Of a stretch of DNA of 64,000 nucleotides, positions 1 through 64,000 are shown in pieces (position 1 is the stretch's first letter; every line of letters starts with the position of its first letter). The stretch comes from Terriglobia bacterium (GTDB lineage: Bacteria > Acidobacteriota > Terriglobia > Terriglobales > Acidobacteriaceae). The position numbers and the translations under genes are program-made. Location: contig JAIQFH010000028.1 of the NCBI GenBank assembly GCA_020073385.1, positions 62,001-126,000 of the forward strand, written 5' to 3'. The notes under the pieces were generated by a model. That model worked only from the letters and a program-made list of their open reading frames with translations. It was not told the origin of the DNA and made no database searches.

Positions 1-255
1 CTCAGTCCGATCCGCGACGACTCCACCGATCAGGGAGAACAGGAAGATCGGAATCCCCGCCAGGAATTGATCCAGAGCCAGCAGGAATGCAGAATGGCTC
101 AACCGGTAGATGAGCCATCCCTGGGCGACGATCTGCATCCACGTGCCGATGCTGGACATGCAGGCGCCGATCCACATGAGGCGGAAGTCGCGGTAGTGAA
201 ATGCCTTGAAGACTCGGCGGAACGTCGAGGTTTGGATTTGGTCGGATGCGGCCAC
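1..255 (-). CDS. MFS transporter (EntS/MFS_3-like), N-terminal fragment
   Basis: The minus frame reads an N-terminal cytoplasmic stretch (FHYRDFRLMWIG) followed by two membrane segments and the loop GGVVADR. This matches the start of MFS_3 / enterobactin-exporter-like permeases, in which 'RDFRLLWIG' and 'GTWMQxVAQ' are typical. The gene runs off the left edge, so only about 85 residues are visible. The start is placed at a GTG because an in-frame TGA sits two codons upstream. No clear Shine-Dalgarno sequence is seen. Substrate unknown; export of a small molecule is the family expectation. Confidence 0.75.
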   Translation of the reverse strand, partial: MAASDQIQTSTFRRVFKAFHYRDFRLMWIGACMSSIGTWMQIVAQGWLIYRLSHSAFLLALDQFLAGIPIFLFSLIGGVVADRTE

Positions 256-402
256 AGTTCAGGTCTATATCTTCGCACGAGTCGAGCTCAGCAAGACTCA
301 GATGCTCGTCAGCAGCCCACGGTGCGTTTTTTCTTGACACGCGTGCCGTAGCGTCGCCGTCCGGCGGCTCATCGTCTTGAACGCCAGTAGTGGTGACAAA
401 TC

Positions 403-458
403 GGGTGCCCCGTCCTTGTCTCGCGTTTTTGGCGAGATAGGGCGGGGGATTTGACTTT
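403..458 (+). repeat. GGGTGCCCC-type palindromic repeat, copy 1
   Basis: Begins GGGTGCCCCGTCCTTGTC, has a hairpin core and ends GGGGGATTTGACTTT. The same frame (GGGTGCCCC ... stem ... GTGGGGATTTTGACTT) recurs at 12888, 25771, 28329, 28398 (inverted) and 28566, always between genes. Confidence 0.8.
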
Positions 459-543
459 CACGGCGATCCGCCTTAAAAATAGCGTCCTCCCGAAATTTCG
501 GTCCACCGTAAACGAACCGAAGATCGTCGCATGCTCACAAAAT

Positions 544-576
544 AAAGAGCAGAAAGCCTCAGGCTTGCTGCTCTTT
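544..576 (-). terminator. Hairpin terminator downstream of pilin gene
   Basis: Outer stem AAAGAGCAG / CTGCTCTTT encloses a second perfect stem AAGCCT / AGGCTT. It lies 29 bp past the pilin stop, and on the minus strand it is followed by ATTTTG. This fits an intrinsic terminator. Confidence 0.7.
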
Positions 577-604
577 TCCCTGCCTTAGCTTCACCCGCAG
601 GTGG

Positions 605-1126
605 TTATTGGTTGAGCGGATTGAATGTCAGGATGCCCGCTTCATCGTTGGAGCACACACCAGCTGGGTCGACGCGAACTACGGCATCTTCTTCAGCGCA
701 GAAGGCACGGAGACCAGTCTGGTTGATGGTAACCGGAACCGCAAGAACGGTGTAGCCAACGTTGACACCGCCAGACACTGTGCCGGCGCCAGTCGAGAAA
801 TGATATCCGCTCTTGCCGCTGGCAGGCGGGTTGCCGTCGTGGGACAGAACTGCGTCGATCAAGCAAGCAGTGGCCGTTCCAGGGGTGCAAGCCGCGCCGA
901 TCGGTCCGCCGAGTGCGAGCAGGTTCGCAGCAAAGCCGACCGTCGGATAGGTCGAGCCGTAGGTGATTTCAGCCGTATTGATGGTACGGATCGACGCGAC
1001 AGCAGACGACTCGTTGGCCGCCATGCGCGCACGGAGTAAGTTCGGAATCGCGATAGCTGCGATAATCAGGATGATGGCCACGACGATCAACAGCTCGATG
1101 AGCGAGAAACCTTTTTGCTTCTTCAT
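605..1126 (-). CDS. Type IV pilin-like protein (PilA/pseudopilin)
   Basis: 173 residues. The N-terminus MKKQKGFSLIELLIVVAII has a class III prepilin cleavage site after the Gly of KQKG, Glu at mature position 5 and a hydrophobic alpha-1 helix continuing to IAIPNLLRARMAANE. The C-terminal globular part carries cysteines that could form a disulfide. It would be processed by a prepilin peptidase such as the one at 14631-15551 and assembled in a type IV pilus or type II secretion pseudopilus. Start supported by AAGGAAGGGACA just upstream. No other pilus genes adjoin, so it is an orphan major or minor pilin. A long AT-richer leader precedes it. Confidence 0.9.
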   Translation of the reverse strand: MKKQKGFSLIELLIVVAIILIIAAIAIPNLLRARMAANESSAVASIRTINTAEITYGSTYPTVGFAANLLALGGPIGAACTPGTATACLIDAVLSHDGNPPASGKSGYHFSTGAGTVSGGVNVGYTVLAVPVTINQTGLRAFCAEEDAVVRVDPAGVCSNDEAGILTFNPLNQ

Positions 1127-1441
1127 TGTCCCTTCCTTAGTAAGTATTAAGTTGACTCCCTTGATTCGACTCGTGCGCGCCAGCCTCCACTCGGCCTATC
1201 TGGGCTCACTCGGTCACTAAACACGCTGCACGTACGCCACCACTTAACTTTGCCTTCCAGGCTCACGGGCCTTTGGTGCAAGTGGTTTGTTTTATTAGGA
1301 AGGCTATCTTAAGTAATAGGTCACATTAGTTAGCTACATTGTCATCGTGACCGGAATTGGCAGTTAGTCGACAAATATTGTTAGAGCGCTAACATACGAA
1401 TTACTTATCTTAACTAGCAAGATACTGTGAGGCTGATTACG

Positions 1442-1455
1442 GTGATTGAGATCAC
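1442..1455. promoter_or_regulatory. CRP/FNR-like palindrome (GTGAT-N4-ATCAC)
   Basis: GTGATTGAGATCAC is a near-perfect dyad matching the TGTGA-N6-TCACA operator class of CRP/FNR regulators. It lies about 320 bp upstream of the pilin start and 25 bp from a second site. Confidence 0.45.
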
Positions 1456-1479
1456 AGATCGACCTATGTTGTAAACGAA

Positions 1480-1495
1480 TGTGATCTAAGTCACA
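1480..1495. promoter_or_regulatory. CRP/FNR-like palindrome (TGTGA-N6-TCACA)
   Basis: TGTGATCTAAGTCACA has perfect half-sites TGTGA/TCACA. Paired with the site at 1442 in the AT-rich leader of the pilin gene. Confidence 0.5.
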
Positions 1496-1860
1496 GTGAT
1501 TTAACTCACACGGTTTGCGCTTTCGAAAGCCACCGCCTTAGCAAGTCTCTATCTCGCTACTCGAACTGGCACCGTGGCCTCTCTTTATATGACGTATTTA
1601 CCACTGGCAGGCTGCAGAACAATTCGATCAGGCAATCGATTTGTGGTTGGCGCAGAGATGCACAGCTTGAACAATGCAGTTTGTGAAACCGTCTTGAGAA
1701 AGCGCGGCTTGAAGGCGGCGTTGTAGAGGTCCGGCCCCAAAGCGCAAGGCTTTAGCTCCAGAGGTACGCACCGAGTCGCGTGATAACCGTTCAAGACCCG
1801 TTATGGTCTGACGCACATCACATAGTGCGCATGAGATAAAGCAGTTCGACGACTCATCAG

Positions 1861-1876
1861 TGTGATCGGCATCACT
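1861..1876. promoter_or_regulatory. CRP/FNR-like palindrome upstream of NlpC/P60 gene
   Basis: TGTGATCGGCATCACT, one mismatch in the right half-site. It lies about 340 bp upstream of the NlpC/P60 start, so the controlled promoter is uncertain. Confidence 0.35.
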
Positions 1877-2211
1877 GAAACACCTTCCTGGCCGATCTAT
1901 GCTGAGACTGCACGTAGTTCTGTTACCCCGTCATTCCATTTTTTTTCTGCCATTATAACGACAGAGGAGACTGGGTGCAGGGGGCGACCACCCTCGGTTG
2001 CCCCCGCGTGCTTAGATCTCGAACGTACTCCAAGCCCCTGCCTCCTGGCACATGTGGAACTGTGCCCAGCACTAAGCTTCCTTCTCGGCAGTGTTTACTA
2101 TTTTGACATCTTGCGCCGCCTTCAACCAAGGCTGGAGAATGTGCACCGCGAAAGAGGGCCTTCACAAAAGTAACCTGCCCTTCGATCGCAAGAAGGCATC
2201 AAAATAGGGCG

Positions 2212-2712
2212 ATGCAGAGTGGTTTCAAGTCCGTGATGACCGCGACTTGTGCGCTCGCGCTTTGCGGCGGAGCTCTGTCGCAAGCTCAAGGAACGAATAA
2301 GGCTTCGCCTCCTGGCGTGAAACCCGCACGCGTACCGGCAAATCGCAGAACTCTAAGCACTCGCGACCGTTCCTCGGTGATCGCCGTCGCGCTGCACTCT
2401 AAAGGGACTCGCGACGCTGGCCGCGACTGCTCGCATCTGGTGCACGCCATTTATGAACGCGCTGGATTCCCCTACGCCTATGCCGATTCCGACGATCTGT
2501 ATGCAGGTGTGCCCGGATTTCGCCAGGTGGCACAGCCCCAACCGGCCGATCTGGTCGTCTGGCACGGGCATGTGGGGATCGTGATTCGTCCTTCAAGGCA
2601 CAAGTTCCTCAGCCTGTTGAGCAGAGGACCCATCGTTGACGACTACCAGAACCAATACTGGAAGAGCCGCGGGCAGCCGCGCTTTTGTCGTTACATCAAG
2701 CACGATTCGTAA
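2212..2712 (+). CDS. Secreted NlpC/P60-family cysteine peptidase
   Basis: 166 residues with an N-terminal signal-like segment (TATCALALCGGALSQAQG). The catalytic layout of NlpC/P60 cell-wall peptidases is present: Cys in GRDCSHLVHAIYERAG (about residue 77) and His in WHGHVGIVI (about residue 122), after the usual ADLVVW strand. Such enzymes cleave D-Glu-dipeptide bonds of murein stem peptides in the envelope. No SH3 or LysM anchor is seen, so it is a minimal single-domain form. It ends at a bidirectional terminator shared with the convergent NrfD gene. Confidence 0.8.
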   Translation: MQSGFKSVMTATCALALCGGALSQAQGTNKASPPGVKPARVPANRRTLSTRDRSSVIAVALHSKGTRDAGRDCSHLVHAIYERAGFPYAYADSDDLYAGVPGFRQVAQPQPADLVVWHGHVGIVIRPSRHKFLSLLSRGPIVDDYQNQYWKSRGQPRFCRYIKHDS

Positions 2713-2745
2713 GCGCCTCCGCTGATAATTCCTCCCAAACGAGAA

Positions 2746-2786
2746 GCCCCGCCCTGTCTCGCTGGTTTGCGAGTGAAAGGCGGGGC
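2746..2786. terminator. Bidirectional terminator between convergent genes
   Basis: GCCCCGCC / GGCGGGGC outer stem with an inner CTCGC-N6-GCGAG stem, lying between the stop codons of the NlpC/P60 (+) and NrfD (-) genes. Confidence 0.7.
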
Positions 2787-2806
2787 CCCCGAACGACTCC
2801 CGGATA

Positions 2807-3976
2807 TCAGGCAGTGGCCGGATGTGTGGTCATCCAGTTTTTCGGTGGCACACCTCTCGGGAGAATTTCCAGATAGATCACGGCGTAATGAAACGCCACC
2901 CCGGCAGCCGTAACTGTTGCGAGCGTGAGTGCGAATTCGGTCCACTTGGGAACATAGTAGAAGCCAGAACTCGCCTGGAACGCCGTGATCGACACATTCA
3001 GCCGATTGGCCATGAATCCCATCACGACCAGCGCGCAGGTCCCATAGAGCGCATTCGGATTGTTGCGCACTTTGGACTGGCTCAGCAGGAATACCGGGAC
3101 GATGACGAACATGGCTATCTCAAACCAGAAGAGGAGACTCTCCTCGCGCCATCTGAACAAATAAGCGGCGCCTCCGTGCGTAACCAGGTCGATGCCCCGC
3201 AGCAGAGCATAGACGTACAGCATGGGCGCGATGATCTGGCTCATCTCGGAAAGTACCCGGGGATCGACCCGCGCATGCAAAGACCGATTACAGAGATAGA
3301 CGGCCATAATGGTGGCCGCCAATCCTGCCGGCACTGCCGAGAGATAAAAAAGAGTCGGCAGAAATGAGCTGTACCAGAGAGGATCGACCTTGCCCTTCGC
3401 CAGCAGATAGAGCCCGCCAAGAAACGATTGATGGAGCGAAGACAAGATGGCGCCGGTCAGGACCAGAGCAATCAGAAGATGATGGTGCCATTTCAGATAC
3501 AGCTCGCGCAGCCTCACCCAGGGGATCTTCTCGACCAGGGAAGGAGAAAACTCGAGAGACAGGACCGTGGTGTAGAGCATCACGCACCACGAAACCTCGA
3601 ACAGCACCGACCGCCGGTTCCACATCACAATCGGATGCCAGATCCTCCAGGGCAGACCGAGTTCATACATCATCCCGACGATGACCGTGAGGTATCCGAG
3701 GAACGACAGCAGCACGGCGGCACGGACCACCGGACGGTAACGCTCGAAACCGAGCAGATACACGGCAGCAGCGATCGCGAAACCACCCGCCGAAATCCCC
3801 ACCCCGCAGAGTGTGCCCAGGCCAACCCAGAGTCCCCATGGTTGTGAGTCGACCAGGTTGGTCGATGCCTGAAAGCCCAGCGCGAAACGCGCGTAGGCGG
3901 CATAAGCTCCTGCGAGAAATATGACGGCGACAATCGTACGCCAGAATGTAAGTTTAGGAAGCCGGGTATTAGACAT
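2807..3976 (-). CDS. NrfD/HybB-family integral membrane quinone-interacting subunit
   Basis: 389 residues with about ten hydrophobic helices and the family's early sequence QPWGLWVGLGTLCGVGISAGG. NrfD/PsrC/HybB subunits pass electrons between the quinone pool and a four-cluster ferredoxin partner. The start was moved to the ATG at 3976 (MSNTRLPK), which has AAAGGATCC upstream and overlaps the ferredoxin stop by 8 nt, indicating translational coupling. It is the last gene of the GcvH-like / ferredoxin / NrfD operon. No hydrogenase, molybdopterin or multihaem cytochrome subunit is adjacent, so the electron donor or acceptor is unknown. Confidence 0.87.
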   Translation of the reverse strand: MSNTRLPKLTFWRTIVAVIFLAGAYAAYARFALGFQASTNLVDSQPWGLWVGLGTLCGVGISAGGFAIAAAVYLLGFERYRPVVRAAVLLSFLGYLTVIVGMMYELGLPWRIWHPIVMWNRRSVLFEVSWCVMLYTTVLSLEFSPSLVEKIPWVRLRELYLKWHHHLLIALVLTGAILSSLHQSFLGGLYLLAKGKVDPLWYSSFLPTLFYLSAVPAGLAATIMAVYLCNRSLHARVDPRVLSEMSQIIAPMLYVYALLRGIDLVTHGGAAYLFRWREESLLFWFEIAMFVIVPVFLLSQSKVRNNPNALYGTCALVVMGFMANRLNVSITAFQASSGFYYVPKWTEFALTLATVTAAGVAFHYAVIYLEILPRGVPPKNWMTTHPATA

Positions 3977-4742
3977 GATGTGGATCCTTTCCGCTGCCTG
4001 ACTGCGCACTCGCTTCTTCGGCCTCAGCCAGAGCCACGAGTTTCCTGCGGTTAGTGATCCAGTAGAGACCGGCGAGCAATCCGCCGCCTACCATAACCAC
4101 GGTTGGGATGTCCCCCAGCGCGTTCGCGGTGAGCACGGGCATCGGCTGCGCCTCGACCTTGGTAAATCCCAGTTTTTCGAAAGGAATATCAGAGATGTAG
4201 AAGACCGATGTACCTCCAACTTCCTCACTGCCGTAAATGTGCTTCACGTATTTGGCGTCGGAGAGAATGCGTCGCTGCGCCTCCTCGAGGATTTCATCGC
4301 GCCAGCCGACGATGGAAGCTTGCACGGGACAGGCTTCGACGCAAGCTGGAGGCTGTCCCTGCGCTTGCCGCGCGTAGCACATGTCGCACTTGGTGACAAA
4401 GGGCGCGAGCTTCGACCACTGATAGCGCGGCACATTGAATGGGCAGGCCACGAGGCAGTAGCGGCACCCGATGCACTTGGAAGCATCGTAGGTGACCGGG
4501 CCCAGGTCGGTTTTCTTAAGCGCCCCGACTAGGCACGCCGACGCGCACGCCGGGTCCTGACAGTTCATGCACATCCGCCGGACGTAGCGGTCGCCGTGCT
4601 CTTCGACGACGGTAAACGCGGTCGGCGAGAGTTTCGGCTCTGGGTCCTGCGAAAAACCGCGGAGTTGTTTGCAGGCCGCCTCACAACTGAGACAGCCAAT
4701 GCACTTGGTGATGTCGATCAGGATTGCTTTGGTCTTGGGCAT
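3969..4742 (-). CDS. HybA/HmcB-type four-cluster ferredoxin with C-terminal membrane anchor
   Basis: 257 residues. Four cysteine groups bind [4Fe-4S] clusters: CIGCLSCEAAC near the N-terminus, CMNCQDPACASAC, CIGCRYCLVACPF and CDMCYARQ...CVEACP. This is the arrangement of HybA, PsrB and HmcB electron-transfer subunits. A hydrophobic helix near residues 215-235 (VVMVGGGLLAGLYW) anchors it to the membrane, as in HybA. No Tat or Sec signal is obvious at the N-terminus. The start MPKTKAIL has AAGGAG upstream; a longer in-frame extension is out of character. It should wire to the NrfD subunit encoded immediately downstream with overlapping codons. Confidence 0.87.
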   Translation of the reverse strand: MPKTKAILIDITKCIGCLSCEAACKQLRGFSQDPEPKLSPTAFTVVEEHGDRYVRRMCMNCQDPACASACLVGALKKTDLGPVTYDASKCIGCRYCLVACPFNVPRYQWSKLAPFVTKCDMCYARQAQGQPPACVEACPVQASIVGWRDEILEEAQRRILSDAKYVKHIYGSEEVGGTSVFYISDIPFEKLGFTKVEAQPMPVLTANALGDIPTVVMVGGGLLAGLYWITNRRKLVALAEAEEASAQSGSGKDPHHV

Positions 4743-4767
4743 TCCATTCTCCTTCGTCCCCGGCAGT

Positions 4768-5433
4768 TCAGTTGAGGAAGAATTCGCTGATGATCCTCTG
4801 GCGCATCTCCGCGTCAACGCGCTGCAGAAGACCGTTGACCGGAACTCCTCCATCTTGCGCGAGGGCAGGATTGAGTTTTGCCACCTCGGCATTGAGCCGA
4901 GTCTGGTTGTAGTGCATCCAAGGCGCGATCATGGACGCCTGCATCAGATTGCGCTGGTTGGTGTTGAAGTCGGGTGCCTTAAGGGTGGCGATCCAGCCGT
5001 CTTTGTAAGGGTCGCCCAAGGCGAGCGCGGGGTTGTGGATGACGTCCTGATTAATGTGAGTGACAACACCTTCGATTGGCGAGACCAGGTCGAATGCGAA
5101 CCCGTCGGCGTAGATGGTCATCAGCCTCTGGCCCTGTCGCACCCAGCGGTCCGGCTTCGCCACCTCGATGCGATCGATTTTTCCGACCAGATCGGCGGTG
5201 AACGAGTCGAATCCGACGCGCGCTTCTTCATGCCCTTCCCGCAGCACCCAGGTGTGGCCAGGATGAAAGCAATAGTCCTGCGGAATGGCAAATCCAGCTT
5301 GCTTGGTCATCAACGGAGCTGGGGGCTTAAGCGAGGGACGCGCCGTTGCCGGCAACGCCTGCGCCGGACGAAACCACAAGTAGTTAACGGAGATGACTAC
5401 GAGGAAGGTCAGCAATACAAAAAGTATGGACAT
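4768..5433 (-). CDS. Membrane-anchored GcvH-like protein lacking the lipoyl lysine
   Basis: 221 residues: one N-terminal membrane helix (residues 2-20), a Pro-rich linker, then a domain resembling glycine-cleavage H protein (FHPGHTWV, VGFDSF, DLVGKI, DLVSPIEGVV, NPALALGDPYKDGWI). In true GcvH the lipoylated lysine sits in ESxKAxSDxxSP. The aligned stretch is YADGFAFDLVSP, with Gly near residue 111 where Lys is expected, so no lipoyl attachment is predicted at the usual site. It is the first gene of the ferredoxin/NrfD operon (26-bp gap), which suggests a structural or electron-transfer adaptor role and not glycine cleavage. Confidence 0.8.
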   Translation of the reverse strand: MSILFVLLTFLVVISVNYLWFRPAQALPATARPSLKPPAPLMTKQAGFAIPQDYCFHPGHTWVLREGHEEARVGFDSFTADLVGKIDRIEVAKPDRWVRQGQRLMTIYADGFAFDLVSPIEGVVTHINQDVIHNPALALGDPYKDGWIATLKAPDFNTNQRNLMQASMIAPWMHYNQTRLNAEVAKLNPALAQDGGVPVNGLLQRVDAEMRQRIISEFFLN

Positions 5434-5585
5434 GATGCCCTCGGTCTAGCGGAGTCTCCCATTTCGGATCAGGCGACCGCCACTAAACAGAGAGCACGTC
5501 AGTAACAATTTGTACGTACTCTGCAACCCATTGATTAGAAACGGATCATTACGATCGAGACCATCTCGCTGAGCCTGAGACGCCA

Positions 5586-5617
5586 CTGCGTTTTGCAAAT
5601 CGCCGCTGCGTTTTGCA
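5586..5617 (-). promoter_or_regulatory. Paired CTGCGTTTTGCA sites upstream of the redox operon
   Basis: CTGCGTTTTGCA occurs twice with a 20-bp period, and the second copy is the dyad CTGC-N5-GCAG. Two dyads spaced two helical turns apart, about 155-185 bp before the GcvH-like start, look like an enhancer for an NtrC-type activator. An NtrC-type regulator is encoded at 6832-8211. No convincing -24/-12 promoter was found between the sites and the gene. Confidence 0.35.
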
Positions 5618-5683
5618 GGGTTGGAATAAGGGAGTGGTCAGACCACGGGAGCGAGATCCTTGAGGGCAGCGGTCACGTTGGAT

Positions 5684-6652
5684 TTAAGGTGCTTTCCCGG
5701 AGAGACCAACCACAGATGGTTGCGCGTTGATCACACAACCCCATGCAGTGCGTTCGGAGCACTCCTCAGAATTCTCTGGTGCGGAGGGTGTGTCACCCGC
5801 TGCACAGGAATACGAGCCCCTGGTTCCGCTCCAATGGTCGAGCAGCGCCTTCTCCCCCTCATTTTGGATCTTACCTACCGTCCGCGGCTGCAGATTACCG
5901 GAGCCGGGAAACAGCAGATACAGAATGCCGTCAGACTCGCCTCCGTGGCGTGCATCAGATCTGATACCCAGGACATCGGCCAGTGCGACTGAGCCTTCCC
6001 CTAGGGTCCCAATATCTGCATAAATGGCAAATGACCATTTGGCGTTGCGGAGGTTCATGACAACGGCGAAATCACCCAGCCGCGCCCCTCCCCAATCCGC
6101 CACATCTCTTGGCAAGGCTACATAAGGGATCGTCGACGCGTCTACGTATCCAGTGGGGTCATCGAACAACTTGGTTTTGTCCGAAAGAGACGTGCATGAA
6201 ATGTAGTAGCCGGGAAACGGATCGCTCTCTTGTTGAGTCAACGGGTTGCCGTCTCGACCCGTAACGAGGCCGTTCCAACGGGCCGGCGCGCCCGCATTCG
6301 CCAATTCATCAAGCCCCGTGTCATCGGGGTTGTAAGCATTCGGGGCGCCGTCCGCGTCAATCGTCATACCCGAAATGAAAAAGAATGCCCGGGTGTTCGG
6401 CAATTTCCAGACCGTCGCGTCATAAAAGCGCTGCGCTTCTTGATCGCCTTGATCCCGAGCGACAATGTCCAACACCATCGAATCCGCCCGTGCGCATTCG
6501 CCTGCTCTGCCTCCGAGCGTCCCATCTGGCGCCGCGCGATTGCTCGAATGGATATGCAAAGCAACGGACTCTCCAAAGACTCGCGCTGCTTGCGCAAAAC
6601 CCGACGCGCACAAGAATCCGGAAAGTATCGTAGGTATGAGTAGTTTCCTCAT
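5684..6652 (-). CDS. Secreted glycoside hydrolase family 75 chitosanase
   Basis: 322 residues with an N-terminal signal peptide (LLIPTILSGFLCASGFAQA). The GH75 core is recognisable from TIDADGAPNAYNPDDTGLD through YVDASTIPYVALP to LGDFAVVMNLRN. The catalytic pair of this family, Asp and Glu in the stretch 'ADIG...GEGS', is present at about residues 213 and 219. GH75 enzymes hydrolyse chitosan endolytically and are best known from fungi, so in a soil bacterium the likely substrate is fungal wall chitosan. Strong ribosome site GGTGGAGG. It lies downstream of the two-component pair but has its own 180-bp upstream gap. Confidence 0.85.
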   Translation of the reverse strand: MRKLLIPTILSGFLCASGFAQAARVFGESVALHIHSSNRAAPDGTLGGRAGECARADSMVLDIVARDQGDQEAQRFYDATVWKLPNTRAFFFISGMTIDADGAPNAYNPDDTGLDELANAGAPARWNGLVTGRDGNPLTQQESDPFPGYYISCTSLSDKTKLFDDPTGYVDASTIPYVALPRDVADWGGARLGDFAVVMNLRNAKWSFAIYADIGTLGEGSVALADVLGIRSDARHGGESDGILYLLFPGSGNLQPRTVGKIQNEGEKALLDHWSGTRGSYSCAAGDTPSAPENSEECSERTAWGCVINAQPSVVGLSGKAP

Positions 6653-6831
6653 CGAATCGATTCCTCCACCTATCTCATAATCGGGAGAGATCAGGAGATT
6701 CCCAGCTTAAGCCGCTCCTTACGGTCCGAAACCTGTCAATAGTTGCAGCCGTTACACATATCGGCATTTTCGAACTCTCGCTCTAGGCGTTCATCGAAAA
6801 ACTCGAAGCCCCATTATTTGTCGGACCGGTT

Positions 6832-8211
6832 TTAACTCAGGATTGGCTCTTTTTTTAACCTCCGCAGCAGCGACGTAGGGTGAATCCCAAGTATCTTCGC
6901 GGCCTGGGTCTTGTTGTTCCCGGTGGCGGCCAGGACTTTGCGAATGTAGTCCTCTTCTAATTCGCGCAGGCTGACCAGGAAGTCGCCCCCGGGCTCTCCA
7001 TCGTTGGAGAAAACTTCGAGATGGTTCGAATTCTTGGACTCGCGAATTTCTTCGGGCAGTGAGATCGCGTCGATGTTGCCTTCGGGAGCGAGAATCATCG
7101 TGCGCTCCACCACGTTCTTCAATTCCCGGATGTTGCCCGGCCAGGGATAGTTCATGATCAGCTCAGCGGCTTCGGGCGTAAATCCCAGAAAGTTCTTCTT
7201 CAGCTCTTCGTTGAATCTCTGCACCATATCGAGGGCCAGCGGAAGGATGTCTTCCCGTCTCTCGCGCAGCGGCGGAATAAAGAGTGGCACTACGTTGAGG
7301 CGATAAAAGAGGTCTTCGCGGAAGCGTCCCTGGGCCACGGCCTCCTTCAGGTTCGTATTCGTAGCGGTGACCACGCGGACATCGACTTTGATGGACTTGG
7401 TCCCGCCAAGGCGGAGAAATGTTCCTTCTTCCAGCACGCGCAGCAGTTTGGCCTGCACGCTGGGCGACATGTTGCCGATCTCGTCGAGGAACAGAGTCCC
7501 GCCGTGGGCGCGCTCGAGCAACCCCTCTTTGCGGCGGCGGGCATCGGTGAAGGCGCCGGGTTCAAATCCGAACAATTCACTTTCAAGCAGCGCGTCCGGC
7601 AACGTGGCGCAATTCAGTTCGAGCAGCGGCTGATTCGCCCTCGGACTGGAGTAGTGAATGGCGCGCGCCAGCACGCCCTTCCCCGTTCCACTCTCGCCCT
7701 GAATGAGAATCGTGGTGTGATCGGTCTCGGACGCCTTGCGCGCCACTTCTAGCATGTTGCGCATGGCGGGATTCTGCGTGACGACCCGTCCGAAGTCGTA
7801 TTGCCCCTTGGCGATTTCTACGGTGTCGCGCACTCGTACCCGCAGCGACAGCATCTCCGAAGCGCGTTTCAGCGTAGCTGTCAGGTCGGTCAAGTGGAAT
7901 GGCTTGATGAGATAGTCGAACGCGCCCAGCTTCATCGCTTCGACAGCGCGGTCGACCATGTGGTAGGCGCTCATCATGACGACGATGCATGCGCCATTGG
8001 CGGCCCTGATCTGGCGCAGAACCTCGACACCATCGATTCCGGGCAGCACGATATCGAGCAATACCAGATCGGGTTTCTCGTCCTTGAAAATCTGCAGCGC
8101 CTCTTCACCCGAGGCAGCGTTCAGGATCTCGAAGCCCTCGGCGGTAAGTCCGCGACTGATGGTACATAGCGTCAGTTCTTCATCATCGACGATTAAGACG
8201 GAATAGGCCAT
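6832..8211 (-). CDS. NtrC/AtoC-family sigma-54-type response regulator (REC-AAA+-Fis)
   Basis: 459 residues. Receiver domain 1-120 with phosphoacceptor Asp53 (LVLLDIVLPG) and Lys in LIKPF. The AAA+ domain has Walker A GESGTGKG (172-179), Walker B GGTLFLDEI and the R-finger region FREDLFYRLNV. A C-terminal Fis-type helix-turn-helix carries NKTQAAKILGIHPTSLLRRL. The sigma-54 contact loop reads GAFTDA (219-224) instead of GAFTGA, a known natural variant that can alter sigma-54 engagement. It is encoded 2 bp after the histidine kinase stop and is its obvious partner. Confidence 0.93.
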   Translation of the reverse strand: MAYSVLIVDDEELTLCTISRGLTAEGFEILNAASGEEALQIFKDEKPDLVLLDIVLPGIDGVEVLRQIRAANGACIVVMMSAYHMVDRAVEAMKLGAFDYLIKPFHLTDLTATLKRASEMLSLRVRVRDTVEIAKGQYDFGRVVTQNPAMRNMLEVARKASETDHTTILIQGESGTGKGVLARAIHYSSPRANQPLLELNCATLPDALLESELFGFEPGAFTDARRRKEGLLERAHGGTLFLDEIGNMSPSVQAKLLRVLEEGTFLRLGGTKSIKVDVRVVTATNTNLKEAVAQGRFREDLFYRLNVVPLFIPPLRERREDILPLALDMVQRFNEELKKNFLGFTPEAAELIMNYPWPGNIRELKNVVERTMILAPEGNIDAISLPEEIRESKNSNHLEVFSNDGEPGGDFLVSLRELEEDYIRKVLAATGNNKTQAAKILGIHPTSLLRRLKKEPILS

Positions 8212-8213
8212 GG

Positions 8214-9167
8214 CTATTGAATGATTACCTCGCTGCTCTTGGCGCCTTCGACGTGCGCGGCTTCGGGCTGGCGGAGAGGCAGAGTGATCGTCACGGTCGT
8301 GCCACAGTTCGGTGCGCTCTCGACTTGGATCTCGCCCTCGTGACTACGCACGTAGGTCTGGCTGATGCTCAACCCCAAGCCGGTTCCCTTCCCGCGCTTG
8401 GTCGTAAAGAAGGGCTCAAAGACATGAGGCAGCACGTCGGGTGGAATGCCGCAGCCGGTATCGACTATGCGGATCTCGACGCTATCGCCGGAACGTAAGC
8501 GCTCGGCGAAAACCGTAATCCGGCCTCCTTCGGGAGTAGCTTGAGCGGCGTTCAGCAGCAGGTTCATCAGCACCTGCGAGAGCTGGTTGGCATCCACGCG
8601 GATGTTTGGCAGATCCGTGGGCACGCGGTTTTCAAGGATGCGTCCGTGGAGCATGGGCTGATGCTGCAGAAATGCGAGCGTCTCGGCCACAAGACGATGC
8701 AGGTTGAGCTTGCTCAGGATCAGTGGGCTCGGCCGCGCGTAATTCATCAGACTGCGCAGTGTCACCGAGATGCGCCGGGCGGCCTCGATGCATTGCTCGA
8801 TCTCATGGCGTCCTTCGGGCGGAGCATTGTTCAGCTCCAATTCGAGATGAGAGAGAATTCCGAGCAAGGGGTTATTGATTTCGTGCGCGGCTCCGAGCGC
8901 AAGTTGCGTCAGCGCGGCGTACTTCTCGTATTCCGCGAGCTTGGCCTGAAACTGGCTCTTTTCCTTGTTGAGCTTGCCATCCTCGGAGAACCGCAGGAAC
9001 AGTTCTTGCAGAGCGGAATCACGCTCCTTCTCCCGCTGCCGGATCGTCTCCTGCAGTTGTTCGAGTTCCTCGCGCAGACTCTCACTGTCGTGATGCTGCG
9101 CCCTGCAGAATCCAAGAAGCAGCACCAACGCCACAACCAGAAAAGGGAGGATGTAAAGGGCAAACAA
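8214..9167 (-). CDS. Membrane sensor histidine kinase (NtrB/AtoS-like)
   Basis: 317 residues: one N-terminal hydrophobic segment (LYILPFLVVALVLLLGF), a coiled-coil stretch of about residues 28-85, a HisKA dimerisation domain with phosphoacceptor His95 in GAAHEINNPLLGI, and a HATPase_c domain with N-box NLLLNAAQA, G1 DTGCGIPP and G2 GKGTGLGLS. No separate sensor domain is present, so the input is probably the membrane, a partner protein or the coiled coil. Start is a TTG after AAAGGGGGG. It forms an operon with the response regulator. A CRP/FNR-like palindrome lies 170 bp upstream. Confidence 0.9.
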   Translation of the reverse strand: MFALYILPFLVVALVLLLGFCRAQHHDSESLREELEQLQETIRQREKERDSALQELFLRFSEDGKLNKEKSQFQAKLAEYEKYAALTQLALGAAHEINNPLLGILSHLELELNNAPPEGRHEIEQCIEAARRISVTLRSLMNYARPSPLILSKLNLHRLVAETLAFLQHQPMLHGRILENRVPTDLPNIRVDANQLSQVLMNLLLNAAQATPEGGRITVFAERLRSGDSVEIRIVDTGCGIPPDVLPHVFEPFFTTKRGKGTGLGLSISQTYVRSHEGEIQVESAPNCGTTVTITLPLRQPEAAHVEGAKSSEVIIQ

Positions 9168-9334
9168 CGCTTAAGCCCCCCTTTCCGAACATGGCAGCCC
9201 AACGGGTCCGGCAGGGGGGATGTCAGGAAGGAGCGGTCGACCTCGACGCGAAATGAGCGGGCGGCTACCGCGTAGTCTGCTCGATTCGCATACGTTCCTC
9301 ACCGACCTTTATAGGCCCAAGGACGATATCGGGC

Positions 9335-9350
9335 TGTGATCTGAGTCACG
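9335..9350. promoter_or_regulatory. CRP/FNR-like palindrome upstream of the kinase gene
   Basis: TGTGATCTGAGTCACG, one mismatch from a perfect TGTGA-N6-TCACA dyad, between the kinase start and the small zinc-site gene. Confidence 0.45.
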
Positions 9351-9469
9351 GGAAGCAGTGTTCGGAATTGCGGGGCGCGTGCGCGGTCCACCAGCCTGCG
9401 CGCAGAGTGCCATCTATCGTCAATTCCCTTTTGCTACCTTACGCGTTGCGCCGTGAGTTAGTACCTGAT

Positions 9470-9673
9470 TCAGTTCGTTCGACCGCGGCCCGGCCGCTTT
9501 TGCATTCGGAAGTAACATTCGACGTGCAAGCTCTGGCCCGACTTGAGAAGTACGGGAGGTTGTTTCTGGAGAGGCAGCTCGCAGAGTGCACAGATACGCT
9601 CTTTCCGCTTTTTCTGGCTCGTGGCGGGAGGATGCGGGTTGGATGCGAATTTCAAGTTGCGCTCGGTGGACAT
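9470..9673 (-). CDS. Small putative zinc-site protein, unknown function
   Basis: 67 residues. A basic N-terminal half (QKKRKERI) leads to CALC and, about 22 residues later, HVEC, a C2HC arrangement like a half zinc ribbon or LIM-type finger. The ending YFRMQKRPGRGR is again basic. ATG chosen after GGAAGAGG; an ATG eight codons earlier has no ribosome site. Function not recognised. Nucleic-acid or protein binding would fit the charge, but this is inference. Confidence 0.5.
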   Translation of the reverse strand: MSTERNLKFASNPHPPATSQKKRKERICALCELPLQKQPPVLLKSGQSLHVECYFRMQKRPGRGRTN

Positions 9674-9816
9674 GGCCTCTTCCGAAATCCAGCGCACGGC
9701 TATGAAGGCGTCGATGACCCGTAAAATCCAGACTAGCTACAAGGCGGACCGGACGAAATCGGGTGAATCGGGTAAGGATGGGCATGTCCGGCTACGTTTT
9801 CCGGACCACATTGCAG

Positions 9817-9832
9817 TGTGATGCTGGTCACA
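9817..9832. promoter_or_regulatory. CRP/FNR-like palindrome upstream of Gfo/Idh gene
   Basis: TGTGATGCTGGTCACA, perfect half-sites, centred about 46 bp before the oxidoreductase start. This is close enough to overlap or flank its promoter. Confidence 0.5.
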
Positions 9833-9870
9833 GAGAGCCTCCCAGCGACCGCCTAAGATGAGTTGAGCGA

Positions 9871-10974
9871 ATGGCGAACAGACTCAGGGCAGGGATTCTG
9901 GGGTACGGACGCATGGGTCGTGCCTTTGTCGCTGCCCTGCAGCAGAGCGAGCTTTGGGAAGTCTCGGCGGTGTACGACATCAGCGCAGCCGCCCGACAGC
10001 TGGCGCGTCAGAATCTACCCGAGGCTGCCATCTACGACGCTCCCGATCCCATCTTCGCCGATCCCTCCATTGATGTGGTCGGCCTCTTCACGCTGGCCGA
10101 CGCGCGGCCGCAACAAATCCGCCAGGCTTTGGTCCGCGGCAAACACGTTCTGGCGGAAAAGCCACTCGGCGCCGACGTGGCCACGGAATGGCAACTGGTG
10201 CACGAGATCGAGGCCAGCGACCGCTTCGTTGCAGTCAACCTTTTCAATAGAAATGCGTGGTATCACAAAGATATACAGAGGTTTATCGCCGACGGCCAGA
10301 TTGGCGACCTGGCCGTGATCCGCGTCTGCCACATGACGCCGGGCCACATGCCCATGGAAGGACACGATCCCGAGGGGCCGCCTTTTCACGATTGCGGCAT
10401 GCATTATGTGGATGTCGCCCGCTGGTACGCCAACAGCGAATACAAGACCTGGCACGCGCAAGGCATTCGCATGTGGGACTACAAGGATCCTTGGTGGGTT
10501 CAGGTACACGGCACGTTTGCCAACGGAATCGTGTTCGATATAACGCAAGGCTTCGTCTACGGACACCTGGCGAAGCAACAGCCCCACAACTGCTACCTCG
10601 ACGCGATTGGCACCAAAGGCGTCGCCCGCATGCGGCATGACTTTGCCATGGCCGCGGTTGAGTTATATGGCGTGGGGGAAACGGTCTACAAAACTGCGCC
10701 GTTCAATGACAAGAAACTTGATGTGATGGTTGATGTCTTTGCCCGCTCCGTGATCGCCGGCAAGAACCTCGGATTCCCGCAGGCCCGCGACAGCGTGATT
10801 GCCTCAGAAGTCAGCTGGGCGATGCTCAATGACGCCATGGCAAACCAGCCACCAGCGCGGGGAACTCCGGAAGAGATGCGGCAGATTCTCGCGCACCGCC
10901 GCAATCTGATCGACGGATTTGGACTCCCGGCGAAGACCGAGGAACTGCTCGACGGCTCGCTCGTGTCGAGCTGA
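9871..10974 (+). CDS. Gfo/Idh/MocA-family NAD(P)-dependent oxidoreductase
   Basis: 367 residues. The N-terminal Rossmann fold has GILGYGRMGRAF, an Asp ending strand 2 (VYDIS) and the family motif AEKPLG with the catalytic Lys. The C-terminal domain carries FHDCGMHYVDVARWY, matching the 'DxGxHxxD' motif with the active-site His. The family oxidises or epimerises sugars, inositols and related polyols; the substrate is unknown here. Monocistronic, preceded by a CRP/FNR-like site. Confidence 0.88.
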   Translation: MANRLRAGILGYGRMGRAFVAALQQSELWEVSAVYDISAAARQLARQNLPEAAIYDAPDPIFADPSIDVVGLFTLADARPQQIRQALVRGKHVLAEKPLGADVATEWQLVHEIEASDRFVAVNLFNRNAWYHKDIQRFIADGQIGDLAVIRVCHMTPGHMPMEGHDPEGPPFHDCGMHYVDVARWYANSEYKTWHAQGIRMWDYKDPWWVQVHGTFANGIVFDITQGFVYGHLAKQQPHNCYLDAIGTKGVARMRHDFAMAAVELYGVGETVYKTAPFNDKKLDVMVDVFARSVIAGKNLGFPQARDSVIASEVSWAMLNDAMANQPPARGTPEEMRQILAHRRNLIDGFGLPAKTEELLDGSLVSS

Positions 10975-11171
10975 CTTCCCACAGGGTATAATGCAGAGTT
11001 TTCCAAGGCGCTCTGTGTTCGAGCCCCGGTCCGCGGCCCTTCCTTGCGTGGACAACACCGAGCAAAGGCTCATGAGTGCGTTGGTCACGCTGATCATCCC
11101 CATTCGTGTGTCGGGAGCGGTTTGTCCGCGGGACGCGTGTGCTGATCGCAGTTCGTGCTGATGGAGGATTC

Positions 11172-11783
11172 TTGAGACTCTTACCCCGCGACGAGAAGTT
11201 CTTCGAGTTGTTCGCCGAGCTTTCCGGCTACCTGACGGAAGGAGCAAAGCTGCTGCGCAGCATTCTGGAGGATCCGCGCGACTTGGGAATGCGGGTCGAG
11301 CAGGTACAGGCAATCGAGCACAAGGCGGACCGGACGACACACGCCATCATCGCCAAGCTCAACCAGAGCTTCATCACGCCCTTTGACCGGGAGGACATTC
11401 ACCGGCTGGCGTCCTCGTTGGACGACGTGCTCGATTTCACCAATGCTGCGGCTCACCGGTTGGTGCTCTACAAGATTACCCAACCGCCGCCAGTCGCCGC
11501 CGAACTTGCCGGATTGATCGTACTGCAAAGCGAAGAACTGGCCCACGGTGTATCAGTGCTGGAGAAAAATGGCGCGGTCCTGAAGCACTGTGACGAAGTC
11601 AACCGCCTGGAGGATGAAGCGGACCACATCAGCCGGCGGGCCATTGCGCTGCTGTTCGACACCGAGAAGGATCCGATCCAGCTCATCAAGTTCAAAGAGT
11701 TGTATGAGGTGCTGGAAATGGCCACCGATAAAGCCGAGGATGCCGCCAACGTCCTGGAAGCAATCGTGCTCAAGAGCGCGTAA
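11172..11783 (+). CDS. DUF47 (PhoU-like) phosphate transport accessory protein
   Basis: 203 residues, all-helical, with the DUF47 signatures FFELFAELS near the start, EHKADRTTHAI, FDREDIHRLASSLDDVLD and MATDKAEDAANVLE. The start is assigned to TTG (LRLLPRDEKFF) because GGAGG lies 5 nt upstream and family members begin with this sequence. A longer upstream extension has no support. DUF47 proteins are encoded next to PiT permeases and are thought to modulate them through metal-bound helical bundles. The pit gene follows after 39 bp. Confidence 0.9.
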   Translation: MRLLPRDEKFFELFAELSGYLTEGAKLLRSILEDPRDLGMRVEQVQAIEHKADRTTHAIIAKLNQSFITPFDREDIHRLASSLDDVLDFTNAAAHRLVLYKITQPPPVAAELAGLIVLQSEELAHGVSVLEKNGAVLKHCDEVNRLEDEADHISRRAIALLFDTEKDPIQLIKFKELYEVLEMATDKAEDAANVLEAIVLKSA

Positions 11784-11822
11784 TCAAGATCTGCAACAAC
11801 GGAGACGAGTCCCACTTCCCAC

Positions 11823-12863
11823 ATGCATGCCGACGTTCTGCTGGTCCTGATCACCATTCTGGTGGCGCTGATTTTCGACTTCGTGAATGGATTTCACGAT
11901 TCCGCGAACAGCATTGCCACCGTGGTGTCGACGCGGGTGTTGTCTCCACGACTGGCAGTCGTTTGGGCGGCGACCTTCAATTTTCTGGCCGCGTTTTTTT
12001 TCGGCACGGCGGTCGCTAACACCATCGGCAGCGGCATGATTCGGCTGGAGTTCGTGGATCAGTACGTGGTACTGGCGGGACTGTTCGGGGCAATCGCCTG
12101 GGATCTGCTGACGTGGTGGTGGGGGCTGCCGACTTCGTCGTCGCACGCACTGATCGGAGGCTATGCCGGGGCGGCAATGGCGCGGGCGGCCTTGCGCTAC
12201 GGGATTGCAGCTATGCCGAACGTCATAATTCCGCACGGCTGGACCAAGACTCTGGTCTTCATCGTCATTGCGCCCATGATTGGGCTGGCGCTTGGATTCA
12301 TCTTCATGCTCTCGGTGTACTGGATCTTCCGGCGCTCCGCGCCACAGCCGGTCGATCGGTTATTCCGTCGCCTGCAGTTGCTCTCCGCGGCCGCTTATAG
12401 CCTGGGCCACGGCGCCAACGACGCCCAAAAAACCATGGGCATCATCGCCGGAGCGCTCTACACCGGCGGCTTCATGACCAAGCAGGACATGGTGGGAAGG
12501 TGGGGACACCTGCATTGGCCGATCATCCTGGCGGCGCATGCGGCCATTGCAGCGGGCACGTATTTCGGCGGATGGCGTATCGTCAAAACCATGGGTCAGA
12601 AGATCACTAAGCTGAGACCTGTGGGCGGTTTCTGTGCCGAAACGGCGGGCGCATTGACGCTGGTTGGGACAGCCATGGCGGGGATCCCGGTCAGCACTAC
12701 TCACACCATTACGGGAGCCATCGTCGGCGTGGGAGCAGTACACCGCTTATCGGCCGTGCGATGGGGCGTCGCCGGCCGCATCATCTGGGCATGGATCTTC
12801 ACCATCCCCGCGGCCGCCGTGATCGCTGGACTAACCTACGCGATCATGAACAAGCTTTCCTGA
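11823..12863 (+). CDS. pit: PiT-family inorganic phosphate transporter
   Basis: 346 residues with about ten membrane helices. The duplicated PiT signature is present: NGFHDSANSIATVVSTRVL near the N-terminus and GHGANDAQKTMGIIAGAL in the second half, each with the Asn-Asp pair used for phosphate and cation binding. Also GLPTSSSHALIGG and GIPVSTTHTITGAIVG. It imports phosphate coupled to protons or sodium. In an operon with the DUF47 gene. A GGGTGCCCC-type repeat lies immediately downstream. Confidence 0.93.
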   Translation: MHADVLLVLITILVALIFDFVNGFHDSANSIATVVSTRVLSPRLAVVWAATFNFLAAFFFGTAVANTIGSGMIRLEFVDQYVVLAGLFGAIAWDLLTWWWGLPTSSSHALIGGYAGAAMARAALRYGIAAMPNVIIPHGWTKTLVFIVIAPMIGLALGFIFMLSVYWIFRRSAPQPVDRLFRRLQLLSAAAYSLGHGANDAQKTMGIIAGALYTGGFMTKQDMVGRWGHLHWPIILAAHAAIAAGTYFGGWRIVKTMGQKITKLRPVGGFCAETAGALTLVGTAMAGIPVSTTHTITGAIVGVGAVHRLSAVRWGVAGRIIWAWIFTIPAAAVIAGLTYAIMNKLS

Positions 12864-12887
12864 GCAGATAGGAAGTGAGAGATCTGA

Positions 12888-12949
12888 GGGTGCCCCATTC
12901 TAAACGTCGTGCACTTTGCGAACGTTTAGAGTGGGGATTTTGGACTTTC
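12888..12949 (+). repeat. GGGTGCCCC-type palindromic repeat, copy with a different stem
   Basis: Begins GGGTGCCCCATTC and ends GTGGGGATTTTGGACTTTC like the others, but its core stem is CTAAACG/CGTTTAG in place of the CTTGTCGC-type core. Lies 25 bp after the pit stop. Confidence 0.75.
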
Positions 12950-12999
12950 GGGAATTCTCAAACGAAGCTAACACGATGCAAACCGATTCGTAAGATGAC

Positions 13000-13659
13000 C
13001 TACGGCTCGCGAACCGAACTCGGCACACCGGCTTTGCGGGCTTCCTCGCGCAGATCTTCCAACTTTTGCTTGGCATCATCCAGCGCCTTCTGTTTGTCGG
13101 CGATTTGCTGCTTGTACTGCGTATCCTGCTTATCCCACTCCGCAGAATTGCGCAGCCGGGTACCGACGTCACCGTACATGGCCGCCGCGCGAATCTGATA
13201 CTCGCGCTGCACCACGTCGAGTTCGCGCGTCAGCAGATCGATGGTTTCCTGTTGCGCCTTGAGCTTGTCGCCCCATTGTTTCCAGGCAGCCTCTTTTTGC
13301 GCCTGATCCATCTTGCTGGTATCGGCGGGCGGCGCGCCAGCCTCGGCCTTTGGTTGGCTGCCAGAAGCGGCATTCGCCGTTTCTGGGGGATTCGATTCGG
13401 CAGGGGCTGCGGCCTCCGCCGCCGGTGCAGCGGCATTCCCCACAACAGAAAGCTTGTCGACCTTGGGGAGGTTGTCGTTATCGAAAACCTTTGCCTTCGG
13501 CTTGCCGTCAGGCTCCTTGCGGACCTGGCGTGCGTACTCGCCCAACGACTGCCCCGCGGGCGAAGCCTGTGAGTTCGATCCAGTTTGGGCCTGCAGACCA
13601 AGGCCTGTCACACTGAGGTAAAGTGCGATCCCGATTCCGAACGCTGCGCTATGTTTCAT
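13000..13659 (-). CDS. Secreted or periplasmic coiled-coil protein, unknown function
   Basis: 219 residues from the ATG MKHSAAFG (AGGTGGGG upstream). N-terminal signal peptide ending near LGLQAQ, then a Pro/Ala-rich disordered region (about residues 70-110), then a long charged helix with heptad-like character (KLKAQQETIDLLTRELDVV, KQQIADKQKALDDAKQKLED). No catalytic motif is seen. Similar secreted coiled-coil proteins are common in Acidobacteriota. It lies convergent to pit and downstream of the prepilin peptidase / PAS pair. Confidence 0.7.
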   Translation of the reverse strand: MKHSAAFGIGIALYLSVTGLGLQAQTGSNSQASPAGQSLGEYARQVRKEPDGKPKAKVFDNDNLPKVDKLSVVGNAAAPAAEAAAPAESNPPETANAASGSQPKAEAGAPPADTSKMDQAQKEAAWKQWGDKLKAQQETIDLLTRELDVVQREYQIRAAAMYGDVGTRLRNSAEWDKQDTQYKQQIADKQKALDDAKQKLEDLREEARKAGVPSSVREP

Positions 13660-13731
13660 GGTCCCCACCTCTTCTTCCTAAACTTTAGTCTCGTTGCTTC
13701 CGGGGCATAGTGCCCCTCGAACGTTACGGCA

Positions 13732-14634
13732 CTATTTCGAACCAGCAAATGACGCACTTGCTACTGGTTTCGTCGTCAGAAATCCTCCGATAGTCCGGTC
13801 CAGTTGCGCTGCCTCATGCGCGATGTCGGTTGCAATGTCCTTCGCCATCTCCGGATCGCGGTTGTTCGCCAACTGCTGCGCATAGCCCGATATCGTGGTC
13901 AGCGACGTGCGCAACTGCAGCGCCATCTCAGCAGAAATCTCTCCCTGCAGTTCCTGTTGCCGGCGAATATTCGCGAGTTCCGTCAAATCGTTGATCAGGC
14001 ACGTGACTCCAAGCAGGTTGCCATCCGCCGCCGGAACTTGCGAAATCGTCATGGAGAGATACCTCTTCTCTCCCGCCGGCGTCTTGTAGTCCGCTTCGAC
14101 TTGACGTCGTTTGAAGCCTTCACGAAGCACCGTATGGATCTCAGCGGCGATCCCGATCGCCTGCTCCCCGGTCTCGTCCGGTAAAATGCCAGCCACGGAC
14201 TTCGCACCATAAACCTCGGCGCCGCGGAAAATGTCTTGTGCACTCATTCCAGTTGTCGACGCGAACCCAAGAATCGCTTTGGCCGCCGGATTCGCCGTCT
14301 TCACCAGCCCGTTTGCCCCGAACACCAGCACTCCACAGGAAAGATTCGCGAGCACCGCATGGCTGAAGTTTTCACTGGTGCGCGCCCTCTGCTGTTCCGC
14401 CTGCGACTGCACCAGCAATTCATGTTTTTGCTGCTTCAGTTGCTGGATCACTGTGTTGTACAGGTGCAGCGGCAAAGTTTCGAGCGAAAGTGCCGTCCCG
14501 TCGGGGATCTCCGATTCGTCCGCAATGCGCTTGCGCATCCGCCGCATGAGAAACAACGCCAGGAAGAAGGCAAACCCTGCGCAGAACAGCACGATGGCCG
14601 CGCGCAGGAACACCGGACTCGCCAGAATCTTCAG
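13732..14634 (-). CDS. Membrane PAS protein with degenerate HisKA domain and no ATPase
   Basis: About 300 residues: a membrane helix (AAIVLFCAGFAFFLALFLM), a coiled linker, a PAS-like domain (about residues 85-220) and a C-terminal segment resembling HisKA. That segment reads ALQLRTSLTTISGYA where kinases have SHELRTPLTxISGYA, so the phosphoacceptor His is Leu (about residue 239). No HATPase domain follows. The most likely start is a CTG overlapping the TGA of the prepilin peptidase (CTGA) with GGGAGG 5 nt upstream; a GTG at 14613 is the alternative. It is probably a signalling adaptor, translationally coupled to the peptidase. Confidence 0.65.
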   Translation of the reverse strand: MKILASPVFLRAAIVLFCAGFAFFLALFLMRRMRKRIADESEIPDGTALSLETLPLHLYNTVIQQLKQQKHELLVQSQAEQQRARTSENFSHAVLANLSCGVLVFGANGLVKTANPAAKAILGFASTTGMSAQDIFRGAEVYGAKSVAGILPDETGEQAIGIAAEIHTVLREGFKRRQVEADYKTPAGEKRYLSMTISQVPAADGNLLGVTCLINDLTELANIRRQQELQGEISAEMALQLRTSLTTISGYAQQLANNRDPEMAKDIATDIAHEAAQLDRTIGGFLTTKPVASASFAGSK

Positions 14635-15551
14635 AAGAACCTCCCATACCAGTGGAGAAACCGGTCGCCAAAGAACAGCGCCACCAACGCCATGCTTCCA
14701 AGGAAGACACCAAACGGCATCTGATAATTGCGGTAGACCACCTGTGCCGACTGCCACGCCCGGCGTCGCGCCGCTGCCGCATCGGCAAATCGCTTGGCGA
14801 AACGACGCGTCCGCTTCAGCCACACGATCAACACGGCACTCAGTCCAAAGATCGATCCCACGATTGAGGCGGTGAAGATCGTCAATACCGTAAGCTTGAT
14901 GCCCAGAAACGCCCCCACCATCGCCATCAACTTCACGTCGCCAAAACCCATGCCTTCGGTGCCACGCCAGCGCAAATAGATCGCGCCCACTCCGTAGATG
15001 AATGCCGCTCCCACCGCAGCCCCCAGCAAGGAGTCCAGCAATGAGAACAGCCGCCAGGAAATATCTCCGCTGAACGGCAGGTTCACCACTCCCGGAAGAA
15101 ACTGCGACACCAGATCATTGACTGGCACGAAAACACTAAAAACCACACCCAGTGCCAATCCTGTCAGGGTCAACTTGTCGGGCAGCAACTTGGTTTCCGC
15201 GTCAGTAAAGATCAGCCCCAGCACCAGGAATCCAAACGTGCAGTATTTCAACGTTGAAACCGTGGTTCCGAAATACCAATAGCAAACCAGAAACAATAAG
15301 CCCGTCAGCAGTTCGATGATCAAATACCGCGGCGAGATTTTCGCCTTGCAATGCCGGCATCGGCCACCAAGAATCAGCCAACTCAACACCGGCATGTTGT
15401 CGTAAAGCGCGATGCCTTTCTTGCACTTGGGGCACGCCGAGCGCGGCGTCACAACCGAAATCCCCAGCGGCAGCCGGTAGATACACACATTCAGAAAGCT
15501 GCCGAAGGCCAGCCCGAGGACAAAAATCGCCGCTGCCAGAACAGGATCCAC
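14631..15551 (-). CDS. pilD: Prepilin peptidase / N-methyltransferase (A24A)
   Basis: 306 residues. The N-terminal domain has GSFLNVCIYRLP and two CxxC pairs (CPKC and CRHC) that bind zinc in the methyltransferase domain. Eight or so membrane helices follow with the two aspartate sites of A24 peptidases, DAETKLLPD and GFGDVKLMAM. It cleaves the leader of class III prepilins and methylates the new N-terminus. The pilin at 605-1126 is a plausible substrate. The downstream PAS gene overlaps its stop codon. Confidence 0.93.
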   Translation of the reverse strand: MDPVLAAAIFVLGLAFGSFLNVCIYRLPLGISVVTPRSACPKCKKGIALYDNMPVLSWLILGGRCRHCKAKISPRYLIIELLTGLLFLVCYWYFGTTVSTLKYCTFGFLVLGLIFTDAETKLLPDKLTLTGLALGVVFSVFVPVNDLVSQFLPGVVNLPFSGDISWRLFSLLDSLLGAAVGAAFIYGVGAIYLRWRGTEGMGFGDVKLMAMVGAFLGIKLTVLTIFTASIVGSIFGLSAVLIVWLKRTRRFAKRFADAAAARRRAWQSAQVVYRNYQMPFGVFLGSMALVALFFGDRFLHWYGRFF

Positions 15552-15870
15552 TCAGTCTCGAAAAGCGCTCCTAGGAACGGCTTACACGAAGCGCGCAAGC
15601 CTCTCCCGAAGAACGCAGAAATTCTCAGTTCTTGGTTGGATTATAAGTCGACCACTCGGGTGAGGACTAAGGTACCGAAGTCACTGGCCATGCGGCCAGG
15701 GTCCAGTAAGCCATTGACCGTTCGAAGCTTACACCTCTCGCCAGCGATTTGGGGGTGAGATGCCTTCTGGTCGCCCCGGTGGTGCGTCGGGCGTCAGGCC
15801 TGGGGCCTCAGGAGGCCAAGCCCCTGAAGCTCGATGCCTGACGCCTTGCGCTCGAAAACGGGTGCCGATC
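15552..15870. other. Intergenic stretch upstream of prepilin peptidase
   Basis: 319 bp with no supported gene. It contains the nested inverted repeat at 15790-15845 and, presumably, the prepilin peptidase promoter. Confidence 0.5.
15790..15845. repeat. Nested inverted repeat downstream of cytochrome c gene
   Basis: GGCGTCAGGC / GCCTGACGCC arms enclose a second GGGGC/GCCCC stem. It lies 25 bp past the cytochrome stop and could act as a terminator or be a REP-type element. Confidence 0.55.
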
Positions 15871-16320
15871 TTACTTCGCCTGCAGCGTCTCGATGTAGCC
15901 AACCAGATTCGTAATCCGTTGCTGCACCTGCGCCTCATGCCCTTGGCTGATGCTGGAGAACAGAGGTCCCCATATCGGCATATCCTGGCTGCCATGGGAG
16001 GCCGTCACCGCCTGTCCACGAATGACAGCGGCCACATGCGACGCCGGATACTTTCCGCCACTGTTTTTTGCCAAGAGTGTCAGGTCGGTCGGCGGAGTCT
16101 TCATCGCCGAAGCCGCCGGACCGCTGCCCTTGCCATCTTTTCCGTGGCAAACAGCGCAATAGCTGTTGAACATCTCTTTCCCCGAGTTTGGCGGGGCATT
16201 GGTGATTGGAACGTGTTTCACAGCCGGAGCATTTTGAGCTGGGGCCGCCTGCTGCGCGATGGCGAGGGTTAACAGCATCGCCAGAGCTACGGCCGCACTG
16301 ATGAATTTCATTACACGCAT
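15871..16320 (-). CDS. Secreted monohaem c-type cytochrome
   Basis: 149 residues with a signal peptide (VALAMLLTLAIAQQA), one haem c site CAVCH (about residues 55-59) followed by GKDGKGSGPAA, and a likely distal Met in SQDMPIWGPLF. This is the class I cytochrome c layout (Cytochrome_CBB3-like). It would act as a small periplasmic electron carrier. Start ATG after GGAGGAAGC. A perfect CRP/FNR-like palindrome lies about 80 bp upstream, suggesting respiratory control. Confidence 0.9.
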   Translation of the reverse strand: MRVMKFISAAVALAMLLTLAIAQQAAPAQNAPAVKHVPITNAPPNSGKEMFNSYCAVCHGKDGKGSGPAASAMKTPPTDLTLLAKNSGGKYPASHVAAVIRGQAVTASHGSQDMPIWGPLFSSISQGHEAQVQQRITNLVGYIETLQAK

Positions 16321-16393
16321 ACGCTTCCTCCAAGGGCTTTAGCGCCCAATACAGCCACAACAGCGCAGTCTAGGCGTGCCCCAATGAGAGGAA

Positions 16394-16409
16394 TGTGATT
16401 GAAATCACA
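16394..16409. promoter_or_regulatory. CRP/FNR-like palindrome upstream of cytochrome c gene
   Basis: TGTGATTGAAATCACA, a perfect dyad, centred about 81 bp before the cytochrome start codon. Confidence 0.55.
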
Positions 16410-16568
16410 ATCGGATGTGACGGGTGAGCGCTAAAGTAAACACGGGCGCTGAAACGTCGCAGAATCACCGACTTGGTTTACGAATATAGACGAAGGACTA
16501 CGCCAGCAGGCCCTGTAGCGCCAGCGTCCCGCCGGCTGTGGCGGGGGCGTCTCGCCCCCGTATTTGTC

Positions 16569-17039
16569 TTACGGAAACACAAAGTGCAGCAGTTCGCCTT
16601 CCAGCGCAACCGCCGCCGCATCTGGCTCCGGAAATTTACCCGCCCACCGGTTCCAGTCCGCCCTCACCAGCCGCGTCTGCGCGATCGGATTCGCAATCCA
16701 CCCCTCGACCGTCTCTTCGCGTCGATACACCGCAAACGCCCGGACATTCGCCGGAATCGCCTCCAGCTTCCACTCGTACAAACTCGCCGCTAGAGCTTCC
16801 GTCACCGATTCCCGCGGGTCCAGACTGAAAATCCATTCCCCGCGTATCGTTTGGAGATTCGGCATTCCCGCGCCGGCGCTGAGGATCTTTGCGCCATACT
16901 CGCGCGCCACCTCGCTGGTTCCGTCGTTCGAGTCATAATCGATGATCACGATCTCGTCGCACGGAAACAGCATCTCGAGCGCCCTTCCTAACCGCAGGGC
17001 GTCATTGTGTGTATGCAGCAGCGCCGTGATGCTAGGCAT
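16569..17039 (-). CDS. Short family 2 glycosyltransferase-like protein
   Basis: 156 residues. The N-terminus SITALLHTHNDALRLGRALE and VIIDYDSNDGTSEVAREYGA match the nucleotide-binding half of GT2 enzymes (usual form DxSxDGT). A GxGMPNLQTIRGEWIFSLDPRE stretch stands where the acceptor-side DxD region would be. It is much shorter than typical GT2 proteins (about 250 residues or more) and may be a minimal or degenerate form. A GC-rich inverted repeat lies at its 3' end (about 16540-16560). Confidence 0.65.
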   Translation of the reverse strand: MPSITALLHTHNDALRLGRALEMLFPCDEIVIIDYDSNDGTSEVAREYGAKILSAGAGMPNLQTIRGEWIFSLDPRESVTEALAASLYEWKLEAIPANVRAFAVYRREETVEGWIANPIAQTRLVRADWNRWAGKFPEPDAAAVALEGELLHFVFP

Positions 17040-17097
17040 GACCTGCCACAGAGTGTACGCGAATTCAATAGTCGTTTAAAAAGCGAAAACCTAAAAA

Positions 17098-17160
17098 TCA
17101 CGAAGGTACACGAAGGAATGCTGATTTTGCTTCGTGCTCTTTCGTGTCCTTCGTGGTTAA
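17098..17160. repeat. CACGAAGG-type repeat pair (inverted)
   Basis: TCACGAAGGTACACGAAGG and, inverted 24 bp on, CGTGTCCTTCGTGGTTA. The same words recur at 19759-19799 and 23846-23880. Intergenic. Confidence 0.65.
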
Positions 17161-17265
17161 TGAATTGAGCGGCCGCCCCGCAACTGGAGCCAACAGAGTC
17201 CACTTAAAGCGGACGGAACGATCTCTTTCACCGACGCCGAAACCGCCGACTCGTTCAAAGCCGTA

Positions 17266-18402
17266 CTACTGCTGACTGGACAACTTCTGCCGGTTAGCGT
17301 CACCCACCGCCTGCACCACTGTGACCGGCTGTTGCAAGGTAAAGTTCAGCACTGTCTCCGACGGCAATTTGATCTGCTGGCTTTTGCCCGCAGCCTGCAC
17401 GCCGCCGCCAACTCCGGCTCCCGCCGCCGCGCCGATCGCGGCTCCCTTGCCGCCTCCGGCAATGGCTCCGATGATGCCACCGATGGCCGCACCCGCCCCG
17501 ACCTTCTCCGCGGTATTCTTCCCGCGCGAGCTGCCTTTCTTCGAGTATTGATCGGTCTGGATGTTGTAGGTCTTGCCGCCCGACGTCAGGCTGTCGAGCT
17601 GCATCACCACCGATGACTGCCCGGCAAACTTGCCGGCGCTCTTCACTTCGATCAGGTGTCCGACCACTTCCACTCCCGCCGGCACCGCTTCTTCGCCGTC
17701 AGACGTCAGAGGCGCATTCAGCGTGGCATGAAACGTGTCTCCGGTCTGATTCTTCTCGCTGTCGATGGGATCAATGAGCCGCACCGTCAACTGCGTCCCT
17801 TGATCGATGATCAGCTTCTTGGGAGCAGGAGGCGGTGGAGGCGGCTCCTGCGCAGTCGTTGTATTTTCGGCCGGAGGCGCCATGTTGTCATTCGATGCCT
17901 GCTGCGGAGAGTTGTCGCCGTTAGCCTCCGGACTGCTACCGGAATCACCCGCCGATTTCTTGCTTGCTCCTGAATCATGCCGGGCCTTGCTGGATTTGGA
18001 AGCCTTGGTCGCCTTGCTAGCGCTGGGCGGCGGAGGGTTATCTGCAGGAGCGCTGCCCGCTGGAGCAGCCGCTGCCGTGGGCATCATATCCGCAACCGCG
18101 CTCGGCTTGCCGATATTACTGACTTCGAGATTATTGATCACCGTCTTGACGCCGGCGATGCTAGCGGCCTGCTTACCCGCCGCTTCCCGCTGCGCGTCAT
18201 TATCCACCGTGCCCGACAATGTCACCACACCGCCCTCAGCCTTTACCGCGAGTTGCTTGCTTCCCAAGCCCGAATCCTGGCTGAACTTGCTTTGAATTTC
18301 ACTGGATATCTTCGTGTCGTCTGGCTTCTTCGCACAGCCGACCCCGATTCCCAAAATAACGGCAAATAAGAAACTGATAATAAGCGGAGAATTTCTTTTC
18401 AT
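17266..18402 (-). CDS. BON-domain lipoprotein with glycine-zipper C-terminus
   Basis: 378 residues from ATG MKRNSPLIIS. A signal peptide with lipobox-like GIGVGC gives a lipidated Cys near residue 23. A BON domain follows (about 30-95: KISSEIQSKFSQD, GGVVTLSGTVDN, VKTVINNLEV), then a long Ala/Pro/Ser-rich linker. The C-terminal beta domain (GTQLTVRLIDPIDSEKNQTG) carries a glycine-zipper ([19 protein letters not shown]). BON domains bind phospholipid or envelope surfaces, so an outer-membrane stability role is plausible. The last residues FTLQQPVTV repeat the beta-domain pattern. Confidence 0.8.
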   Translation of the reverse strand: MKRNSPLIISFLFAVILGIGVGCAKKPDDTKISSEIQSKFSQDSGLGSKQLAVKAEGGVVTLSGTVDNDAQREAAGKQAASIAGVKTVINNLEVSNIGKPSAVADMMPTAAAAPAGSAPADNPPPPSASKATKASKSSKARHDSGASKKSAGDSGSSPEANGDNSPQQASNDNMAPPAENTTTAQEPPPPPPAPKKLIIDQGTQLTVRLIDPIDSEKNQTGDTFHATLNAPLTSDGEEAVPAGVEVVGHLIEVKSAGKFAGQSSVVMQLDSLTSGGKTYNIQTDQYSKKGSSRGKNTAEKVGAGAAIGGIIGAIAGGGKGAAIGAAAGAGVGGGVQAAGKSQQIKLPSETVLNFTLQQPVTVVQAVGDANRQKLSSQQ

Positions 18403-18546
18403 AAGTTCGACTCCCGACACCGTGCCTATGACAAACCTGCGGCGCCCCCTCTTAGTTTAGATGCTCTGAGGTTCGCATGCAGATGTAAATGCGGGAACCC
18501 GCTGCAGCGACCCCGGAACCACATAGGTTAAACTGGCTTATCGCGA

Positions 18547-18623
18547 GGGCCCGTAGCTCAAAAGGATAGAGCATCGGATTTCTAATCCGAGGGTTGCAGG
18601 TTCGATTCCTGCCGGGCCTACCA
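18547..18623 (+). tRNA. tRNA-Arg (anticodon TCT)
   Basis: Complete cloverleaf: acceptor GGGCCCG/CGGGCCT, T8-A9, D arm GCTC...GAGC, anticodon stem TCGGA/TCCGA with loop TTTCTAA (anticodon TCT at 18581-18583), T arm GCAGG-TTCGATT-CCTGC, discriminator A and encoded CCA. Confidence 0.97.
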
Positions 18624-18671
18624 ATCTCATCGCGCGGGACCCATCGCAAGGGCGGGCTTGGGGAAGGAATC

Positions 18672-18761
18672 ATGACTCGATCGATTGCGCCCGTTTTGGT
18701 ACTCCTGGTGCTCTCGTCCTTCCTTGTCGCGCAACCGACGTCCGGGACGACGCTGATCTAA
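18672..18761 (+). pseudogene. Signal-peptide-only ORF, probable remnant of a secreted-protein gene
   Basis: 29 codons after a good ribosome site (GGAAGGAATC). The peptide is a textbook signal sequence (MTRSIAPVLVLLVLSSFL then VAQPTSG) but stops at TAA right after the cleavage region. The downstream sequence is not a clear continuation in another frame. It is either a truncated gene beside the tRNA or a genuine tiny secreted peptide. Confidence 0.4.
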
Positions 18762-19082
18762 TGGTGAGTGTTCGCACCACCGACGAGCGGAAAGCCCGAC
18801 AGCCCTGAGGCCGAAAGTGTCCGCAACGCGCTCGCTTCCCTCAAGACAGGACAACAACCCTGAAGCACACTGCTGCGGAGAATTATGCTGGCGCTCCGGT
18901 GAACGGAAGTTCTTGCACTGGAAATCTGGCAGGTTGCCAAAAAGTCGATCAGGAACTGATTTTGGGCAGCGCAACGACTTTGGGTGGCGCAGCGCTTCAG
19001 CGCTGCGATAACCGCTTTGTTCAAACGGCGGCTTCAGCCGCTGCGGTGAAGATGTTTGAGAGAACCTTTCTTCGCCCGCCTG
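18762..19082. other. Intergenic stretch with paired TTCA-loop hairpins
   Basis: 321 bp between the signal-peptide remnant and the PilZ gene. Apart from the hairpin pair at 18989-19041 nothing recognisable is present. Confidence 0.45.
18989..19041. repeat. Two adjacent hairpins with TTCA loops
   Basis: GCAGCGC-TTCA-GCGCTGC and GCGGC-TTCA-GCCGC, 21 bp apart: two different stems closing the same tetraloop. Resembles the other paired-hairpin repeats of this window. Confidence 0.6.
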
Positions 19083-19610
19083 CTAGTGGATGAACTTGTA
19101 GTCGACGATCGACGCCGCCAGCCCCACATTACCCTCTTCGACTTCCAGCGTGCCTTTCGCCCGCATCACGCGCCCCTGGCACACCACGTTCGAGTTCTTC
19201 TGCCCGGAGATTTCCTCCGGCATCTCGAACACCATCTCGATCAGCGCATTCACCGGAAGCCCCTGCGGCCCGATGAATAACACGCCGCTCTGACTGATGT
19301 TCTCAATGATCCCCTCATACCACAAGCTGGTCTTGTTGACGCGATAACGCAGAGGAATGTCGAGCTTCAAACGGCGGGCACGCGGCACCCACGACGGACG
19401 TTTCTCCCGCGGATGACTCCGCCGGATCCCCGTCTCGGGCTTGGCATGCTCCACGCGCTCGGTCCGACGCATGGTCGCCCAGTCATACTTGTATTCCGCG
19501 GCGCACAACAGGCAAACCTGGTAATAGTTTCCATCGGCACTTCGGCGAGGCCAGGAGAACTCGTGGGAGCAGCGCCCAAGCATAAACACATCCATGAGCT
19601 TTTGCGGCAT
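19083..19610 (-). CDS. PilZ-domain protein with N-terminal Cys cluster
   Basis: 175 residues. N-terminal part has CSHEFSW and, after a short loop, CLLCAAEYKYDW, suggesting a small metal site. The C-terminal PilZ domain (about residues 75-170) carries an arginine-rich c-di-GMP motif (RARRLKLDIPLRYRV) and NISQSGV, matching D/NxSxxG. It likely binds cyclic di-GMP and relays it to motility, pilus or exopolysaccharide functions. No flagellar or pilus operon adjoins. Confidence 0.82.
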   Translation of the reverse strand: MPQKLMDVFMLGRCSHEFSWPRRSADGNYYQVCLLCAAEYKYDWATMRRTERVEHAKPETGIRRSHPREKRPSWVPRARRLKLDIPLRYRVNKTSLWYEGIIENISQSGVLFIGPQGLPVNALIEMVFEMPEEISGQKNSNVVCQGRVMRAKGTLEVEEGNVGLAASIVDYKFIH

Positions 19611-19758
19611 GATTGTTTACTTCCGGGTCAGAGAAACAGCCGGACGCAGGCTCATCATCGCCCGAACCCCTAACTTTGGGTAGGTTACTTTCGTGCACGT
19701 GGCGCCCCGGACAACACCAATTTGCCGCCGGAGGCTTTAAAACCTGCCGAAGCATAAC

Positions 19759-19799
19759 GTTTTTCCTTCGTGCACCTTAGTGTCCTTGGTGGTTAGAGA
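19759..19799. repeat. CTTCGTG-type intergenic repeat
   Basis: CCTTCGTGCACCTTAGTGTCCTTGGTGG, the same degenerate word set as at 17098 and 23846. It lies just upstream of mobA. Confidence 0.55.
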
Positions 19800-19844
19800 T
19801 TTTTCACTCCGGAGGGCCAACTACCGACGCTGTATCATCGCCCC

Positions 19845-20426
19845 ATGGAAACCGACGTCTCCGCCTTCATCCTGGCCGGCGGCAAAAGCACGCGCATGGG
19901 CACAGACAAAGCTTTCGTCCTGCTCGAAGGACGCACGCTCCTGGCCCGCATGCTCGATCTCGCGCGGCAATTAACTTCCAACGTCCACATCATCGGAGAC
20001 CCCACAAAGTTCGCGCCCTTCGCTCCCACCATCGAAGACATCTTTCCCGGCTGCGGTCCTCTTGGGGGAATCCACGCCGCTCTCCGCTCCTCACCGACAG
20101 ATCTGAACGCCATCCTCGCTGTGGACGTCCCCTTTGTCTCCCGGGCTCTCCTTGACTACTTCATCTCCCGCGCAAAGAGGTGCACCGCCAACGTAATCCT
20201 GGCCCGCGCCGCCGGAGGTTTTCAGCCTCTCTGCGCCATTTACCGCCGCCCCTTCGCCGATGCCGCGGAAGATGCCCTTCGCGCCGGACACTACAAAATC
20301 GACGCGCTGTTCGCGCCGACGACCACGCAAGTGATCGAAGAAGCGGAACTGGAAGCTTCCGGTTTCTCCCCGCGAATCTTCCGCAATCTCAATACACCTG
20401 AAGAACTGGCCCAAGCGCATCAGTGA
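19845..20426 (+). CDS. mobA: Molybdenum cofactor guanylyltransferase
   Basis: 193 residues. N-terminal nucleotide-binding loop AFILAGGKSTRMGTDKA is diagnostic of MobA/MobA-like NTP transferases. GCGPLGGIHAAL and AVDVPFVS (metal-binding Asp) follow, and the C-terminus has NLNTPEEL, the typical MobA ending. It attaches GMP to molybdopterin to form the bis-MGD or MGD cofactor. No other Mo-cofactor gene adjoins except the MoaD/ThiS-like protein at 53171, far away. Confidence 0.92.
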   Translation: METDVSAFILAGGKSTRMGTDKAFVLLEGRTLLARMLDLARQLTSNVHIIGDPTKFAPFAPTIEDIFPGCGPLGGIHAALRSSPTDLNAILAVDVPFVSRALLDYFISRAKRCTANVILARAAGGFQPLCAIYRRPFADAAEDALRAGHYKIDALFAPTTTQVIEEAELEASGFSPRIFRNLNTPEELAQAHQ

Positions 20427-20658
20427 GGGAGTTCTCTCAATAAGTGCGCCTGGATGTTGGCTCATCCGTTCTTGGCAATCACGCTGCGTCCCGGTTTTTC
20501 TGAGATTCATCCGCGATCAGCTACTCAGAAAGGTAGCTAACTCATTTCCTCCGGGCCCAGTGACAGCGAAGCCTGTCCCGAAATCTGATAAGTTTGAGAA
20601 GACTAAGCCGTAGCTACAAGCAAGGAGCTAGACGCTCATAGCTCACGGCTCATTGCTC

Positions 20659-21408
20659 ATGGCCCCCTACATCGAATTCCGCGACGTCTCCAAAGCCTTC
20701 GGCGACAACGTCGTGCTCGAACACGTCAGCTTCGACGTCTTGCCCGGCGAGACTGTCTGTATCCTTGGACGTAGCGGCGTGGGCAAATCCGTCTCGCTGC
20801 ATCACATCATGGGTTTCCTCAAGCCTGACTCCGGCCGCGTCATCGTCGCCAACGAGGACATCACCGACTACACCGAAGGGCAACTCGAACCCATCCGCAA
20901 GAAGGTCACCATGGTGTTTCAGAATGGAGCCCTCTTCGACTCCCTCACTGTCGGCGAAAATGTGGCCTTCCCACTCCGCGAAAATCGAGATCTCAACGAA
21001 GAACAGATCTACCAGATCGTCGATGGCCTGCTGCAAATGGTCGGCGTGCAACAGATGCGCGACCTGCTGCCGTCCGATCTCTCTACCGGGATGAAGCGCT
21101 CCGTAGCCATCGCCCGCGCTCTGGCCGCGCGCCCCGAATGCGTGCTCTACGATGAGCCCACGACGATGGTGGATCCTCTCATGGCGCAATTGCTCGGCGA
21201 CCTGATCAAGCGCCTGAGGATTCAGCTGAACCTGACCAGCATCGTAGTCACCCACGACATGCGCCTCGCCAAGAAACTGGCCGACCGCGTAGTCTTTCTG
21301 CACGAGGCCAGAGCCATCTTCTTCGGACTATACGCCGAGATGGAAAAGTCCCCCGAACCGATTATTCAGGAATTCTTGGAATTGGATGAATTGAAACTGG
21401 AAGCGTAA
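20659..21408 (+). CDS. ABC transporter ATPase, MlaF-like
   Basis: 249 residues. Walker A GRSGVGKS, Q-loop MVFQNGALFDSLTV (the GALFDSLT form is characteristic of MlaF/Ttg2A), signature LSTGM, Walker B CVLYDEPTTMVDP and switch His in VVTHDM. MlaF drives phospholipid trafficking with MlaE permease and MlaD. Two usual residues differ: LSGGM is LSTGM, and DEPTTGLDP is DEPTTMVDP. No MlaE or MlaD gene is next to it. ATG at 20659 preferred over a TTG two codons earlier. Confidence 0.85.
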   Translation: MAPYIEFRDVSKAFGDNVVLEHVSFDVLPGETVCILGRSGVGKSVSLHHIMGFLKPDSGRVIVANEDITDYTEGQLEPIRKKVTMVFQNGALFDSLTVGENVAFPLRENRDLNEEQIYQIVDGLLQMVGVQQMRDLLPSDLSTGMKRSVAIARALAARPECVLYDEPTTMVDPLMAQLLGDLIKRLRIQLNLTSIVVTHDMRLAKKLADRVVFLHEARAIFFGLYAEMEKSPEPIIQEFLELDELKLEA

Positions 21409-21416
21409 CAACCCAC

Positions 21417-21450
21417 GTCGTAGAGACGTAGCAAGCTACGTCTCTACGAC
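21417..21450. terminator. Perfect 16-bp hairpin between convergent genes
   Basis: GTCGTAGAGACGTAGC, AA loop, exact complement. It lies 8 bp past the MlaF-like stop and touches the first base of the riboflavin synthase stop codon. It could serve both genes as a terminator, and its perfection suggests an inserted repeat element. Confidence 0.75.
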
Positions 21451-22094
21451 TAAAATCCTTGCTCCACCAGATCCTCAATCGTCAGCGAGTTCTGCGACGA
21501 TTCCCCCTTCATCATCTTCTCCACATACTTCGCGATGAGATCCGCCTCCAGATTCACCGGATCCCCCGGCTTCAGCGAATGCAGATTCGTCATCTCCACA
21601 GTGTGCGGAATAATGGCGATCGCGCAGCGATTCTTTTCCAGCTTCGCCACGGTCAAGCTGATGCCCTCGATGGAGACCGATCCTTTATAGACGGTGTACT
21701 TTTCCACCTCATCCGGCAGTTCAATGTTGAGCCACCAGTTTTCCGAGTCGCCGATGCGGTCGAAGGAAATCAACTTGCCCACGCCGTCAACGTGCCCCTG
21801 GACAACGTGCCCGCCAAAACGCCCGTCGGCTTTCATAGGAAGTTCCAGATTGACCAGCGCGCCTTCATGAATGCGCGAAAAAGAAGTCCGGACCCAGGTC
21901 TCCGGAGCCAAGTCCGCACAAAACGATCCCGGCTTGATGTCGAGCGCCGTCAGGCAAACCCCACTCACTGCCACGCTATTCCCTGTGCCAAGCTCTTTCG
22001 GCGTGTTGTCCGCTGTAATCGTGATCCGCCGATTCTCCCCCCGCTGCTCAATCTTCGTAATCCGTCCAACTTCTTCCACAATGCCAGTAAACAT
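21450..22094 (-). CDS. ribE: Riboflavin synthase, alpha subunit
   Basis: 214 residues made of two similar lumazine-binding beta barrels. The first starts MFTGIVEEVG with VAVSGVCLTA; the second has FGGHVVQGHVDGVG and SIEGISLTV. It converts two 6,7-dimethyl-8-ribityllumazine molecules to riboflavin. Start after GGAGGGCACTC. It lies downstream of ribD in the same direction, the two separated by a 160-bp repeat-rich spacer. No FMN riboswitch was recognised upstream of ribD. Confidence 0.95.
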   Translation of the reverse strand: MFTGIVEEVGRITKIEQRGENRRITITADNTPKELGTGNSVAVSGVCLTALDIKPGSFCADLAPETWVRTSFSRIHEGALVNLELPMKADGRFGGHVVQGHVDGVGKLISFDRIGDSENWWLNIELPDEVEKYTVYKGSVSIEGISLTVAKLEKNRCAIAIIPHTVEMTNLHSLKPGDPVNLEADLIAKYVEKMMKGESSQNSLTIEDLVEQGF

Positions 22095-22138
22095 GAGTGC
22101 CCTCCGAACGAAACATCATAGTCCCGCAGAATGAGAAA

Positions 22139-22245
22139 TTGTTGATTGATGATTGTTGATTGATGATTGTTGATTGCTGAATGAAAATCGGAACCTGCCG
22201 CTCTTGGTTTTCCAATCAACAATCAAAAATCAGCAATCAACAATT
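22139..22245. repeat. TGATTGT heptamer-like repeats in inverted blocks
   Basis: A block of TTGATTGATGATTG-type units (22139-22183) faces a complementary block of AATCAACAATCA units (22212-22245). The two halves can pair into an A/T-rich stem between ribD and ribE. Confidence 0.7.
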
Positions 22246-22254
22246 GCCCGTACC

Positions 22255-23421
22255 TCACTCCCCATACGGATCCCTCACATACCCCTCGACCGCGAAGTCC
22301 TCGCCAAACCGGTGCAGATGCAAGTGCTTCACATGCGCGGCCTGGCTCATGTGCCGGAATCCCGCTCCTGCTGCAAAAGGGACCGAGCCCGTCCCAGCGA
22401 GAATTTTCGGGGCGTAATAAAGGAACACCTTGTCGACCACATTCGCCGCCAGTGCCGCCCAGTTCACCGTGGCCCCGCCTTCGATCATCAGGCTGGTGAT
22501 TTCCAGTTTCCCCAGCTCGCGCAGAATCGCAGGCATGTCGGGACGCCCATCCATCTCGATGGTGGGAATTGTCTCGACGCGTACCCCTAGCTTCTCCAAT
22601 TCCGCTTTCTTCAGCTCGTCCGCCGAAGAGCAGAACACGAGCACATCATTCTTCCGCTCCGCCGCGACACTCTTCACCAGCCGCGAGTCAGGCGGCAACC
22701 GCAGCCGTGAATCGAGAATCACCCGCAGCAACGGACGCCTTCTCGGCTTCCCGCTGCGATCCGTCAGCAACGGATTATCCGCGAGAATCGTTCCCGCGCC
22801 CACCATGAGCGCGTCATTCTGATGCCGCAGTTCCTGTACGTGGGCCCGCGCCACTTCGCTCGTGACCCATCCCCCCGCGGGCGTTCCGTTCCCCTGGAGC
22901 AGAGTTTCCGTAGGCGGCGGGGCAATTTTCCCGTCGAGCGTCATCGCCGCCTTCAGTGTCACCAGCGGTGTTCCGTGCCGTGTGTAGCGCGCAAACGCCT
23001 CATTCAGCCGCCGCGCCTGCTCCTCTAGTCGCCCCACTTCCACATGCACACCCGCCGCCCGCAGCTGCTCAAATCCGCGTCCACTGACTTTCGGATTGGG
23101 ATCAACCATCGACGCCACAACCCGATGAATGCCAGCCTTTATCAGTGCTTCGGTGCACGGAAGCGTGCGTCCCTGATGCGCGTGCGGCTCAAGATTGATG
23201 TAGAGCGTCCCGCCACGAGCCTTAGTCCCAGCCTGCTCCAGCGCGAGGATCTCCGCGTGCTTCACGCCGTCGTAGGTATAGGTCCCGCTACCGACGACGT
23301 TACCGTGGGAATCGGTGATCACCGCGCCCACGTACGGATTCGGCGAAGCAAGCCCCATCCCGCCCCGCGCCAGTTCAAGCGCGCGATGAAGGTGCTGTTC
23401 GTCAGAGGAGTGAGCGGACAT
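22255..23421 (-). CDS. ribD: Bifunctional riboflavin biosynthesis deaminase/reductase with altered zinc site
   Basis: 388 residues. N-terminal CMP/dCMP-type deaminase domain (about 1-145) with HAE (His55, Glu57) and a second half-site LEPHAHQGRTLPC. In RibD the zinc ligands are His plus two Cys from LEPCxHxGRTPPC; here the first Cys is His80 while Cys89 is kept. The C-terminal reductase domain (about 170-388) has VTLKAAMTLDGKIA, SGKPRRRPLRVILDS-like and SLMIEGGATVNWAAL. It catalyses the second and third steps of riboflavin synthesis. No clear Shine-Dalgarno sequence before the chosen ATG. Confidence 0.92.
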   Translation of the reverse strand: MSAHSSDEQHLHRALELARGGMGLASPNPYVGAVITDSHGNVVGSGTYTYDGVKHAEILALEQAGTKARGGTLYINLEPHAHQGRTLPCTEALIKAGIHRVVASMVDPNPKVSGRGFEQLRAAGVHVEVGRLEEQARRLNEAFARYTRHGTPLVTLKAAMTLDGKIAPPPTETLLQGNGTPAGGWVTSEVARAHVQELRHQNDALMVGAGTILADNPLLTDRSGKPRRRPLLRVILDSRLRLPPDSRLVKSVAAERKNDVLVFCSSADELKKAELEKLGVRVETIPTIEMDGRPDMPAILRELGKLEITSLMIEGGATVNWAALAANVVDKVFLYYAPKILAGTGSVPFAAGAGFRHMSQAAHVKHLHLHRFGEDFAVEGYVRDPYGE

Positions 23422-23438
23422 TCAGGAGAATCTAACAG

Positions 23439-23579
23439 GGACGAATCTAACACGTGGCATCACAACAAAGCGTGTCATGCTGAACGGACGAACCCAACAC
23501 GTGGCACTACAACAAAACCTGTCATGCCGAACGGACGAACCGAACCCGTACCGTCACAACAGTGCTTGTCATCCTGAGC
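23439..23579. repeat. Three tandem copies of a 47-bp unit
   Basis: Units start GGACGAA at 23439, 23486 and 23533 and end TGTCATGCTGAAC or similar. All three are exactly 47 bp with scattered differences; the third is the most divergent and its end (TGTCATCCTGAGC) matches a widespread intergenic word also seen inverted near 31730. Confidence 0.85.
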
Positions 23580-23599
23580 AGAGTTCTTTGCCCAAAGGA

Positions 23600-23662
23600 C
23601 CGTGGAAGAGCGGCCCTTTAGGGCCGCGTGAACGTTCTTTGACCTTGCGGGCTTTAGCCCCC
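23600..23662 (-). repeat. GCTGAAGC/GCGGC-TAAA double-hairpin repeat, copy 1
   Basis: Read on the minus strand: GGGGGCTAAAGCCC hairpin, spacer, then GCGGCCC-TAAA-GGGCCGC and TCTTCCACGG. The last 28 bp are identical to those of the copy at 55909-55968. Confidence 0.75.
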
Positions 23663-23729
23663 GTGCCGCGGCGGAAAACTCCGAAACGAATCCTCTTCAA
23701 TCTCGGCCACCGCCGCCCCACTCCGCCCC

Positions 23730-23822
23730 CTAGGCCGGCGCCGCAGGCTTGCGACCCAACAGCCGCCTCAAGAAATCAAGAACCACGCGAAATCCCGACC
23801 GCTTTTCCCCAGCCTCACTCAT
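23730..23822 (-). CDS. Possible 30-residue basic peptide downstream of ftsY
   Basis: ATG with AGGGGAGTGATT upstream encodes [20 protein letters not shown] followed by [10 protein letters not shown] and a TAG. The middle forms an amphipathic basic helix. It lies 68 bp after the ftsY stop in the same direction. Too short to judge by composition, and the good ribosome site is the main support. Confidence 0.35.
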
Positions 23823-23845
23823 AATCACTCCCCTAGCCCACGATT

Positions 23846-23880
23846 TTCCTTCGTGTACCTTACGGTCCTTCGTGGTTCAA
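23846..23880. repeat. CTTCGTG-type intergenic repeat
   Basis: TTTTCCTTCGTGTACCTTAC followed by GGTCCTTCGTGGTTCAA. Lies 10 bp past the ftsY stop. Confidence 0.55.
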
Positions 23881-23890
23881 GCTTTTTCTT

Positions 23891-24847
23891 CTACGCAAAC
23901 AACGAATCCACAAACTCCTTCGGATCGAACGGCAGCAAATCCCCGGCCTTCTCTCCCACGCCCACATACCGCACAGGCAGCCCCAACTCCCGACAAATCG
24001 CCACGACCACTCCCCCCTTCGCAGTCCCGTCGAGCTTGGTCAGAACAATCCCGGTGACCCCTGCCGCCTCCGTAAAAAGCCGCGCCTGCTGCAACCCATT
24101 TTGCCCCGTAGTCGCGTCCATCACCAGCAGAGTTTCGTGGGGCGCGCCCGGAATGATCCGCTGTGCCGTCCGCCGCATTTTGTCCAGTTCCGCCATCAGG
24201 CTGGTCTTGGTGTGCAGCCGCCCGGCAGTATCGACCACGACGTAATCCGTCTTGCGCGCAACCGCCGCTTGCAGCGCGTCGAACAACACCGCCGCCGGAT
24301 CCCCACCCGCCTTGGTCTTGATCACTTCCGTCCCGGTGCGCTGTCCCCATATCTCAAGCTGCTCGATCGCCGCCGCGCGAAACGTGTCCGCCGCGCACAG
24401 CAGCACATTCTTCCCCTGCGATCGAAAAAACTGCGACAGTTTGCCGATTGTCGTGGTCTTCCCGGTCCCGTTGACGCCAACAACGAGAATCACCTCCGGC
24501 GTCCCTTCCACTCTACTCACCGGACGCGAATTAGCAGTGTTTAAAATGGCGAGGAGTTCTTCTTTCAACAGCCGCTTTAACTCCTCGACGTTCTTGATCT
24601 GCTTCCGATCAGCCTTCTCCCGCAGCTTTCCCAGGACCTCCTGCGTGGTCGTCGAACCCAGGTCAGCCCCGATCAGCGTGGCCTCAAGATCATCCAGCGT
24701 GTTGCGATCGATCTCCTTGCCAATCGAAACGATATCGTCGATCCGCTCGGTAAGATTCTCCCGCGTGCGCGTGACCGCCTGTTTCATGCGGTCTAGAAAA
24801 CTCGGTTTCTTCTCTTCTTCAAGACTGCCAAACAAAGTCTGGATCAT
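23891..24847 (-). CDS. ftsY: Signal recognition particle receptor FtsY
   Basis: 318 residues. N-terminal four-helix part (1-95), then the SRP GTPase NG domain: G1 [26 protein letters not shown] (I-box), [15 protein letters not shown] and the C-terminal closing motif [16 protein letters not shown]. It lacks the long acidic A domain of the E. coli protein, as is usual outside proteobacteria. It docks SRP-ribosome complexes at the membrane. Start after AGG with a 5-nt spacer. Confidence 0.97.
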
Positions 24848-24948
24848 AAAAAGCCTAGGATGTGATTATACGGGCCGCCTTCGCGGCCGGTCGTCCAAGC
24901 CTTGCTCATGGATCAGCGGTGGAACTGTCGGATTCTGTCGAAAATGAA

Positions 24949-24976
24949 AAGCGCTGGAGGATCTCCTCCAGCGCTT
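24949..24976 (-). terminator. Hairpin terminator downstream of DUF5818 protein gene
   Basis: AAGCGCTGGAGGA-TC-TCCTCCAGCGCTT, a perfect 13-bp stem, 31 bp past the stop; minus-strand tail TTCATTTTCG is only moderately T-rich. Confidence 0.65.
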
Positions 24977-25007
24977 CGCCATGCGGAATTACCCGGGTCT
25001 CGGACGC

Positions 25008-25475
25008 TTACTTCACCATGATCTTATTGGTGCTCGGGTCCAAGGTACCCTGAACACGAACGCGCTTGCCTTCGAACTTCTTCACTTCGTCCTGATGATC
25101 GATGTCGTAGGTCTTTCCAGAATCGTCCTTCAGAACGTACTTGTCTCCCTGCTTCACGACCGTACCGGAGAAGGTCTGAGTTCCCGCAGCATCTCCACTG
25201 TCGGCCGCAGATCCCTGCGCGCCCGACTCCGGAGTCCGACTGCTCGGCGGAGGAGTGGTCGTGTCTGGGGTTTGCGACGACGGAGACTGGCTCGACGGAG
25301 CCTGCGTGTCCGGCGTCGATTGCGGAGGTGTCGTGTCCGGCGACGAAGAAGGTTGCTGCGCCTGCCGATCCGGCGACGTCGATGGTGCGTTCTGTGCGTT
25401 CAGCGTGCTACCCCAGCAAATCATGCCAAACGCCAAGGCGGCAATAAACGAAAGATTCTGAATCCGTATTTTCAC
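25008..25475 (-). CDS. Secreted DUF5818-like OB-fold protein with disordered linker
   Basis: 155 residues from a GTG preceded by GGAGGACTT; the longer upstream frame has no support. A signal peptide (LSFIAALAFGMICWGSTLNA) is followed by about 75 residues of Ser/Pro/Thr/Gln-rich low complexity. The C-terminal domain of about 55 residues (FSGTVVKQGDKYVLKDDSGK, then VRVQGTLDPSTNKIMV) reads like a small OB-type barrel, as in DUF5818 and related secreted proteins of Acidobacteriota. Biochemical role unknown. Confidence 0.72.
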   Translation of the reverse strand: MKIRIQNLSFIAALAFGMICWGSTLNAQNAPSTSPDRQAQQPSSSPDTTPPQSTPDTQAPSSQSPSSQTPDTTTPPPSSRTPESGAQGSAADSGDAAGTQTFSGTVVKQGDKYVLKDDSGKTYDIDHQDEVKKFEGKRVRVQGTLDPSTNKIMVK

Positions 25476-25841
25476 AAGTCCTCCAGAAGCCAGTGCGGCT
25501 CTTAGGCGCAGGTTGTTGCAAGCGCCCTGCCGTGAAATCGTGACGAAGCCAGCAGGGATGCATTGCGTGTTGTATCTGCGAGAGTTAGCCGTGCGGCTCA
25601 GGAACATTCGCAGCCGATGTGGGCGAACTTCCCGCGTCCGCTACATGGAAGGCCGTAGACGGAAAATGTTACCTTTTGCCGCCAGCGGGAATGCCTTGAG
25701 CATTTCCTGCTCACCTACGCAAAATCTTCCCAAAAGAAAAGAGCCGCGACCAATCGCAGCTCCCCACTCCGGGTGCCCCACCCTTGTCGCGTTTTGTGCG
25801 ATAGGGTGGGATTTTGACTTTTGTAAGTTACGATCCGAGGC
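25476..25841. other. Intergenic stretch between pnp and DUF5818 gene
   Basis: 366 bp with one GGGTGCCCC-type repeat at 25771-25822, 19 bp after the pnp stop. No other structure or gene is supported. Confidence 0.5.
25771..25822 (+). repeat. GGGTGCCCC-type palindromic repeat, copy 3
   Basis: GGGTGCCCCACCCTTGTCGC ... GCGATAGGGTGGGATTTTGACTT. It lies just past pnp and may double as its terminator or 3' stabiliser. Confidence 0.8.
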
Positions 25842-28274
25842 TTAATGCCTTCCACCGCCGCCGTGGCCACCGTGCCCGCCACCGTGACGACCACCACCGC
25901 CTCCACCGCGACCACCGCGCCCGCGACGACCACCACCACCGCCGCCCGGACGTCCCCCACGGCCACCGCGATCTCCGCCGTGCGGACGATCCCCACCATG
26001 CGGACGATCGCCGCCGCCGACATGCGGAGCACCTTCGCGGTTGAAGTTCGGCTCCTCCGGATCATCCGGAAAATTGCCGCCGCCTTCGATCACCAGCGTC
26101 CCGCCCTGCACTGGCTCGATGTCAGCCACAGGCGCCGCTCCAGCCGCTTCCCCGCCGCCCGACGCCGCCATTTTCGCGCGCTGTTCTTTCAGAATCGCCT
26201 TGCGCGAGAGCCGTATGCGGTTGCCTTCCACCGCCAGCACCTTCACCAGCACCTGGTCGCCTTCTTTCAGCTCATCGCGAACATCAGCAATGCGATGCTC
26301 CGCGACTTCACTGATGTGCAGCAATCCTTCGGTTCCCGGAATGATTTCGACGAACGCGCCGAAATCCGCCAGCCGCGTCACTTTCCCGAGGTAGGTCTTC
26401 CCTACTTCCGCCGTCGCCGTGATGTCACCGATAATCTGCAGCGCCTTCGCCGCCGACGCCTGATCGCTCGACGCGACTTTCACCAGCCCGGAATCTTCCA
26501 CGTCGATCTTCACTCCGGTCTGCTCGACGATCGACCGGATCATCTTCCCGCCCGGCCCGATCAGGTCGCGAATCTTGTCCGTCGGAATCTGCACGGTGTA
26601 GAAGCGCGGAGCGTAGTCGGAAATCTTCTCGCGTCCGCTGGAGATCACTTCCTCCATCTTGCCGAGAATGTGCATCCTTCCCCGCTGTGCCTGGGCCAGC
26701 GCTTCGCGCATGATCTGAGAAGTAATCCCCGACACCTTGATATCCATCTGCAGCGCGGTGATCCCGTCTTTCGTTCCGGCAACTTTGAAGTCCATGTCGC
26801 CGTAATGATCTTCCGCCCCCGCGATGTCGGTGAGAATCGCGTAGTCGTCGCCTTCCTTCACCAGGCCCATCGCCACACCGGCGACCGGAGCTTTCAACGG
26901 CACGCCCGCATCCATGAGCGAAAGCGACGCCCCGCACACGGTGGCCATCGACGACGACCCGTTCGACTCCAGAATGTCCGAGACAACGCGCATCGCGTAA
27001 GGCCACTTCTCTTCCGTCGGAAGCACCGAAGAAACCGCCCGCTCCGCCAGCGCCCCATGCCCAATCTCTCTCCGTCCCGCTCCACGCAAAAACGCCACTT
27101 CTCCCACCGAAAACGGTGGAAAATTATAGTGCAGCATGAAGCGCTTTTTGGCTTCGCCTTCGAAGCCTTCGAGGCGCTGCATGTCGTCGCTGGTGCCGAG
27201 GGTTGTCGTTACCAGCGCTTGGGTTTCACCGCGGGTGAAGATCGCGCTGCCGTGAGTTCTTGGCAGGACTCCGGCTTCGATCCAGATTTCGCGGATCTCG
27301 TCGAACGCCCGCCCATCCGGACGCCGCTTCTGATGCGTCACCTGATCGCGGAAGATGCGCTCGCGCAGGGTCTCATAATAATGATCAAGCTTCTTCTTCG
27401 CGTCTTCGTCGTCTTCGGGAAGATCGGCCTCGAGTTTCTTCTTCAGCTCCTTGACCAGCGTGTAACTGGTCGCCTTCGGATGCTTCTTGGTGTCGAGCGC
27501 GTCTGACAGTTCCGCCCCGATGCGTTTCTTCAGATCGTTGTAATACGCGTCGTCGAAAGCCGGGGGCTCAACCTTCCGCTTCGACTTTCCGACCTTGTCG
27601 CGCAGTTCATTGATCGCCTTGCAGATCTTCTTGATCTCGGCGTGACCGAAGTCGATGGCGTCGACGACCGTCTCTTCTTTCACTTCCTTCGCGCCAGACT
27701 CGATCATCACGATGCCCTCGGCCGTGCCGACGACCATAATGTTCAGCAGGCTCTCGCGCATCTCGTCGTAGGTGGGATTGACGATGAACTGTCCGTTGAT
27801 CAGCCCCACGCGCACCGCGCCAATGGGTCCGAGGAACGGAATGTCGGAAACATGCAATGCGGCCGATGCGCCGTTGATGCCGCACACGTCAGGATCATTC
27901 TCGCTATCGGCAGAGAGCACAAACGCAATGACCTGCGTCTCGCACTTGAATCCCTCGGCGAACATGGGGCGGATCGGCCGATCGATCTGCCGGCTGGTGA
28001 GAACTTCTTTCTCACTCATGCGCCCTTCGCGCTTGATGAAGCCTCCGGGGAAACGTCCGCCGGCGTAGGTGTATTCGCGGTAATCGACGGTGAGGGGGAA
28101 AAAATCGATGCCTTCGCGCGGATCGGCATTGGCCGTGGCCGTGGCCAGCACGACGTTTTCGCCGAGCCGGACGACCACGGATCCGTGGGCCTGCTTGGCC
28201 AATTTTCCTGATTCGAATGAGATGGTTTTGCCGCCGGCGAGGGTAACTGTGACTGTCGTTGGTTCTGGTTTCAT
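25842..28274 (-). CDS. pnp: Polyribonucleotide nucleotidyltransferase (PNPase) with Gly/Arg/His-rich tail
   Basis: 810 residues from ATG MKPEPTTVTV (AAGGACAATC upstream). Two RNase PH domains flank an alpha-helical domain; FFPLTVDYREYTYAGGRFPGGFIKRE-type and GEVAFLRGAGRREIGHGALAERA stretches mark them. KH (about 595-655: IRDLIGPGGKMIRSIVEQ) and S1 (about 665-735) domains follow. The last 60 or so residues are a repeat of Arg/Gly/His with DRPHGG and RGGRGG units, absent from E. coli PNPase. It degrades RNA phosphorolytically and can add tails. Downstream of rpsO as usual, but the spacer holds three palindromic repeats. Confidence 0.97.
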   Translation of the reverse strand: MKPEPTTVTVTLAGGKTISFESGKLAKQAHGSVVVRLGENVVLATATANADPREGIDFFPLTVDYREYTYAGGRFPGGFIKREGRMSEKEVLTSRQIDRPIRPMFAEGFKCETQVIAFVLSADSENDPDVCGINGASAALHVSDIPFLGPIGAVRVGLINGQFIVNPTYDEMRESLLNIMVVGTAEGIVMIESGAKEVKEETVVDAIDFGHAEIKKICKAINELRDKVGKSKRKVEPPAFDDAYYNDLKKRIGAELSDALDTKKHPKATSYTLVKELKKKLEADLPEDDEDAKKKLDHYYETLRERIFRDQVTHQKRRPDGRAFDEIREIWIEAGVLPRTHGSAIFTRGETQALVTTTLGTSDDMQRLEGFEGEAKKRFMLHYNFPPFSVGEVAFLRGAGRREIGHGALAERAVSSVLPTEEKWPYAMRVVSDILESNGSSSMATVCGASLSLMDAGVPLKAPVAGVAMGLVKEGDDYAILTDIAGAEDHYGDMDFKVAGTKDGITALQMDIKVSGITSQIMREALAQAQRGRMHILGKMEEVISSGREKISDYAPRFYTVQIPTDKIRDLIGPGGKMIRSIVEQTGVKIDVEDSGLVKVASSDQASAAKALQIIGDITATAEVGKTYLGKVTRLADFGAFVEIIPGTEGLLHISEVAEHRIADVRDELKEGDQVLVKVLAVEGNRIRLSRKAILKEQRAKMAASGGGEAAGAAPVADIEPVQGGTLVIEGGGNFPDDPEEPNFNREGAPHVGGGDRPHGGDRPHGGDRGGRGGRPGGGGGGRRGRGGRGGGGGGRHGGGHGGHGGGGRH

Positions 28275-28328
28275 TGATTGTCCTTCGGAGTGCGGGAGCA
28301 GTGAGCGGTGAGCAGTGAGCAATAAATC

Positions 28329-28380
28329 GGGTGCCCCATCCTTGTCGCGTTCTTTGCGACAGGGTGGGGATTTTGACTTC
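28329..28380 (+). repeat. GGGTGCCCC-type palindromic repeat, copy 4
   Basis: GGGTGCCCCATCCTTGTCGC ... GCGACAGGGTGGGGATTTTGACTTC; nearly identical to copies at 25771 and 28566. Confidence 0.85.
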
Positions 28381-28397
28381 GGGTCTTGCGGACACAC

Positions 28398-28454
28398 AAG
28401 TCAAAGGCTCCACGCTCTTTCGCAAAAAACGCGAAGGAAGAATGGGGCACCCCC
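28398..28454 (-). repeat. GGGTGCCCC-type palindromic repeat, inverted copy
   Basis: Read on the minus strand: GGGGTGCCCCATTC, a CTTCGCG/CGCGAAAG-type core, ending in CCTTTGACTT. With the copy at 28329 it forms a head-to-head pair separated by 17 bp, like a BIME. Confidence 0.7.
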
Positions 28455-28565
28455 GTTTGGGTGCTATCGGAGTAATTCGCTGCGCTTGAAAAACGCACTT
28501 GTGGAGAGTTCCTCGATGCTGGCCGTCTCACCAGAGACGGTGCTCAGAAATACCCAGGGTGGAAT

Positions 28566-28618
28566 GGGTGCCCCATCCTTGTCGCGTTTCGTGCGACAGG
28601 ACGGAGATTTTGACTTCC
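28566..28618 (+). repeat. GGGTGCCCC-type palindromic repeat, copy 6
   Basis: GGGTGCCCCATCCTTGTCGC ... GCGACAGGACGGAGATTTTGACTTCC, 46 bp downstream of the rpsO stop. Confidence 0.85.
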
Positions 28619-28663
28619 ATGATCCAGCGCAGATTCTTTGCTGGAAAGACCCAAGGTCAAGCG

Positions 28664-28930
28664 TTACTTGCGGATACCGAGCTTGCCGATCACGGTCTTA
28701 TAGCGCTCGGAATCGTATTTCTTGAGGTAGTCGAGCAAGCTGCGGCGCTTGCTGACCAGCATGAGAAGTCCCCGGCGCGAGCCGTGGTCTTTCTGGTGCG
28801 TCTTGAAGTGCTCCGTCAACTGGCCAATCCGTTCGCTAAGCAGAGCGATCTGGACTTCTGGGCTTCCCGTGTCGCTTGCATGGGTTCCGTACTGGTCAAT
28901 GAGGGATTTCTTTTGCTCTCTGGCTAACAC
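28664..28930 (-). CDS. rpsO: 30S ribosomal protein S15
   Basis: 88 residues, full length for S15. Core motifs [35 protein letters not shown] and [12 protein letters not shown] are all present. Start is a GTG (MLAREQKK when translated) with GGAG about 13 nt upstream, a loose spacing. It binds 16S rRNA early in small-subunit assembly and is upstream of pnp. Confidence 0.96.
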
Positions 28931-29025
28931 TAAACTGGTGCACTCCTGTTCTTAATCGATTGTCTATGTGACGTTTATGAGAATATCACGGCAGATTGCG
29001 CACGGTAAAGGATGGCTTGTCCGAC

Positions 29026-30315
29026 GGTGACGTCAAGCTGCTTGTGTAAATAGGTTGAGGGTGCGGGATCTCCATTCCAGGTTGAATCTCTGGAATATGG
29101 AGTAGATGATGCGATCGACGCTTTCCACATTCACGAAGCACACCATCGGCCTGGTCCGGCGTCGCACCTCGACGAAACAGCGCTCAATGACGTTGGTGGT
29201 GCGTAATTTGCGCCACAAGTGTCGAGGGAAAGCGAAGAACGACAGCAATTCTGGCAAGTCTCGCCCCAACCGTTTCACCATGGCGGGATAGGCGCGTTGC
29301 CAGCGGGCGCGAAATCTGCGGAAAGCGGCTTCGGCTTGCTTCCGGCCCTCGGCTCGATAGATGGCTTGGGCTCCGGCTTTCACTTCGTCGTAGTCGCGCT
29401 TGCGTGCTTTCTCCAGAATGTTCCGCATCTTGTGGACCCAACAGCGCTGATGCCGCACCCGCGGATAGACTGTGCGGATCGCTGCCGCCAAGCCAGCGCA
29501 GCCGTCGCTGAGAATCAGACCTAACGATTGGCCTTCCAGTCCACGACGGTAGAGATCCTGGAGCAGGGCCTCCCAGTCGGCATGGCCTTCGCCCTGGCTG
29601 CGCAAAAACGCCAGCAGATGCCGGCTGCCGTCCTGGCGAATGCCGTAGGCCACCAGCATCTGCACTTGCTTGCGTCCCGCCGGCCGCCGCACTCGCAAGC
29701 TCACTCCATCGAGAAACAGATAGACATAGTCGTCGCTCAACCGCGCCTGATGAAACCGGCGTACCGCCTCATCCAGATCCCGCGTCAGCTTCGACACCGT
29801 CTGGGCGCTCACCGTCTCGCCCGTGATCGTGGCCACCACCCGTCCCACCTGCCGAGTCGAGATCCCCCGCAAAAAAGCCTCCCGGATCAGCAGCGAAACC
29901 TCTTCGGCCCGCCGCTGAAAGCGTTTTAGCCCCACCGGCAGAAAACTTTTTTCCCGGGTGCGCGCGATGCGCAACCGAATCGTCCCAAACCGCGTCACAA
30001 AATCCCGCTCGTAGTAACCATTGCGATAGACCCGCCGCTTCCCCCGTCTGCGCTCATACCGTCCCCAGCCCGAAAACCGGTCGCGTTGCCGCTCCGATTG
30101 CAGCTCGAAGAACTGCTGCCAGGCTTGCCGCGTCTGCCCATACAGGTCTCCCCAAAAGCTCTCTTTCATCTCGGCCAGAAAATGTTGGAAATGCTCCGTG
30201 ATCGGGATTATCTTCGCCATTGGGTGTAGGTCTCCTTTTCGGAAAAGGCTTTAGCTTGCGAGGCCAAAGCCAACTTACACCCTCTTGCCTTTTACACAAT
30301 CAAAGTTACGTCACC
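29026..30315 (-). mobile_element. Complete IS256-family insertion sequence
   Basis: About 1.29 kb bounded by imperfect inverted ends. Both read GGTGACGT inward, then share TTGTGTAAA and AGGGTG at the same spacing over about 38 bp. The transposase ORF fills it and its stop lies inside the left end. Flanks (GTCCGAC on the left, CGGGCGTT on the right) show no target duplication, so the element probably moved or deleted neighbouring DNA after insertion. The right flank is an interrupted reverse transcriptase gene. Confidence 0.88.
29033..30220 (-). CDS. IS256-family (Mutator-like) transposase
   Basis: 395 residues, full length. The DDE triad is recognisable: Asp in YVYLFLDGVSLRV, Asp in LGLILSDGCAGL and Glu in TTNVIERCFVEVRRRTRPM. 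The family zinc/His region CWVHKMRNILEKARK is also present. No frameshift or stop interrupts it, so it may be active. Start after AGGAGACCTACACCC. Confidence 0.94.
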   Translation of the reverse strand: MAKIIPITEHFQHFLAEMKESFWGDLYGQTRQAWQQFFELQSERQRDRFSGWGRYERRRGKRRVYRNGYYERDFVTRFGTIRLRIARTREKSFLPVGLKRFQRRAEEVSLLIREAFLRGISTRQVGRVVATITGETVSAQTVSKLTRDLDEAVRRFHQARLSDDYVYLFLDGVSLRVRRPAGRKQVQMLVAYGIRQDGSRHLLAFLRSQGEGHADWEALLQDLYRRGLEGQSLGLILSDGCAGLAAAIRTVYPRVRHQRCWVHKMRNILEKARKRDYDEVKAGAQAIYRAEGRKQAEAAFRRFRARWQRAYPAMVKRLGRDLPELLSFFAFPRHLWRKLRTTNVIERCFVEVRRRTRPMVCFVNVESVDRIIYSIFQRFNLEWRSRTLNLFTQAA

Positions 30316-31063
30316 CGGGCGTTTACGGCCACGCTTGCTCGAGTGCCGCTGCGCAAAGCGACCAAATTCGACGAGCTTGGTCTTTGACGGTTCCAGAGTT
30401 AAACCAAACTTCCCCAGTCTCTGGCACAGTGCTTTCTGGACACGTAGAGCATCCGCGCGATATTGGAAACACAGCACAAAGTCGTCAAGGTACCGCACCA
30501 TGTAGGCTTCGCCCCGCAACCGAGGCTTGACCACGCGCTCGAACCACAGATCGAGCACATAGTGCAGATACGCATTACTCAGCAAGACGCTGATCGAACC
30601 ACCTTGTGGCGTGCCCTCCTCGTTCGCACGCACCTCTCCATCTTCCAGAATGCTTGCTTTCAGCCAGCGTCGGATCAGGCTGATCAGACGCGGGTCTCCC
30701 ACCCGATGTTCGACAAAGCGGAGCATCCATTCGTGACTTAAGCTCCCGAAAAAGTTCTTGAGGTCCGCCTCCAGCACCCATTCCACTTTCCGGCCAGAGA
30801 TCACTTCGTGCAAGCTGGCCAGCGCTTGATGGGCACCCCGCCCAGGCCGTCCGCCAAACGAGCAGGGCAGAATGACAGAGATTCTCCCAAACTCGTTCCT
30901 TGGTGATGTGATGGGCCAGTGACGTAAACCGGAGCTTTGGTTCACACCGAGCTCTCGCTGCTATTCGTTCGAATCCTGTTGTCATGGTTGGCGATTCTTC
31001 TCTTTGCATAGAAGGCCGAATCCTCCCTTTGAATGGAGCCCATGTCTCCTTCGAACTATTCAA
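30316..31063 (-). pseudogene. Broken group II intron reverse transcriptase/maturase
   Basis: The 5' part (to about 30885) reads RFTSLAHHITKERVWENL, the typical start of group II intron RTs. It then jumps, with a frame change and loss of roughly 80 residues, to CSFGGRPGRGAHQALASLHE. After that RT motifs run in order: LEADLKNFFGSLSHEW, EEGTPQGGSISVLLSNAYLH and active-site YMVRYLDDFVLCF, up to RKRPG. There the IS256 element cuts it, so the RT end, maturase domain and intron domains V/VI are missing on the other side. Non-functional. Confidence 0.85.
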
Positions 31064-31815
31064 CTTCCGCTGACCGCTTCCCCATGTAGTCGGCTCTCCC
31101 GACCGCAGAGTAATATCAGTCAGTCTGACTTCCGGCGAGCCATCAGGTCATCCTTGCTTTGTCGGCTTGTCTGACCTTACAAGCTAGTTCAGCTTGAACC
31201 CGTCGGATCTCCCTTGTTCCCATAGAATCCTTTGGTTGCATGCTGGCGGTACGAACCCCGGAAGCATCCCTGGATACTTGCCATATCGCATCCAGTGTTC
31301 CTGCCTTCCCCATTGGGGGATTAGGTCGGCTACTTCCATCTCGATCGATTTCGGGGCTATTTTGTCGTTCACTGATATTCCGGCCTGCAACCTCCCTGTC
31401 TCCGCTTCGCAATGGCCGTTGCCGGACATCACGCAAGACTCGGTACGCGGCTGCGAGCTAGGCTTTGCCGCGGTCTCCATCTCAGGAAACTGAACTCCAT
31501 GAGCTTTCAAGGCACAACCTCCATTGACCCGGACGGGCGGGCCAGCCGGAGCGTTGGCTAGAAAAGCGTCCACCACGGAGGCACGGATCACGTCCCAAGC
31601 CCCACTCAAGCCAAAACCGGGCTTGAGTGGGCCAACGGCCTAGCGAACACCCGCCCGCCACCCGCAGTTGATACCAAGTAGGGATCCTTCGACTGCGGGT
31701 GAGCTTCGCTTTGCTCAGCTCACTCCTCGCTCAGGATGACAAACGGTTAGGAGTGTCGGCTGAATAACCGGCTTGGGTGGGCCACCCGGCTTCCTTAACG
31801 TTTGCCGCTGGGTCT
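31064..31815. other. Remnant intron/intergenic region
   Basis: The part next to the broken RT (about 31064-31500) sits where group II intron RNA domains I-IV would lie, but no 5' boundary (GUGYG) was found. The rest holds hairpin 31601-31631 and a TCATCCTGAGC-type repeat (about 31683-31740). An open frame across 31184-31609 looks like chance reading of intron RNA. Confidence 0.45.
31601..31631. repeat. 12-bp inverted repeat (CCCACTCAAGCC)
   Basis: CCCACTCAAGCC, loop AAAACCG, GGCTTGAGTGGG. A related word, GGCTTGGGTGGG, follows near 31771. Confidence 0.65.
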
Positions 31816-32089
31816 TTACATGCTCGGTGCCGGCGTTCCATCGGACCATTTGTCTACTACTACCAGGAAGACGGACAGTGGTGGGAAGGTTTTGAGTTGT
31901 GGGTAGGCTTCGGCGGAGATGTACCAGTAATTTACAGAGAGGACTGGGGAGTTGGTGAGATTGGCGCCCCAGGCTGTGTCGTTTTTGTCGGTTTGGAAGA
32001 ACATCAGGTGAGGCATGTTGTGGTCGCCGCTGTCCGTGAGGTAGGAGGACCTGGACATCATGTAGGAGACAGTTCCTTGTTCGAGAACA
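31816..32089 (-). pseudogene. Truncated tandem copy of the 32091-32804 gene (C-terminal part only)
   Basis: Encodes VLEQGTVSYMMSRSSYLTDS ... HLMFFQTDKNDTAWGANLTN ... VDKWSDGTPAPSM. This parallels MEPGAMCYMMSKQGYGGDS ... HLMFFYSQIAPATWGAGLPG ... VQRWSDGTEAR at the end of the gene immediately upstream. It begins within a few bases of that gene's stop, in another frame and without its own signal peptide or ribosome site. A partial tandem duplication that has since diverged. Confidence 0.7.
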
Positions 32090-32090
32090 T

Positions 32091-32804
32091 TTAGCGAGCT
32101 TCTGTTCCGTCGGACCAGCGTTGCACGCCAATCGCGAACATGGTCAGGTGCTCGTGGTCGTCGCTCATGGCGAGGATGGGAGAACCCGGGAGACCCGCCC
32201 CCCAGGTGGCGGGGGCGATCTGCGAATAGAAAAACATCAGGTGGGAGGGCCAGTGTTTGACGCTGTCGCCGCCGTATCCTTGCTTCGACATCATGTAGCA
32301 CATTGCGCCGGGTTCCATCGCCGGCAGTTCTTTTTTGGCAACGGCGGCGACGATGGCCTCGTCGACCTGAGCTTGGGTGCGTCCCGCCAGGATCAAGTCG
32401 GTCCTTTTGATATTGCGTGGGAGGAGCGAATGCGCGGCTGCCGCGTTATAACAAATCGGGGTCCGCACCTTCGGATTCCAAAAGTCGGCATCGGCTGCCG
32501 ACGTCCACGAACGTTCCACGATACAGACGAAACCGTTTTTGCCCTGGACCGCTGTTTCGAAGCCATGACGTCCAAGAACCAGGACCTCGGCATCGCCTGA
32601 GATGGACTCCGGTGCTGCGCTGCGCGCCAGAGCGATCTCGGCAGTCCGGTCCATAAGATACTGCTCGATCGGAGCCATGCTCGGATAAGTTGTCTTGGCA
32701 TCCTGTGCTATCGCATGGTTCGCCGTAACGAGGTACGCCGTACTGAGCACAACCAGCAGCGCGAAGCTTTTGATTGCGATTGCGCCAACCTTCTTTTTCC
32801 GCAT
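32091..32804 (-). CDS. Secreted hypothetical protein, unknown function
   Basis: 237 residues. Signal peptide (IKSFALLVVLSTAYLVTANHAIAQ), then a mixed alpha/beta protein with PSMAPIEQYLMDRTAEIALA, DAEVLVLGRHGFE, GFVCIVERSW and a C-terminal CYMMSKQGYGG ... HLMFFYS segment that is duplicated next door. Strong ribosome site AGGAGGAAAAC. Family not recognised beyond resemblance to hypothetical proteins of Acidobacteriota. It follows the YCII gene by 111 bp and could share control with the ECF42 sigma factor, which is inference. Confidence 0.65.
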   Translation of the reverse strand: MRKKKVGAIAIKSFALLVVLSTAYLVTANHAIAQDAKTTYPSMAPIEQYLMDRTAEIALARSAAPESISGDAEVLVLGRHGFETAVQGKNGFVCIVERSWTSAADADFWNPKVRTPICYNAAAAHSLLPRNIKRTDLILAGRTQAQVDEAIVAAVAKKELPAMEPGAMCYMMSKQGYGGDSVKHWPSHLMFFYSQIAPATWGAGLPGSPILAMSDDHEHLTMFAIGVQRWSDGTEAR

Positions 32805-32915
32805 TGTTTTCCTCCTGAGGATCGACTTTGGGGGACAGACCGTCCTTCTGCGTGCAGAGTCCTGCCGCTGTCGTCGTTCATTTGTGATTCGTTCGTTCGA
32901 GTTCGCTCAGTTGCT

Positions 32916-33263
32916 TCAGTCGGTTGCCGGATTGAAGAAGATCTCCCGCACTTCGACCTGCCCTCGGATGGCGGCGACGCCTTTGCGCGCCCATGCCAAC
33001 GCTTCGTCCATGTCAGCGCATTCCAATATCCAAAAACCGCCGATGTGTTCCTTGGTCTCAAGGTAGGGCCCGTCGGTGATGAGGACTCGGCCATCGGGTT
33101 GGCCTCGCAGCGACTTCGCGGACCCAAGGCCGCAAGCGAATTTCCTGACGCCGGCAGCAATCATCTCTTTGTTGAGCGCATGGATCGCGCGGCCCGTCGC
33201 TTCGTCTACTTGGGACGGGTCGAAGTTGTCTGGGATGTAACCTGCAACCAGAAATTGTGGCAT
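32916..33263 (-). CDS. YCII-related (DGPF) protein
   Basis: 115 residues. The YCII/DGPF fold is marked by VLITDGPYLETKEHIGGFWILE, matching the DGPFxExKE(x)LGG(F/Y) signature, and by the following ALAWARK helix. Proteins of this type are encoded beside ECF42 sigma factors in many genomes, and that arrangement is present here (sigma gene at 33388). Good ribosome site AGGAGAAG. Enzymatic activity not established. Confidence 0.88.
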   Translation of the reverse strand: MPQFLVAGYIPDNFDPSQVDEATGRAIHALNKEMIAAGVRKFACGLGSAKSLRGQPDGRVLITDGPYLETKEHIGGFWILECADMDEALAWARKGVAAIRGQVEVREIFFNPATD

Positions 33264-33380
33264 GTCTTCTCCTGTAAAGGTCTTCGAGCCAGCAGCACAG
33301 CTTGGCGCGCTGGATCGTTCTAAGCTCGATCGTTCATCCTATAGTCGTCGCCTACGGGGAAAATCGACATCCTAGACGGA

Positions 33381-33420
33381 CTTTTTTTCAATTCCTCGAG
33401 TTTTTTTTCAATTCCTCGAG
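33381..33420. repeat. 20-bp tandem duplication across a stop codon
   Basis: CTTTTTTTCAATTCCTCGAG is followed directly by TTTTTTTTCAATTCCTCGAG. The duplication spans the end of the ECF42 gene and shifts its last codons, replacing the expected KKKSV-stop with KKNSRN-stop. Confidence 0.9.
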
Positions 33421-34707
33421 ACGCATGGCGAGAAAACGGCGCTCGGGTTCCTGCTGCGCCAGGGCGAGCGCCTTCTCATACGAAGCACGGGCCTCGGGAA
33501 TCCGCCCTAATCTGCGACAGAGATCGGCACGGGCAGAGTGCGCGAGGTGATAGTTGGAGAGATGCTCGCGGGCCAGCAGATCATCGATAAGACGAAGGCC
33601 CTGCTCCAGACTTTCGCGCGTCCCATCGCACATGGCAACGGCCACGGCGCGGTTCAGTTCGACAATCGGCGATGGATGAATCTGAAGCAACCGGTCGTAG
33701 AGCAGCGTAATCTCGCGCCAATCCGTGGATGCCGCGGAGGAACTCGCGGCGTGAACGGCCGCAATGGCCGCCTGCAGCGTGTAGGCGCCGAAGCGGCGCG
33801 ATCGAAGAGCGCGTTCGGTGAGCGAGATGCCTTCGGCGATCTGATCCCTGTTCCACAACGACCGATCCTGCTGCTCCAACAGGATCAAGTCTCCCTCGGG
33901 AGAGGTTCTGGCGGCGCGGCGCGACTCATGCAGCAGCATGAGCCCCAACAGGCCCATCACCTCGGGTTCATCAATTGAGCGAAGCTGGAGCAGGTCTTTC
34001 TTCAGCAAATCGAGCAGGAGTCTGCCCAGACGGATCGCCTCGCGGCTGAGTTCGGCGCCGGTCGTTTCAGCCGAGTATCCCTCGTTGAAGATCAGATATA
34101 CGACTAGAAGGACAGCTCCCAACCGCGCCGATAATTCCTGCGACGCTGGCACCTGGTAAGGAATTGCCTTTTCACGGATGACCGCCTTCGCGCGCACGAT
34201 GCGTTGGGCGAGAGTTGCCGGCGTAACCAGAAATGCCCGGGCAATCTCCTCCGTGGTCAGGCCGCAGATTTCGCGCAAGGTGAGCGCAACCTGCCCTTCT
34301 GGAGGCAGAGCGGGATGGCAGCAGGTGAAGATGAGACGGAGGCGATCATCTTCGATCTCGTCATCATCGTCGTCGTGATTGGGGGAAGCTCCGTTGAGGC
34401 GGGCTTCCGTGTCGAGCGCAAAATCTCTTTGTGCTCCGTCGAGACGGGCGCGCCGGCGCATCCCGTCGATGGCCTTGAAGCGTGCCGTTGAAATCAGCCA
34501 GGGGCGCGGCTTGTCCGGAATACCAGTCTGAGGCCAGGACTCCAGAGCGGCGGCGAATGCCTCATGCATGGCCTCTTCGGCGAGATCCAGATCTCCGAGG
34601 AGGCGCACCAGCGTCGCCAGAACCCGGCCCGATTCTGCCCGGTAAAGAGTGTCGATGATCCTGCTGAGTTGGGTCCTGCTGAGTTGTTCGGGCACAGGCG
34701 GCGGCAT
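33388..34707 (-). CDS. ECF sigma factor of the ECF42 type with TPR-like C-terminal extension
   Basis: 439 residues. Region 2 (LVRLLGDLDLAEEAMHEAFA, PRPWLISTARFKAIDGMRR) and region 4 (LTLREICGLTTEEIARAFLV) of ECF factors take up the first 190 residues. A long helical extension of DUF6596/TPR type follows (VVYLIFNEGYSAE, ELNRAVAVAM, LAHSARADLCRRLGR). This architecture plus an adjacent YCII gene defines ECF42; no anti-sigma factor is present, so regulation probably lies in the extension. A 20-bp tandem duplication has rewritten the last few residues. Confidence 0.92.
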   Translation of the reverse strand: MPPPVPEQLSRTQLSRIIDTLYRAESGRVLATLVRLLGDLDLAEEAMHEAFAAALESWPQTGIPDKPRPWLISTARFKAIDGMRRRARLDGAQRDFALDTEARLNGASPNHDDDDDEIEDDRLRLIFTCCHPALPPEGQVALTLREICGLTTEEIARAFLVTPATLAQRIVRAKAVIREKAIPYQVPASQELSARLGAVLLVVYLIFNEGYSAETTGAELSREAIRLGRLLLDLLKKDLLQLRSIDEPEVMGLLGLMLLHESRRAARTSPEGDLILLEQQDRSLWNRDQIAEGISLTERALRSRRFGAYTLQAAIAAVHAASSSAASTDWREITLLYDRLLQIHPSPIVELNRAVAVAMCDGTRESLEQGLRLIDDLLAREHLSNYHLAHSARADLCRRLGRIPEARASYEKALALAQQEPERRFLAMRLEELKKNSRN

Positions 34708-34865
34708 CTACGCCAAACTAGCAAACGGAGTGGCTCGACACAACTGCGCTCGGGCTTCCCCTACCACAATTCAGCGGCCCGCGACTGGTCTGATCGAGGG
34801 TTTGCGGTGGGACAATCTCTCAACGCTCACTTGGATCCGCCGGAATACTACCGAGCACGGCGATT

Positions 34866-36371
34866 TCACGTTACCTGCCTCAAAGCCGGATAAACTTTCC
34901 GATAACTGCGGTACGCATTCTGCATCGTCGCCGAATCCTTCTGATTCGGTGCGATCCGCTTCGCCACCCGCACAATCGCATCGCAGGCCTGCTCCACCGA
35001 CGACCACGCGCCCGCACCGGTCCCCGCCAGAATCGCTGCCCCGTACGCGGCGCCTTCTTCAGCTGCCACAATCTCCACCTCGTGCCCGTAGACATCCGCC
35101 TGAATCTGCCGCCACAACGGCGAACGCGCGCCGCCTCCACCCAGCCGAATCGAGGTCACCGGAATCTTCATCTCCTCGAAGATGGTGAAGGAATCTTTCA
35201 AACTAAACGTCACGCCCTCCAAAATCGCGCGAATGACGTGCGCCCGCGTGTGCGAAGCCGTCAGGCCCACCAGCGCCGCCCGCGCATTCGGATCGAGATG
35301 CGGCGTGCGCTCGCCCATCAGATATGGCGCCCACAGCGCACCTTCCGACCCAGCCGGTGCAGCAGCTGCTTCCTCGGCAAACACATCGTAGGGATCGCGC
35401 CCGTCCTTCTTCTGCACTCCCGGCGACGCTGCTCCGAAGTTGTCGCGATACCAGCGCAGCGACAGTCCCGCCGCTTGTGTCACTCCCATCACGTGCCAGC
35501 GTCCCGGAATCGCGTGACAGAACGTATGCAATCGTCCCGCAGGATCCATCGCCGGACGATCGGTCGAAGCAAACACCACGCCCGACGTTCCAATCGTGGC
35601 GCTGACGGCGCCCACGCGTGCGATGCCCATCCCCACCGCGCCCGCAGCCTGATCCCCCGCGCCCGCTACCACCGGAGTTCCCGCGTGCAGCCCGGTAGCT
35701 TCCGCTCCGGCAGCCGAGATCTTGCCGCACACCTCCGGCGATTCGAACAGCGCCGGCAGCAAACTCTCCTTAATGCCGGTCTTGGCCAACACTTCCTTCG
35801 ACCAGCGCCGGTGGGCCACGTCGAGCAGCAGCGTGCCGGAAGCATCCGCCATATCGATGGCGCGTTCCCCCGTGAGGCGAAACCGCACGTAATCTTTCGG
35901 CAGCATGACATGCGCCACGCGCGCCCAAGCCTGGGGCTCGTTCTCGCGCACCCAAAGAAATTTGGTCAATGTGAAATTCGTCAGTGGAGGATTGCAGGTG
36001 AGTCGAATCAGCGCATCCCGCCCAAAAAGCTTCTCCAGTTCAACGGATTGCGCCTCGCTCCGTTGATCACACCAGATCAGCGCCGGCCGCACCACTTCAT
36101 CTGAAGCATCGAGCAGCACTGCCCCATGCATCTGCCCCGAGAATCCCACGCATGCAATTTCCTCCGCGCGAATCCCGGAGGTTTCGAGCGCCTTCCGCAC
36201 CGCCGCTCCGCACGCCTGCCACCAGTCCCGCGGATCCTGCTCCGCCCAGCCAGGCTTCGGGCTGGCAAAGTGTTGATGTTCCGCCGATGCCGAAGCGACA
36301 ACGGTTCCCTGCGCATCAATCACCAGCGCCCGCGTTCCGCCTGTTCCCACATCGATGCCTAGGAAAGCCAT
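34866..36371 (-). CDS. xylB: Xylulokinase
   Basis: 501 residues, FGGY family. FLGIDVGTGGTRALVID (phosphate 1), GFSGQMHGAVLLD, catalytic Asp in DMADASGTLLLDV, GAGDQAAGAVGMG and the C-terminal RLGGGGARSPLWRQIQADV are typical of XylB. Phosphorylates D-xylulose to xylulose-5-phosphate. Its neighbours, the LacI regulator and the GH67 alpha-glucuronidase, point to xylan-derived pentose use; no xylA is in the window. Confidence 0.92.
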   Translation of the reverse strand: MAFLGIDVGTGGTRALVIDAQGTVVASASAEHQHFASPKPGWAEQDPRDWWQACGAAVRKALETSGIRAEEIACVGFSGQMHGAVLLDASDEVVRPALIWCDQRSEAQSVELEKLFGRDALIRLTCNPPLTNFTLTKFLWVRENEPQAWARVAHVMLPKDYVRFRLTGERAIDMADASGTLLLDVAHRRWSKEVLAKTGIKESLLPALFESPEVCGKISAAGAEATGLHAGTPVVAGAGDQAAGAVGMGIARVGAVSATIGTSGVVFASTDRPAMDPAGRLHTFCHAIPGRWHVMGVTQAAGLSLRWYRDNFGAASPGVQKKDGRDPYDVFAEEAAAAPAGSEGALWAPYLMGERTPHLDPNARAALVGLTASHTRAHVIRAILEGVTFSLKDSFTIFEEMKIPVTSIRLGGGGARSPLWRQIQADVYGHEVEIVAAEEGAAYGAAILAGTGAGAWSSVEQACDAIVRVAKRIAPNQKDSATMQNAYRSYRKVYPALRQVT

Positions 36372-36447
36372 GATTCCATCTGACCTTTCGTTGATTGGCT
36401 AAATTGGCTAACAGCCAAGGTGGAAGTGGAGCCCCGAGGCGACCACT

Positions 36448-36510
36448 GGGGCTGAAGCCCATTGTTGATGCTGCGCCCTTTACGCGGCGCTAAAGCGCCG
36501 CTCTTCCACG
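36448..36510 (+). repeat. GCTGAAGC/GCGGC-TAAA double-hairpin repeat, copy 2
   Basis: GGGGCTGAAGCCC, spacer, GCGGCGC-TAAA-GCGCCGC, TCTTCCACG. The stem differs from the other two copies by a paired change that keeps it complementary. Confidence 0.75.
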
Positions 36511-36589
36511 TCACCACCTGCATTCAGGAGTTTTTCCGCAACGGCTAAAAGCCCTGCCCTTTCAAGACATCAATTCCACGCAAGGGCTG

Positions 36590-37708
36590 CTAAGCGAGAT
36601 CGTGCACCAACCTGCGCGCTTCCTGTCCGTTTTGCCCGTTCTTGCTGGCGGATTCCTGCGATTGCCGGCTCAGGAAGAAATCCAGATTCCCCCGCATCAC
36701 CAGGTGGGGCGCCAGCGAAACTTGATTCGACCTCCGCCCGCCCTCCGCCAGGAACTCATGCAAGAGCCGGAGAGCCATCTGCCCCTGCGCTCGCGGGCGT
36801 TGGTAAATCGTGGCCGCCACTCTGCCCGAACGTATGTAAGGCACGAGATCTGGGAACAAGTCCGTGGTGATGATCGTCAGCCGATCCAGCACCTTCGCGT
36901 CGCAAGCCGCTTTCAGCACGGGTATCGACGCCTCGGTGGTCACATACATTCCGGCGAGGTCAGTCCGCTCTTCAAACAGCTTGCGGCATTTTCGATACGC
37001 TTCTCGCTCTACATCGTGGTCTTCGATCGGCTTGAGCAGTTCCAGATGGGGGTAAAACGACTTCAGCGTGGATTCGAAAGCTCCGTATTTCTCCGCGTGC
37101 TCGGTAATCCCCATATCGAACACGGTGATCCCGACCGACCCGGTCCGCCCTCCGAGGAACTTTCCCATCAGATCGGCGGCGATGGCACCGCTCGCCAGCG
37201 TATCGATCGCGACGATTCCCAATCTCCCGCTGTTGGGCGCGTCCGTCGCGACGCACACCACCGGAATATGCGACCGCGAGGCGCGGCGGATCCATGGCCT
37301 GAGAGTTTCCGGACGGCTCGGGAAGGTAATGATCCCGTCAACCTTCGCGGCGATGGCCGCTTCCAAGGCCTCCTCCTCGCCCTCTCCCAGGCTGGGAGAC
37401 GTTCTAAATTCCACTTCCACATTTTCAAGAAGGATGCCCGCAGCCTCTTCTCGAATCCCCGCGCGCACTTCGTCCCAGAACGAGGTCGTGCCCTGCAGCG
37501 TATTCACCGAGATTCGCAGAGTCTTTTTCGACGACAGGTATCGAGCCGCCAGATTCGGCCGGTAGCCCAGGTTCCTCGCCATCTGCAAGACTCTGGCCCT
37601 GGTCGCAGGACTTACTCCCGGATGGTCGTGTAGTGCGCGGTGAACGGTGCCGATGGACGTGCCCAGCGACTTCGCAATGTCGCCGAGAGTGGCGGGAGGC
37701 TTTCCCAT
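36590..37708 (-). CDS. LacI-family transcriptional regulator
   Basis: 372 residues from ATG MGKPPATLGD; the longer upstream frame runs into the probable operator. N-terminal HTH TLGDIAKSLGTSIGTVHRAL with hinge NLGYRPNLAARYL, then a periplasmic-binding-like effector domain (VDGIITFPSRPE, LAGMYVTTEASIPVL, VAATIYQRPRAQGQMALRLL). It is likely to sense a sugar, and the linked xylB and GH67 genes suggest a xylan breakdown product. A GTAAACGTTAAC half-palindrome lies about 85 bp upstream, consistent with autoregulation. Confidence 0.9.
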   Translation of the reverse strand: MGKPPATLGDIAKSLGTSIGTVHRALHDHPGVSPATRARVLQMARNLGYRPNLAARYLSSKKTLRISVNTLQGTTSFWDEVRAGIREEAAGILLENVEVEFRTSPSLGEGEEEALEAAIAAKVDGIITFPSRPETLRPWIRRASRSHIPVVCVATDAPNSGRLGIVAIDTLASGAIAADLMGKFLGGRTGSVGITVFDMGITEHAEKYGAFESTLKSFYPHLELLKPIEDHDVEREAYRKCRKLFEERTDLAGMYVTTEASIPVLKAACDAKVLDRLTIITTDLFPDLVPYIRSGRVAATIYQRPRAQGQMALRLLHEFLAEGGRRSNQVSLAPHLVMRGNLDFFLSRQSQESASKNGQNGQEARRLVHDLA

Positions 37709-37789
37709 TTTTGAGGCCTTGCGTCGGGGCCGGCCATCTACAGCCAGCAGAAATTTCAGGAGGCGGTTAGCCACCCTTCCTCCGGAACC

Positions 37790-37801
37790 GTAAACGTTAA
37801 C
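37790..37801. promoter_or_regulatory. LacI-type operator-like site upstream of regulator gene
   Basis: GTAAACGTTAAC centred on CG, close to the LacI/PurR-family consensus GTAAACGTTTAC found perfectly at 60309-60326. It lies between the GH67 and LacI genes. Confidence 0.5.
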
Positions 37802-37866
37802 GGAACTCAGCAAAATCCGCAAGCCGGAGGGCCCAAAAAGTTGAATTTAATGGATAAAGTCCCTCT

Positions 37867-39996
37867 CTACGGTCGAAAACGTCCTTTTTGATCCGGGATT
37901 CCCGACAGACCATAGATCCACCTGCAGATGGCGTCGCGCCACTTCACGGCTTCTCCCGCCTGAAACTCGAAGCGAGCCAGGATGTCCCCATACCGTTCGG
38001 GATCGACGCGACCCTCAAGCGTCTTCCACTGGGCGACGAAATCGCGGGCGTGTTCGGCTCCATCGTAGTGCGAGTCATACACGTGTTGAATGACGGTTCT
38101 TCCCGAGTGCAAAACGTACGTGTACGGGACGTGATGAAAGAACAATAGCAGGTTGTCCGGACAGGCCGTCAGCGCTTCATACATCTTCTGCACCTCCGGC
38201 GGATACTGGCCGATGTACCCGGTTCCCGTGGCGATAGTACGATCCATGCCGATCCCCTGATGGTCCGCTCGATGCCACTGTCCCCAACCGTTTTCCTCTG
38301 ATGACTCGGGCCCCGGATCGTAGTGATTTCCCAAAATGTTGGTGAGAGTTCCGGCGCCGAGGGGCCCGGTATAGCTTTCGTAGACCGGCCACGAACCGAG
38401 TTGCAGATTCGCGATCGTCTTGACCACCAGCGGATCGTTGCCGAATGTAAGCCGAGTCCACTCATCAATAATCTTTTCGCTGCTCAAGTCCGGATTCCAC
38501 GCCAGCCGTCCAAAGCCATAAAGGCTCGCCATAGCCAGCGGGCTCCCCAGCCAGTTCGCGTCGAGACCGACATTCGCCACTCCCACAAAGCCGCCGACCG
38601 GACGATGAAAGACGCGTCCGCTGACCAGGTCTTTCACCGGCGTCGATCCACCATCCACGCCCATGTCGAAATCCAGAACTTCCTTCCACATGGGAACTAG
38701 AAAACAGAGATGCTTCTGCTGCCCCGTGTATTCCTGCGTAATCTGCAGTTCGATGGCTTCGTTGGTGCGGCGCAATCCGGCAAACAGCGGCGACACCGGC
38801 TCTCGCACCTGGAAATCGATCGGCCCATTCTTGATCTGAACAATGGCGTTGTCGTCGAACTTGCCATCGAGTGGATGAAAATTGTCGTAGGCCGCCTTCG
38901 CGCGATCGTTTTTCGGATCACGCCAATCAAGATGATGGTTGTAAACGAAGGCCCGATAAAAGACCACGCCTCCATGCGGCTTGAGCGCCTGCGCGATCAC
39001 ATTCGCGGCATCAGCGTGACTGCGTCCATAAGTCGAAGGCCCGGAGCGCCCTTCGGAATCGGCCTTCACCACAAAGCCGCCGAAGTCCGGAATCTGCCGG
39101 TAGATTCCATCGACTTTCTTGCGCCACCACTCCGCCACACGCGGATCAATCGGATCGAATGTGTCCAGCCCTCCGATCAACTTCGGGCTGCTCAAATCGA
39201 CCGACATCGATATCTGCACGCCCCATGGCCTGAACACATCAGCGATGCGCTTGGTTTGTGCGATGAAGTCATCTTCCAGCACACCCGGAGCTGCATTCAC
39301 GTTGTTGATCGTGCATCCGTTAATTCCAATCGAAGCCAGCAGCCGCGCGTATTCCCCTGCGCGCGTCAGATCGCTGCGGACCTTCCCATCCGCGAAAAAT
39401 ATCGACGGCCCGCCGTATCCCCTCTCGATGCGCCCGTCAAGGTTGTCCCACTGATTGACCCACCGGATGGGGGCATACGGATTCTGGATTTCATTGATGC
39501 CGCCGAGACTTTCTCCCCGGGCGATCTTGCTCAGCAGCGCAAACACTCCATACAGCACGCCGCGATCATTCGCGGCAGTGATCACGAGACATTCAGCGTG
39601 CCCGATCTCGTCGGTCGTGAGCCAATATCCATCCGCTTCCAACGGGCTAGGCGGCCGCAGCGATGGGGCAACATCGTGAAGATCGCGAATCGTGCCCAAC
39701 ACGACTACGCTGCCCTTGATGCCGCCGCTCAATTTGAGAGTGCGCCCCAGCATCTTCTCCACACCAATGGCCAGTTCCTGCCGCGCGGTGTCGAGCACAG
39801 GAGATTTGCCGAACAAAACGGACGCGCCCGGCAATTTTTCGTAATTCCTCGCCGCTTTCGAATCCAGCGGCGCGTAACGCAGCCATGCCGCGGTCTCGAT
39901 TGCAGGATCAGCCTGGGCAAATAAAGGCGTGACGATCAGGAAGGAGATCAGCGCTAAAAGAAAAACCATGGTGGAACTGCAGAAGCGGTATCGCAT
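37867..39996 (-). CDS. Secreted GH67 alpha-glucuronidase
   Basis: 709 residues with signal peptide (MVFLLALISFLIVTPLFAQA). GH67 landmarks: WVNQWDNLDGRIERGYGG, FVVKADSEGRSGPSTYGR with the acid-side Glu, VFYRAFVY, and QIKNGPIDFQVREPVSPLF with the Asp and Glu that act as the catalytic base pair. The C-terminal helical domain follows. It removes 4-O-methyl-glucuronic acid from xylo-oligosaccharides. Its ATG overlaps the stop of the YkgJ-family gene (TGATG), so the two are co-translated despite unrelated functions. Confidence 0.93.
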   Translation of the reverse strand: MRYRFCSSTMVFLLALISFLIVTPLFAQADPAIETAAWLRYAPLDSKAARNYEKLPGASVLFGKSPVLDTARQELAIGVEKMLGRTLKLSGGIKGSVVVLGTIRDLHDVAPSLRPPSPLEADGYWLTTDEIGHAECLVITAANDRGVLYGVFALLSKIARGESLGGINEIQNPYAPIRWVNQWDNLDGRIERGYGGPSIFFADGKVRSDLTRAGEYARLLASIGINGCTINNVNAAPGVLEDDFIAQTKRIADVFRPWGVQISMSVDLSSPKLIGGLDTFDPIDPRVAEWWRKKVDGIYRQIPDFGGFVVKADSEGRSGPSTYGRSHADAANVIAQALKPHGGVVFYRAFVYNHHLDWRDPKNDRAKAAYDNFHPLDGKFDDNAIVQIKNGPIDFQVREPVSPLFAGLRRTNEAIELQITQEYTGQQKHLCFLVPMWKEVLDFDMGVDGGSTPVKDLVSGRVFHRPVGGFVGVANVGLDANWLGSPLAMASLYGFGRLAWNPDLSSEKIIDEWTRLTFGNDPLVVKTIANLQLGSWPVYESYTGPLGAGTLTNILGNHYDPGPESSEENGWGQWHRADHQGIGMDRTIATGTGYIGQYPPEVQKMYEALTACPDNLLLFFHHVPYTYVLHSGRTVIQHVYDSHYDGAEHARDFVAQWKTLEGRVDPERYGDILARFEFQAGEAVKWRDAICRWIYGLSGIPDQKGRFRP

Positions 39997-40607
39997 CAGG
40001 CCGCCAGAGGAAAAGCGATGATCGTCTCCCCACGGAGTCCCGTACCCTTTTCGACTTCCTTGAGTAATCGCGACTCCCGGTCTTCTGGATCGGGGATCAT
40101 TTCACAAGCCGCAATCTCTTTCTCCGAAAAACCGTGATAGCAGAGTTCGCAGACGCCCAATCCACCTTCGGCGCGCACCGGAGGTCCGAACGTGCGGCAG
40201 GTCATGGGACGCGAGTCATACAGATCGCAAGTGCCCTCATCGAGGTCGAGCGCCGGACAAGGCTCCTCGTTGGCGAAGTCTTCAAAGCGCCGACGATCTT
40301 CTTTTGTCTTTCCGAGCAGGCCAGTCTTGGGATCGCCCGGAAAGTCGCGTGACAGTCGCGTGACCGAATCACGAGCACGTTGCCGGACGGCTGCGGCCCT
40401 CTCAGGATCCCTCGCCGCAAGCTCGGCTACGCCTTGCCGCAATCGTGCGGCATCGAGCTGATTGATGGCGAACACGCCTATGCAGCACGGCGTACATCCT
40501 TTCCGGCAAACGAGCCCACCTTTGCTTTTGCGCGTCGTATCCGCCAATGCAGCGTCGACGATTTGAATCAATCTCTGATCCCCGGAGGATGGAAAATGAT
40601 ACGCCAC
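39996..40607 (-). CDS. YkgJ-family cysteine cluster protein
   Basis: 203 residues. CRKGCTPCC near residue 34 is the CxxCxxCC motif of YkgJ/CxxCC proteins. Further cysteines follow in EEPCPALD, GTCDLYDSRPMTCRTFG and GVCELCYHGF, forming a putative zinc or iron site. Function of the family is unsettled. Overlaps the GH67 start by one base. Confidence 0.82.
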   Translation of the reverse strand: MAYHFPSSGDQRLIQIVDAALADTTRKSKGGLVCRKGCTPCCIGVFAINQLDAARLRQGVAELAARDPERAAAVRQRARDSVTRLSRDFPGDPKTGLLGKTKEDRRRFEDFANEEPCPALDLDEGTCDLYDSRPMTCRTFGPPVRAEGGLGVCELCYHGFSEKEIAACEMIPDPEDRESRLLKEVEKGTGLRGETIIAFPLAA

Positions 40608-40892
40608 ACCGAAGAGGATACCTCATCCCGGGAAATGCCGCGTCGCTGCTACGTGATCTTCAATCGTTACAATGGATTTTTTGAGTTGGACTAAGAGTCC
40701 TCATCTGACGCAGAGTATTTTTGCTGATTCTGCATCGTGGCAGAAGGCATTGAGACCCCCCGTTTGGTTCTCCTCGCGCGACGGAACTCAACAGTCGTAC
40801 ATCGATCCGAGACGTTCCAACAAGAATCGCTGCACCCGTCTCTAAAAACATGCGGACGGGTGCAGGCTTCTTCACATTTTTCAGGGAGAGCG

Positions 40893-41531
40893 ATGCTGCC
40901 GAAAACAAAAGCTGTGAATCTGAAAACTGTCGCCGCGCGAGTGGGCCTTGCGCCGTGTTCAGTTTCTGCCGTTTTGAACAACACGGAGGCGGCGCGAGCC
41001 ATCCCGCAAAAAACCAAGGACCGCGTCTATCGTGCCGCCGCCGAACTGAACTATCGTCCCAACATCCTGGCGCGATCCTTGCGCACGAAGCGTACGCGCA
41101 TGGTGGCTGTCATCGCGCCCAGCCTCAGTCGGCCTGGCGTCGCACGCGTGGTCGCGGCCGCGCAGCATCGACTGGATCAAAGCGGCTACCTGCTTGTCCT
41201 CGCTACGTACGATGGCGGCGATCCCAGCCACCTGTGTGCGCAACTTCAACAGAGAGGAATCGAAGGCGTTATCTCGATTGACGTCAACCTTCCAGCGCAG
41301 ATGACCGTGCCGGTCACTTCCGTAGACCTCGGTTACAAGACATCGGCGATGACTGTCTCAGATCAAACGCAAGTCTGGCTCCCCGAACTTGGCACTGCCG
41401 CCGCCGAGGCCATCATGCGGCAGATTGAGAATGAGGGCAGCAGTCAAAGGCTGCAGATCCAGGCTATGCCTGCTGCATACGTCGACATGCAAAGTATCGA
41501 TGGCGGATTTTCGGCTGCGGAGAGCGCGTAA
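40893..41531 (+). CDS. Internally shortened LacI-family protein
   Basis: 212 residues against about 330-350 for the family. ATG chosen after CAGGGAGAGCG. The HTH is intact (TVAARVGLAPCSVSAVLNN, PQKTKDRVYRAAAELNYRPN), as is the start of the effector domain (MVAVIAPSLSRPGVARVVAA). After GIEGVISIDVNLPAQ and VTSVDLGYKT the sequence jumps to LGTAAAEAIMRQIENEG, which belongs near the C-terminus. About 120-140 residues of the ligand pocket are missing in frame. It may be a constitutive DNA binder or a decaying gene. Convergent with the trehalose operon, 2 bp from its end. A GCACCCGTC/GACGGGTGC hairpin precedes it. Confidence 0.75.
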   Translation: MLPKTKAVNLKTVAARVGLAPCSVSAVLNNTEAARAIPQKTKDRVYRAAAELNYRPNILARSLRTKRTRMVAVIAPSLSRPGVARVVAAAQHRLDQSGYLLVLATYDGGDPSHLCAQLQQRGIEGVISIDVNLPAQMTVPVTSVDLGYKTSAMTVSDQTQVWLPELGTAAAEAIMRQIENEGSSQRLQIQAMPAAYVDMQSIDGGFSAAESA

Positions 41532-41533
41532 GG

Positions 41534-42940
41534 TCAGGAAACCTGGCCACGTCGCCCTTTTGTGTGCTCCAGAATTCGAAACAGCAGCAGCCAGCGCTTC
41601 ACGTTTGTGGTCATCAGGAAGTTTTCCTTCACGTGCTCGCGCCCGCTCGACCCAATGCTGCGTGCAAATTCCGGATGCGTCAGCAGATATCGGATCTGAA
41701 AAGCGCATCCCTCAACCGAGTGCACCAGCACGCCCGTGAGCTTGTGAATAATCTGATTCGGAATGCCTCCGACTGCACCCGCAATGGTCGGCTTGCCTTT
41801 CCATAATGCCTCCGTCACCGTCAGCCCGAATCCCTCTTTCAGCGATTTCTGCACGATGATGGTCGACGCTCTTTGGATCGCGTTGATCTGCACCGCGCAC
41901 CAGGGCGGGAGATCCAGAATGATAATGTCAGGATCGTTCCCCGCCGCCTCTTTCACTTCCTGTAGTACGGCCGCACCTTCGGGATCGTCACTCGCCCCGC
42001 CGCCGGCTAACACCAACTGGCAATCGACATATTTCTTCGCGAGCTTATAGGCCTGCACCACGCCGACCGGATCTTTGAGCCGGTCAAAACGCGACACCTG
42101 CGTCACGATGGGCCGGGAGCGGTCGATGCCAAACTCGTCACAGATCTCCTGCACCTGCGAGTCGGGCAGTTCCTTGTTCTTCTCCGATAAGGGATCAATA
42201 CACGGATAAAAGAGATATTGCGGAATGGAGAGTTGCTGCGTAAACGATTGCGAAGAAAAAATCGCGGCGTCATATTGTTCTACAAAAGGTCTTAGGAACT
42301 GCCACACTTCGGCATTAGGATTCGATAAATCAATATGGCATCGCCACACCCAGTGAGCTGGCGTTTGGGGGCGTGAGAGAACCAGGCCGGCGGGCTGCGG
42401 GTCGTGAATCACTACTATATCTTCGCCAAACTGCATGCGGCGCCGGTTTTGCTCGTTGTACATCAGAAAAATATCTTTGGCAGCCTGCGTCAATTGATAC
42501 GGCGCTCCGTGCAGCGCATTATGAAATGCCTTCGTGACTTCGAAAAAATCGTTTCCGCCCGTGATCACGTCCCAATGCGTGGGAACCTCCAGTTCCGACA
42601 GCAGCGGCACCAGCCGGTTCAGCATTTCGGCGACGCCTCCGCCCACGGCGGTGGAGTTAATCATCTTGATCGTCTTCCCCTTGAGCTCCTTCGCCAGATA
42701 CCGCAGCGTATCCAACTGGCTCTGGCCGACAATCGCTTTGTAGTCGTCCAAATGGGGCGGCGGAGGCGGCGCTGGCGGCGTGAGCACGCTCGCTGGTAGC
42801 GGCCGCGCGCTTCTCCGGTCGCTGGCCCGCCGCGGAAGATGGGGTGATCGCCGTTCCACCTCGCGACCGGCGGCTTCGGCGGGCGCCGGGGTATCGACGG
42901 TGGAACTTGCAGAAATGGTCTGCGGATCGTCAGAACTCAT
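41534..42940 (-). CDS. TreT-like trehalose glycosyltransferring synthase (GT4)
   Basis: 468 residues from ATG MSSDDPQTIS. A 70-residue Pro/Arg-rich leader precedes the GT4 fold. TreT-like landmarks: MINSTAVGGGVAEMLNRLVP, VVIHDPQPAGLV, WRCHIDLSNPN, TQVSRFDRLKDPVGV, and the nucleotide-sugar C-terminal motif VQKSLKEGFGLTVTEALWKG. TreT joins an NDP-glucose and glucose into trehalose. In an operon after DUF5752 (20-bp gap) and a GT20 enzyme, so two trehalose routes are combined. Confidence 0.85.
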   Translation of the reverse strand: MSSDDPQTISASSTVDTPAPAEAAGREVERRSPHLPRRASDRRSARPLPASVLTPPAPPPPPHLDDYKAIVGQSQLDTLRYLAKELKGKTIKMINSTAVGGGVAEMLNRLVPLLSELEVPTHWDVITGGNDFFEVTKAFHNALHGAPYQLTQAAKDIFLMYNEQNRRRMQFGEDIVVIHDPQPAGLVLSRPQTPAHWVWRCHIDLSNPNAEVWQFLRPFVEQYDAAIFSSQSFTQQLSIPQYLFYPCIDPLSEKNKELPDSQVQEICDEFGIDRSRPIVTQVSRFDRLKDPVGVVQAYKLAKKYVDCQLVLAGGGASDDPEGAAVLQEVKEAAGNDPDIIILDLPPWCAVQINAIQRASTIIVQKSLKEGFGLTVTEALWKGKPTIAGAVGGIPNQIIHKLTGVLVHSVEGCAFQIRYLLTHPEFARSIGSSGREHVKENFLMTTNVKRWLLLFRILEHTKGRRGQVS

Positions 42941-42960
42941 TCTCTTCTCGGTCCTAATTC

Positions 42961-43650
42961 CTAATTCATGGCTTGGGAGACGATGCGTGCGATCTGACGC
43001 CGCACACCCTCCATCGTGTTCGTGTAAATGTCGATGCGCTCGATGGCATCCGCTGCTTCCGCCAGTCCCACTTCTACTTCCAGCCATTGTGAGAAATCGT
43101 TTGACATGCGACGCAGACGTAGTCGCGCCTCAATGAAGTGATGATGGATGGAATGTACGCTCACTTGATTGAGGCCATCGAGAAAGGCTTTAAGCGTATC
43201 CGCACAAAAAGCTGTGGGCAGTACGACGATGTCCGCGGAGCAGAAATAGAATGGTTCATGCGCTGGACGCGAGCCGCTCATCTTGTGCGATTCCAGGAAT
43301 TCGTCCAGAATCTCCACCATCCGCCGTCGCAGTCCCTCAATTGCCGTAAATTCTCGGACATCCACGCTCGCCAATTGCTCCGCCAGCGCCGGTTCATTGC
43401 AGGCAAAGAGGCTCCAATGAGCGAAGTCGTTCGAGAAGCCCTGTCGAATGAAATGATGTTCCTGCAGCGTCCGGAACGTGTGCTGAAAAATCGAGTCATC
43501 GGGAACCGTCTGCAAGGCTTCGAGCAGTTCCAAAAGATTACTCGCCCTCTGCCTGCCGATCCGTAACAGATGTTCCGAGGTATTGAAGTAAAACGGCTTC
43601 TGCGGTTTGCGTAGAACCGGCTTCTCCGCGATGTTCTCAGCGGTATCCAT
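42961..43650 (-). CDS. DUF5752 family protein
   Basis: 229 residues. The pattern FYFNTSEHLLRIGRQRASNL, a middle HHFIRQGFSNDFAHWS and a second half FYFCSADIVVLPTAFCADTL ... HHHFIEARLRLRRMSNDFSQW shows an internal repeat of two similar halves. This corresponds to DUF5752, known from trehalose-related gene clusters but of unknown activity. Position between the GT20 fusion and TreT suggests an accessory role in trehalose metabolism. No signal peptide. Confidence 0.78.
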   Translation of the reverse strand: MDTAENIAEKPVLRKPQKPFYFNTSEHLLRIGRQRASNLLELLEALQTVPDDSIFQHTFRTLQEHHFIRQGFSNDFAHWSLFACNEPALAEQLASVDVREFTAIEGLRRRMVEILDEFLESHKMSGSRPAHEPFYFCSADIVVLPTAFCADTLKAFLDGLNQVSVHSIHHHFIEARLRLRRMSNDFSQWLEVEVGLAEAADAIERIDIYTNTMEGVRRQIARIVSQAMN

Positions 43651-43707
43651 GTTCTTAGTAGGTAGCGCTCTTGATCAGCAGGGTTGTCCGCCCGATCTCT
43701 TTAGCTC

Positions 43708-45990
43708 TTATCCGACCGTTGTACTCGCCCGAAACTGACCATCCCCCGCGGAATCCAAACGTACGTCGCAAACTTCCCCAATCAAACTCGCGGCCCACCG
43801 GTAAACATTCTGTTCCCGAATGGTCTTTCGCATTCTCTGCATGCGCTGTTGCTTCTCCTCCGCGTTCATCTCCAGCGCCGTCCGGATCGCCTCGGCCGTC
43901 TGGTCGATGTCGTAGGGATTCACCTGCAGCGCATCACGCAATTCCCGCGCCGCTCCCGTAAAGCAACTCAAGATCAGCACTCCCCGCTCATCGTCGCGGG
44001 TGGCCACAAATTCCTTGGCCACAAGATTCATGCCGTCATGCAGCGAAGTCACCAGACAAAGATCGGCGGCCCGATAGTAAGGCGCGATCTCCTGATGGCT
44101 GTGTTGCCGCTCGAGCAGAACGATCGGCTTCCATTGCTCCGAGCGAAATCTCCAGTTGATTCGCTCCGCCTCGGCTTCCACCTCGGCTTGCAGATCGTGA
44201 TAGCGCTTGATGTGCGTCCGGCTCGGCGCTCCGATCTGAACAAACGTAAACACGCCCTGGTAGCGTGGATATTTCTCCAGGAACCGCTCGATCGCCAGGA
44301 ATCTCTCCAGAATCCCCTTGGTGTAATCCAGCCGGTCCACACCCACTCCCATCACCGCAGCTCGAACCCCAAGACTCTTCAGCAGCGACCCCCTCTCCTC
44401 ATAGGCTGACTCCCGCAGTACCTTGGTCTGCGGATCAGCTGAATTCACACTGATGGGAAACGGGCGCACGGTCGTGCCGTGGTCGAGGCGTTGCACGGTC
44501 GAATGATCCCAGTCGATCCGCGACTCCATAATTCGATCGACAGTTTGCAGAAAATTCGAGCAGTGCGACTGAATATGGAACCCAATGAGGTCTGCGCCCA
44601 ACAAACCATCAATCAGTTCCTTCTGCCACGGACATATTCCGAACGCCTCAGGATTCGGCCACGGAATGTGCCAGAAAATCGCCAACCGCGCGTCGGGTCT
44701 GCGCTCTTTGATCATTCTCGGCAGCAGCGCAAAGTGATAATCCTGCACCAGCACTACCGGATTGGCGACGCCTTCCATTTCCTCCAGCAGAGCCTTGGCG
44801 AATTTCTGGTTCACTTCCTGATAGTGATTCCAGTCGCTGGCGCGAAACAGCGGACGCGTGTGCGCAATGTGGCAGAGCGGCCAAAGCCCCTCGTTGGCGA
44901 ACCCGTAGTAGTAGCCTTCCTCTTCTTCCTTCGACAACCACACTCGGCGCAACGTATAGTGCGGATCGTCCGGCGGAACCAGCAGTCGATCGTGCACGTC
45001 CACCGTTTCCGTATCGGCATCTCCCGACCCATGTGCGACCCAGGTGCCGCCACATGCACGCAGCACCGGCTCAAGGGCGGTCACGAGTCCACTTGCGGGA
45101 ACATTGACCTCGATCGATTTCCCTTTCTGCACGTGCGTATAAGGTTCTCGATTCGAGATCACAAACAGCCGGCCATCCGCCAGGCGCGAGCGGACATGCA
45201 CCGCAAGCCGGTCCGCCGTCCAGATCGATTCCCCGCTATCGCGCAGTCGAGCTTCGCGTTCCGCGGCCGTCCGGGCCGTGTTCAGGCTTTCGGCCATGGT
45301 CGCGACTTCCCGCGCCAAAGGACGGAACAGTTCCATGTCTACCGGCTTGATGCGCGCCGAAACGGCGCGCCCTGTCCGCAGCGCCTTGATCCAGTTGGCA
45401 GTCCGCGCGATCGGCCCCGCGATGCTCCAGCGCACGATCAATAGGGTAATCAGGACGATCAGCACGACGTGGATCAGCGCGCTCAGAAAAGTCTCGCGCC
45501 AGATCCGCATGCTTTCCGCCCGGATATACCCTGAGTCATGAACAATCGCCAGGCTGCCCACCAGATCGTCGCCGTTGTGCAACGGCAACGCATAAATGTG
45601 GATGGAAGCAATCCCCATCCGCAGGAACGCCGCGGTATCGTGATTCTGCTTCAGCGCCTCCAGCACGATCGGCGGAGCGCTCTCCATCAGCGGCTCCAGG
45701 TTCGTCGTGACAGCGATCGGATGGCCTTGCGGATCATAAACAGCGAGTCCGGCCAGATGCTCCCGGTTCGCGAATTGCTGAACTGTTCGCTTCAATCTGG
45801 TCTGCGCATCCCTCTCCAGATCTCGCTCCACATTCCCTGCCAGACTCTCTCCCAGCACCTCGGCCCGCCGTTCCAGGTCTTTGCGCATGCTCCTGTTTTG
45901 CATCAGGACCTGGTAGTAAGAAGTACATAGGGACACGAGGGTAATGCCGACGATAAGCGAGATGATGAGTCTGGCGCTGAGGAGTCTCAT
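43708..45990 (-). CDS. Membrane receptor-HAMP-trehalose-6-phosphate synthase (GT20) fusion
   Basis: 760 residues. TM helix 8-27, an extracytoplasmic sensor domain of about 135 residues (30-166, PAS/Cache-like: [16 protein letters not shown]), TM helix 168-188 and a HAMP-like linker (187-240: [18 protein letters not shown]). A GT20 domain of about 274-735 follows. GT20 residues are intact: [50 protein letters not shown] and [13 protein letters not shown]. So a catalytic domain replaces the usual kinase or cyclase output of a receptor. First gene of the trehalose operon. A separate trehalose-6-phosphate phosphatase is not in the window. Confidence 0.9.
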
Positions 45991-46706
45991 CTACAGGTCC
46001 TGGCACAAAGACTGCGAGAGCGAAACCCACCCCCGGAACCTTTTTGGCATCGCGGAAGGTTCACAGGTGGAGCGGTTCGGTTTCTAAACAGTCTCCTGCG
46101 CGATTTCCTTGGCCGCGCCAGAAGACGAGGCGCAACGAGTGGCGGTCTTCGGGGGTCCGCGAACTCAAGAGAATGCAAACCTCCGCATTGTGCTGTAACA
46201 ATACAGCACCATTATGAGGATAGAAAGTATGAAAGGGTTGCAAAGAGCTTGCCAAACCAAAGTCTCTTATTTTCAACGGATTGACCAGCGGCAAGGCAGT
46301 AAGATGGTAATTCTTCCACGGCCACCACGATTCGGTTAGCAACCATCAGCTATCTCATGGCCTTGATGTCTTGGGAAAGACAAAGCTTGAGAATGTCCTG
46401 CTGAGGGCGGTCCGTTATAAGGCGGTTTTGGGAAGGCGGTCTTGAAAGGGCGAGGCTTCTAGCCGCACCGTCCAAATGCCAGAAAAGACGTGTGCGTGAG
46501 AACTTTCAGGCGTCCCTCCGGGACGCGCTGAGTGTTCCACTTTACCCGGCGCTGAAAGCGCCGGGTTATTCTCACACGTCCCTCCGGGGCGCAAATATCT
46601 GCCGCTTGTCCCACAGCGCGGATTGAAATGCGGCTCTCACGCACCTTCTTCAGCCCTGAGGAAGCGCTCAGCACACTCTTCGAACCAGCGGGATAACGTC
46701 TCAGTC
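45991..46706. other. Long intergenic region upstream of the trehalose operon
   Basis: 716 bp between the TPS fusion start and the GH30 stop. It holds a GTGTGCGTGAGAACT word (about 46490-46504) and hairpin 46545-46565, both related to the element at 50531-50628. The operon promoter should lie in the left part but no motif is convincing. Short open frames here look spurious. Confidence 0.5.
46490..46565. repeat. GTGTGCGTGAGAACT-type element with CCCGGCGC hairpin
   Basis: Starts with the same word as the arms of the 50531 element. It contains GGCGTCCCTCCGGGACGC and CCCGGCGC-TGAAA-GCGCCGGG and lies downstream of GH30. Confidence 0.55.
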
Positions 46707-48131
46707 TCAAAAAGAAAGTGTGCTGACGGAGTCCGAAGCCAATGCCACCTCCGCCACTCTGCCCGCCAACCTGATGACCACATTCTTCGCTGCGCCCTTA
46801 TTAATCAATACCAACACCTTTCCCCCATCCGGATTCTCGAACGCAACGTGATCCACTCCCTCCACGTTGCCGGCAGACTCAAACCGCTTCGCCCCACGTC
46901 GAATGTTCCGCGAGAAATGCGCAGAGGCCCAGTACTGCCCGCTACGGGTGATCTCCTTCGTCTCCGAGTGGATCGTCACCATCCCGCCGCAGGGGAACGG
47001 TCCAATGTTCGGCCGGCCCTTCTCATCCAGCGCAAGATTCCATCCTGTAATAGACTGCCCCCAGTTGCGAAGGACTTCTGTGAATGTCTTTCCCCAATTC
47101 ACCCAGTCCGTGGCATAGTCCGGGGCTGTGTAGTCCGGGCCACCTTCTGTCCAATAAATTTGGGCGTCGGGATACGCTTCGTGGAACTTGCTCATCTGCT
47201 CCGCCGAGCCGACGTATCCATGGAAGGCGACTGCATTGCAGAACTTGTGGACAGCGGGATCATCGAGTTCCGCTACAGCCCTTCCCCAAAGGTTGTAATT
47301 GTGGTCGAGAATCCAGATCTTCGTCGACAGTCCGTTTTGTTGCAACGCCGGACCGAGATGATTCTTTACGAATCCAATTTCATACTCCTGCGCCCACAAG
47401 CACGCCGGCATTCTCCCGTCCTGATCGGTGTCGACTTCGTTTTGCACCGTGACGGCCTGCACCGGCACGCCCTCCGCCGCGTACGCCTGCAGAAACTTCA
47501 CAAAGTACTTCGCGTAGGGAGCCAGGTAACGCTGCCGCATCGACCCGCCCAGCATCGATCCGCCGGCTTTCATCCACCCCGGAGGACTCCACGGCGATGA
47601 GAAGAGAAATAAATCCGGATTCTGTTTGCGCGCCTCGCGCATCATCGGGAGAACATAAGGCTGATCATGCGCAATCGAAAACCGCTTCATCTCAGGATCG
47701 GGCTCGCCTTCGTCGTAGCTGAAGACCTCGGTGGAATAGTCGCTTGAGCCGATGCAGGTACGGCACACGTTGAGTCCCAGTTCGGCGGGATGAAAAAGCT
47801 CGTGAAAAAGCGCTTCCCGCGCCGACGGCTCCAGCCGGTTGAACGTGTAGCAAGCCGCATCGGTGAACGCTGCCCCGAAACCGAGGATCTCCTGATATTT
47901 CTTGCCCGGGTCCAGTTCAATCACGTTTCCGCGCGCCGTGCCGGCTTTCCAGGCGACCGCCGGCTCGGCATGATAACGGAGCGCGCCGGAAGTCGAATGA
48001 ATCGAAATATCACGCGACGGCGGCGGCACCACCGATGCCGGCAAGGCACGCGCCAACTTAGCAGTCTTGGCCGCAACCACTCCGCCCACGCTCACTTTCA
48101 GAAAGTCCCGCCTGGTCCGCTTGCTCGACAT
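46707..48131 (-). CDS. Tat-exported GH30 glycoside hydrolase
   Basis: 474 residues from ATG MSSKRTRRDFLKVSVGG, a twin-arginine signal with AGGAG upstream. GH30 features: GFGAAFTDAACY, FSSPWSPPGWMK, acid/base Glu in VTVQNEVD and nucleophile Glu in YWTEGGPDY; the C-terminal beta domain follows. Family members include glucosylceramidases, endo-beta-1,6-glucanases and xylanases; the subfamily cannot be settled here. Divergently arranged with a GH16 glucanase over a 73-bp promoter gap, which suggests joint control and beta-glucan degradation. Confidence 0.9.
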   Translation of the reverse strand: MSSKRTRRDFLKVSVGGVVAAKTAKLARALPASVVPPPSRDISIHSTSGALRYHAEPAVAWKAGTARGNVIELDPGKKYQEILGFGAAFTDAACYTFNRLEPSAREALFHELFHPAELGLNVCRTCIGSSDYSTEVFSYDEGEPDPEMKRFSIAHDQPYVLPMMREARKQNPDLFLFSSPWSPPGWMKAGGSMLGGSMRQRYLAPYAKYFVKFLQAYAAEGVPVQAVTVQNEVDTDQDGRMPACLWAQEYEIGFVKNHLGPALQQNGLSTKIWILDHNYNLWGRAVAELDDPAVHKFCNAVAFHGYVGSAEQMSKFHEAYPDAQIYWTEGGPDYTAPDYATDWVNWGKTFTEVLRNWGQSITGWNLALDEKGRPNIGPFPCGGMVTIHSETKEITRSGQYWASAHFSRNIRRGAKRFESAGNVEGVDHVAFENPDGGKVLVLINKGAAKNVVIRLAGRVAEVALASDSVSTLSF

Positions 48132-48204
48132 TCGAGTTCTCCTGGCAACAAATCGAACCAGTGAGTATAGTGCCAACGATCATCAATTTCACACGAGGAC
48201 ATCC

Positions 48205-49068
48205 ATGATCACCTCCGCGCGGCAGTTCTCATTTCTAGGAATCTTCGTTCTTGTCTCTTTGTTTTCAGTAGCACAAGCCAAGCCTGAACCTTCAGGCCGC
48301 CCAGGATGGAAGCTGGTTTGGAGTGACGAATTCAACGGTTCCGACGCATCACCGGTCGACACCACCAAGTGGGTCTCCGAATCCGGAGGCAACGGTTGGG
48401 GTAATCAAGAGTTGGAGTACTACACGACCCGTCCCGAAAACGCGTTCCAGCAGGGCGGCAACCTGGTAATCAAGGTGTTACAGGAGAAGTACACCGGCGC
48501 CGACGGAGTAACCCGAGACTACACCTCGGGGCGCTTGAAAACCCTGGGCAAGTTCTCACAAGCCTACGGACGGTTCGAAGCCCGCATCAAGATTCCTCAG
48601 GGACAGGGGATTTGGCCCGCGTTCTGGATGCTCGGCAATGACACTGGCAAAATCGGCTGGCCCAAGTCCGGCGAGATCGACATCATGGAGAACATCGGCA
48701 AAGAACCGGCGACTGTTCACGGCACGATTCACGGACCGGGATACTCCGGCGATAAGGGCATCAGTTCGTCCTACAATTTGCCGGCAGATCCGCACTTCGC
48801 GGACGACTTTCATCTCTACGCCGTCGAGTGGGAACCCAAAGCGATCCGTTTCTACGCCGATGATCACCTCTATGCCACGTGTACTCCCGCCAGTCTGCCC
48901 AAAGGCGCGAAGTGGGTCTACAACCATCCATTCTTCATACTGCTGAACGTTGCCGTCGGAGGCAGCTGGCCCGGCAATCCGGACGCGACAACCGTATTCC
49001 CGCAAACCATGCTTGTGGATTACGTCCGCGTCTACAAACGCTCTAGTCGCACCGCCGAGTCACATTGA
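48205..49068 (+). CDS. Secreted GH16 endo-beta-glucanase
   Basis: 287 residues from ATG MITSARQFSF (GAGGAC upstream), signal peptide ending near AQA. GH16 landmarks: LVWSDEFNG, ELEYYTTRPENAF, GIWPAFWMLG and the catalytic box GEIDIMENIG with nucleophile and acid/base Glu, then VHGTIHGPGYSG and LLNVAVGGSWPGNPD. This is the laminarinase/beta-1,3-glucanase type, acting on fungal or plant beta-glucans outside the cell. Confidence 0.93.
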   Translation: MITSARQFSFLGIFVLVSLFSVAQAKPEPSGRPGWKLVWSDEFNGSDASPVDTTKWVSESGGNGWGNQELEYYTTRPENAFQQGGNLVIKVLQEKYTGADGVTRDYTSGRLKTLGKFSQAYGRFEARIKIPQGQGIWPAFWMLGNDTGKIGWPKSGEIDIMENIGKEPATVHGTIHGPGYSGDKGISSSYNLPADPHFADDFHLYAVEWEPKAIRFYADDHLYATCTPASLPKGAKWVYNHPFFILLNVAVGGSWPGNPDATTVFPQTMLVDYVRVYKRSSRTAESH

Positions 49069-49341
49069 TAGCGGCCGCAGGCCTCTGCAAACGATTCCAT
49101 CTGCGAACTCGGCGAGCCCTCTGCGTCCTCGGCGATTAGCTTTTGGGATTGTCCGGTTTTCATCTTCCGTTCGCCACGCGTACCCGCGCACCACCTCCTG
49201 TGCGGGGCATCACAGACAGAACGCCGCTCTCGATCTACGTTGACGGCAACTGCTCTCGGTTAGCGCGTGCCGGGTGCATCCCGACCGGGCCGCTAGCGTG
49301 TCGCGATTTCTTCGCGGCCGAAGCAGTGGAGGAGGTTCCCC

Positions 49342-50475
49342 GTGCCCCTCGACAGCCTGGAATTCCGCACATCCCTACAAAAGCTGCTCGTGGCTTTGAT
49401 GTTGATCCTTGTGCCCCTAACCGTCTTCGGATTCTACGTGGCGCTGCAAGGAGATACCCACATTCGACAAGCGGCCGGCGAAAGCGTTCGCTCGCTCACT
49501 CTCACCGCCGCTGACTCTGCCTCCCAATTCATTTCTGCGTCTGTCAAGGACGTCAGCATGATCGCCAATCAACCCGGCCCCGTGCAGGCGGTCACCGCGG
49601 CCAACCACCAGTATGACAATCTCCCGGAAGATGCCGTCAGCGCGAAGATCGCAGCCATTGACCAGAGCTGGGAGACTCCGCAGGCAGATGCCTTGTCCGC
49701 CAACATTCTCACCTCGGACCTGGCCCGCCACTTGCGCCGCCTGCGCGAACTCAATCCCACACTGCTGAAGATCACAATCGCCGATGTTAGCGGCGCGATC
49801 GTGGCCGCCACCGACCGGCCCGCGCACTACACATTGAATGACCCCGACCTCTGGCGCGAACTTTCCGCCCGCGGACCCGGCACCATCCGGATTTCAGATT
49901 TGCGCTATGACGACCAGAACCGGCTCTATTACCTGAGCATCGGTTATCCCATTCAGCAGGAGGGGACCGGACGTTTCATCGGCGTGGTTACCGCGACGGT
50001 GAATCTGTCACCTCTGTTCGAGCAATTGAACCGACACCGGATCGGGCGCACTGGCCGGCTGTTTCTAGTGCGCGAGGACGGCACCGTCATAGAGGCTCCT
50101 GGCGTCACCCCTTCCATGAAAATCCGATCCGAGGAATACGTGGCCATTCACGACGCCCTGGGCAGTCTGCGCGGCCGCCAAACCGGCTATTTGTTTGCCA
50201 CTTTGTCCAATGGCCAGTCCTACCTCATCGGTTTTGCCGATGCCGGATTGAAGGACGCGTACCCGAACTTGCCTTGGACGGTGCTGGCCAGCCAGGAAGC
50301 CAGAGAGGTAACCGGCCCGGTTCGCAACATGATCGCTTTTGCTCTGCTCGTGATGATTCTTGCGCTGCTCATGTTGTCGCTTCTCGCTGCCTATGTCGTC
50401 CTGCACACGAAACAGCGCCTGGAAGATATCGAAACTCCTCTGGAGGAAGACAAAGAACATCCCGTGGCGGCTTGA
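49342..50475 (+). CDS. Orphan dCache membrane sensor without output domain
   Basis: 377 residues; GTG start with GGAGGAGG upstream. TM helix (about 15-36), a 270-residue periplasmic region with dCache features (LLKITIADVSGAIVAATD, LYYLSIGYPI, GVVTATVNLSPLFEQLN, GRLFLVREDGTVIEAPG), a second TM helix (about 332-354) and only 23 cytoplasmic residues, rich in Glu/Asp. Receptors of this fold normally end in a kinase, cyclase or methyl-accepting domain; none is present or adjacent. It may signal through a partner or simply bind ligand. Confidence 0.75.
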   Translation: MPLDSLEFRTSLQKLLVALMLILVPLTVFGFYVALQGDTHIRQAAGESVRSLTLTAADSASQFISASVKDVSMIANQPGPVQAVTAANHQYDNLPEDAVSAKIAAIDQSWETPQADALSANILTSDLARHLRRLRELNPTLLKITIADVSGAIVAATDRPAHYTLNDPDLWRELSARGPGTIRISDLRYDDQNRLYYLSIGYPIQQEGTGRFIGVVTATVNLSPLFEQLNRHRIGRTGRLFLVREDGTVIEAPGVTPSMKIRSEEYVAIHDALGSLRGRQTGYLFATLSNGQSYLIGFADAGLKDAYPNLPWTVLASQEAREVTGPVRNMIAFALLVMILALLMLSLLAAYVVLHTKQRLEDIETPLEEDKEHPVAA

Positions 50476-50530
50476 GACCCGATCGCCGTGATTGACTTTG
50501 TATCGTGAATAGTTTCTAAGGGCGTGGCTT

Positions 50531-50628
50531 AAGTGTGTGCGTGAGAACTAAGCCTCGTCTTTTGCAGCGGAACGAATTAGCAATTCTTAGCCGCGAAGCG
50601 GCGAAAGACAGTTCTCACGCACACACTT
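50531..50628. repeat. 98-bp palindromic element with perfect 19-bp inverted ends
   Basis: AAGTGTGTGCGTGAGAACT at one end and its exact complement at the other; inside lies a GCCGC-GAA-GCGGC hairpin. MITE-like size and symmetry. The end word recurs at 46490. Confidence 0.75.
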
Positions 50629-50717
50629 TAGCCCCTGAGGTCGACACGCGCCAAGCAAAGAACGATCTGAGATTGTTACCGAGAACTGACTACTGAAATC
50701 TGTTTTGGAGAACTCCC

Positions 50718-51299
50718 ATGATCAATGCGTCAGAACTGGAAAGAGGAATGGTCGTCCGCGTCGAAGGTCAGATCTATCGCGTGCTCGAGGTCGAAGCCAA
50801 AGCCGCCGCCGCAAAACTCGGCGGCGTCGTCAAAGCCGAACTCAGCAACGTCAAAACCGGACGACTCTGGGATGTCCACTTCCGTCCTCAGGAACGCCTT
50901 GAAGATCTGCCGGTGGATCGCCGCAATATGGAATTCCTCTTCCGCGGGGGTGAAATCTGCACCTTCATGGATCCCAACTCTTTCGAGCAGATCGAGGTTC
51001 CGGCCGACATCGTTGGCCCCGCGGCGGCATTTCTGCGATCAGGCACCGCAGTTCCTGTGGAGTTCTTCGAAGGTCGACCCATTTATGCCATGGTGCCTGA
51101 CATCGTGGAAGCCCGCGTCGTTCAGACTGCGCCACCGGCCCACTCTCAGCAAGACAGTGCATGGAAAGAAGCGACGCTCGAGAACGGCGTGTCGATTCGC
51201 GTTCCTCTCTTCATCGCATCCGATGACCGTGTGCGCGTCGATCTGAGAACTGGCCGCTATCTCGAACGCGTCCACACCGACCGCAAACGCATCGCCTAG
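50718..51299 (+). CDS. Elongation factor P-like protein with altered loop
   Basis: 193 residues with the three EF-P beta domains: KOW-like ([20 protein letters not shown]), central OB ([20 protein letters not shown]) and C-terminal ([20 protein letters not shown], then GRYLER). In EF-P the tip of domain I is KPGKG with a modified Lys; here the aligned tip reads AAAAKLGG, keeping a Lys near residue 33 but losing Pro-Gly. It is probably an EF-P paralogue, not the housekeeping protein. No epmA/epmB/earP gene adjoins. Confidence 0.82.
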
Positions 51300-51402
51300 A
51301 CCACAGAAACGATCTCCGAGTTTGACTCCGTCGCGGACTTCGATAGAATTCGGTTCTATTCCTCCTACGTGGGGCAATCCAACCAGGACAGGGAGTCGGT
51401 TC

Positions 51403-52578
51403 ATGAGCAAAGTTCGAGTTCTTGTGGGGACGCGCAAGGGGGCCTTCATTCTTGCTGCTGACGGCAAGCGCGATAAGTGGGAAGTCAGCGGTCCACACTT
51501 CGCCGGATGGGAGTTGTATCACCTGAAAGGATCGCCCGCCGATCCCAATCGCATCTACGCATCGCAGACCAGCGGATGGTTCGGCCAAGTCATCCAGCGC
51601 TCCGACGATGGCGGCAAGACCTGGCACCAGCCCGGCACACCTCCCGGAGAAACGACTGGCCCCGGTGGCATGCCGAAGGGCGAGAGCAATAAGTTCGTCT
51701 ACGACACCGCAGCCGCCCCGCTCACGACGCACCAGTTTTATGACGGCACGCAGCATCCGTGGGAGTTCAAGCGAGTATGGCATCTCGAACCGTCTTTGAC
51801 CGATCCCGATACCGTCTATGCGGGAGTCGAAGATGCGGCGTTGTTTCGTTCGACCGATGGGGGGAAGAATTGGAAAGAGCTACCCGGTTTGCGCGGCCAC
51901 GGCACCGGCCCCAAGTGGCAGCCCGGTGCTGGAGGCATGTGCTTGCACACCATCATTCTTGATCCCAAAGATCCAAACCGGATTTACATCGCGATCTCCG
52001 CGGCGGGTGCGTTCCGCACCGACGACGGCGGCAAGACCTGGAAGCCGATCAACAAAGGCCTTTACTCAAAGTACATTCCCAATCCAACCGCCGAGATCGG
52101 CCACTGCGTGCACCACGTCGCCATGAACCCGAAACGCCCTAGTGTTCTCTTCATGCAGAAGCACTGGGACGTAATGCGCTCCGATAACGCCGGCGATGAG
52201 TGGACAAAGATCAGCGGTAATCTGCCCACCGACTTCGGATTCGTCATCGACATCCACTCGCACGAGCCCGAGACCATCTACGTCATCCCCATCAAGAGCG
52301 ACGGGGAGCACTATGTCCACGAAGGCAAACTCCGCGTTTTCCGGAGCAAGACCGGCGGCAACGAATGGGAAGCACTCACGAAAGGCCTGCCGCAGGAGAA
52401 CTGCTACGTGAATGTTCTGCGGGATGCCATGGCGGTGGACACGCTAGACAAGTGCGGCATCTACTTCGGCACGACAGGAGGCCAAGTCTATATGTCCCCG
52501 GACGCAGGCGACTCCTGGTCGCCAATAGTCCGCGACTTGCCCGCAGTTTTGTCGGTAGAAGTTCAAACGCTCGCATAA
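51403..52578 (+). CDS. BNR/sialidase-like beta-propeller protein
   Basis: 391 residues from [13 protein letters not shown] (CAGGGAG upstream). Repeated Asp-box motifs ([50 protein letters not shown]) spaced through the chain indicate a five- to six-blade propeller of the BNR/VPS10 type. No signal peptide, unlike secreted sialidases, and no sialidase Arg triad was recognised. It heads a group with an NTF2-like and a MoaD-like protein on the same strand. Cytoplasmic role unknown. Confidence 0.8.
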
Positions 52579-52582
52579 TGTA

Positions 52583-52606
52583 GCCCCGGACGCCTTCGTC
52601 CGGGGC
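52583..52606 (+). terminator. GC-rich hairpin after BNR gene
   Basis: GCCCCGGACG-CCTT-CGTCCGGGGC, a perfect 10-bp stem starting 5 bp past the stop codon. It lacks a T-run; may be a palindromic repeat serving as a terminator. Confidence 0.6.
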
Positions 52607-52698
52607 GCCCTCGCGCGCGCTCTTGGCGCGGGGGTGTCGTTCGACTCTCACAAGCATCGGGCTGTAAGCGTAGCCGTTGGTCGCGTTGCGGAGAAAGC

Positions 52699-53157
52699 AT
52701 GAAAACAAAATTGGTTGCAATCGCAGTCTTGATGTTGTCATTAGCAGGCACAGCAGCAGCGCAGCAAAAGCCGCAGGCAATCAAGTCAGGAACTGTGCCT
52801 CGCCAACTCGAAGCGCAGGTGCGCAAGCTCTGGGAGGCATTTAAGAATAAAGACAAAGCAACTCTCTCAGCTTTGTTAGACGACCAGTTCCGCCAGTTCG
52901 AGGAAGGTCTCAGCACTTTCGGTGACAAGAAGGCCGAAGTCAATGCCGTGGATGAGTTCGAACTCATCAGTTACACCCTCAGCGACTTCACCGTAAAATC
53001 GACCGCGCCAAACACGGCGTTGGTTACCTACGTAGCGCAATATGAGGGCAAAACCGGCGGCGAAGTCTCGAAGGCAAAAAGCGTCTTTGGAGAAGTCTGG
53101 ATTCGGACCGGTAATGAATGGAAAGATCTCTATATGCAAGAGACGTACATAAAGTGA
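52699..53157 (+). CDS. Secreted NTF2-like (DUF4440/SnoaL-type) protein
   Basis: 152 residues, signal peptide ending [17 protein letters not shown]. The rest fits the NTF2-like cone fold used by DUF4440 proteins: [21 protein letters not shown], then [18 protein letters not shown] and [19 protein letters not shown]. Such domains bind small ligands or act as simple enzymes; nothing here fixes a substrate. Good ribosome site CGGAGAAAGC. The MoaD-like gene follows after 13 bp. Confidence 0.75.
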
Positions 53158-53170
53158 AGGTGCTCCTGAG

Positions 53171-53476
53171 ATGACGGTAATCATTCGTGTTGAACTTCCC
53201 CAACATCTTCGAACGCTGGCTCATGTCGGGCACGAGGTCGAGATTCAGGTGGAGGGTCCGGTGACGCAGCGCTCTGTGCTCGACGCTGTCGAATCGGCAT
53301 ATCCCATGCTGAGGGGCGCGATCCGCGACCACGTCACCAAACAGCGTCGCGCTTTCTTGCGCTTCTTCGCCTGTCAGGAAGACTTGACGCACGAGTCTCC
53401 AGATGCGCCGCTGCCCGAAGCCGTCGTTTCAGGCAAAGAGCCGTTCCTGATCATCGGCGCAATCGCCGGCGGATGA
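53171..53476 (+). CDS. MoaD/ThiS-like ubiquitin-fold sulfur-carrier-type protein
   Basis: 101 residues. Beta-grasp pattern with [20 protein letters not shown] in the position of the ThiS/MoaD first helix and a C-terminus LIIGAIAGG ending in the Gly-Gly that E1-like enzymes adenylate and thiolate. It is slightly longer than MoaD (about 80). No E1-like (MoeB/ThiF), MoaE or JAMM protease gene is in the window. It follows a BNR protein and an NTF2-like protein on the same strand, so a pathway beyond molybdopterin synthesis is possible. Confidence 0.8.
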
Positions 53477-53524
53477 CACGAAGATCGATTCGTACCGCTA
53501 AGATTGCAGTGATAGCATCTGTTT

Positions 53525-53755
53525 ATGGCAATCAGTGACACCACCCCGGAAGCGCGTGAGGTGCAATCGCGAATTCACCGCTCCATGTCAGGAGAACAAC
53601 GAATTCTCATCGCACTCGAGATGAGCCTATTCGCCCGGGAGGTCGCACGTGAGCGGATTTGTTCGGAGCACCCTGATTGGGAGGAATGGCAGGTACAGCG
53701 CGAGCTGTTGAGAATCGCGTTTCTTCCTGACCCGTTACCTGCCGACCTTCGATGA
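53525..53755 (+). CDS. Small helical protein paired with a nucleotidyltransferase
   Basis: 76 residues, probably all-helical and charged (SGEQRILIALEMSLFAREVA, HPDWEEWQVQRELLRIAF, ending FLPDPLPADLR). Its TGA overlaps the next gene's ATG (ATGA), so it is translationally coupled to the nucleotidyltransferase. The arrangement resembles two-gene HEPN/MNT- or AbiEii-like modules, though this protein is not a recognised HEPN domain. Function unknown. Confidence 0.6.
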   Translation: MAISDTTPEAREVQSRIHRSMSGEQRILIALEMSLFAREVARERICSEHPDWEEWQVQRELLRIAFLPDPLPADLR

Positions 53756-54317
53756 CTGTGACCGGGGTCTTTCTACGGATCACGACAGCACTTGACAGCG
53801 CCATATTGAGTACATGCTGACTGGTTCTTTTGCCAGCACTCGCTACAGCTCTCCGCGCGCAACGCAAGACATTGATATCGTGATCTCAGCCACTCCAATG
53901 CAACTACGGTCCTTGATCCATGATCTGAGCGGCAAGAGCTACTATGTTGACCTCGATTCTGCGCTTGATGCCCACCGGCGCGAATCTCTGTTTAACATCA
54001 TTGACCTGAACACGGGTTGGAAGATTGACCTTATTTTTCGTAAGTCCACACCGTTTGGTCTGGAAGAGTTCGGACGCCGGCGCAAGATCGAATTGCTTGG
54101 GCTTCAATTTTATGTAGCCAGCCCGGAGGACATTATCGTTGCGAAACTCGAGTGGGCAAAGTTGGGCGAATCTGCGCGCCAGATTGAGGACGCTGCCGCC
54201 ATTTTGCGGATACAAGAAAACACGCTGGACAAGTCCTATTTGAACAAGTGGATCGGAGCACTAGGACTGGGCGAGCAGTGGATGGCCGCCAGGCGGATTG
54301 CCGGTTGCTCCACTTGA
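53752..54317 (+). pseudogene. Nucleotidyltransferase (MNT/AbiEii-like) with a frameshift
   Basis: The ATG at 53752 opens MTVTGVFLRITTALDSA and hits a stop at 53818. In another frame IEYMLTGSFASTRYSSPRAT continues the protein (QDIDIVI and KIDLIFRK with the catalytic DxD) to 54317. Reading through needs one extra base near 53803. Family proteins have '...LDxAGIxYMLTGSFAS' as one piece, so the two parts belong together. It is either a true inactivating deletion, a sequencing error or a rare recoding; an internal ATG at 53814 would give only the truncated 167-residue form. Confidence 0.75.
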
Positions 54318-54331
54318 GCTCTGCTGGACGT

Positions 54332-55894
54332 TCATCCACGAGCGATCTGGATTAGTTTTGGCAGGACATCGCCGAACGGTGATCGCTCTGGCTTGCCGAA
54401 CTCGAAATAGATCTTGCGGTAGAGCTCATACAGCGCCGCGTAGGCACTCTGCGTCTCCGGCTGGGGCTCGTAGACTGTGTGCTTGGGACAGATCTTATCT
54501 TGCGCTTCGCCGATCGTCTTGAACACACCGGCGGCCATGAAGGCGAAGATGGCTGAGCCGAGGCCTGTTACCTTGCCGCTCGGAACAAGCACCGGGCGTC
54601 CGAGAACGTTGGCGTAGACCTGGTTCAGCACCGGATTGCTTTGCGGGATGCCTCCGCCGTTGATCACACGCTGCGTGGGCGCTCCGTACTCGCTCATGCG
54701 ATCGAGGATGATTCGCGTGTGGAATGCGGTACCTTCGATTGCGGCGAAGAGTTCATCCTGCGCGGTATGAACGAGATTCCAGCCGAGCGTCATACCACCC
54801 AGGTTCGGATTTACCAGCACCGTGCGGTCGCCATTGTCCCAGGTCATGCGCAGCAAGCCAGTCTGTCCTGCGCGATATTTGTCCAATCCCTTGCTTAGTT
54901 CCTCGACCGTCGTGCCTGCGCGGCGGGCAATCGCGCTAAAGATGTCACCCGTCGCCGAGAGGCCCGCTTCAATTCCCGTGAACTGCGGGTGCACGCTGCC
55001 CGGAACAACGCCGCAGACACCGGGTATCAGCTGCGCTTTCGGCGCGTAAGCGATGATGCAGGTAGACGTACCGACCACATTCACAACGTCGCCTTCTTTC
55101 GCGCCCGCGCCAATCGCGTCCCAGTGCGCATCGAAGGCGCCGACAGGAATTGGAATCCCTGCGCGCAGGCCGAGTTTCTCAGCCCAGTGCGGTGCCAACT
55201 TTCCGGCGATCTTGTCGGAGGTGGCATACTCGCCCTCCAGTTTGTCGCGCGCTCCGGCTAGCAGCGGATCGACTTTCGCCAGAAAGCTTTCCGGTGGGAG
55301 TCCGCCCAGGGATGCATTCCACATCCACTTGTGGCCCATGGCGCAAACGCTGCGCTTCACGCGGCGGGGATCCGTGATTCCGCACAGCGTCGCGGCGACC
55401 ATGTCGCAGTGCTCGAAGGCGCTGGCGAACTTCTGGCGCTTGTCGGGATTATGCCGGAGCCAGTGCAGCAGCTTGGCAAATCCCCACTCGGACGAGTAGA
55501 TCCCGCCGCACCACTCGATGGCTTCGAGCTTTTCAATTCTGGCTAGTTCTGTGACTAGCGCGGCTTCGAGTTTCGCGCGGTGATCGCACCAAAGATAGTA
55601 GTCATCGAGCGGAACCATGCCTTCGCCGACGGGGATTACGCTTGAGCCTGTGGTGTCGAGCGCAATGGAGGCAACCTGATCGGCCGAGATGCCCGCTGAT
55701 GTCACCGCCTGGCGGGTGGCTTCGGCTAAAGCCCGCATGTGGTCTGCGTGGGATTGGGTGGCAAAGTCGGGATCCTCGCGTTTGCGGTGCAGGGGATATT
55801 CGGAGACGGCGGACGCGAGAAGTCCGCGCTCGCTGTCGACGATCGAGACGCGAACGCTGAGGGTGCCGAAATCTACTCCCGCTACGATGGCCAT
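54332..55894 (-). CDS. araB: Ribulokinase
   Basis: 520 residues from ATG MAIVAGVDFG; a longer frame starts in the upstream repeat. FGGY kinase: VDFGTLSVRVSIVD, IALDTTGSSVIP, YYLWCDHRAKLEA, WCGGIYSSEWGFAKL, FDAHWDAIGAGAKEGDVVNVV, RVINGGGIPQSN. This matches the ribulokinase type (COG1069) that phosphorylates L-ribulose. Last gene of the arabinose operon, separated from the isomerase gene by a 200-bp repeat-filled gap. Its 3' end is 14 bp from the convergent nucleotidyltransferase. Confidence 0.92.
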   Translation of the reverse strand: MAIVAGVDFGTLSVRVSIVDSERGLLASAVSEYPLHRKREDPDFATQSHADHMRALAEATRQAVTSAGISADQVASIALDTTGSSVIPVGEGMVPLDDYYLWCDHRAKLEAALVTELARIEKLEAIEWCGGIYSSEWGFAKLLHWLRHNPDKRQKFASAFEHCDMVAATLCGITDPRRVKRSVCAMGHKWMWNASLGGLPPESFLAKVDPLLAGARDKLEGEYATSDKIAGKLAPHWAEKLGLRAGIPIPVGAFDAHWDAIGAGAKEGDVVNVVGTSTCIIAYAPKAQLIPGVCGVVPGSVHPQFTGIEAGLSATGDIFSAIARRAGTTVEELSKGLDKYRAGQTGLLRMTWDNGDRTVLVNPNLGGMTLGWNLVHTAQDELFAAIEGTAFHTRIILDRMSEYGAPTQRVINGGGIPQSNPVLNQVYANVLGRPVLVPSGKVTGLGSAIFAFMAAGVFKTIGEAQDKICPKHTVYEPQPETQSAYAALYELYRKIYFEFGKPERSPFGDVLPKLIQIARG

Positions 55895-55908
55895 GTGGTT
55901 CCCACACC

Positions 55909-55968
55909 GGGGCTGAAGCCCCCATTCATTTGCATCTAACGCGGCCCTAAAGGGCCGCTCTTCCACGG
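55909..55968 (+). repeat. GCTGAAGC/GCGGC-TAAA double-hairpin repeat, copy 3
   Basis: GGGGCTGAAGCCCCC, spacer, GCGGCCC-TAAA-GGGCCGC, TCTTCCACGG. Lies between araA and araB. Confidence 0.75.
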
Positions 55969-56010
55969 TAGCTGCCTGCGCCAGCATACGGCCAGCGAAT
56001 CTTCATTCAC

Positions 56011-56073
56011 CACCGGGGACACAGGGGAACACAGAGGAATTCCTCTGTGAAACTCTGCGTCATCTGTGGTGCA
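56011..56073. repeat. CACAGAGG-type repeat with perfect 20-bp palindrome
   Basis: Centred on CACAGAGGAATTCCTCTGTG (56030-56049) and flanked by ACCGGGGACACAGGGGAACA and CTGCGTCATCTGTGGT. Resembles the degenerate 'accacagag' intergenic repeats of this and related genomes. Confidence 0.6.
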
Positions 56074-56095
56074 ACAAACCGCATCCGTAAGGATG

Positions 56096-57520
56096 CTAAG
56101 CCTGATTTCCGTGCCAGTACATTTGCCAGCCGAGGTAACGGACGCCGGCTTCGTGGACGGCACCCGCCGTAGACGAAAAGTTCGCCGCGACATGATGTTC
56201 GAATCCGTTCTCGCAGATGTAATGCAGCAGCTTCTGCAATTGCGGAATCTGCACCACGCCGACGCCGCCGAAGGTGTTCAGCGAATCGCTGGTGAATTCT
56301 CCCTGGCCGACATAGCCGCGCATGACACCGGAAGTATCGTCGGTGGAGAAACGGGCAAAGCTCATCGCGCCCGGCTTTACGCGTCCGACTACCGTGCCGA
56401 AGGTGTTCTCCTTGCCCACCGTACCCGCGATAATTTCCTGGAAGTCCATGCGGACATCCTGGAAGAAATGCTTTGGCAGGTTGCTGCAGTGGAAGCAGAC
56501 AGCCTTGTTGGGATCGTCGCCGTAGTTATTGTTCCAGTCGAGCAGTGCGCTCGGCGTTTCGGAGGCGAGTGCCAACGCGTGCATGCTGAGCGTGCCGCAC
56601 ACGTCGACCTCGCAAGCCGCAGGCAGCAACTTGTTGCTCATCATGCTCATGATGGTGCAAGGGACGACACCGAAGTACTCTTCCATTGACGTCCAGCACT
56701 GCACGGCAGTGATCTGCACGTCGGTTTGCTTCATCCATTCATCGACGACGTAGCCGAGCTTGGCCATTTTCATCAGGGCGGCATCGGGGACGCTTTGCGT
56801 GGTGACATATTTCTTGATTTCAGCAAGCTTGCCCTGCACGCCGGGGTTGTCGTCTTTTGATTTGGCAATGCGGCCGAAGACTTCCGAGAGGTCGAGCGTC
56901 TCAACTGAAATTCCGTTGTTTTCCAGCAGCTTCTCGCTGTACCGGACTGTGTTGAACGCGGTAGGCCGTGCACCGAGGCTGCCGATGCGCAGGTTGCGGA
57001 ATCCGTTGACGATGCGGCACACGGCGGCGAACCAAGCGAGATCATTCTGGAAATCCTGCGAGTCGGGGCTGACCGTGTGCAGGCGGGTCAGCGAGTAGGG
57101 GATTCCATACTGGCGCAGGTTGTTGCAGGCTGACATCTTTCCGCAAAAGCTGTCGCGGCGATGCAGGATGGTCATTTTCGAGGCGTCATCCGGTGTCGCC
57201 TGAATCAGGACTGGAACGTCGAGACGAGCCAACCTCAGGGTGTCAGCGATAGCGCGCTCGTCACCGAAATTTGGCAGTGAAACGATCACACCATCGATCT
57301 TTTCGCTATGCTTCCTGAACAACGCCGCGCAGCGCTTAGCCTCCTCGTGCGTTTCTACTGCACCGTGCTTGCTGTCTTCCGGACCGAGGACGATCGCATC
57401 CATGCCAGCCTTGGCCAGCGCCTGGATCATCTCTTCGCGTCCTGACTTCGCCAACTGATCGGGGAAGAAGCCGCGATTCCCGACGATCACACCCATCGTC
57501 ATTTTCTTTTTGTCAGACAT
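56096..57520 (-). CDS. L-fucose/L-arabinose isomerase family protein
   Basis: 474 residues. VIVGNRGFFPDQLAKSGREE, GVIVSLPNFGDERAI, CQDFQNDLAW-like and a metal-site region SMEEYFGVVPC ... CEVDVCGTLSMHALALASE match the COG2407 isomerase family (FucI-related), not classical AraA. The C-terminal barrel has GYVGQGEFTSD and HHVAANFSS. By context it should convert L-arabinose to L-ribulose, replacing AraA. Ribosome site AAAGGATTC. Confidence 0.85.
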   Translation of the reverse strand: MSDKKKMTMGVIVGNRGFFPDQLAKSGREEMIQALAKAGMDAIVLGPEDSKHGAVETHEEAKRCAALFRKHSEKIDGVIVSLPNFGDERAIADTLRLARLDVPVLIQATPDDASKMTILHRRDSFCGKMSACNNLRQYGIPYSLTRLHTVSPDSQDFQNDLAWFAAVCRIVNGFRNLRIGSLGARPTAFNTVRYSEKLLENNGISVETLDLSEVFGRIAKSKDDNPGVQGKLAEIKKYVTTQSVPDAALMKMAKLGYVVDEWMKQTDVQITAVQCWTSMEEYFGVVPCTIMSMMSNKLLPAACEVDVCGTLSMHALALASETPSALLDWNNNYGDDPNKAVCFHCSNLPKHFFQDVRMDFQEIIAGTVGKENTFGTVVGRVKPGAMSFARFSTDDTSGVMRGYVGQGEFTSDSLNTFGGVGVVQIPQLQKLLHYICENGFEHHVAANFSSTAGAVHEAGVRYLGWQMYWHGNQA

Positions 57521-57552
57521 AAGAATCCTTTTCGAGATATGAACTGTATCGA

Positions 57553-57792
57553 TTAAGACTTACCGGCCATGCGCTTGCGCTCATTTGCCGGGGAAAAATG
57601 AATGCCGAAAAACAGGCCCGACACCAACAGGATCGCGCCCCACCACACATTCGCGTGCAGATCATAGAGCACGACCTTATTAGCGGGAGGGCTCATGATC
57701 TCGTAGATTCCGGTAGCGAAGATGAGCGCACCGATCACGCCAAGGCACAATCCCGTGAAGAACCAGATTGAGAGGTGACTTCCAGATTTCAT
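57553..57792 (-). CDS. Small two-helix membrane protein in arabinose operon
   Basis: 79 residues with two membrane helices (WFFTGLCLGVIGALIFATGI and VWWGAILLVSGLFFGIHF) and a short basic tail. GGAG ribosome site. Encoded directly after the symporter (9-bp gap) and before the isomerase. Probably an accessory or stabilising subunit of the transporter, by analogy with small proteins next to some SSS carriers; not proven. Confidence 0.75.
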   Translation of the reverse strand: MKSGSHLSIWFFTGLCLGVIGALIFATGIYEIMSPPANKVVLYDLHANVWWGAILLVSGLFFGIHFSPANERKRMAGKS

Positions 57793-57801
57793 GCGATTCT
57801 C

Positions 57802-59562
57802 CTACCAGAAAATGATCTGCAAAACTACAAATGCGAGTGCCACCACTACGGCCCAGAAAATCGGACGGTGGAAAATCGAAACATGCTCCACTTTTGGAAT
57901 CGGTGTCAGGCCGTAGACGACATCCTTCAACTCCGAGTCCGGTTTGGGTTTCGTCAGCATGCTGACGACGACCGTCACAACCACGCAAATCAAACAGCAC
58001 CAGAGGGCACGGAACATGTTTTGCGCCTGGTCCTGAGCATCCATGGAGAGCGCGACGTAGCGCACTGCGTTGGGATCGAGCTTGACCCACGTATACATGC
58101 CAACTGACGACAGCGTTCCCGCCAACAGCCCTGTCCAACCTCCCGCCGGCGTGGCGCGCTTCCAGAGCATGCCCAGCAGCACCGTCCCAAAGAGCGGGGC
58201 AATGAAGAAGCTGAACAGCGCCTGAACGTAGTCCATGATGCTCGGGGCGCGCGCAGCGAGATACGCGGTGCCGATACTGATAGCGACACCCAAGACAGTC
58301 CACCGGCGTCCCATCCTGACCTTCTGCTCGTCGGTAGCATTCTTGTTGATCAGAGTTCCATAGATGTCGTAGACCCAAACAGTAGTAAACGCACTGACAT
58401 TGCCAGCCATGCCAGACATGAAACCGGCAATGAGAGCGGTGATGCCTAATCCAAGCAGGCCCGGCCCGCAGTAGCGGGCCAGCATCAGAGGCAAAACCTC
58501 GTCATAACCGTGCAGGCCCTGGGCCTGTCCTGCATCGGACCACGCAAGGTTGGCCGGAACGAGCCGGATCAGTCCTCCCGTATTCGGGTCGCGCAGCAGT
58601 GCCAGGCCGAGCAGTCCGGGAAGAATCACAATGAGGGGAACCATCATCTTGAAGGCCGCGCCGATGATGGGCGCCAGTTCTGCAGAGCGCAGATCCTTTG
58701 CCGAGAGGACGCGCTGAACAACGAGGAAATCAGTGGTCCAATAGCCCATGGCGATCACTGCGCCCAGTCCGAAGACGATGCCGGCCCAATTGATGCCCAT
58801 CGGGTTGGCGTTGAAGTTGCCCAGCGTCGACCAGAGGTGGGTGTAGGACCCAGGATTCGCCACGTGCAACTCGGTCAAGTTCTGCAAAATCTTGGCCTGC
58901 AGTCCGCTCCAGCCTCCGGCCTCAATCAGCCCAAGGATCGGAATCAGGAGAGCGCCGGCCCATATCAGAAAGAACTGCAGCACTTCGTTAAAAATGGCGG
59001 ACCGCAGTCCTCCAAGAGCAACGTAAGCGGCAACGGTCAGTGATGAGACGATGATGCTGAAATGGATGTTCCATCCCAGCACGACTTTCATCACCACCGC
59101 CATGGCATACATGTTGATGCCGCTCATCAAGACCGTCATGAAGGCGAACGAGATGGAAGAGATGGTTTGCGCGCCTTCTCCGAAGCGCAGCTTGAGATAG
59201 CCCGGGACGGAGTGCGTCTTGCACACGTAGTAGAAGGGCATCATCACCAGCGCGAGGAAGAGCATCGAGGGGATCGCGCCGATCCAGTACCAGTGCGCCG
59301 CAAGAATTCCGTACTTATAGGAATTGCCGGCCCATCCCATCAGTTCCAGGGACCCGAGGTTGGCCGAAAGAAAGGCGAGGCCCGCGACCCAGGCGGTCAT
59401 CTCGCGCCCGGCCATGAAGAAGTCTTCGCCAGTGTTGGCTTGTTCCTTGAGGTACAGACCAATGCCCAGCACCAGCGCAAAGTAGAAGACGATGATCACG
59501 AGGTCGACTGCTGAGAGATGTACCAGCGTGTTGGAACTGAGGAGCAGCAGAGCAAGATTCAT
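57802..59562 (-). CDS. SSS-family sodium/solute symporter, probably for arabinose
   Basis: 586 residues, about 14 membrane helices. SSS signatures: DLVIIVFYFALVLGIGLYLK, FFMAGREMTAWVAGLAFLSANLGS and AAYVALGGLRSAIFNEVLQFFLIW. The final part has a long cytoplasmic loop and a last helix (FWAVVVALAFVVLQIIF). Start overlaps the araD stop (ATGA), so it belongs to the arabinose operon. Sugar specificity is inferred from context. Confidence 0.88.
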   Translation of the reverse strand: MNLALLLLSSNTLVHLSAVDLVIIVFYFALVLGIGLYLKEQANTGEDFFMAGREMTAWVAGLAFLSANLGSLELMGWAGNSYKYGILAAHWYWIGAIPSMLFLALVMMPFYYVCKTHSVPGYLKLRFGEGAQTISSISFAFMTVLMSGINMYAMAVVMKVVLGWNIHFSIIVSSLTVAAYVALGGLRSAIFNEVLQFFLIWAGALLIPILGLIEAGGWSGLQAKILQNLTELHVANPGSYTHLWSTLGNFNANPMGINWAGIVFGLGAVIAMGYWTTDFLVVQRVLSAKDLRSAELAPIIGAAFKMMVPLIVILPGLLGLALLRDPNTGGLIRLVPANLAWSDAGQAQGLHGYDEVLPLMLARYCGPGLLGLGITALIAGFMSGMAGNVSAFTTVWVYDIYGTLINKNATDEQKVRMGRRWTVLGVAISIGTAYLAARAPSIMDYVQALFSFFIAPLFGTVLLGMLWKRATPAGGWTGLLAGTLSSVGMYTWVKLDPNAVRYVALSMDAQDQAQNMFRALWCCLICVVVTVVVSMLTKPKPDSELKDVVYGLTPIPKVEHVSIFHRPIFWAVVVALAFVVLQIIFW

Positions 59563-60260
59563 TGTGTCTTGACCTGTCCGTAGTAGGCGTTTTGACCGTG
59601 TTTGCGCAAGAAATGCTTGTCGTGCAACTCGCGAGCGATGGGCCGCGATTCAGCGTTGATCAGAAGCGTATGCGATGCCATGCGAGCAACGTATTCGAGG
59701 ATGACGGCATTGTGAGCGGCATCGGCGGCGGTCGGTCCCCAGCAGAAGGGAGCATGGCCAGCGACCAGGACCGCCGGAATCGAATCAGGGTCGATTTTGG
59801 CAAACGTCCGACAGATGGCCTTGCCGGTTTCGAGTTCGTAGTCGGCGGCAATTTCCCGAGGAGTGAGCGACTCGGTGACGGGAACTGGTCCGTGAAAATA
59901 GTCTGCGTGCGTGGTGCCAAAGCACGGGATCGGAGTTTCAGCCTGCGCCCAGGCGGTGGCGAATTCTGAGTGCGTGTGCGCGACTCCGCCGATATTAGGG
60001 AAGTGTTTGTAGAGCTCGAGGTGCGTGGCGAGATCGGAGGAGGGTCGCAGCTTGGTTTCCACGGTCGTGCCCTCAAGATCGCAGACGACCATGTGCTCGG
60101 GTTTCAGTTCCTCGTAAGGGACTCCACTGGGCTTGATGGCGACGAGGCCTTCATTGCGATCGATGCCGCTAGCGTTGCCGAAGGTATAAACAACCAGACC
60201 GCGACGGACTAGTTCCAGATTCGCCTCGAGCACCTCTTCGCGGAGTGTCTTAAGCAGCAT
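59559..60260 (-). CDS. araD: L-ribulose-5-phosphate 4-epimerase
   Basis: 233 residues of the class II aldolase/AraD family. FGNASGIDRNEGLVAIKPSGV, zinc ligands in HTHSEFATAW and VAGHAPFCWG with the distal His, plus DYFHGPVPV typical of AraD. Converts L-ribulose-5-phosphate to xylulose-5-phosphate, feeding the pentose phosphate pathway. First gene of the arabinose operon; a perfect LacI-type operator sits 49 bp upstream. Confidence 0.94.
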   Translation of the reverse strand: MLLKTLREEVLEANLELVRRGLVVYTFGNASGIDRNEGLVAIKPSGVPYEELKPEHMVVCDLEGTTVETKLRPSSDLATHLELYKHFPNIGGVAHTHSEFATAWAQAETPIPCFGTTHADYFHGPVPVTESLTPREIAADYELETGKAICRTFAKIDPDSIPAVLVAGHAPFCWGPTAADAAHNAVILEYVARMASHTLLINAESRPIARELHDKHFLRKHGQNAYYGQVKTQ

Positions 60261-60308
60261 GGGACAAAGTGGGACGTTACGGCCTGAGACCGTTCAGGAG
60301 CACTTTTT

Positions 60309-60326
60309 TGCGTAAACGTTTACGCA
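60309..60326. promoter_or_regulatory. Perfect 18-bp LacI-family operator upstream of araD
   Basis: TGCGTAAACGTTTACGCA is fully palindromic and contains the LacI/PurR-type core GTAAACGTTTAC. It sits where a repressor would block the ara operon promoter. Confidence 0.75.
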
Positions 60327-60397
60327 CGGAACATTAAACGGGCGTGCCCATCTTTGTCAAAGTGTTTGCGCGGCGGCGGTTGTGAAGTAAGGACTGG

Positions 60398-62281
60398 TCA
60401 GGCCCAGGTTCGCACTCCGATAAAGCCCCAATACACCAGATAGGCGGCTGTGATCAGCAGAGCAGCCGACACAATGATGGAGAACTTCCACACGCCGCGG
60501 CGAACGCCGGGTGCGGGACTTTGCCAGGAGTAGAACGCGCTGGCGATAGAAGTGACGGCGAAAGCTAAAGTTAGCGCCCAGAGAGTGGCAGACCATACAG
60601 AGAGATTTCCCAGGCGGCCAATCAAATCATCGCCGCAAAGGATGACGAGGCCCACGATTGCGGCAAGGCTAAGCACTGCAAGCAACGGCCACAAACGCAG
60701 AGCCCGTTCGGCAGGACGGCGGCGCCGCTTGCTGATTCCGGCTAGAGCCCAGAAGGGCGCGTACACAACAATCGAAACGATGGAGAGCGCCACAAAACCT
60801 GTGGCGAGGATTTCTCCAAATGCCATCCACGTGGGAATCTTCTTCATCGTATTTTGTTCCGCCTGGATGAATCGGCCCTCGGGATTGACGCTCAGCAGTT
60901 CAAGCGTGGGAACAGGGAACGGAGCGTCGTCCTTTGGCACGTGGCGAAATTGTGTTCCGGTAACGGGCAAAAAGGTTTCGTTCCCACCCAGAGAGGAGAT
61001 GACGAGTTTGCCATCCCGGAAGTGGACCCTACTGAGACCGAGCAGGCGCTCGAGAAAGCGGAACAGTTCAACGCGTGGCGAGTCCGGTTCGTAAAATCCG
61101 CTGTAGTCGGAGGCGCTCGCCGGCAGTGCTGCAACGGGTGGTAGAGCCGGTTTCTGCAGCTTGTTCCCGATGTAGGCGCGGATCGTTTTGCCTACTTTTT
61201 CGAAGGCAGCGCCGTTGCCGCTGTTGATGCTGAAGAAGTAGCCGACGCCATAGTCGGCCATGTAAGCCATTTCGGTCAGGCCGCCTTCGACACCGCCATT
61301 GTGCCCGTGATAAACGAAACCGTCTGCGATGGTCACGTAGTTACTGAGGCCGTATCCGATCTTCAGACCCTCTTTAGCGGCCCAGGTACTCACGGGAATT
61401 TCCATGCGGTCGATGTCAGCCGCAGGCACGATTTGCTTTCCTCCGACTGCGCCTCGGTTTAGATAGAACTGAACGTAGGCAGCCATATCCTTGGCAGAGG
61501 CGTTGATCGATCCAGCCGGGCGCAACAGGATGTGCCAGTAGCGGTAGGGTGTTTTGCCGTCCGCGTGATAGAGCGTGGTCGCCGTGCCCGGCGGCGGTTC
61601 GAAGTAGGTGGCGGTCTTCATGCCGATTGGGCTAAACAGGTTCTGCTGCACGAAATCTTCGAAGCGCCGGCCGGTGAGTTTTTCTACGATGTAGGCGGCA
61701 ACGGGGGGACCGGCGTTGCAGTACGCCATGCGTGTTCCTGGGCGCCAACGCGAAGTGCGGGAGTGGTGGTCATAGTCGAGGCCCTGGAGCAAAGTCATCG
61801 AGTCAGGTGCCTGCTTCGCATATTCGCGCAGATGTATGTCGTCCCAACCGGTGGTGTGTTCGAGCAGGTGCACGATGCGGATAGGATCCGTCGATCCCCA
61901 GGGATTTTCGAACCAGACCCCGGGCGCCAATTTGTGAACGGGATCGTCCAGAGTGAGTTTTCCCTGATCTACCAGCATGAGGATCGACAAGGATGCAAAT
62001 GCCTTTGAGGTGGATCCGATGCGGAACAGAGTATCCGCTGTGTTGGCGCGATTGCTGGCAACATCCGCCAGACCCAGGCCGGCAACCCACTCCGGGCCGT
62101 CTTTGTGAACAATCGCCACTGAGACTCCGGGAGTATGCGTGTCTTTGAGAATCTTCTCTAGCTGCTGGCGGAGTTCGTCGATGGATTGTGCTGGCTTCGG
62201 CTTCTCCTCCTTTTTTTCAGCTGCGCCAATGGGAGGTATGAAGAACAAGAAGAAGAGAACGGCCGAGACGATCTTTTTCAC
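60398..62281 (-). CDS. Serine hydrolase (beta-lactamase/PBP4-like) with C-terminal membrane helices
   Basis: 627 residues from a GTG (KKIVSAVLFF) with GGAGG 8 nt upstream; a longer ATG frame lacks a ribosome site. A signal segment is followed by a class C beta-lactamase-like domain: SxxK in GSTSKAFASL, YxN in MAYCNAGPP and HGHNGGVEGG as the third box. The region after residue 370 is a lipocalin-like extension, and the last 150 residues hold about four to five membrane helices. Such esterase/peptidase proteins (COG1680) act in the envelope; substrate unknown. Confidence 0.85.
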   Translation of the reverse strand: MKKIVSAVLFFLFFIPPIGAAEKKEEKPKPAQSIDELRQQLEKILKDTHTPGVSVAIVHKDGPEWVAGLGLADVASNRANTADTLFRIGSTSKAFASLSILMLVDQGKLTLDDPVHKLAPGVWFENPWGSTDPIRIVHLLEHTTGWDDIHLREYAKQAPDSMTLLQGLDYDHHSRTSRWRPGTRMAYCNAGPPVAAYIVEKLTGRRFEDFVQQNLFSPIGMKTATYFEPPPGTATTLYHADGKTPYRYWHILLRPAGSINASAKDMAAYVQFYLNRGAVGGKQIVPAADIDRMEIPVSTWAAKEGLKIGYGLSNYVTIADGFVYHGHNGGVEGGLTEMAYMADYGVGYFFSINSGNGAAFEKVGKTIRAYIGNKLQKPALPPVAALPASASDYSGFYEPDSPRVELFRFLERLLGLSRVHFRDGKLVISSLGGNETFLPVTGTQFRHVPKDDAPFPVPTLELLSVNPEGRFIQAEQNTMKKIPTWMAFGEILATGFVALSIVSIVVYAPFWALAGISKRRRRPAERALRLWPLLAVLSLAAIVGLVILCGDDLIGRLGNLSVWSATLWALTLAFAVTSIASAFYSWQSPAPGVRRGVWKFSIIVSAALLITAAYLVYWGFIGVRTWA

Positions 62282-62335
62282 CGTGCGGTCCTCCGGATGA
62301 GATGGACGCGGACGGATCATCTTACGTCGGCGAAC

Positions 62336-63046
62336 TCAAATCTGGTAGTCGAGATCGTCCATCAGACGCTGCAGAGATTCGGGGACGGGCTCGGTGGTGT
62401 GCTCTGCGCCTTCAAGCTGCTGGACTCGCTCGCGCAGTTTGTTTACCTCACTGGCCACGGATGCCAGAGCTTCAGAGAGAGGATCGTTGATCTGCTTGGG
62501 ATCGGTGATGACGACACGCTTGCCTTCGCGGAACACGATGTGGCCGGGGACGCCGACAACGGTCGAGTTCTCGGGAACATTGCGCAGCACGACCGAGCCG
62601 GCGCCGATGCGGCAGTTCTTGCCGACGATGATGTTGCCGAGGATTTTTGCACCTCCGCCGACGACTACGTTGTCTTCGAGCGTGGGATGACGCTTGCCGT
62701 GTTCCTTGCCGGTGCCTCCGAGAGTGACTCCCTGATACAGGGTCACGTCGTCGCCGATGATCGAGGTCTCGCCGATCACGACTCCCATACCGTGATCAAT
62801 AAACAGGCGGCGACCAAGCCTCGCACCGGGATGAATCTCGATGCCGGTCAGCCAGCGCGCAACTTGGGAAAGCCATCTTGCGATTAGGAACAGGCCATGG
62901 TTCCAGAGCCAGTGGTTCATTCGGTAGAACCAGACTGCGTGTAGGCCCGAGTAGCAGAGAAAAACTTCGAGACGGGATTTGGCCGCGGGATCGTGATCCA
63001 TCACGTTGGTCACGTCTTCGCGAATTAGCGATAGCAGGTGAGGCAT
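62336..63046 (-). CDS. cysE: Serine O-acetyltransferase
   Basis: 236 residues. Left-handed beta-helix acyltransferase: [52 protein letters not shown] and the C-terminal VVGVPGHIV. The very last residue is Ile (YQI), the residue that inserts into the CysK active site in the cysteine synthase complex. A 40-residue charged helix precedes it. It acetylates serine with acetyl-CoA. 9 bp downstream of cysK in one operon. Confidence 0.94.
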
Positions 63047-63055
63047 GAAAATCTA

Positions 63056-64000
63056 TCAGGCCGGCGGCAGTTCGGCCGTGGGAATCTGCAGCGCCTTTTC
63101 CCGCAACTCCTGGAACAGAATGCTGCTGAGGTAGCGCTCGCCGAAAGAAGGCAGAATGACGACGATCATCTTTCCAGCATTCTCCTGGCGTTTTGCCACT
63201 TTTATGGCAGCGACGACGGCGGCTCCGGAAGAGATGCCGACGAACAATCCTTCCTCCAGCGGAAGCCTGCGCGCCATAGCGATAGCTTCGTCATTGGTCA
63301 CGGTAACGACTTCGTCGATATATTCGCGGCGAAGAATGCTGGGAACGAAGCCTGCCCCGATGCCCTGGATCTTGTGCGGCGATGGCTTTCCACCGGACAA
63401 GACGGCACTATCGACGGGTTCGACCGCGACGGCTTTGAAGGATGGCTTCTTCGGTTTGATGTACTGGCAGACGCCGGTGATGGTCCCGCCGGTGCCGACG
63501 CCGGAGATCAGGATGTCGGCGCGGCCATCGGTGTCGTTCCAGATCTCGGGGCCGGTGGTTTCGAAGTGAATCTTGGGATTTGCCGGATTGTCGAACTGCT
63601 GGAGCATGTAGCCGTTCGGCGTGTTGGCGAGGATCTCTTTGGCCTTGAGGATGGCGCCGGTCATCCCGCGCGGACCCGGCGTGAGAACGATCTCGGTGCC
63701 GAACGCGAGTAGAAGCACGCGACGTTCCAGGCTCATCGTGTCAGGCATCACGATAACGAGTTTGTAACCCTTCACTGCGGCGACGAAGGCGAGACCGATC
63801 CCGGTGTTGCCGCTGGTCGGTTCGATGAGTACTGTCTTGCCGGGCTGAATCTTGCCAGCGCGCTCGGCTTCTTCAATCATGCTGACGCCGATGCGGTCCT
63901 TGACGCTGTCGAGAGGATTCTGGCTCTCGAGTTTCGCCACGACTTCGGCAACGCAGCCTTGAGTAACTTTATTCAGCCGAACCAACGGAGTGTTGCCGAT
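63056..64000 (-). CDS. cysK: Cysteine synthase A, N-terminus beyond window
   Basis: 315 residues visible; begins in frame at the window edge with [12 protein letters not shown], so only a few N-terminal residues are missing. PLP Lys in [24 protein letters not shown] substrate loop, [15 protein letters not shown] phosphate loop and ISSGAAV near the C-terminus. Makes cysteine from O-acetylserine and sulfide. Co-transcribed with cysE. Confidence 0.95.

Follow-up and report, generated by a model that had tools for sequence, protein, structure and literature searches.

A single open reading frame fills positions 43708-45990 of the window, the whole 64,000-nucleotide stretch of Terriglobia DNA analysed here. 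It lies on the minus strand (45990..43708) and its 760-residue product is probably a one-component receptor that spans the membrane and has the synthesis of trehalose-6-phosphate (T6P) as its output. Residues 1-255 form a receptor module composed of a transmembrane helix (TM1), a single-Cache domain, a second transmembrane helix (TM2) and a HAMP-like linker, which is followed by a GT20 glycosyltransferase domain of the trehalose-6-phosphate synthase (TPS) type. The receptor module is of a known kind (Cache-HAMP); what is new is its metabolic glycosyltransferase output.

According to the proposed mechanism, a chemical or physical cue would be received by the extracytoplasmic single-Cache domain and carried to the cytoplasm by the two TM helices and the HAMP-like linker. 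A junction helix with a WTxxRL motif would then hand the signal to the GT20 domain, such that the rate of T6P synthesis from NDP-glucose and glucose-6-phosphate (G6P) changes at the membrane. Where a gene for an OtsB-like phosphatase adjoins, as in many relatives, its product would dephosphorylate the T6P; in the window genome, which contains no OtsB-like gene, TreT and DUF5752 would remain. Direct control of the T6P output by a ligand or by stress is the best inference from the sequence. We infer, besides the nature of the cue and of the product, that the cue controls catalysis and that the protein forms a dimer or a higher oligomer; OtsA crystallizes as a tetramer, and receptors with HAMP domains are dimeric.

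Gene and domain order

The minus strand of the gene is an addition to the initial annotation, which named no strand. The two TM helices that the latter had placed in front of the GT20 domain coincide with hydropathy peaks at residues 3-21 and 168-186. The approximately 135 residues between them (about 30-164) agree with the extracytoplasmic domain of 135 residues that it had described. An AlphaFold2 model of the monomer, computed from a 56-row alignment, reached a mean pLDDT of 86.8 over the full length, and a second model, of residues 1-272, one of 86.7. The full-length model consists of a helix (2-59), strands and a helix (79-152), a helix (154-206), a 13-residue connector, two further helices (220-251 and 259-270) and the GT20 domain. 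Fusion by chance or by an assembly error was considered and rejected, since many genomes of the genus, the class and other phyla preserve this architecture in a single frame. Rfam, promoter and terminator scans of the window revealed nothing that bears on the TPS gene (one group II intron and one tRNA were recorded). The coordinates of the features are listed in Table 1.

Table 1. Positions in the window of the putative receptor-type synthase, its predicted parts and its neighbours
Feature	Position	Strand	Basis
Putative membrane receptor-type trehalose-6-phosphate synthase	43708..45990	-	ORF, Pfam, relatives, AlphaFold2
TM1, approx. residues 3-28	45907..45984	-	Hydropathy peak 3-21; AlphaFold2 helix 2-59
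Predicted extracytoplasmic single-Cache (PAS-like) sensor domain, approx. residues 30-164	45499..45903	-	AlphaFold2 model 1-272; Foldseek and VIA matches to WalK, DctB, CitA and DcuS sensors
TM2, approx. residues 165-187	45430..45498	-	Hydropathy peak 168-186; unbroken helix 154-206
HAMP-like linker, approx. residues 188-240 (helix, 13-residue connector, helix)	45271..45429	-	hhalign comparison with 28 HAMPs from this genome; alignment to the Pfam-recognized HAMP of histidine kinases
WTxxRL helix, residues 257-270, receptor/enzyme junction	45181..45222	-	Trp257 and Leu262 conserved in all 56 rows
GT20 domain, predicted trehalose-6-phosphate synthase, residues 274-739	43774..45171	-	Pfam, Foldseek, OtsA residues
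DUF5752 protein	42961..43650	-	57 bp downstream of TPS; PF19027, E 1.9e-60; recurrent neighbour
TreT-like GT4 trehalose synthase	41534..43087 (longest ORF; start likely at about 42940, inferred)	-	PF21269, E 3.1e-55; recurrent neighbour

Kinship of the receptor half with histidine kinases

As judged from sequence, the front half of the TPS is a receptor module of the histidine-kinase type joined to another output, because a profile of this half retrieves colinear, HAMP-bearing kinases. The profile (A3; residues 1-272, 60 rows, all of them fused to GT20) was searched in 396 Acidobacteriota genomes, with scoring limited to six candidates in each; in some of its rows the receptor piece extends past the actual domain boundary or stops before it. 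The search returned 88 rows, which by visual comparison divided into 41 (from 37 genomes) directly beside a GT20 match and 47 that were not. The TPS matches are not independent because the profile includes proteins of the same phylum; among the 41 GT20-adjacent rows, the frame of one (G134) is broken and the GT20 match of another (G259) is partial. Of the 47 remaining matches, twelve, mostly top-ranked ones, were read and ten were scanned; all ten contained HAMP, HisKA and HATPase_c at or above the Pfam cut-offs. The best of the matches not adjacent to GT20, the kinase L184, scored E 1.3e-38 over profile positions 1-251. The kinases are colinear with the TPS module from the first residue and TM1 through a HAMP domain confirmed by Pfam; the identity between them and the receptor half of the window protein is only 18-22%. 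A BLASTP comparison of single sequences, the TPS L123 and the kinase L193, gave E 6e-11 over residues 1-239. A kinase of the window genome itself (L190; 1707-3611, plus strand), whose HAMP is recognized by Pfam, matches the receptor profile with E 5.7e-11. NCBIfam WalK matched two of five relatives scanned, at residues 2-245 (E 8.1e-8) and 2-241 (E 7.5e-7), in both cases far under the cut-off. HisKA and HATPase_c were absent from the Pfam matches of the window protein at E<=10. As a separate observation, the extracytoplasmic part of L190 carries two CxxCH motifs, suggestive of a haem-c sensor.

The HAMP-like linker of the initial annotation was upheld by a profile comparison and by the alignment with the HAMP-bearing kinases, but not by Pfam HAMP, which did not match the window protein at E<=10 and, among 56 family members, recognized only two at E<=1, with a best value of 2.1e-4. 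Pfam HAMP as proof of the linker was accordingly abandoned in favor of the other two approaches. When a 20-row query alignment was compared by hhalign with a profile built from 28 of the 29 HAMPs of the window genome (L157, whose extracted sequence ran into a stop, was left out), residues 185-255 gave a probability of 76.8% (E 2.1e-5) and residues 160-255 one of 66.9%; 40 column shuffles did not exceed 3.4% and four other regions 0.6%. Of the HAMP coiled coil on which the earlier reading depended, the models, which are of monomers, contain the two HAMP-like helices.

The distance between TM2 and the GT20 domain was counted on the 56-row alignment, made up of 29 rows of clade A and 27 of clade B. 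It amounts to 85-88 residues in 27 of the 29 clade A rows and to 80 and 83 in the other two, despite a variation from 258 to 287 in the number of residues that precede GT20 in this clade. Near-constant spacing behind a variable part is as expected of a signal-transmitting linker. The HAMP proline is kept in 26 of the 29 clade A rows. The linker of clade B is about nine residues shorter (median 77 vs 86; 65-69 in four rows), and no residue aligns there with the HAMP proline. Trp257 is present in all 56 rows. Several soluble relatives (L106, L112, L125) begin at the WTxxRL helix, and in others its Trp is absent; these observations suggest the site at which the fusion occurred.

The sensor domain

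Direct sequence searches of the PDB were weak. The single sensor sequence yielded a chance match alone (E 0.27), and a sensor profile yielded eight matches at E<=1 (best 0.0055), five of which were sensor domains of histidine kinases or chemoreceptors. A fold search was therefore needed. In a VIA search, the model of residues 1-272 matched the extracellular domain of WalK with Z 15.4-15.5 and an rmsd of 2.3-2.6 over 131-136 residues, and the sensors of KinD, DctB and CitA with Z 14-15. An integrative, partly predicted model of full-length WalK was matched with Z 15.8 and an rmsd of 6.0 over 269 residues. The modeled sensor is thus of the Cache/PAS-like fold, such that the sensor fold presupposed by the initial annotation is present in the monomer models; the shared fold reveals no ligand. 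No ligand-binding motif is recognizable in the periplasmic domain of the TPS family, and this domain diverges between phyla, with a mean pairwise identity of 24%.

Distribution of the membrane-type synthases

Relatives were taken from an alignment scan of genome contigs, from which the best 80 of 592 were used. A search for GT20 proteins with an N-terminal TM/HAMP architecture, as the initial annotation had recommended, identified two or more TMs in front of GT20 in 88 of 132 classed loci (a total that counts the window locus a single time and includes two yardsticks from E. coli as well as two copies). The long TPS proteins it had surmised in related bacteria do occur there and extend well beyond, into about 13 phyla. 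A GT20 tree of 116 rows, computed by a quick method with one distant outgroup, unites 67 membrane-type proteins and eight reduced variants in a single clade of 75 rows (SH-aLRT 99) that includes no soluble protein. The approximately 13 phyla were counted from the record titles of this clade and include Acidobacteriota, Elusimicrobiota, Omnitrophota, Gemmatimonadota, Nitrospirota, Planctomycetota, Pseudomonadota, Myxococcota, Bdellovibrionota and Thermodesulfobacteriota; because most of the records are MAGs, individual phylum assignments may be in error. From the genus, the tree contained the window copy, L040, L041 and a selection of six from the 29 loci L003-L031; six of ten Na+/H+ exchanger-GT20 fusions were also included. 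Left out were L057 (broken frame), L001, L052, L056, L060 and rows, such as L128, that were X-rich or had a short domain. The labels were assigned manually, and L172 and L174, labeled memA, were placed among memB, so that counts of memA/memB changes are inflated. Extra domains in the long GT20 frames L047, L105, L110, L131, L172 and L174 (in the last two upstream of TM1) were dismissed, as these frames from GC-rich genomes look over-extended; Pfam found no further domain in L047, L110, L131 and L174. The N-terminal extension of L177 and L178 (279) contains no TM. In a plasmid collection, 359 records matched, none of which covered 80% of the query.

The N-terminal half could instead be a passive anchor or scaffold by which T6P synthesis is kept at the membrane, near OtsB, TreT, a transporter or the envelope, its receptor ancestry being a relic. 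Such a role is also viable in view of the relatives that have lost the sensor and kept one or two TMs together with the enzyme (L039, L084, L099, L103, L108, L111 and L114, of which L108, L111 and L114 are from Mesorhizobium). L039 (5222-7141, plus strand), from the class of the window organism, is an example: its two TMs are 14 residues apart and are followed by the HAMP-like linker and GT20, and the periplasmic domain is missing. The separately evolved membrane tie of the Na+/H+ exchanger-GT20 fusions and the shortened linker of clade B point in the same direction. However, in the membrane clade two TMs at sensor spacing are retained by 67 of 75 rows, across about 13 phyla, and the distance between TM2 and GT20 is nearly constant in clade A, whereas more erosion and drift would be expected if the module were an anchor alone. 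A merely anchoring function is rather unlikely, and a receptor that governs the enzyme is the preferred interpretation.

Neighboring genes and the trehalose pathway

The gene order in the window is TPS-DUF5752-TreT. The TreT-like protein scored 378.6 bits with NF041139, under the cut-off of 775. A neighborhood with DUF5752 and TreT is shared by loci of Elusimicrobiota, Omnitrophota and Rokuibacteriota (L058, L068-L070, L094). Among loci with enough flanking sequence, an OtsB-like gene on the same strand within 1000 bp downstream was found in 34 of 49 from outside the genus; in the genus itself it was found in 11 of 30. The count omitted the copies L001, L054 and L056 (the last two regarded as copies because their contigs are of equal length) and took L055, which has no OtsB, as outside the genus though it is nested among genus rows in the tree. 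OtsB phosphatase (PF02358) had no match in 26 of 45 genomes of the genus, or 11 of the 20 of good quality, among them the window genome, which is 100% complete. The TPS was present in all eight of these 11 PF02358-less good-quality genomes that were searched, in one of them as two fragments.

TreT can make trehalose without T6P. In the lineage of the window, T6P might then serve as a second messenger made by the receptor, comparable to the product of a receptor cyclase, and bulk trehalose would come from TreT. The retention of the TPS in genomes that lack PF02358, the absence of a phosphotrehalase above its cut-off and the adjoining TreT gene, with the activity known of its family, are consistent with this proposal. 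Against it stand the possible replacement of OtsB by another HAD phosphatase, the lack of a known T6P receptor here and the OtsB-like gene as the usual neighbor elsewhere; outside the genus, T6P is therefore probably an intermediate. On balance a messenger role is doubtful, and a receptor-controlled synthase remains the preferred explanation. T6P is a signal in plants, and in lineages without OtsB it might be one in bacteria as well.

In several phyla, DUF5752 is encoded between TreT on one side and TPS, or OtsB, on the other; it is a candidate regulator or partner. No mention of it was found in the open-access PMC literature.

The GT20 domain

Pfam GT20 (PF00982) matches residues 274-739 with E 6.8e-125 and 417.9 bits, compared with a curated cut-off of 32.5, and this is the sole GT20 match in the complete window genome of 8.23 Mb. 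In Foldseek searches, the model fitted solved TPS structures (5jio, E 1.2e-38, TMt 0.89). Seventeen OtsA positions that we take to be catalytic or substrate-binding were compared, and 15 are identical: R281, G301, Y361, W370, D417, H441, R553, K558, R591, D652, M654, N655, L656, V657 and E660. In a set of 87 further membrane-type proteins, near-copies from the genus included, thirteen of these are kept throughout and two in 86. Of the remaining two positions, one proved misnumbered and the other, a less certain site, is a His in OtsA and Gln629 here. Next to the misnumbered position, the tryptophan of the OtsA GWxG motif (Trp42, counting Met as 1), presumably near the acceptor site, is replaced by His320 in the window protein and by His in 83 of the 87 membrane-type proteins. 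The earlier statement that all main substrate residues are present is thus almost correct. NCBIfam OtsA (TIGR02400) gave 442.8 bits, under its cut-off of 564.85, and NCBIfam glucosylglycerol-phosphate synthase 310.7 bits, under its cut-off of 569. TPS is the best label for the domain, its acceptor being predicted only.

The use of another acceptor, to yield a different phosphorylated glucoside, could be supposed from the His in place of the GWxG Trp and from the score under the OtsA cut-off, but is very improbable given that the OtsA score exceeds that for glucosylglycerol-phosphate synthase, that Arg281, Tyr361, Trp370 and Arg591, which we take to be the G6P ligands, are kept and that an OtsB-like gene adjoins in many loci.

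Relation to known systems

Where a transmembrane receptor has an enzyme as its output, this is generally a signaling enzyme such as a kinase, cyclase, phosphodiesterase or phosphatase. The window protein shares with sensor histidine kinases (WalK and the acidobacterial L184-L193) a receptor module that is colinear from TM1 to HAMP and a predicted fold that resembles the WalK sensor, but its output is a GT20 glycosyltransferase instead of HisKA/HATPase_c. Receptors of the DgcN/YfiN and BarA types showed weak matches over residues 16-246 and 4-238 (E 4e-5 and 1.3e-4, far under the cut-offs); unlike the window protein, they have signaling enzymes as outputs, a diguanylate cyclase and a kinase. 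With OtsA-type TPS (PDB 1gz5, 5jij) the protein has in common the fold, most catalytic residues and, in many relatives, the OtsB-like neighbor, and it differs from OtsA in the membrane receptor module of approximately 255 residues in front, in the His at the GWxG Trp and in a score below the NCBIfam OtsA cut-off.

The TPS activity of Thermoproteus tenax TPSP requires a co-encoded glycosyltransferase (GT), and the TPSP-GT-MSC operon also contains a putative mechanosensitive channel (PMC3634074). TPSP is a precedent for a regulated prokaryotic TPS. The two systems are alike in that a TPS is encoded with a second glycosyltransferase and tied to a membrane protein; the activating GT and the putative channel of T. 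tenax are separate proteins (PMC3634074), whereas the receptor of the window is fused to the enzyme.

A search of the open-access PMC literature found no paper that seemed to describe a protein of this type. The coupling of a receptor module to a biosynthetic glycosyltransferase, observed in about 13 phyla, would allow external conditions to act directly on the synthesis of an osmolyte or of T6P, with no need for gene expression. The production of a stress-protecting or signaling sugar may thus respond directly to an outside signal, and, if so, soil bacteria could adjust trehalose to their surroundings within seconds.

Other features of the window and related genomes

The window contains two further features of note. 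On the plus strand, positions 49342-50475 encode a dCache_1 protein of 377 amino acids in which no output domain was found after the C-terminal hydrophobic region. On the minus strand, positions 31245-31478 match a group II intron domain (RF02005, 130 bits). Elsewhere in the window genome (G000:C114:127934-130849), one open frame of 2127 amino acids contains 11 HAMP repeats (L142, L143, L145, L149-L153, L155, L160, L161).

In other Acidobacteriota, a Na+/H+ exchanger (PF00999) and GT20 are fused in single frames (L163-L171 and L173; for example L166:4792-7551:+), which comprise about 910-920 amino acids in the shortest cases. The exchanger domain was confirmed by Pfam in L166, L168, L170, L171 and L173 and identified by the TM pattern in the other five. 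The six fusions in the tree form a separate clade, and these proteins represent a second, separate membrane tie of trehalose-phosphate synthesis, perhaps linked to salt stress.
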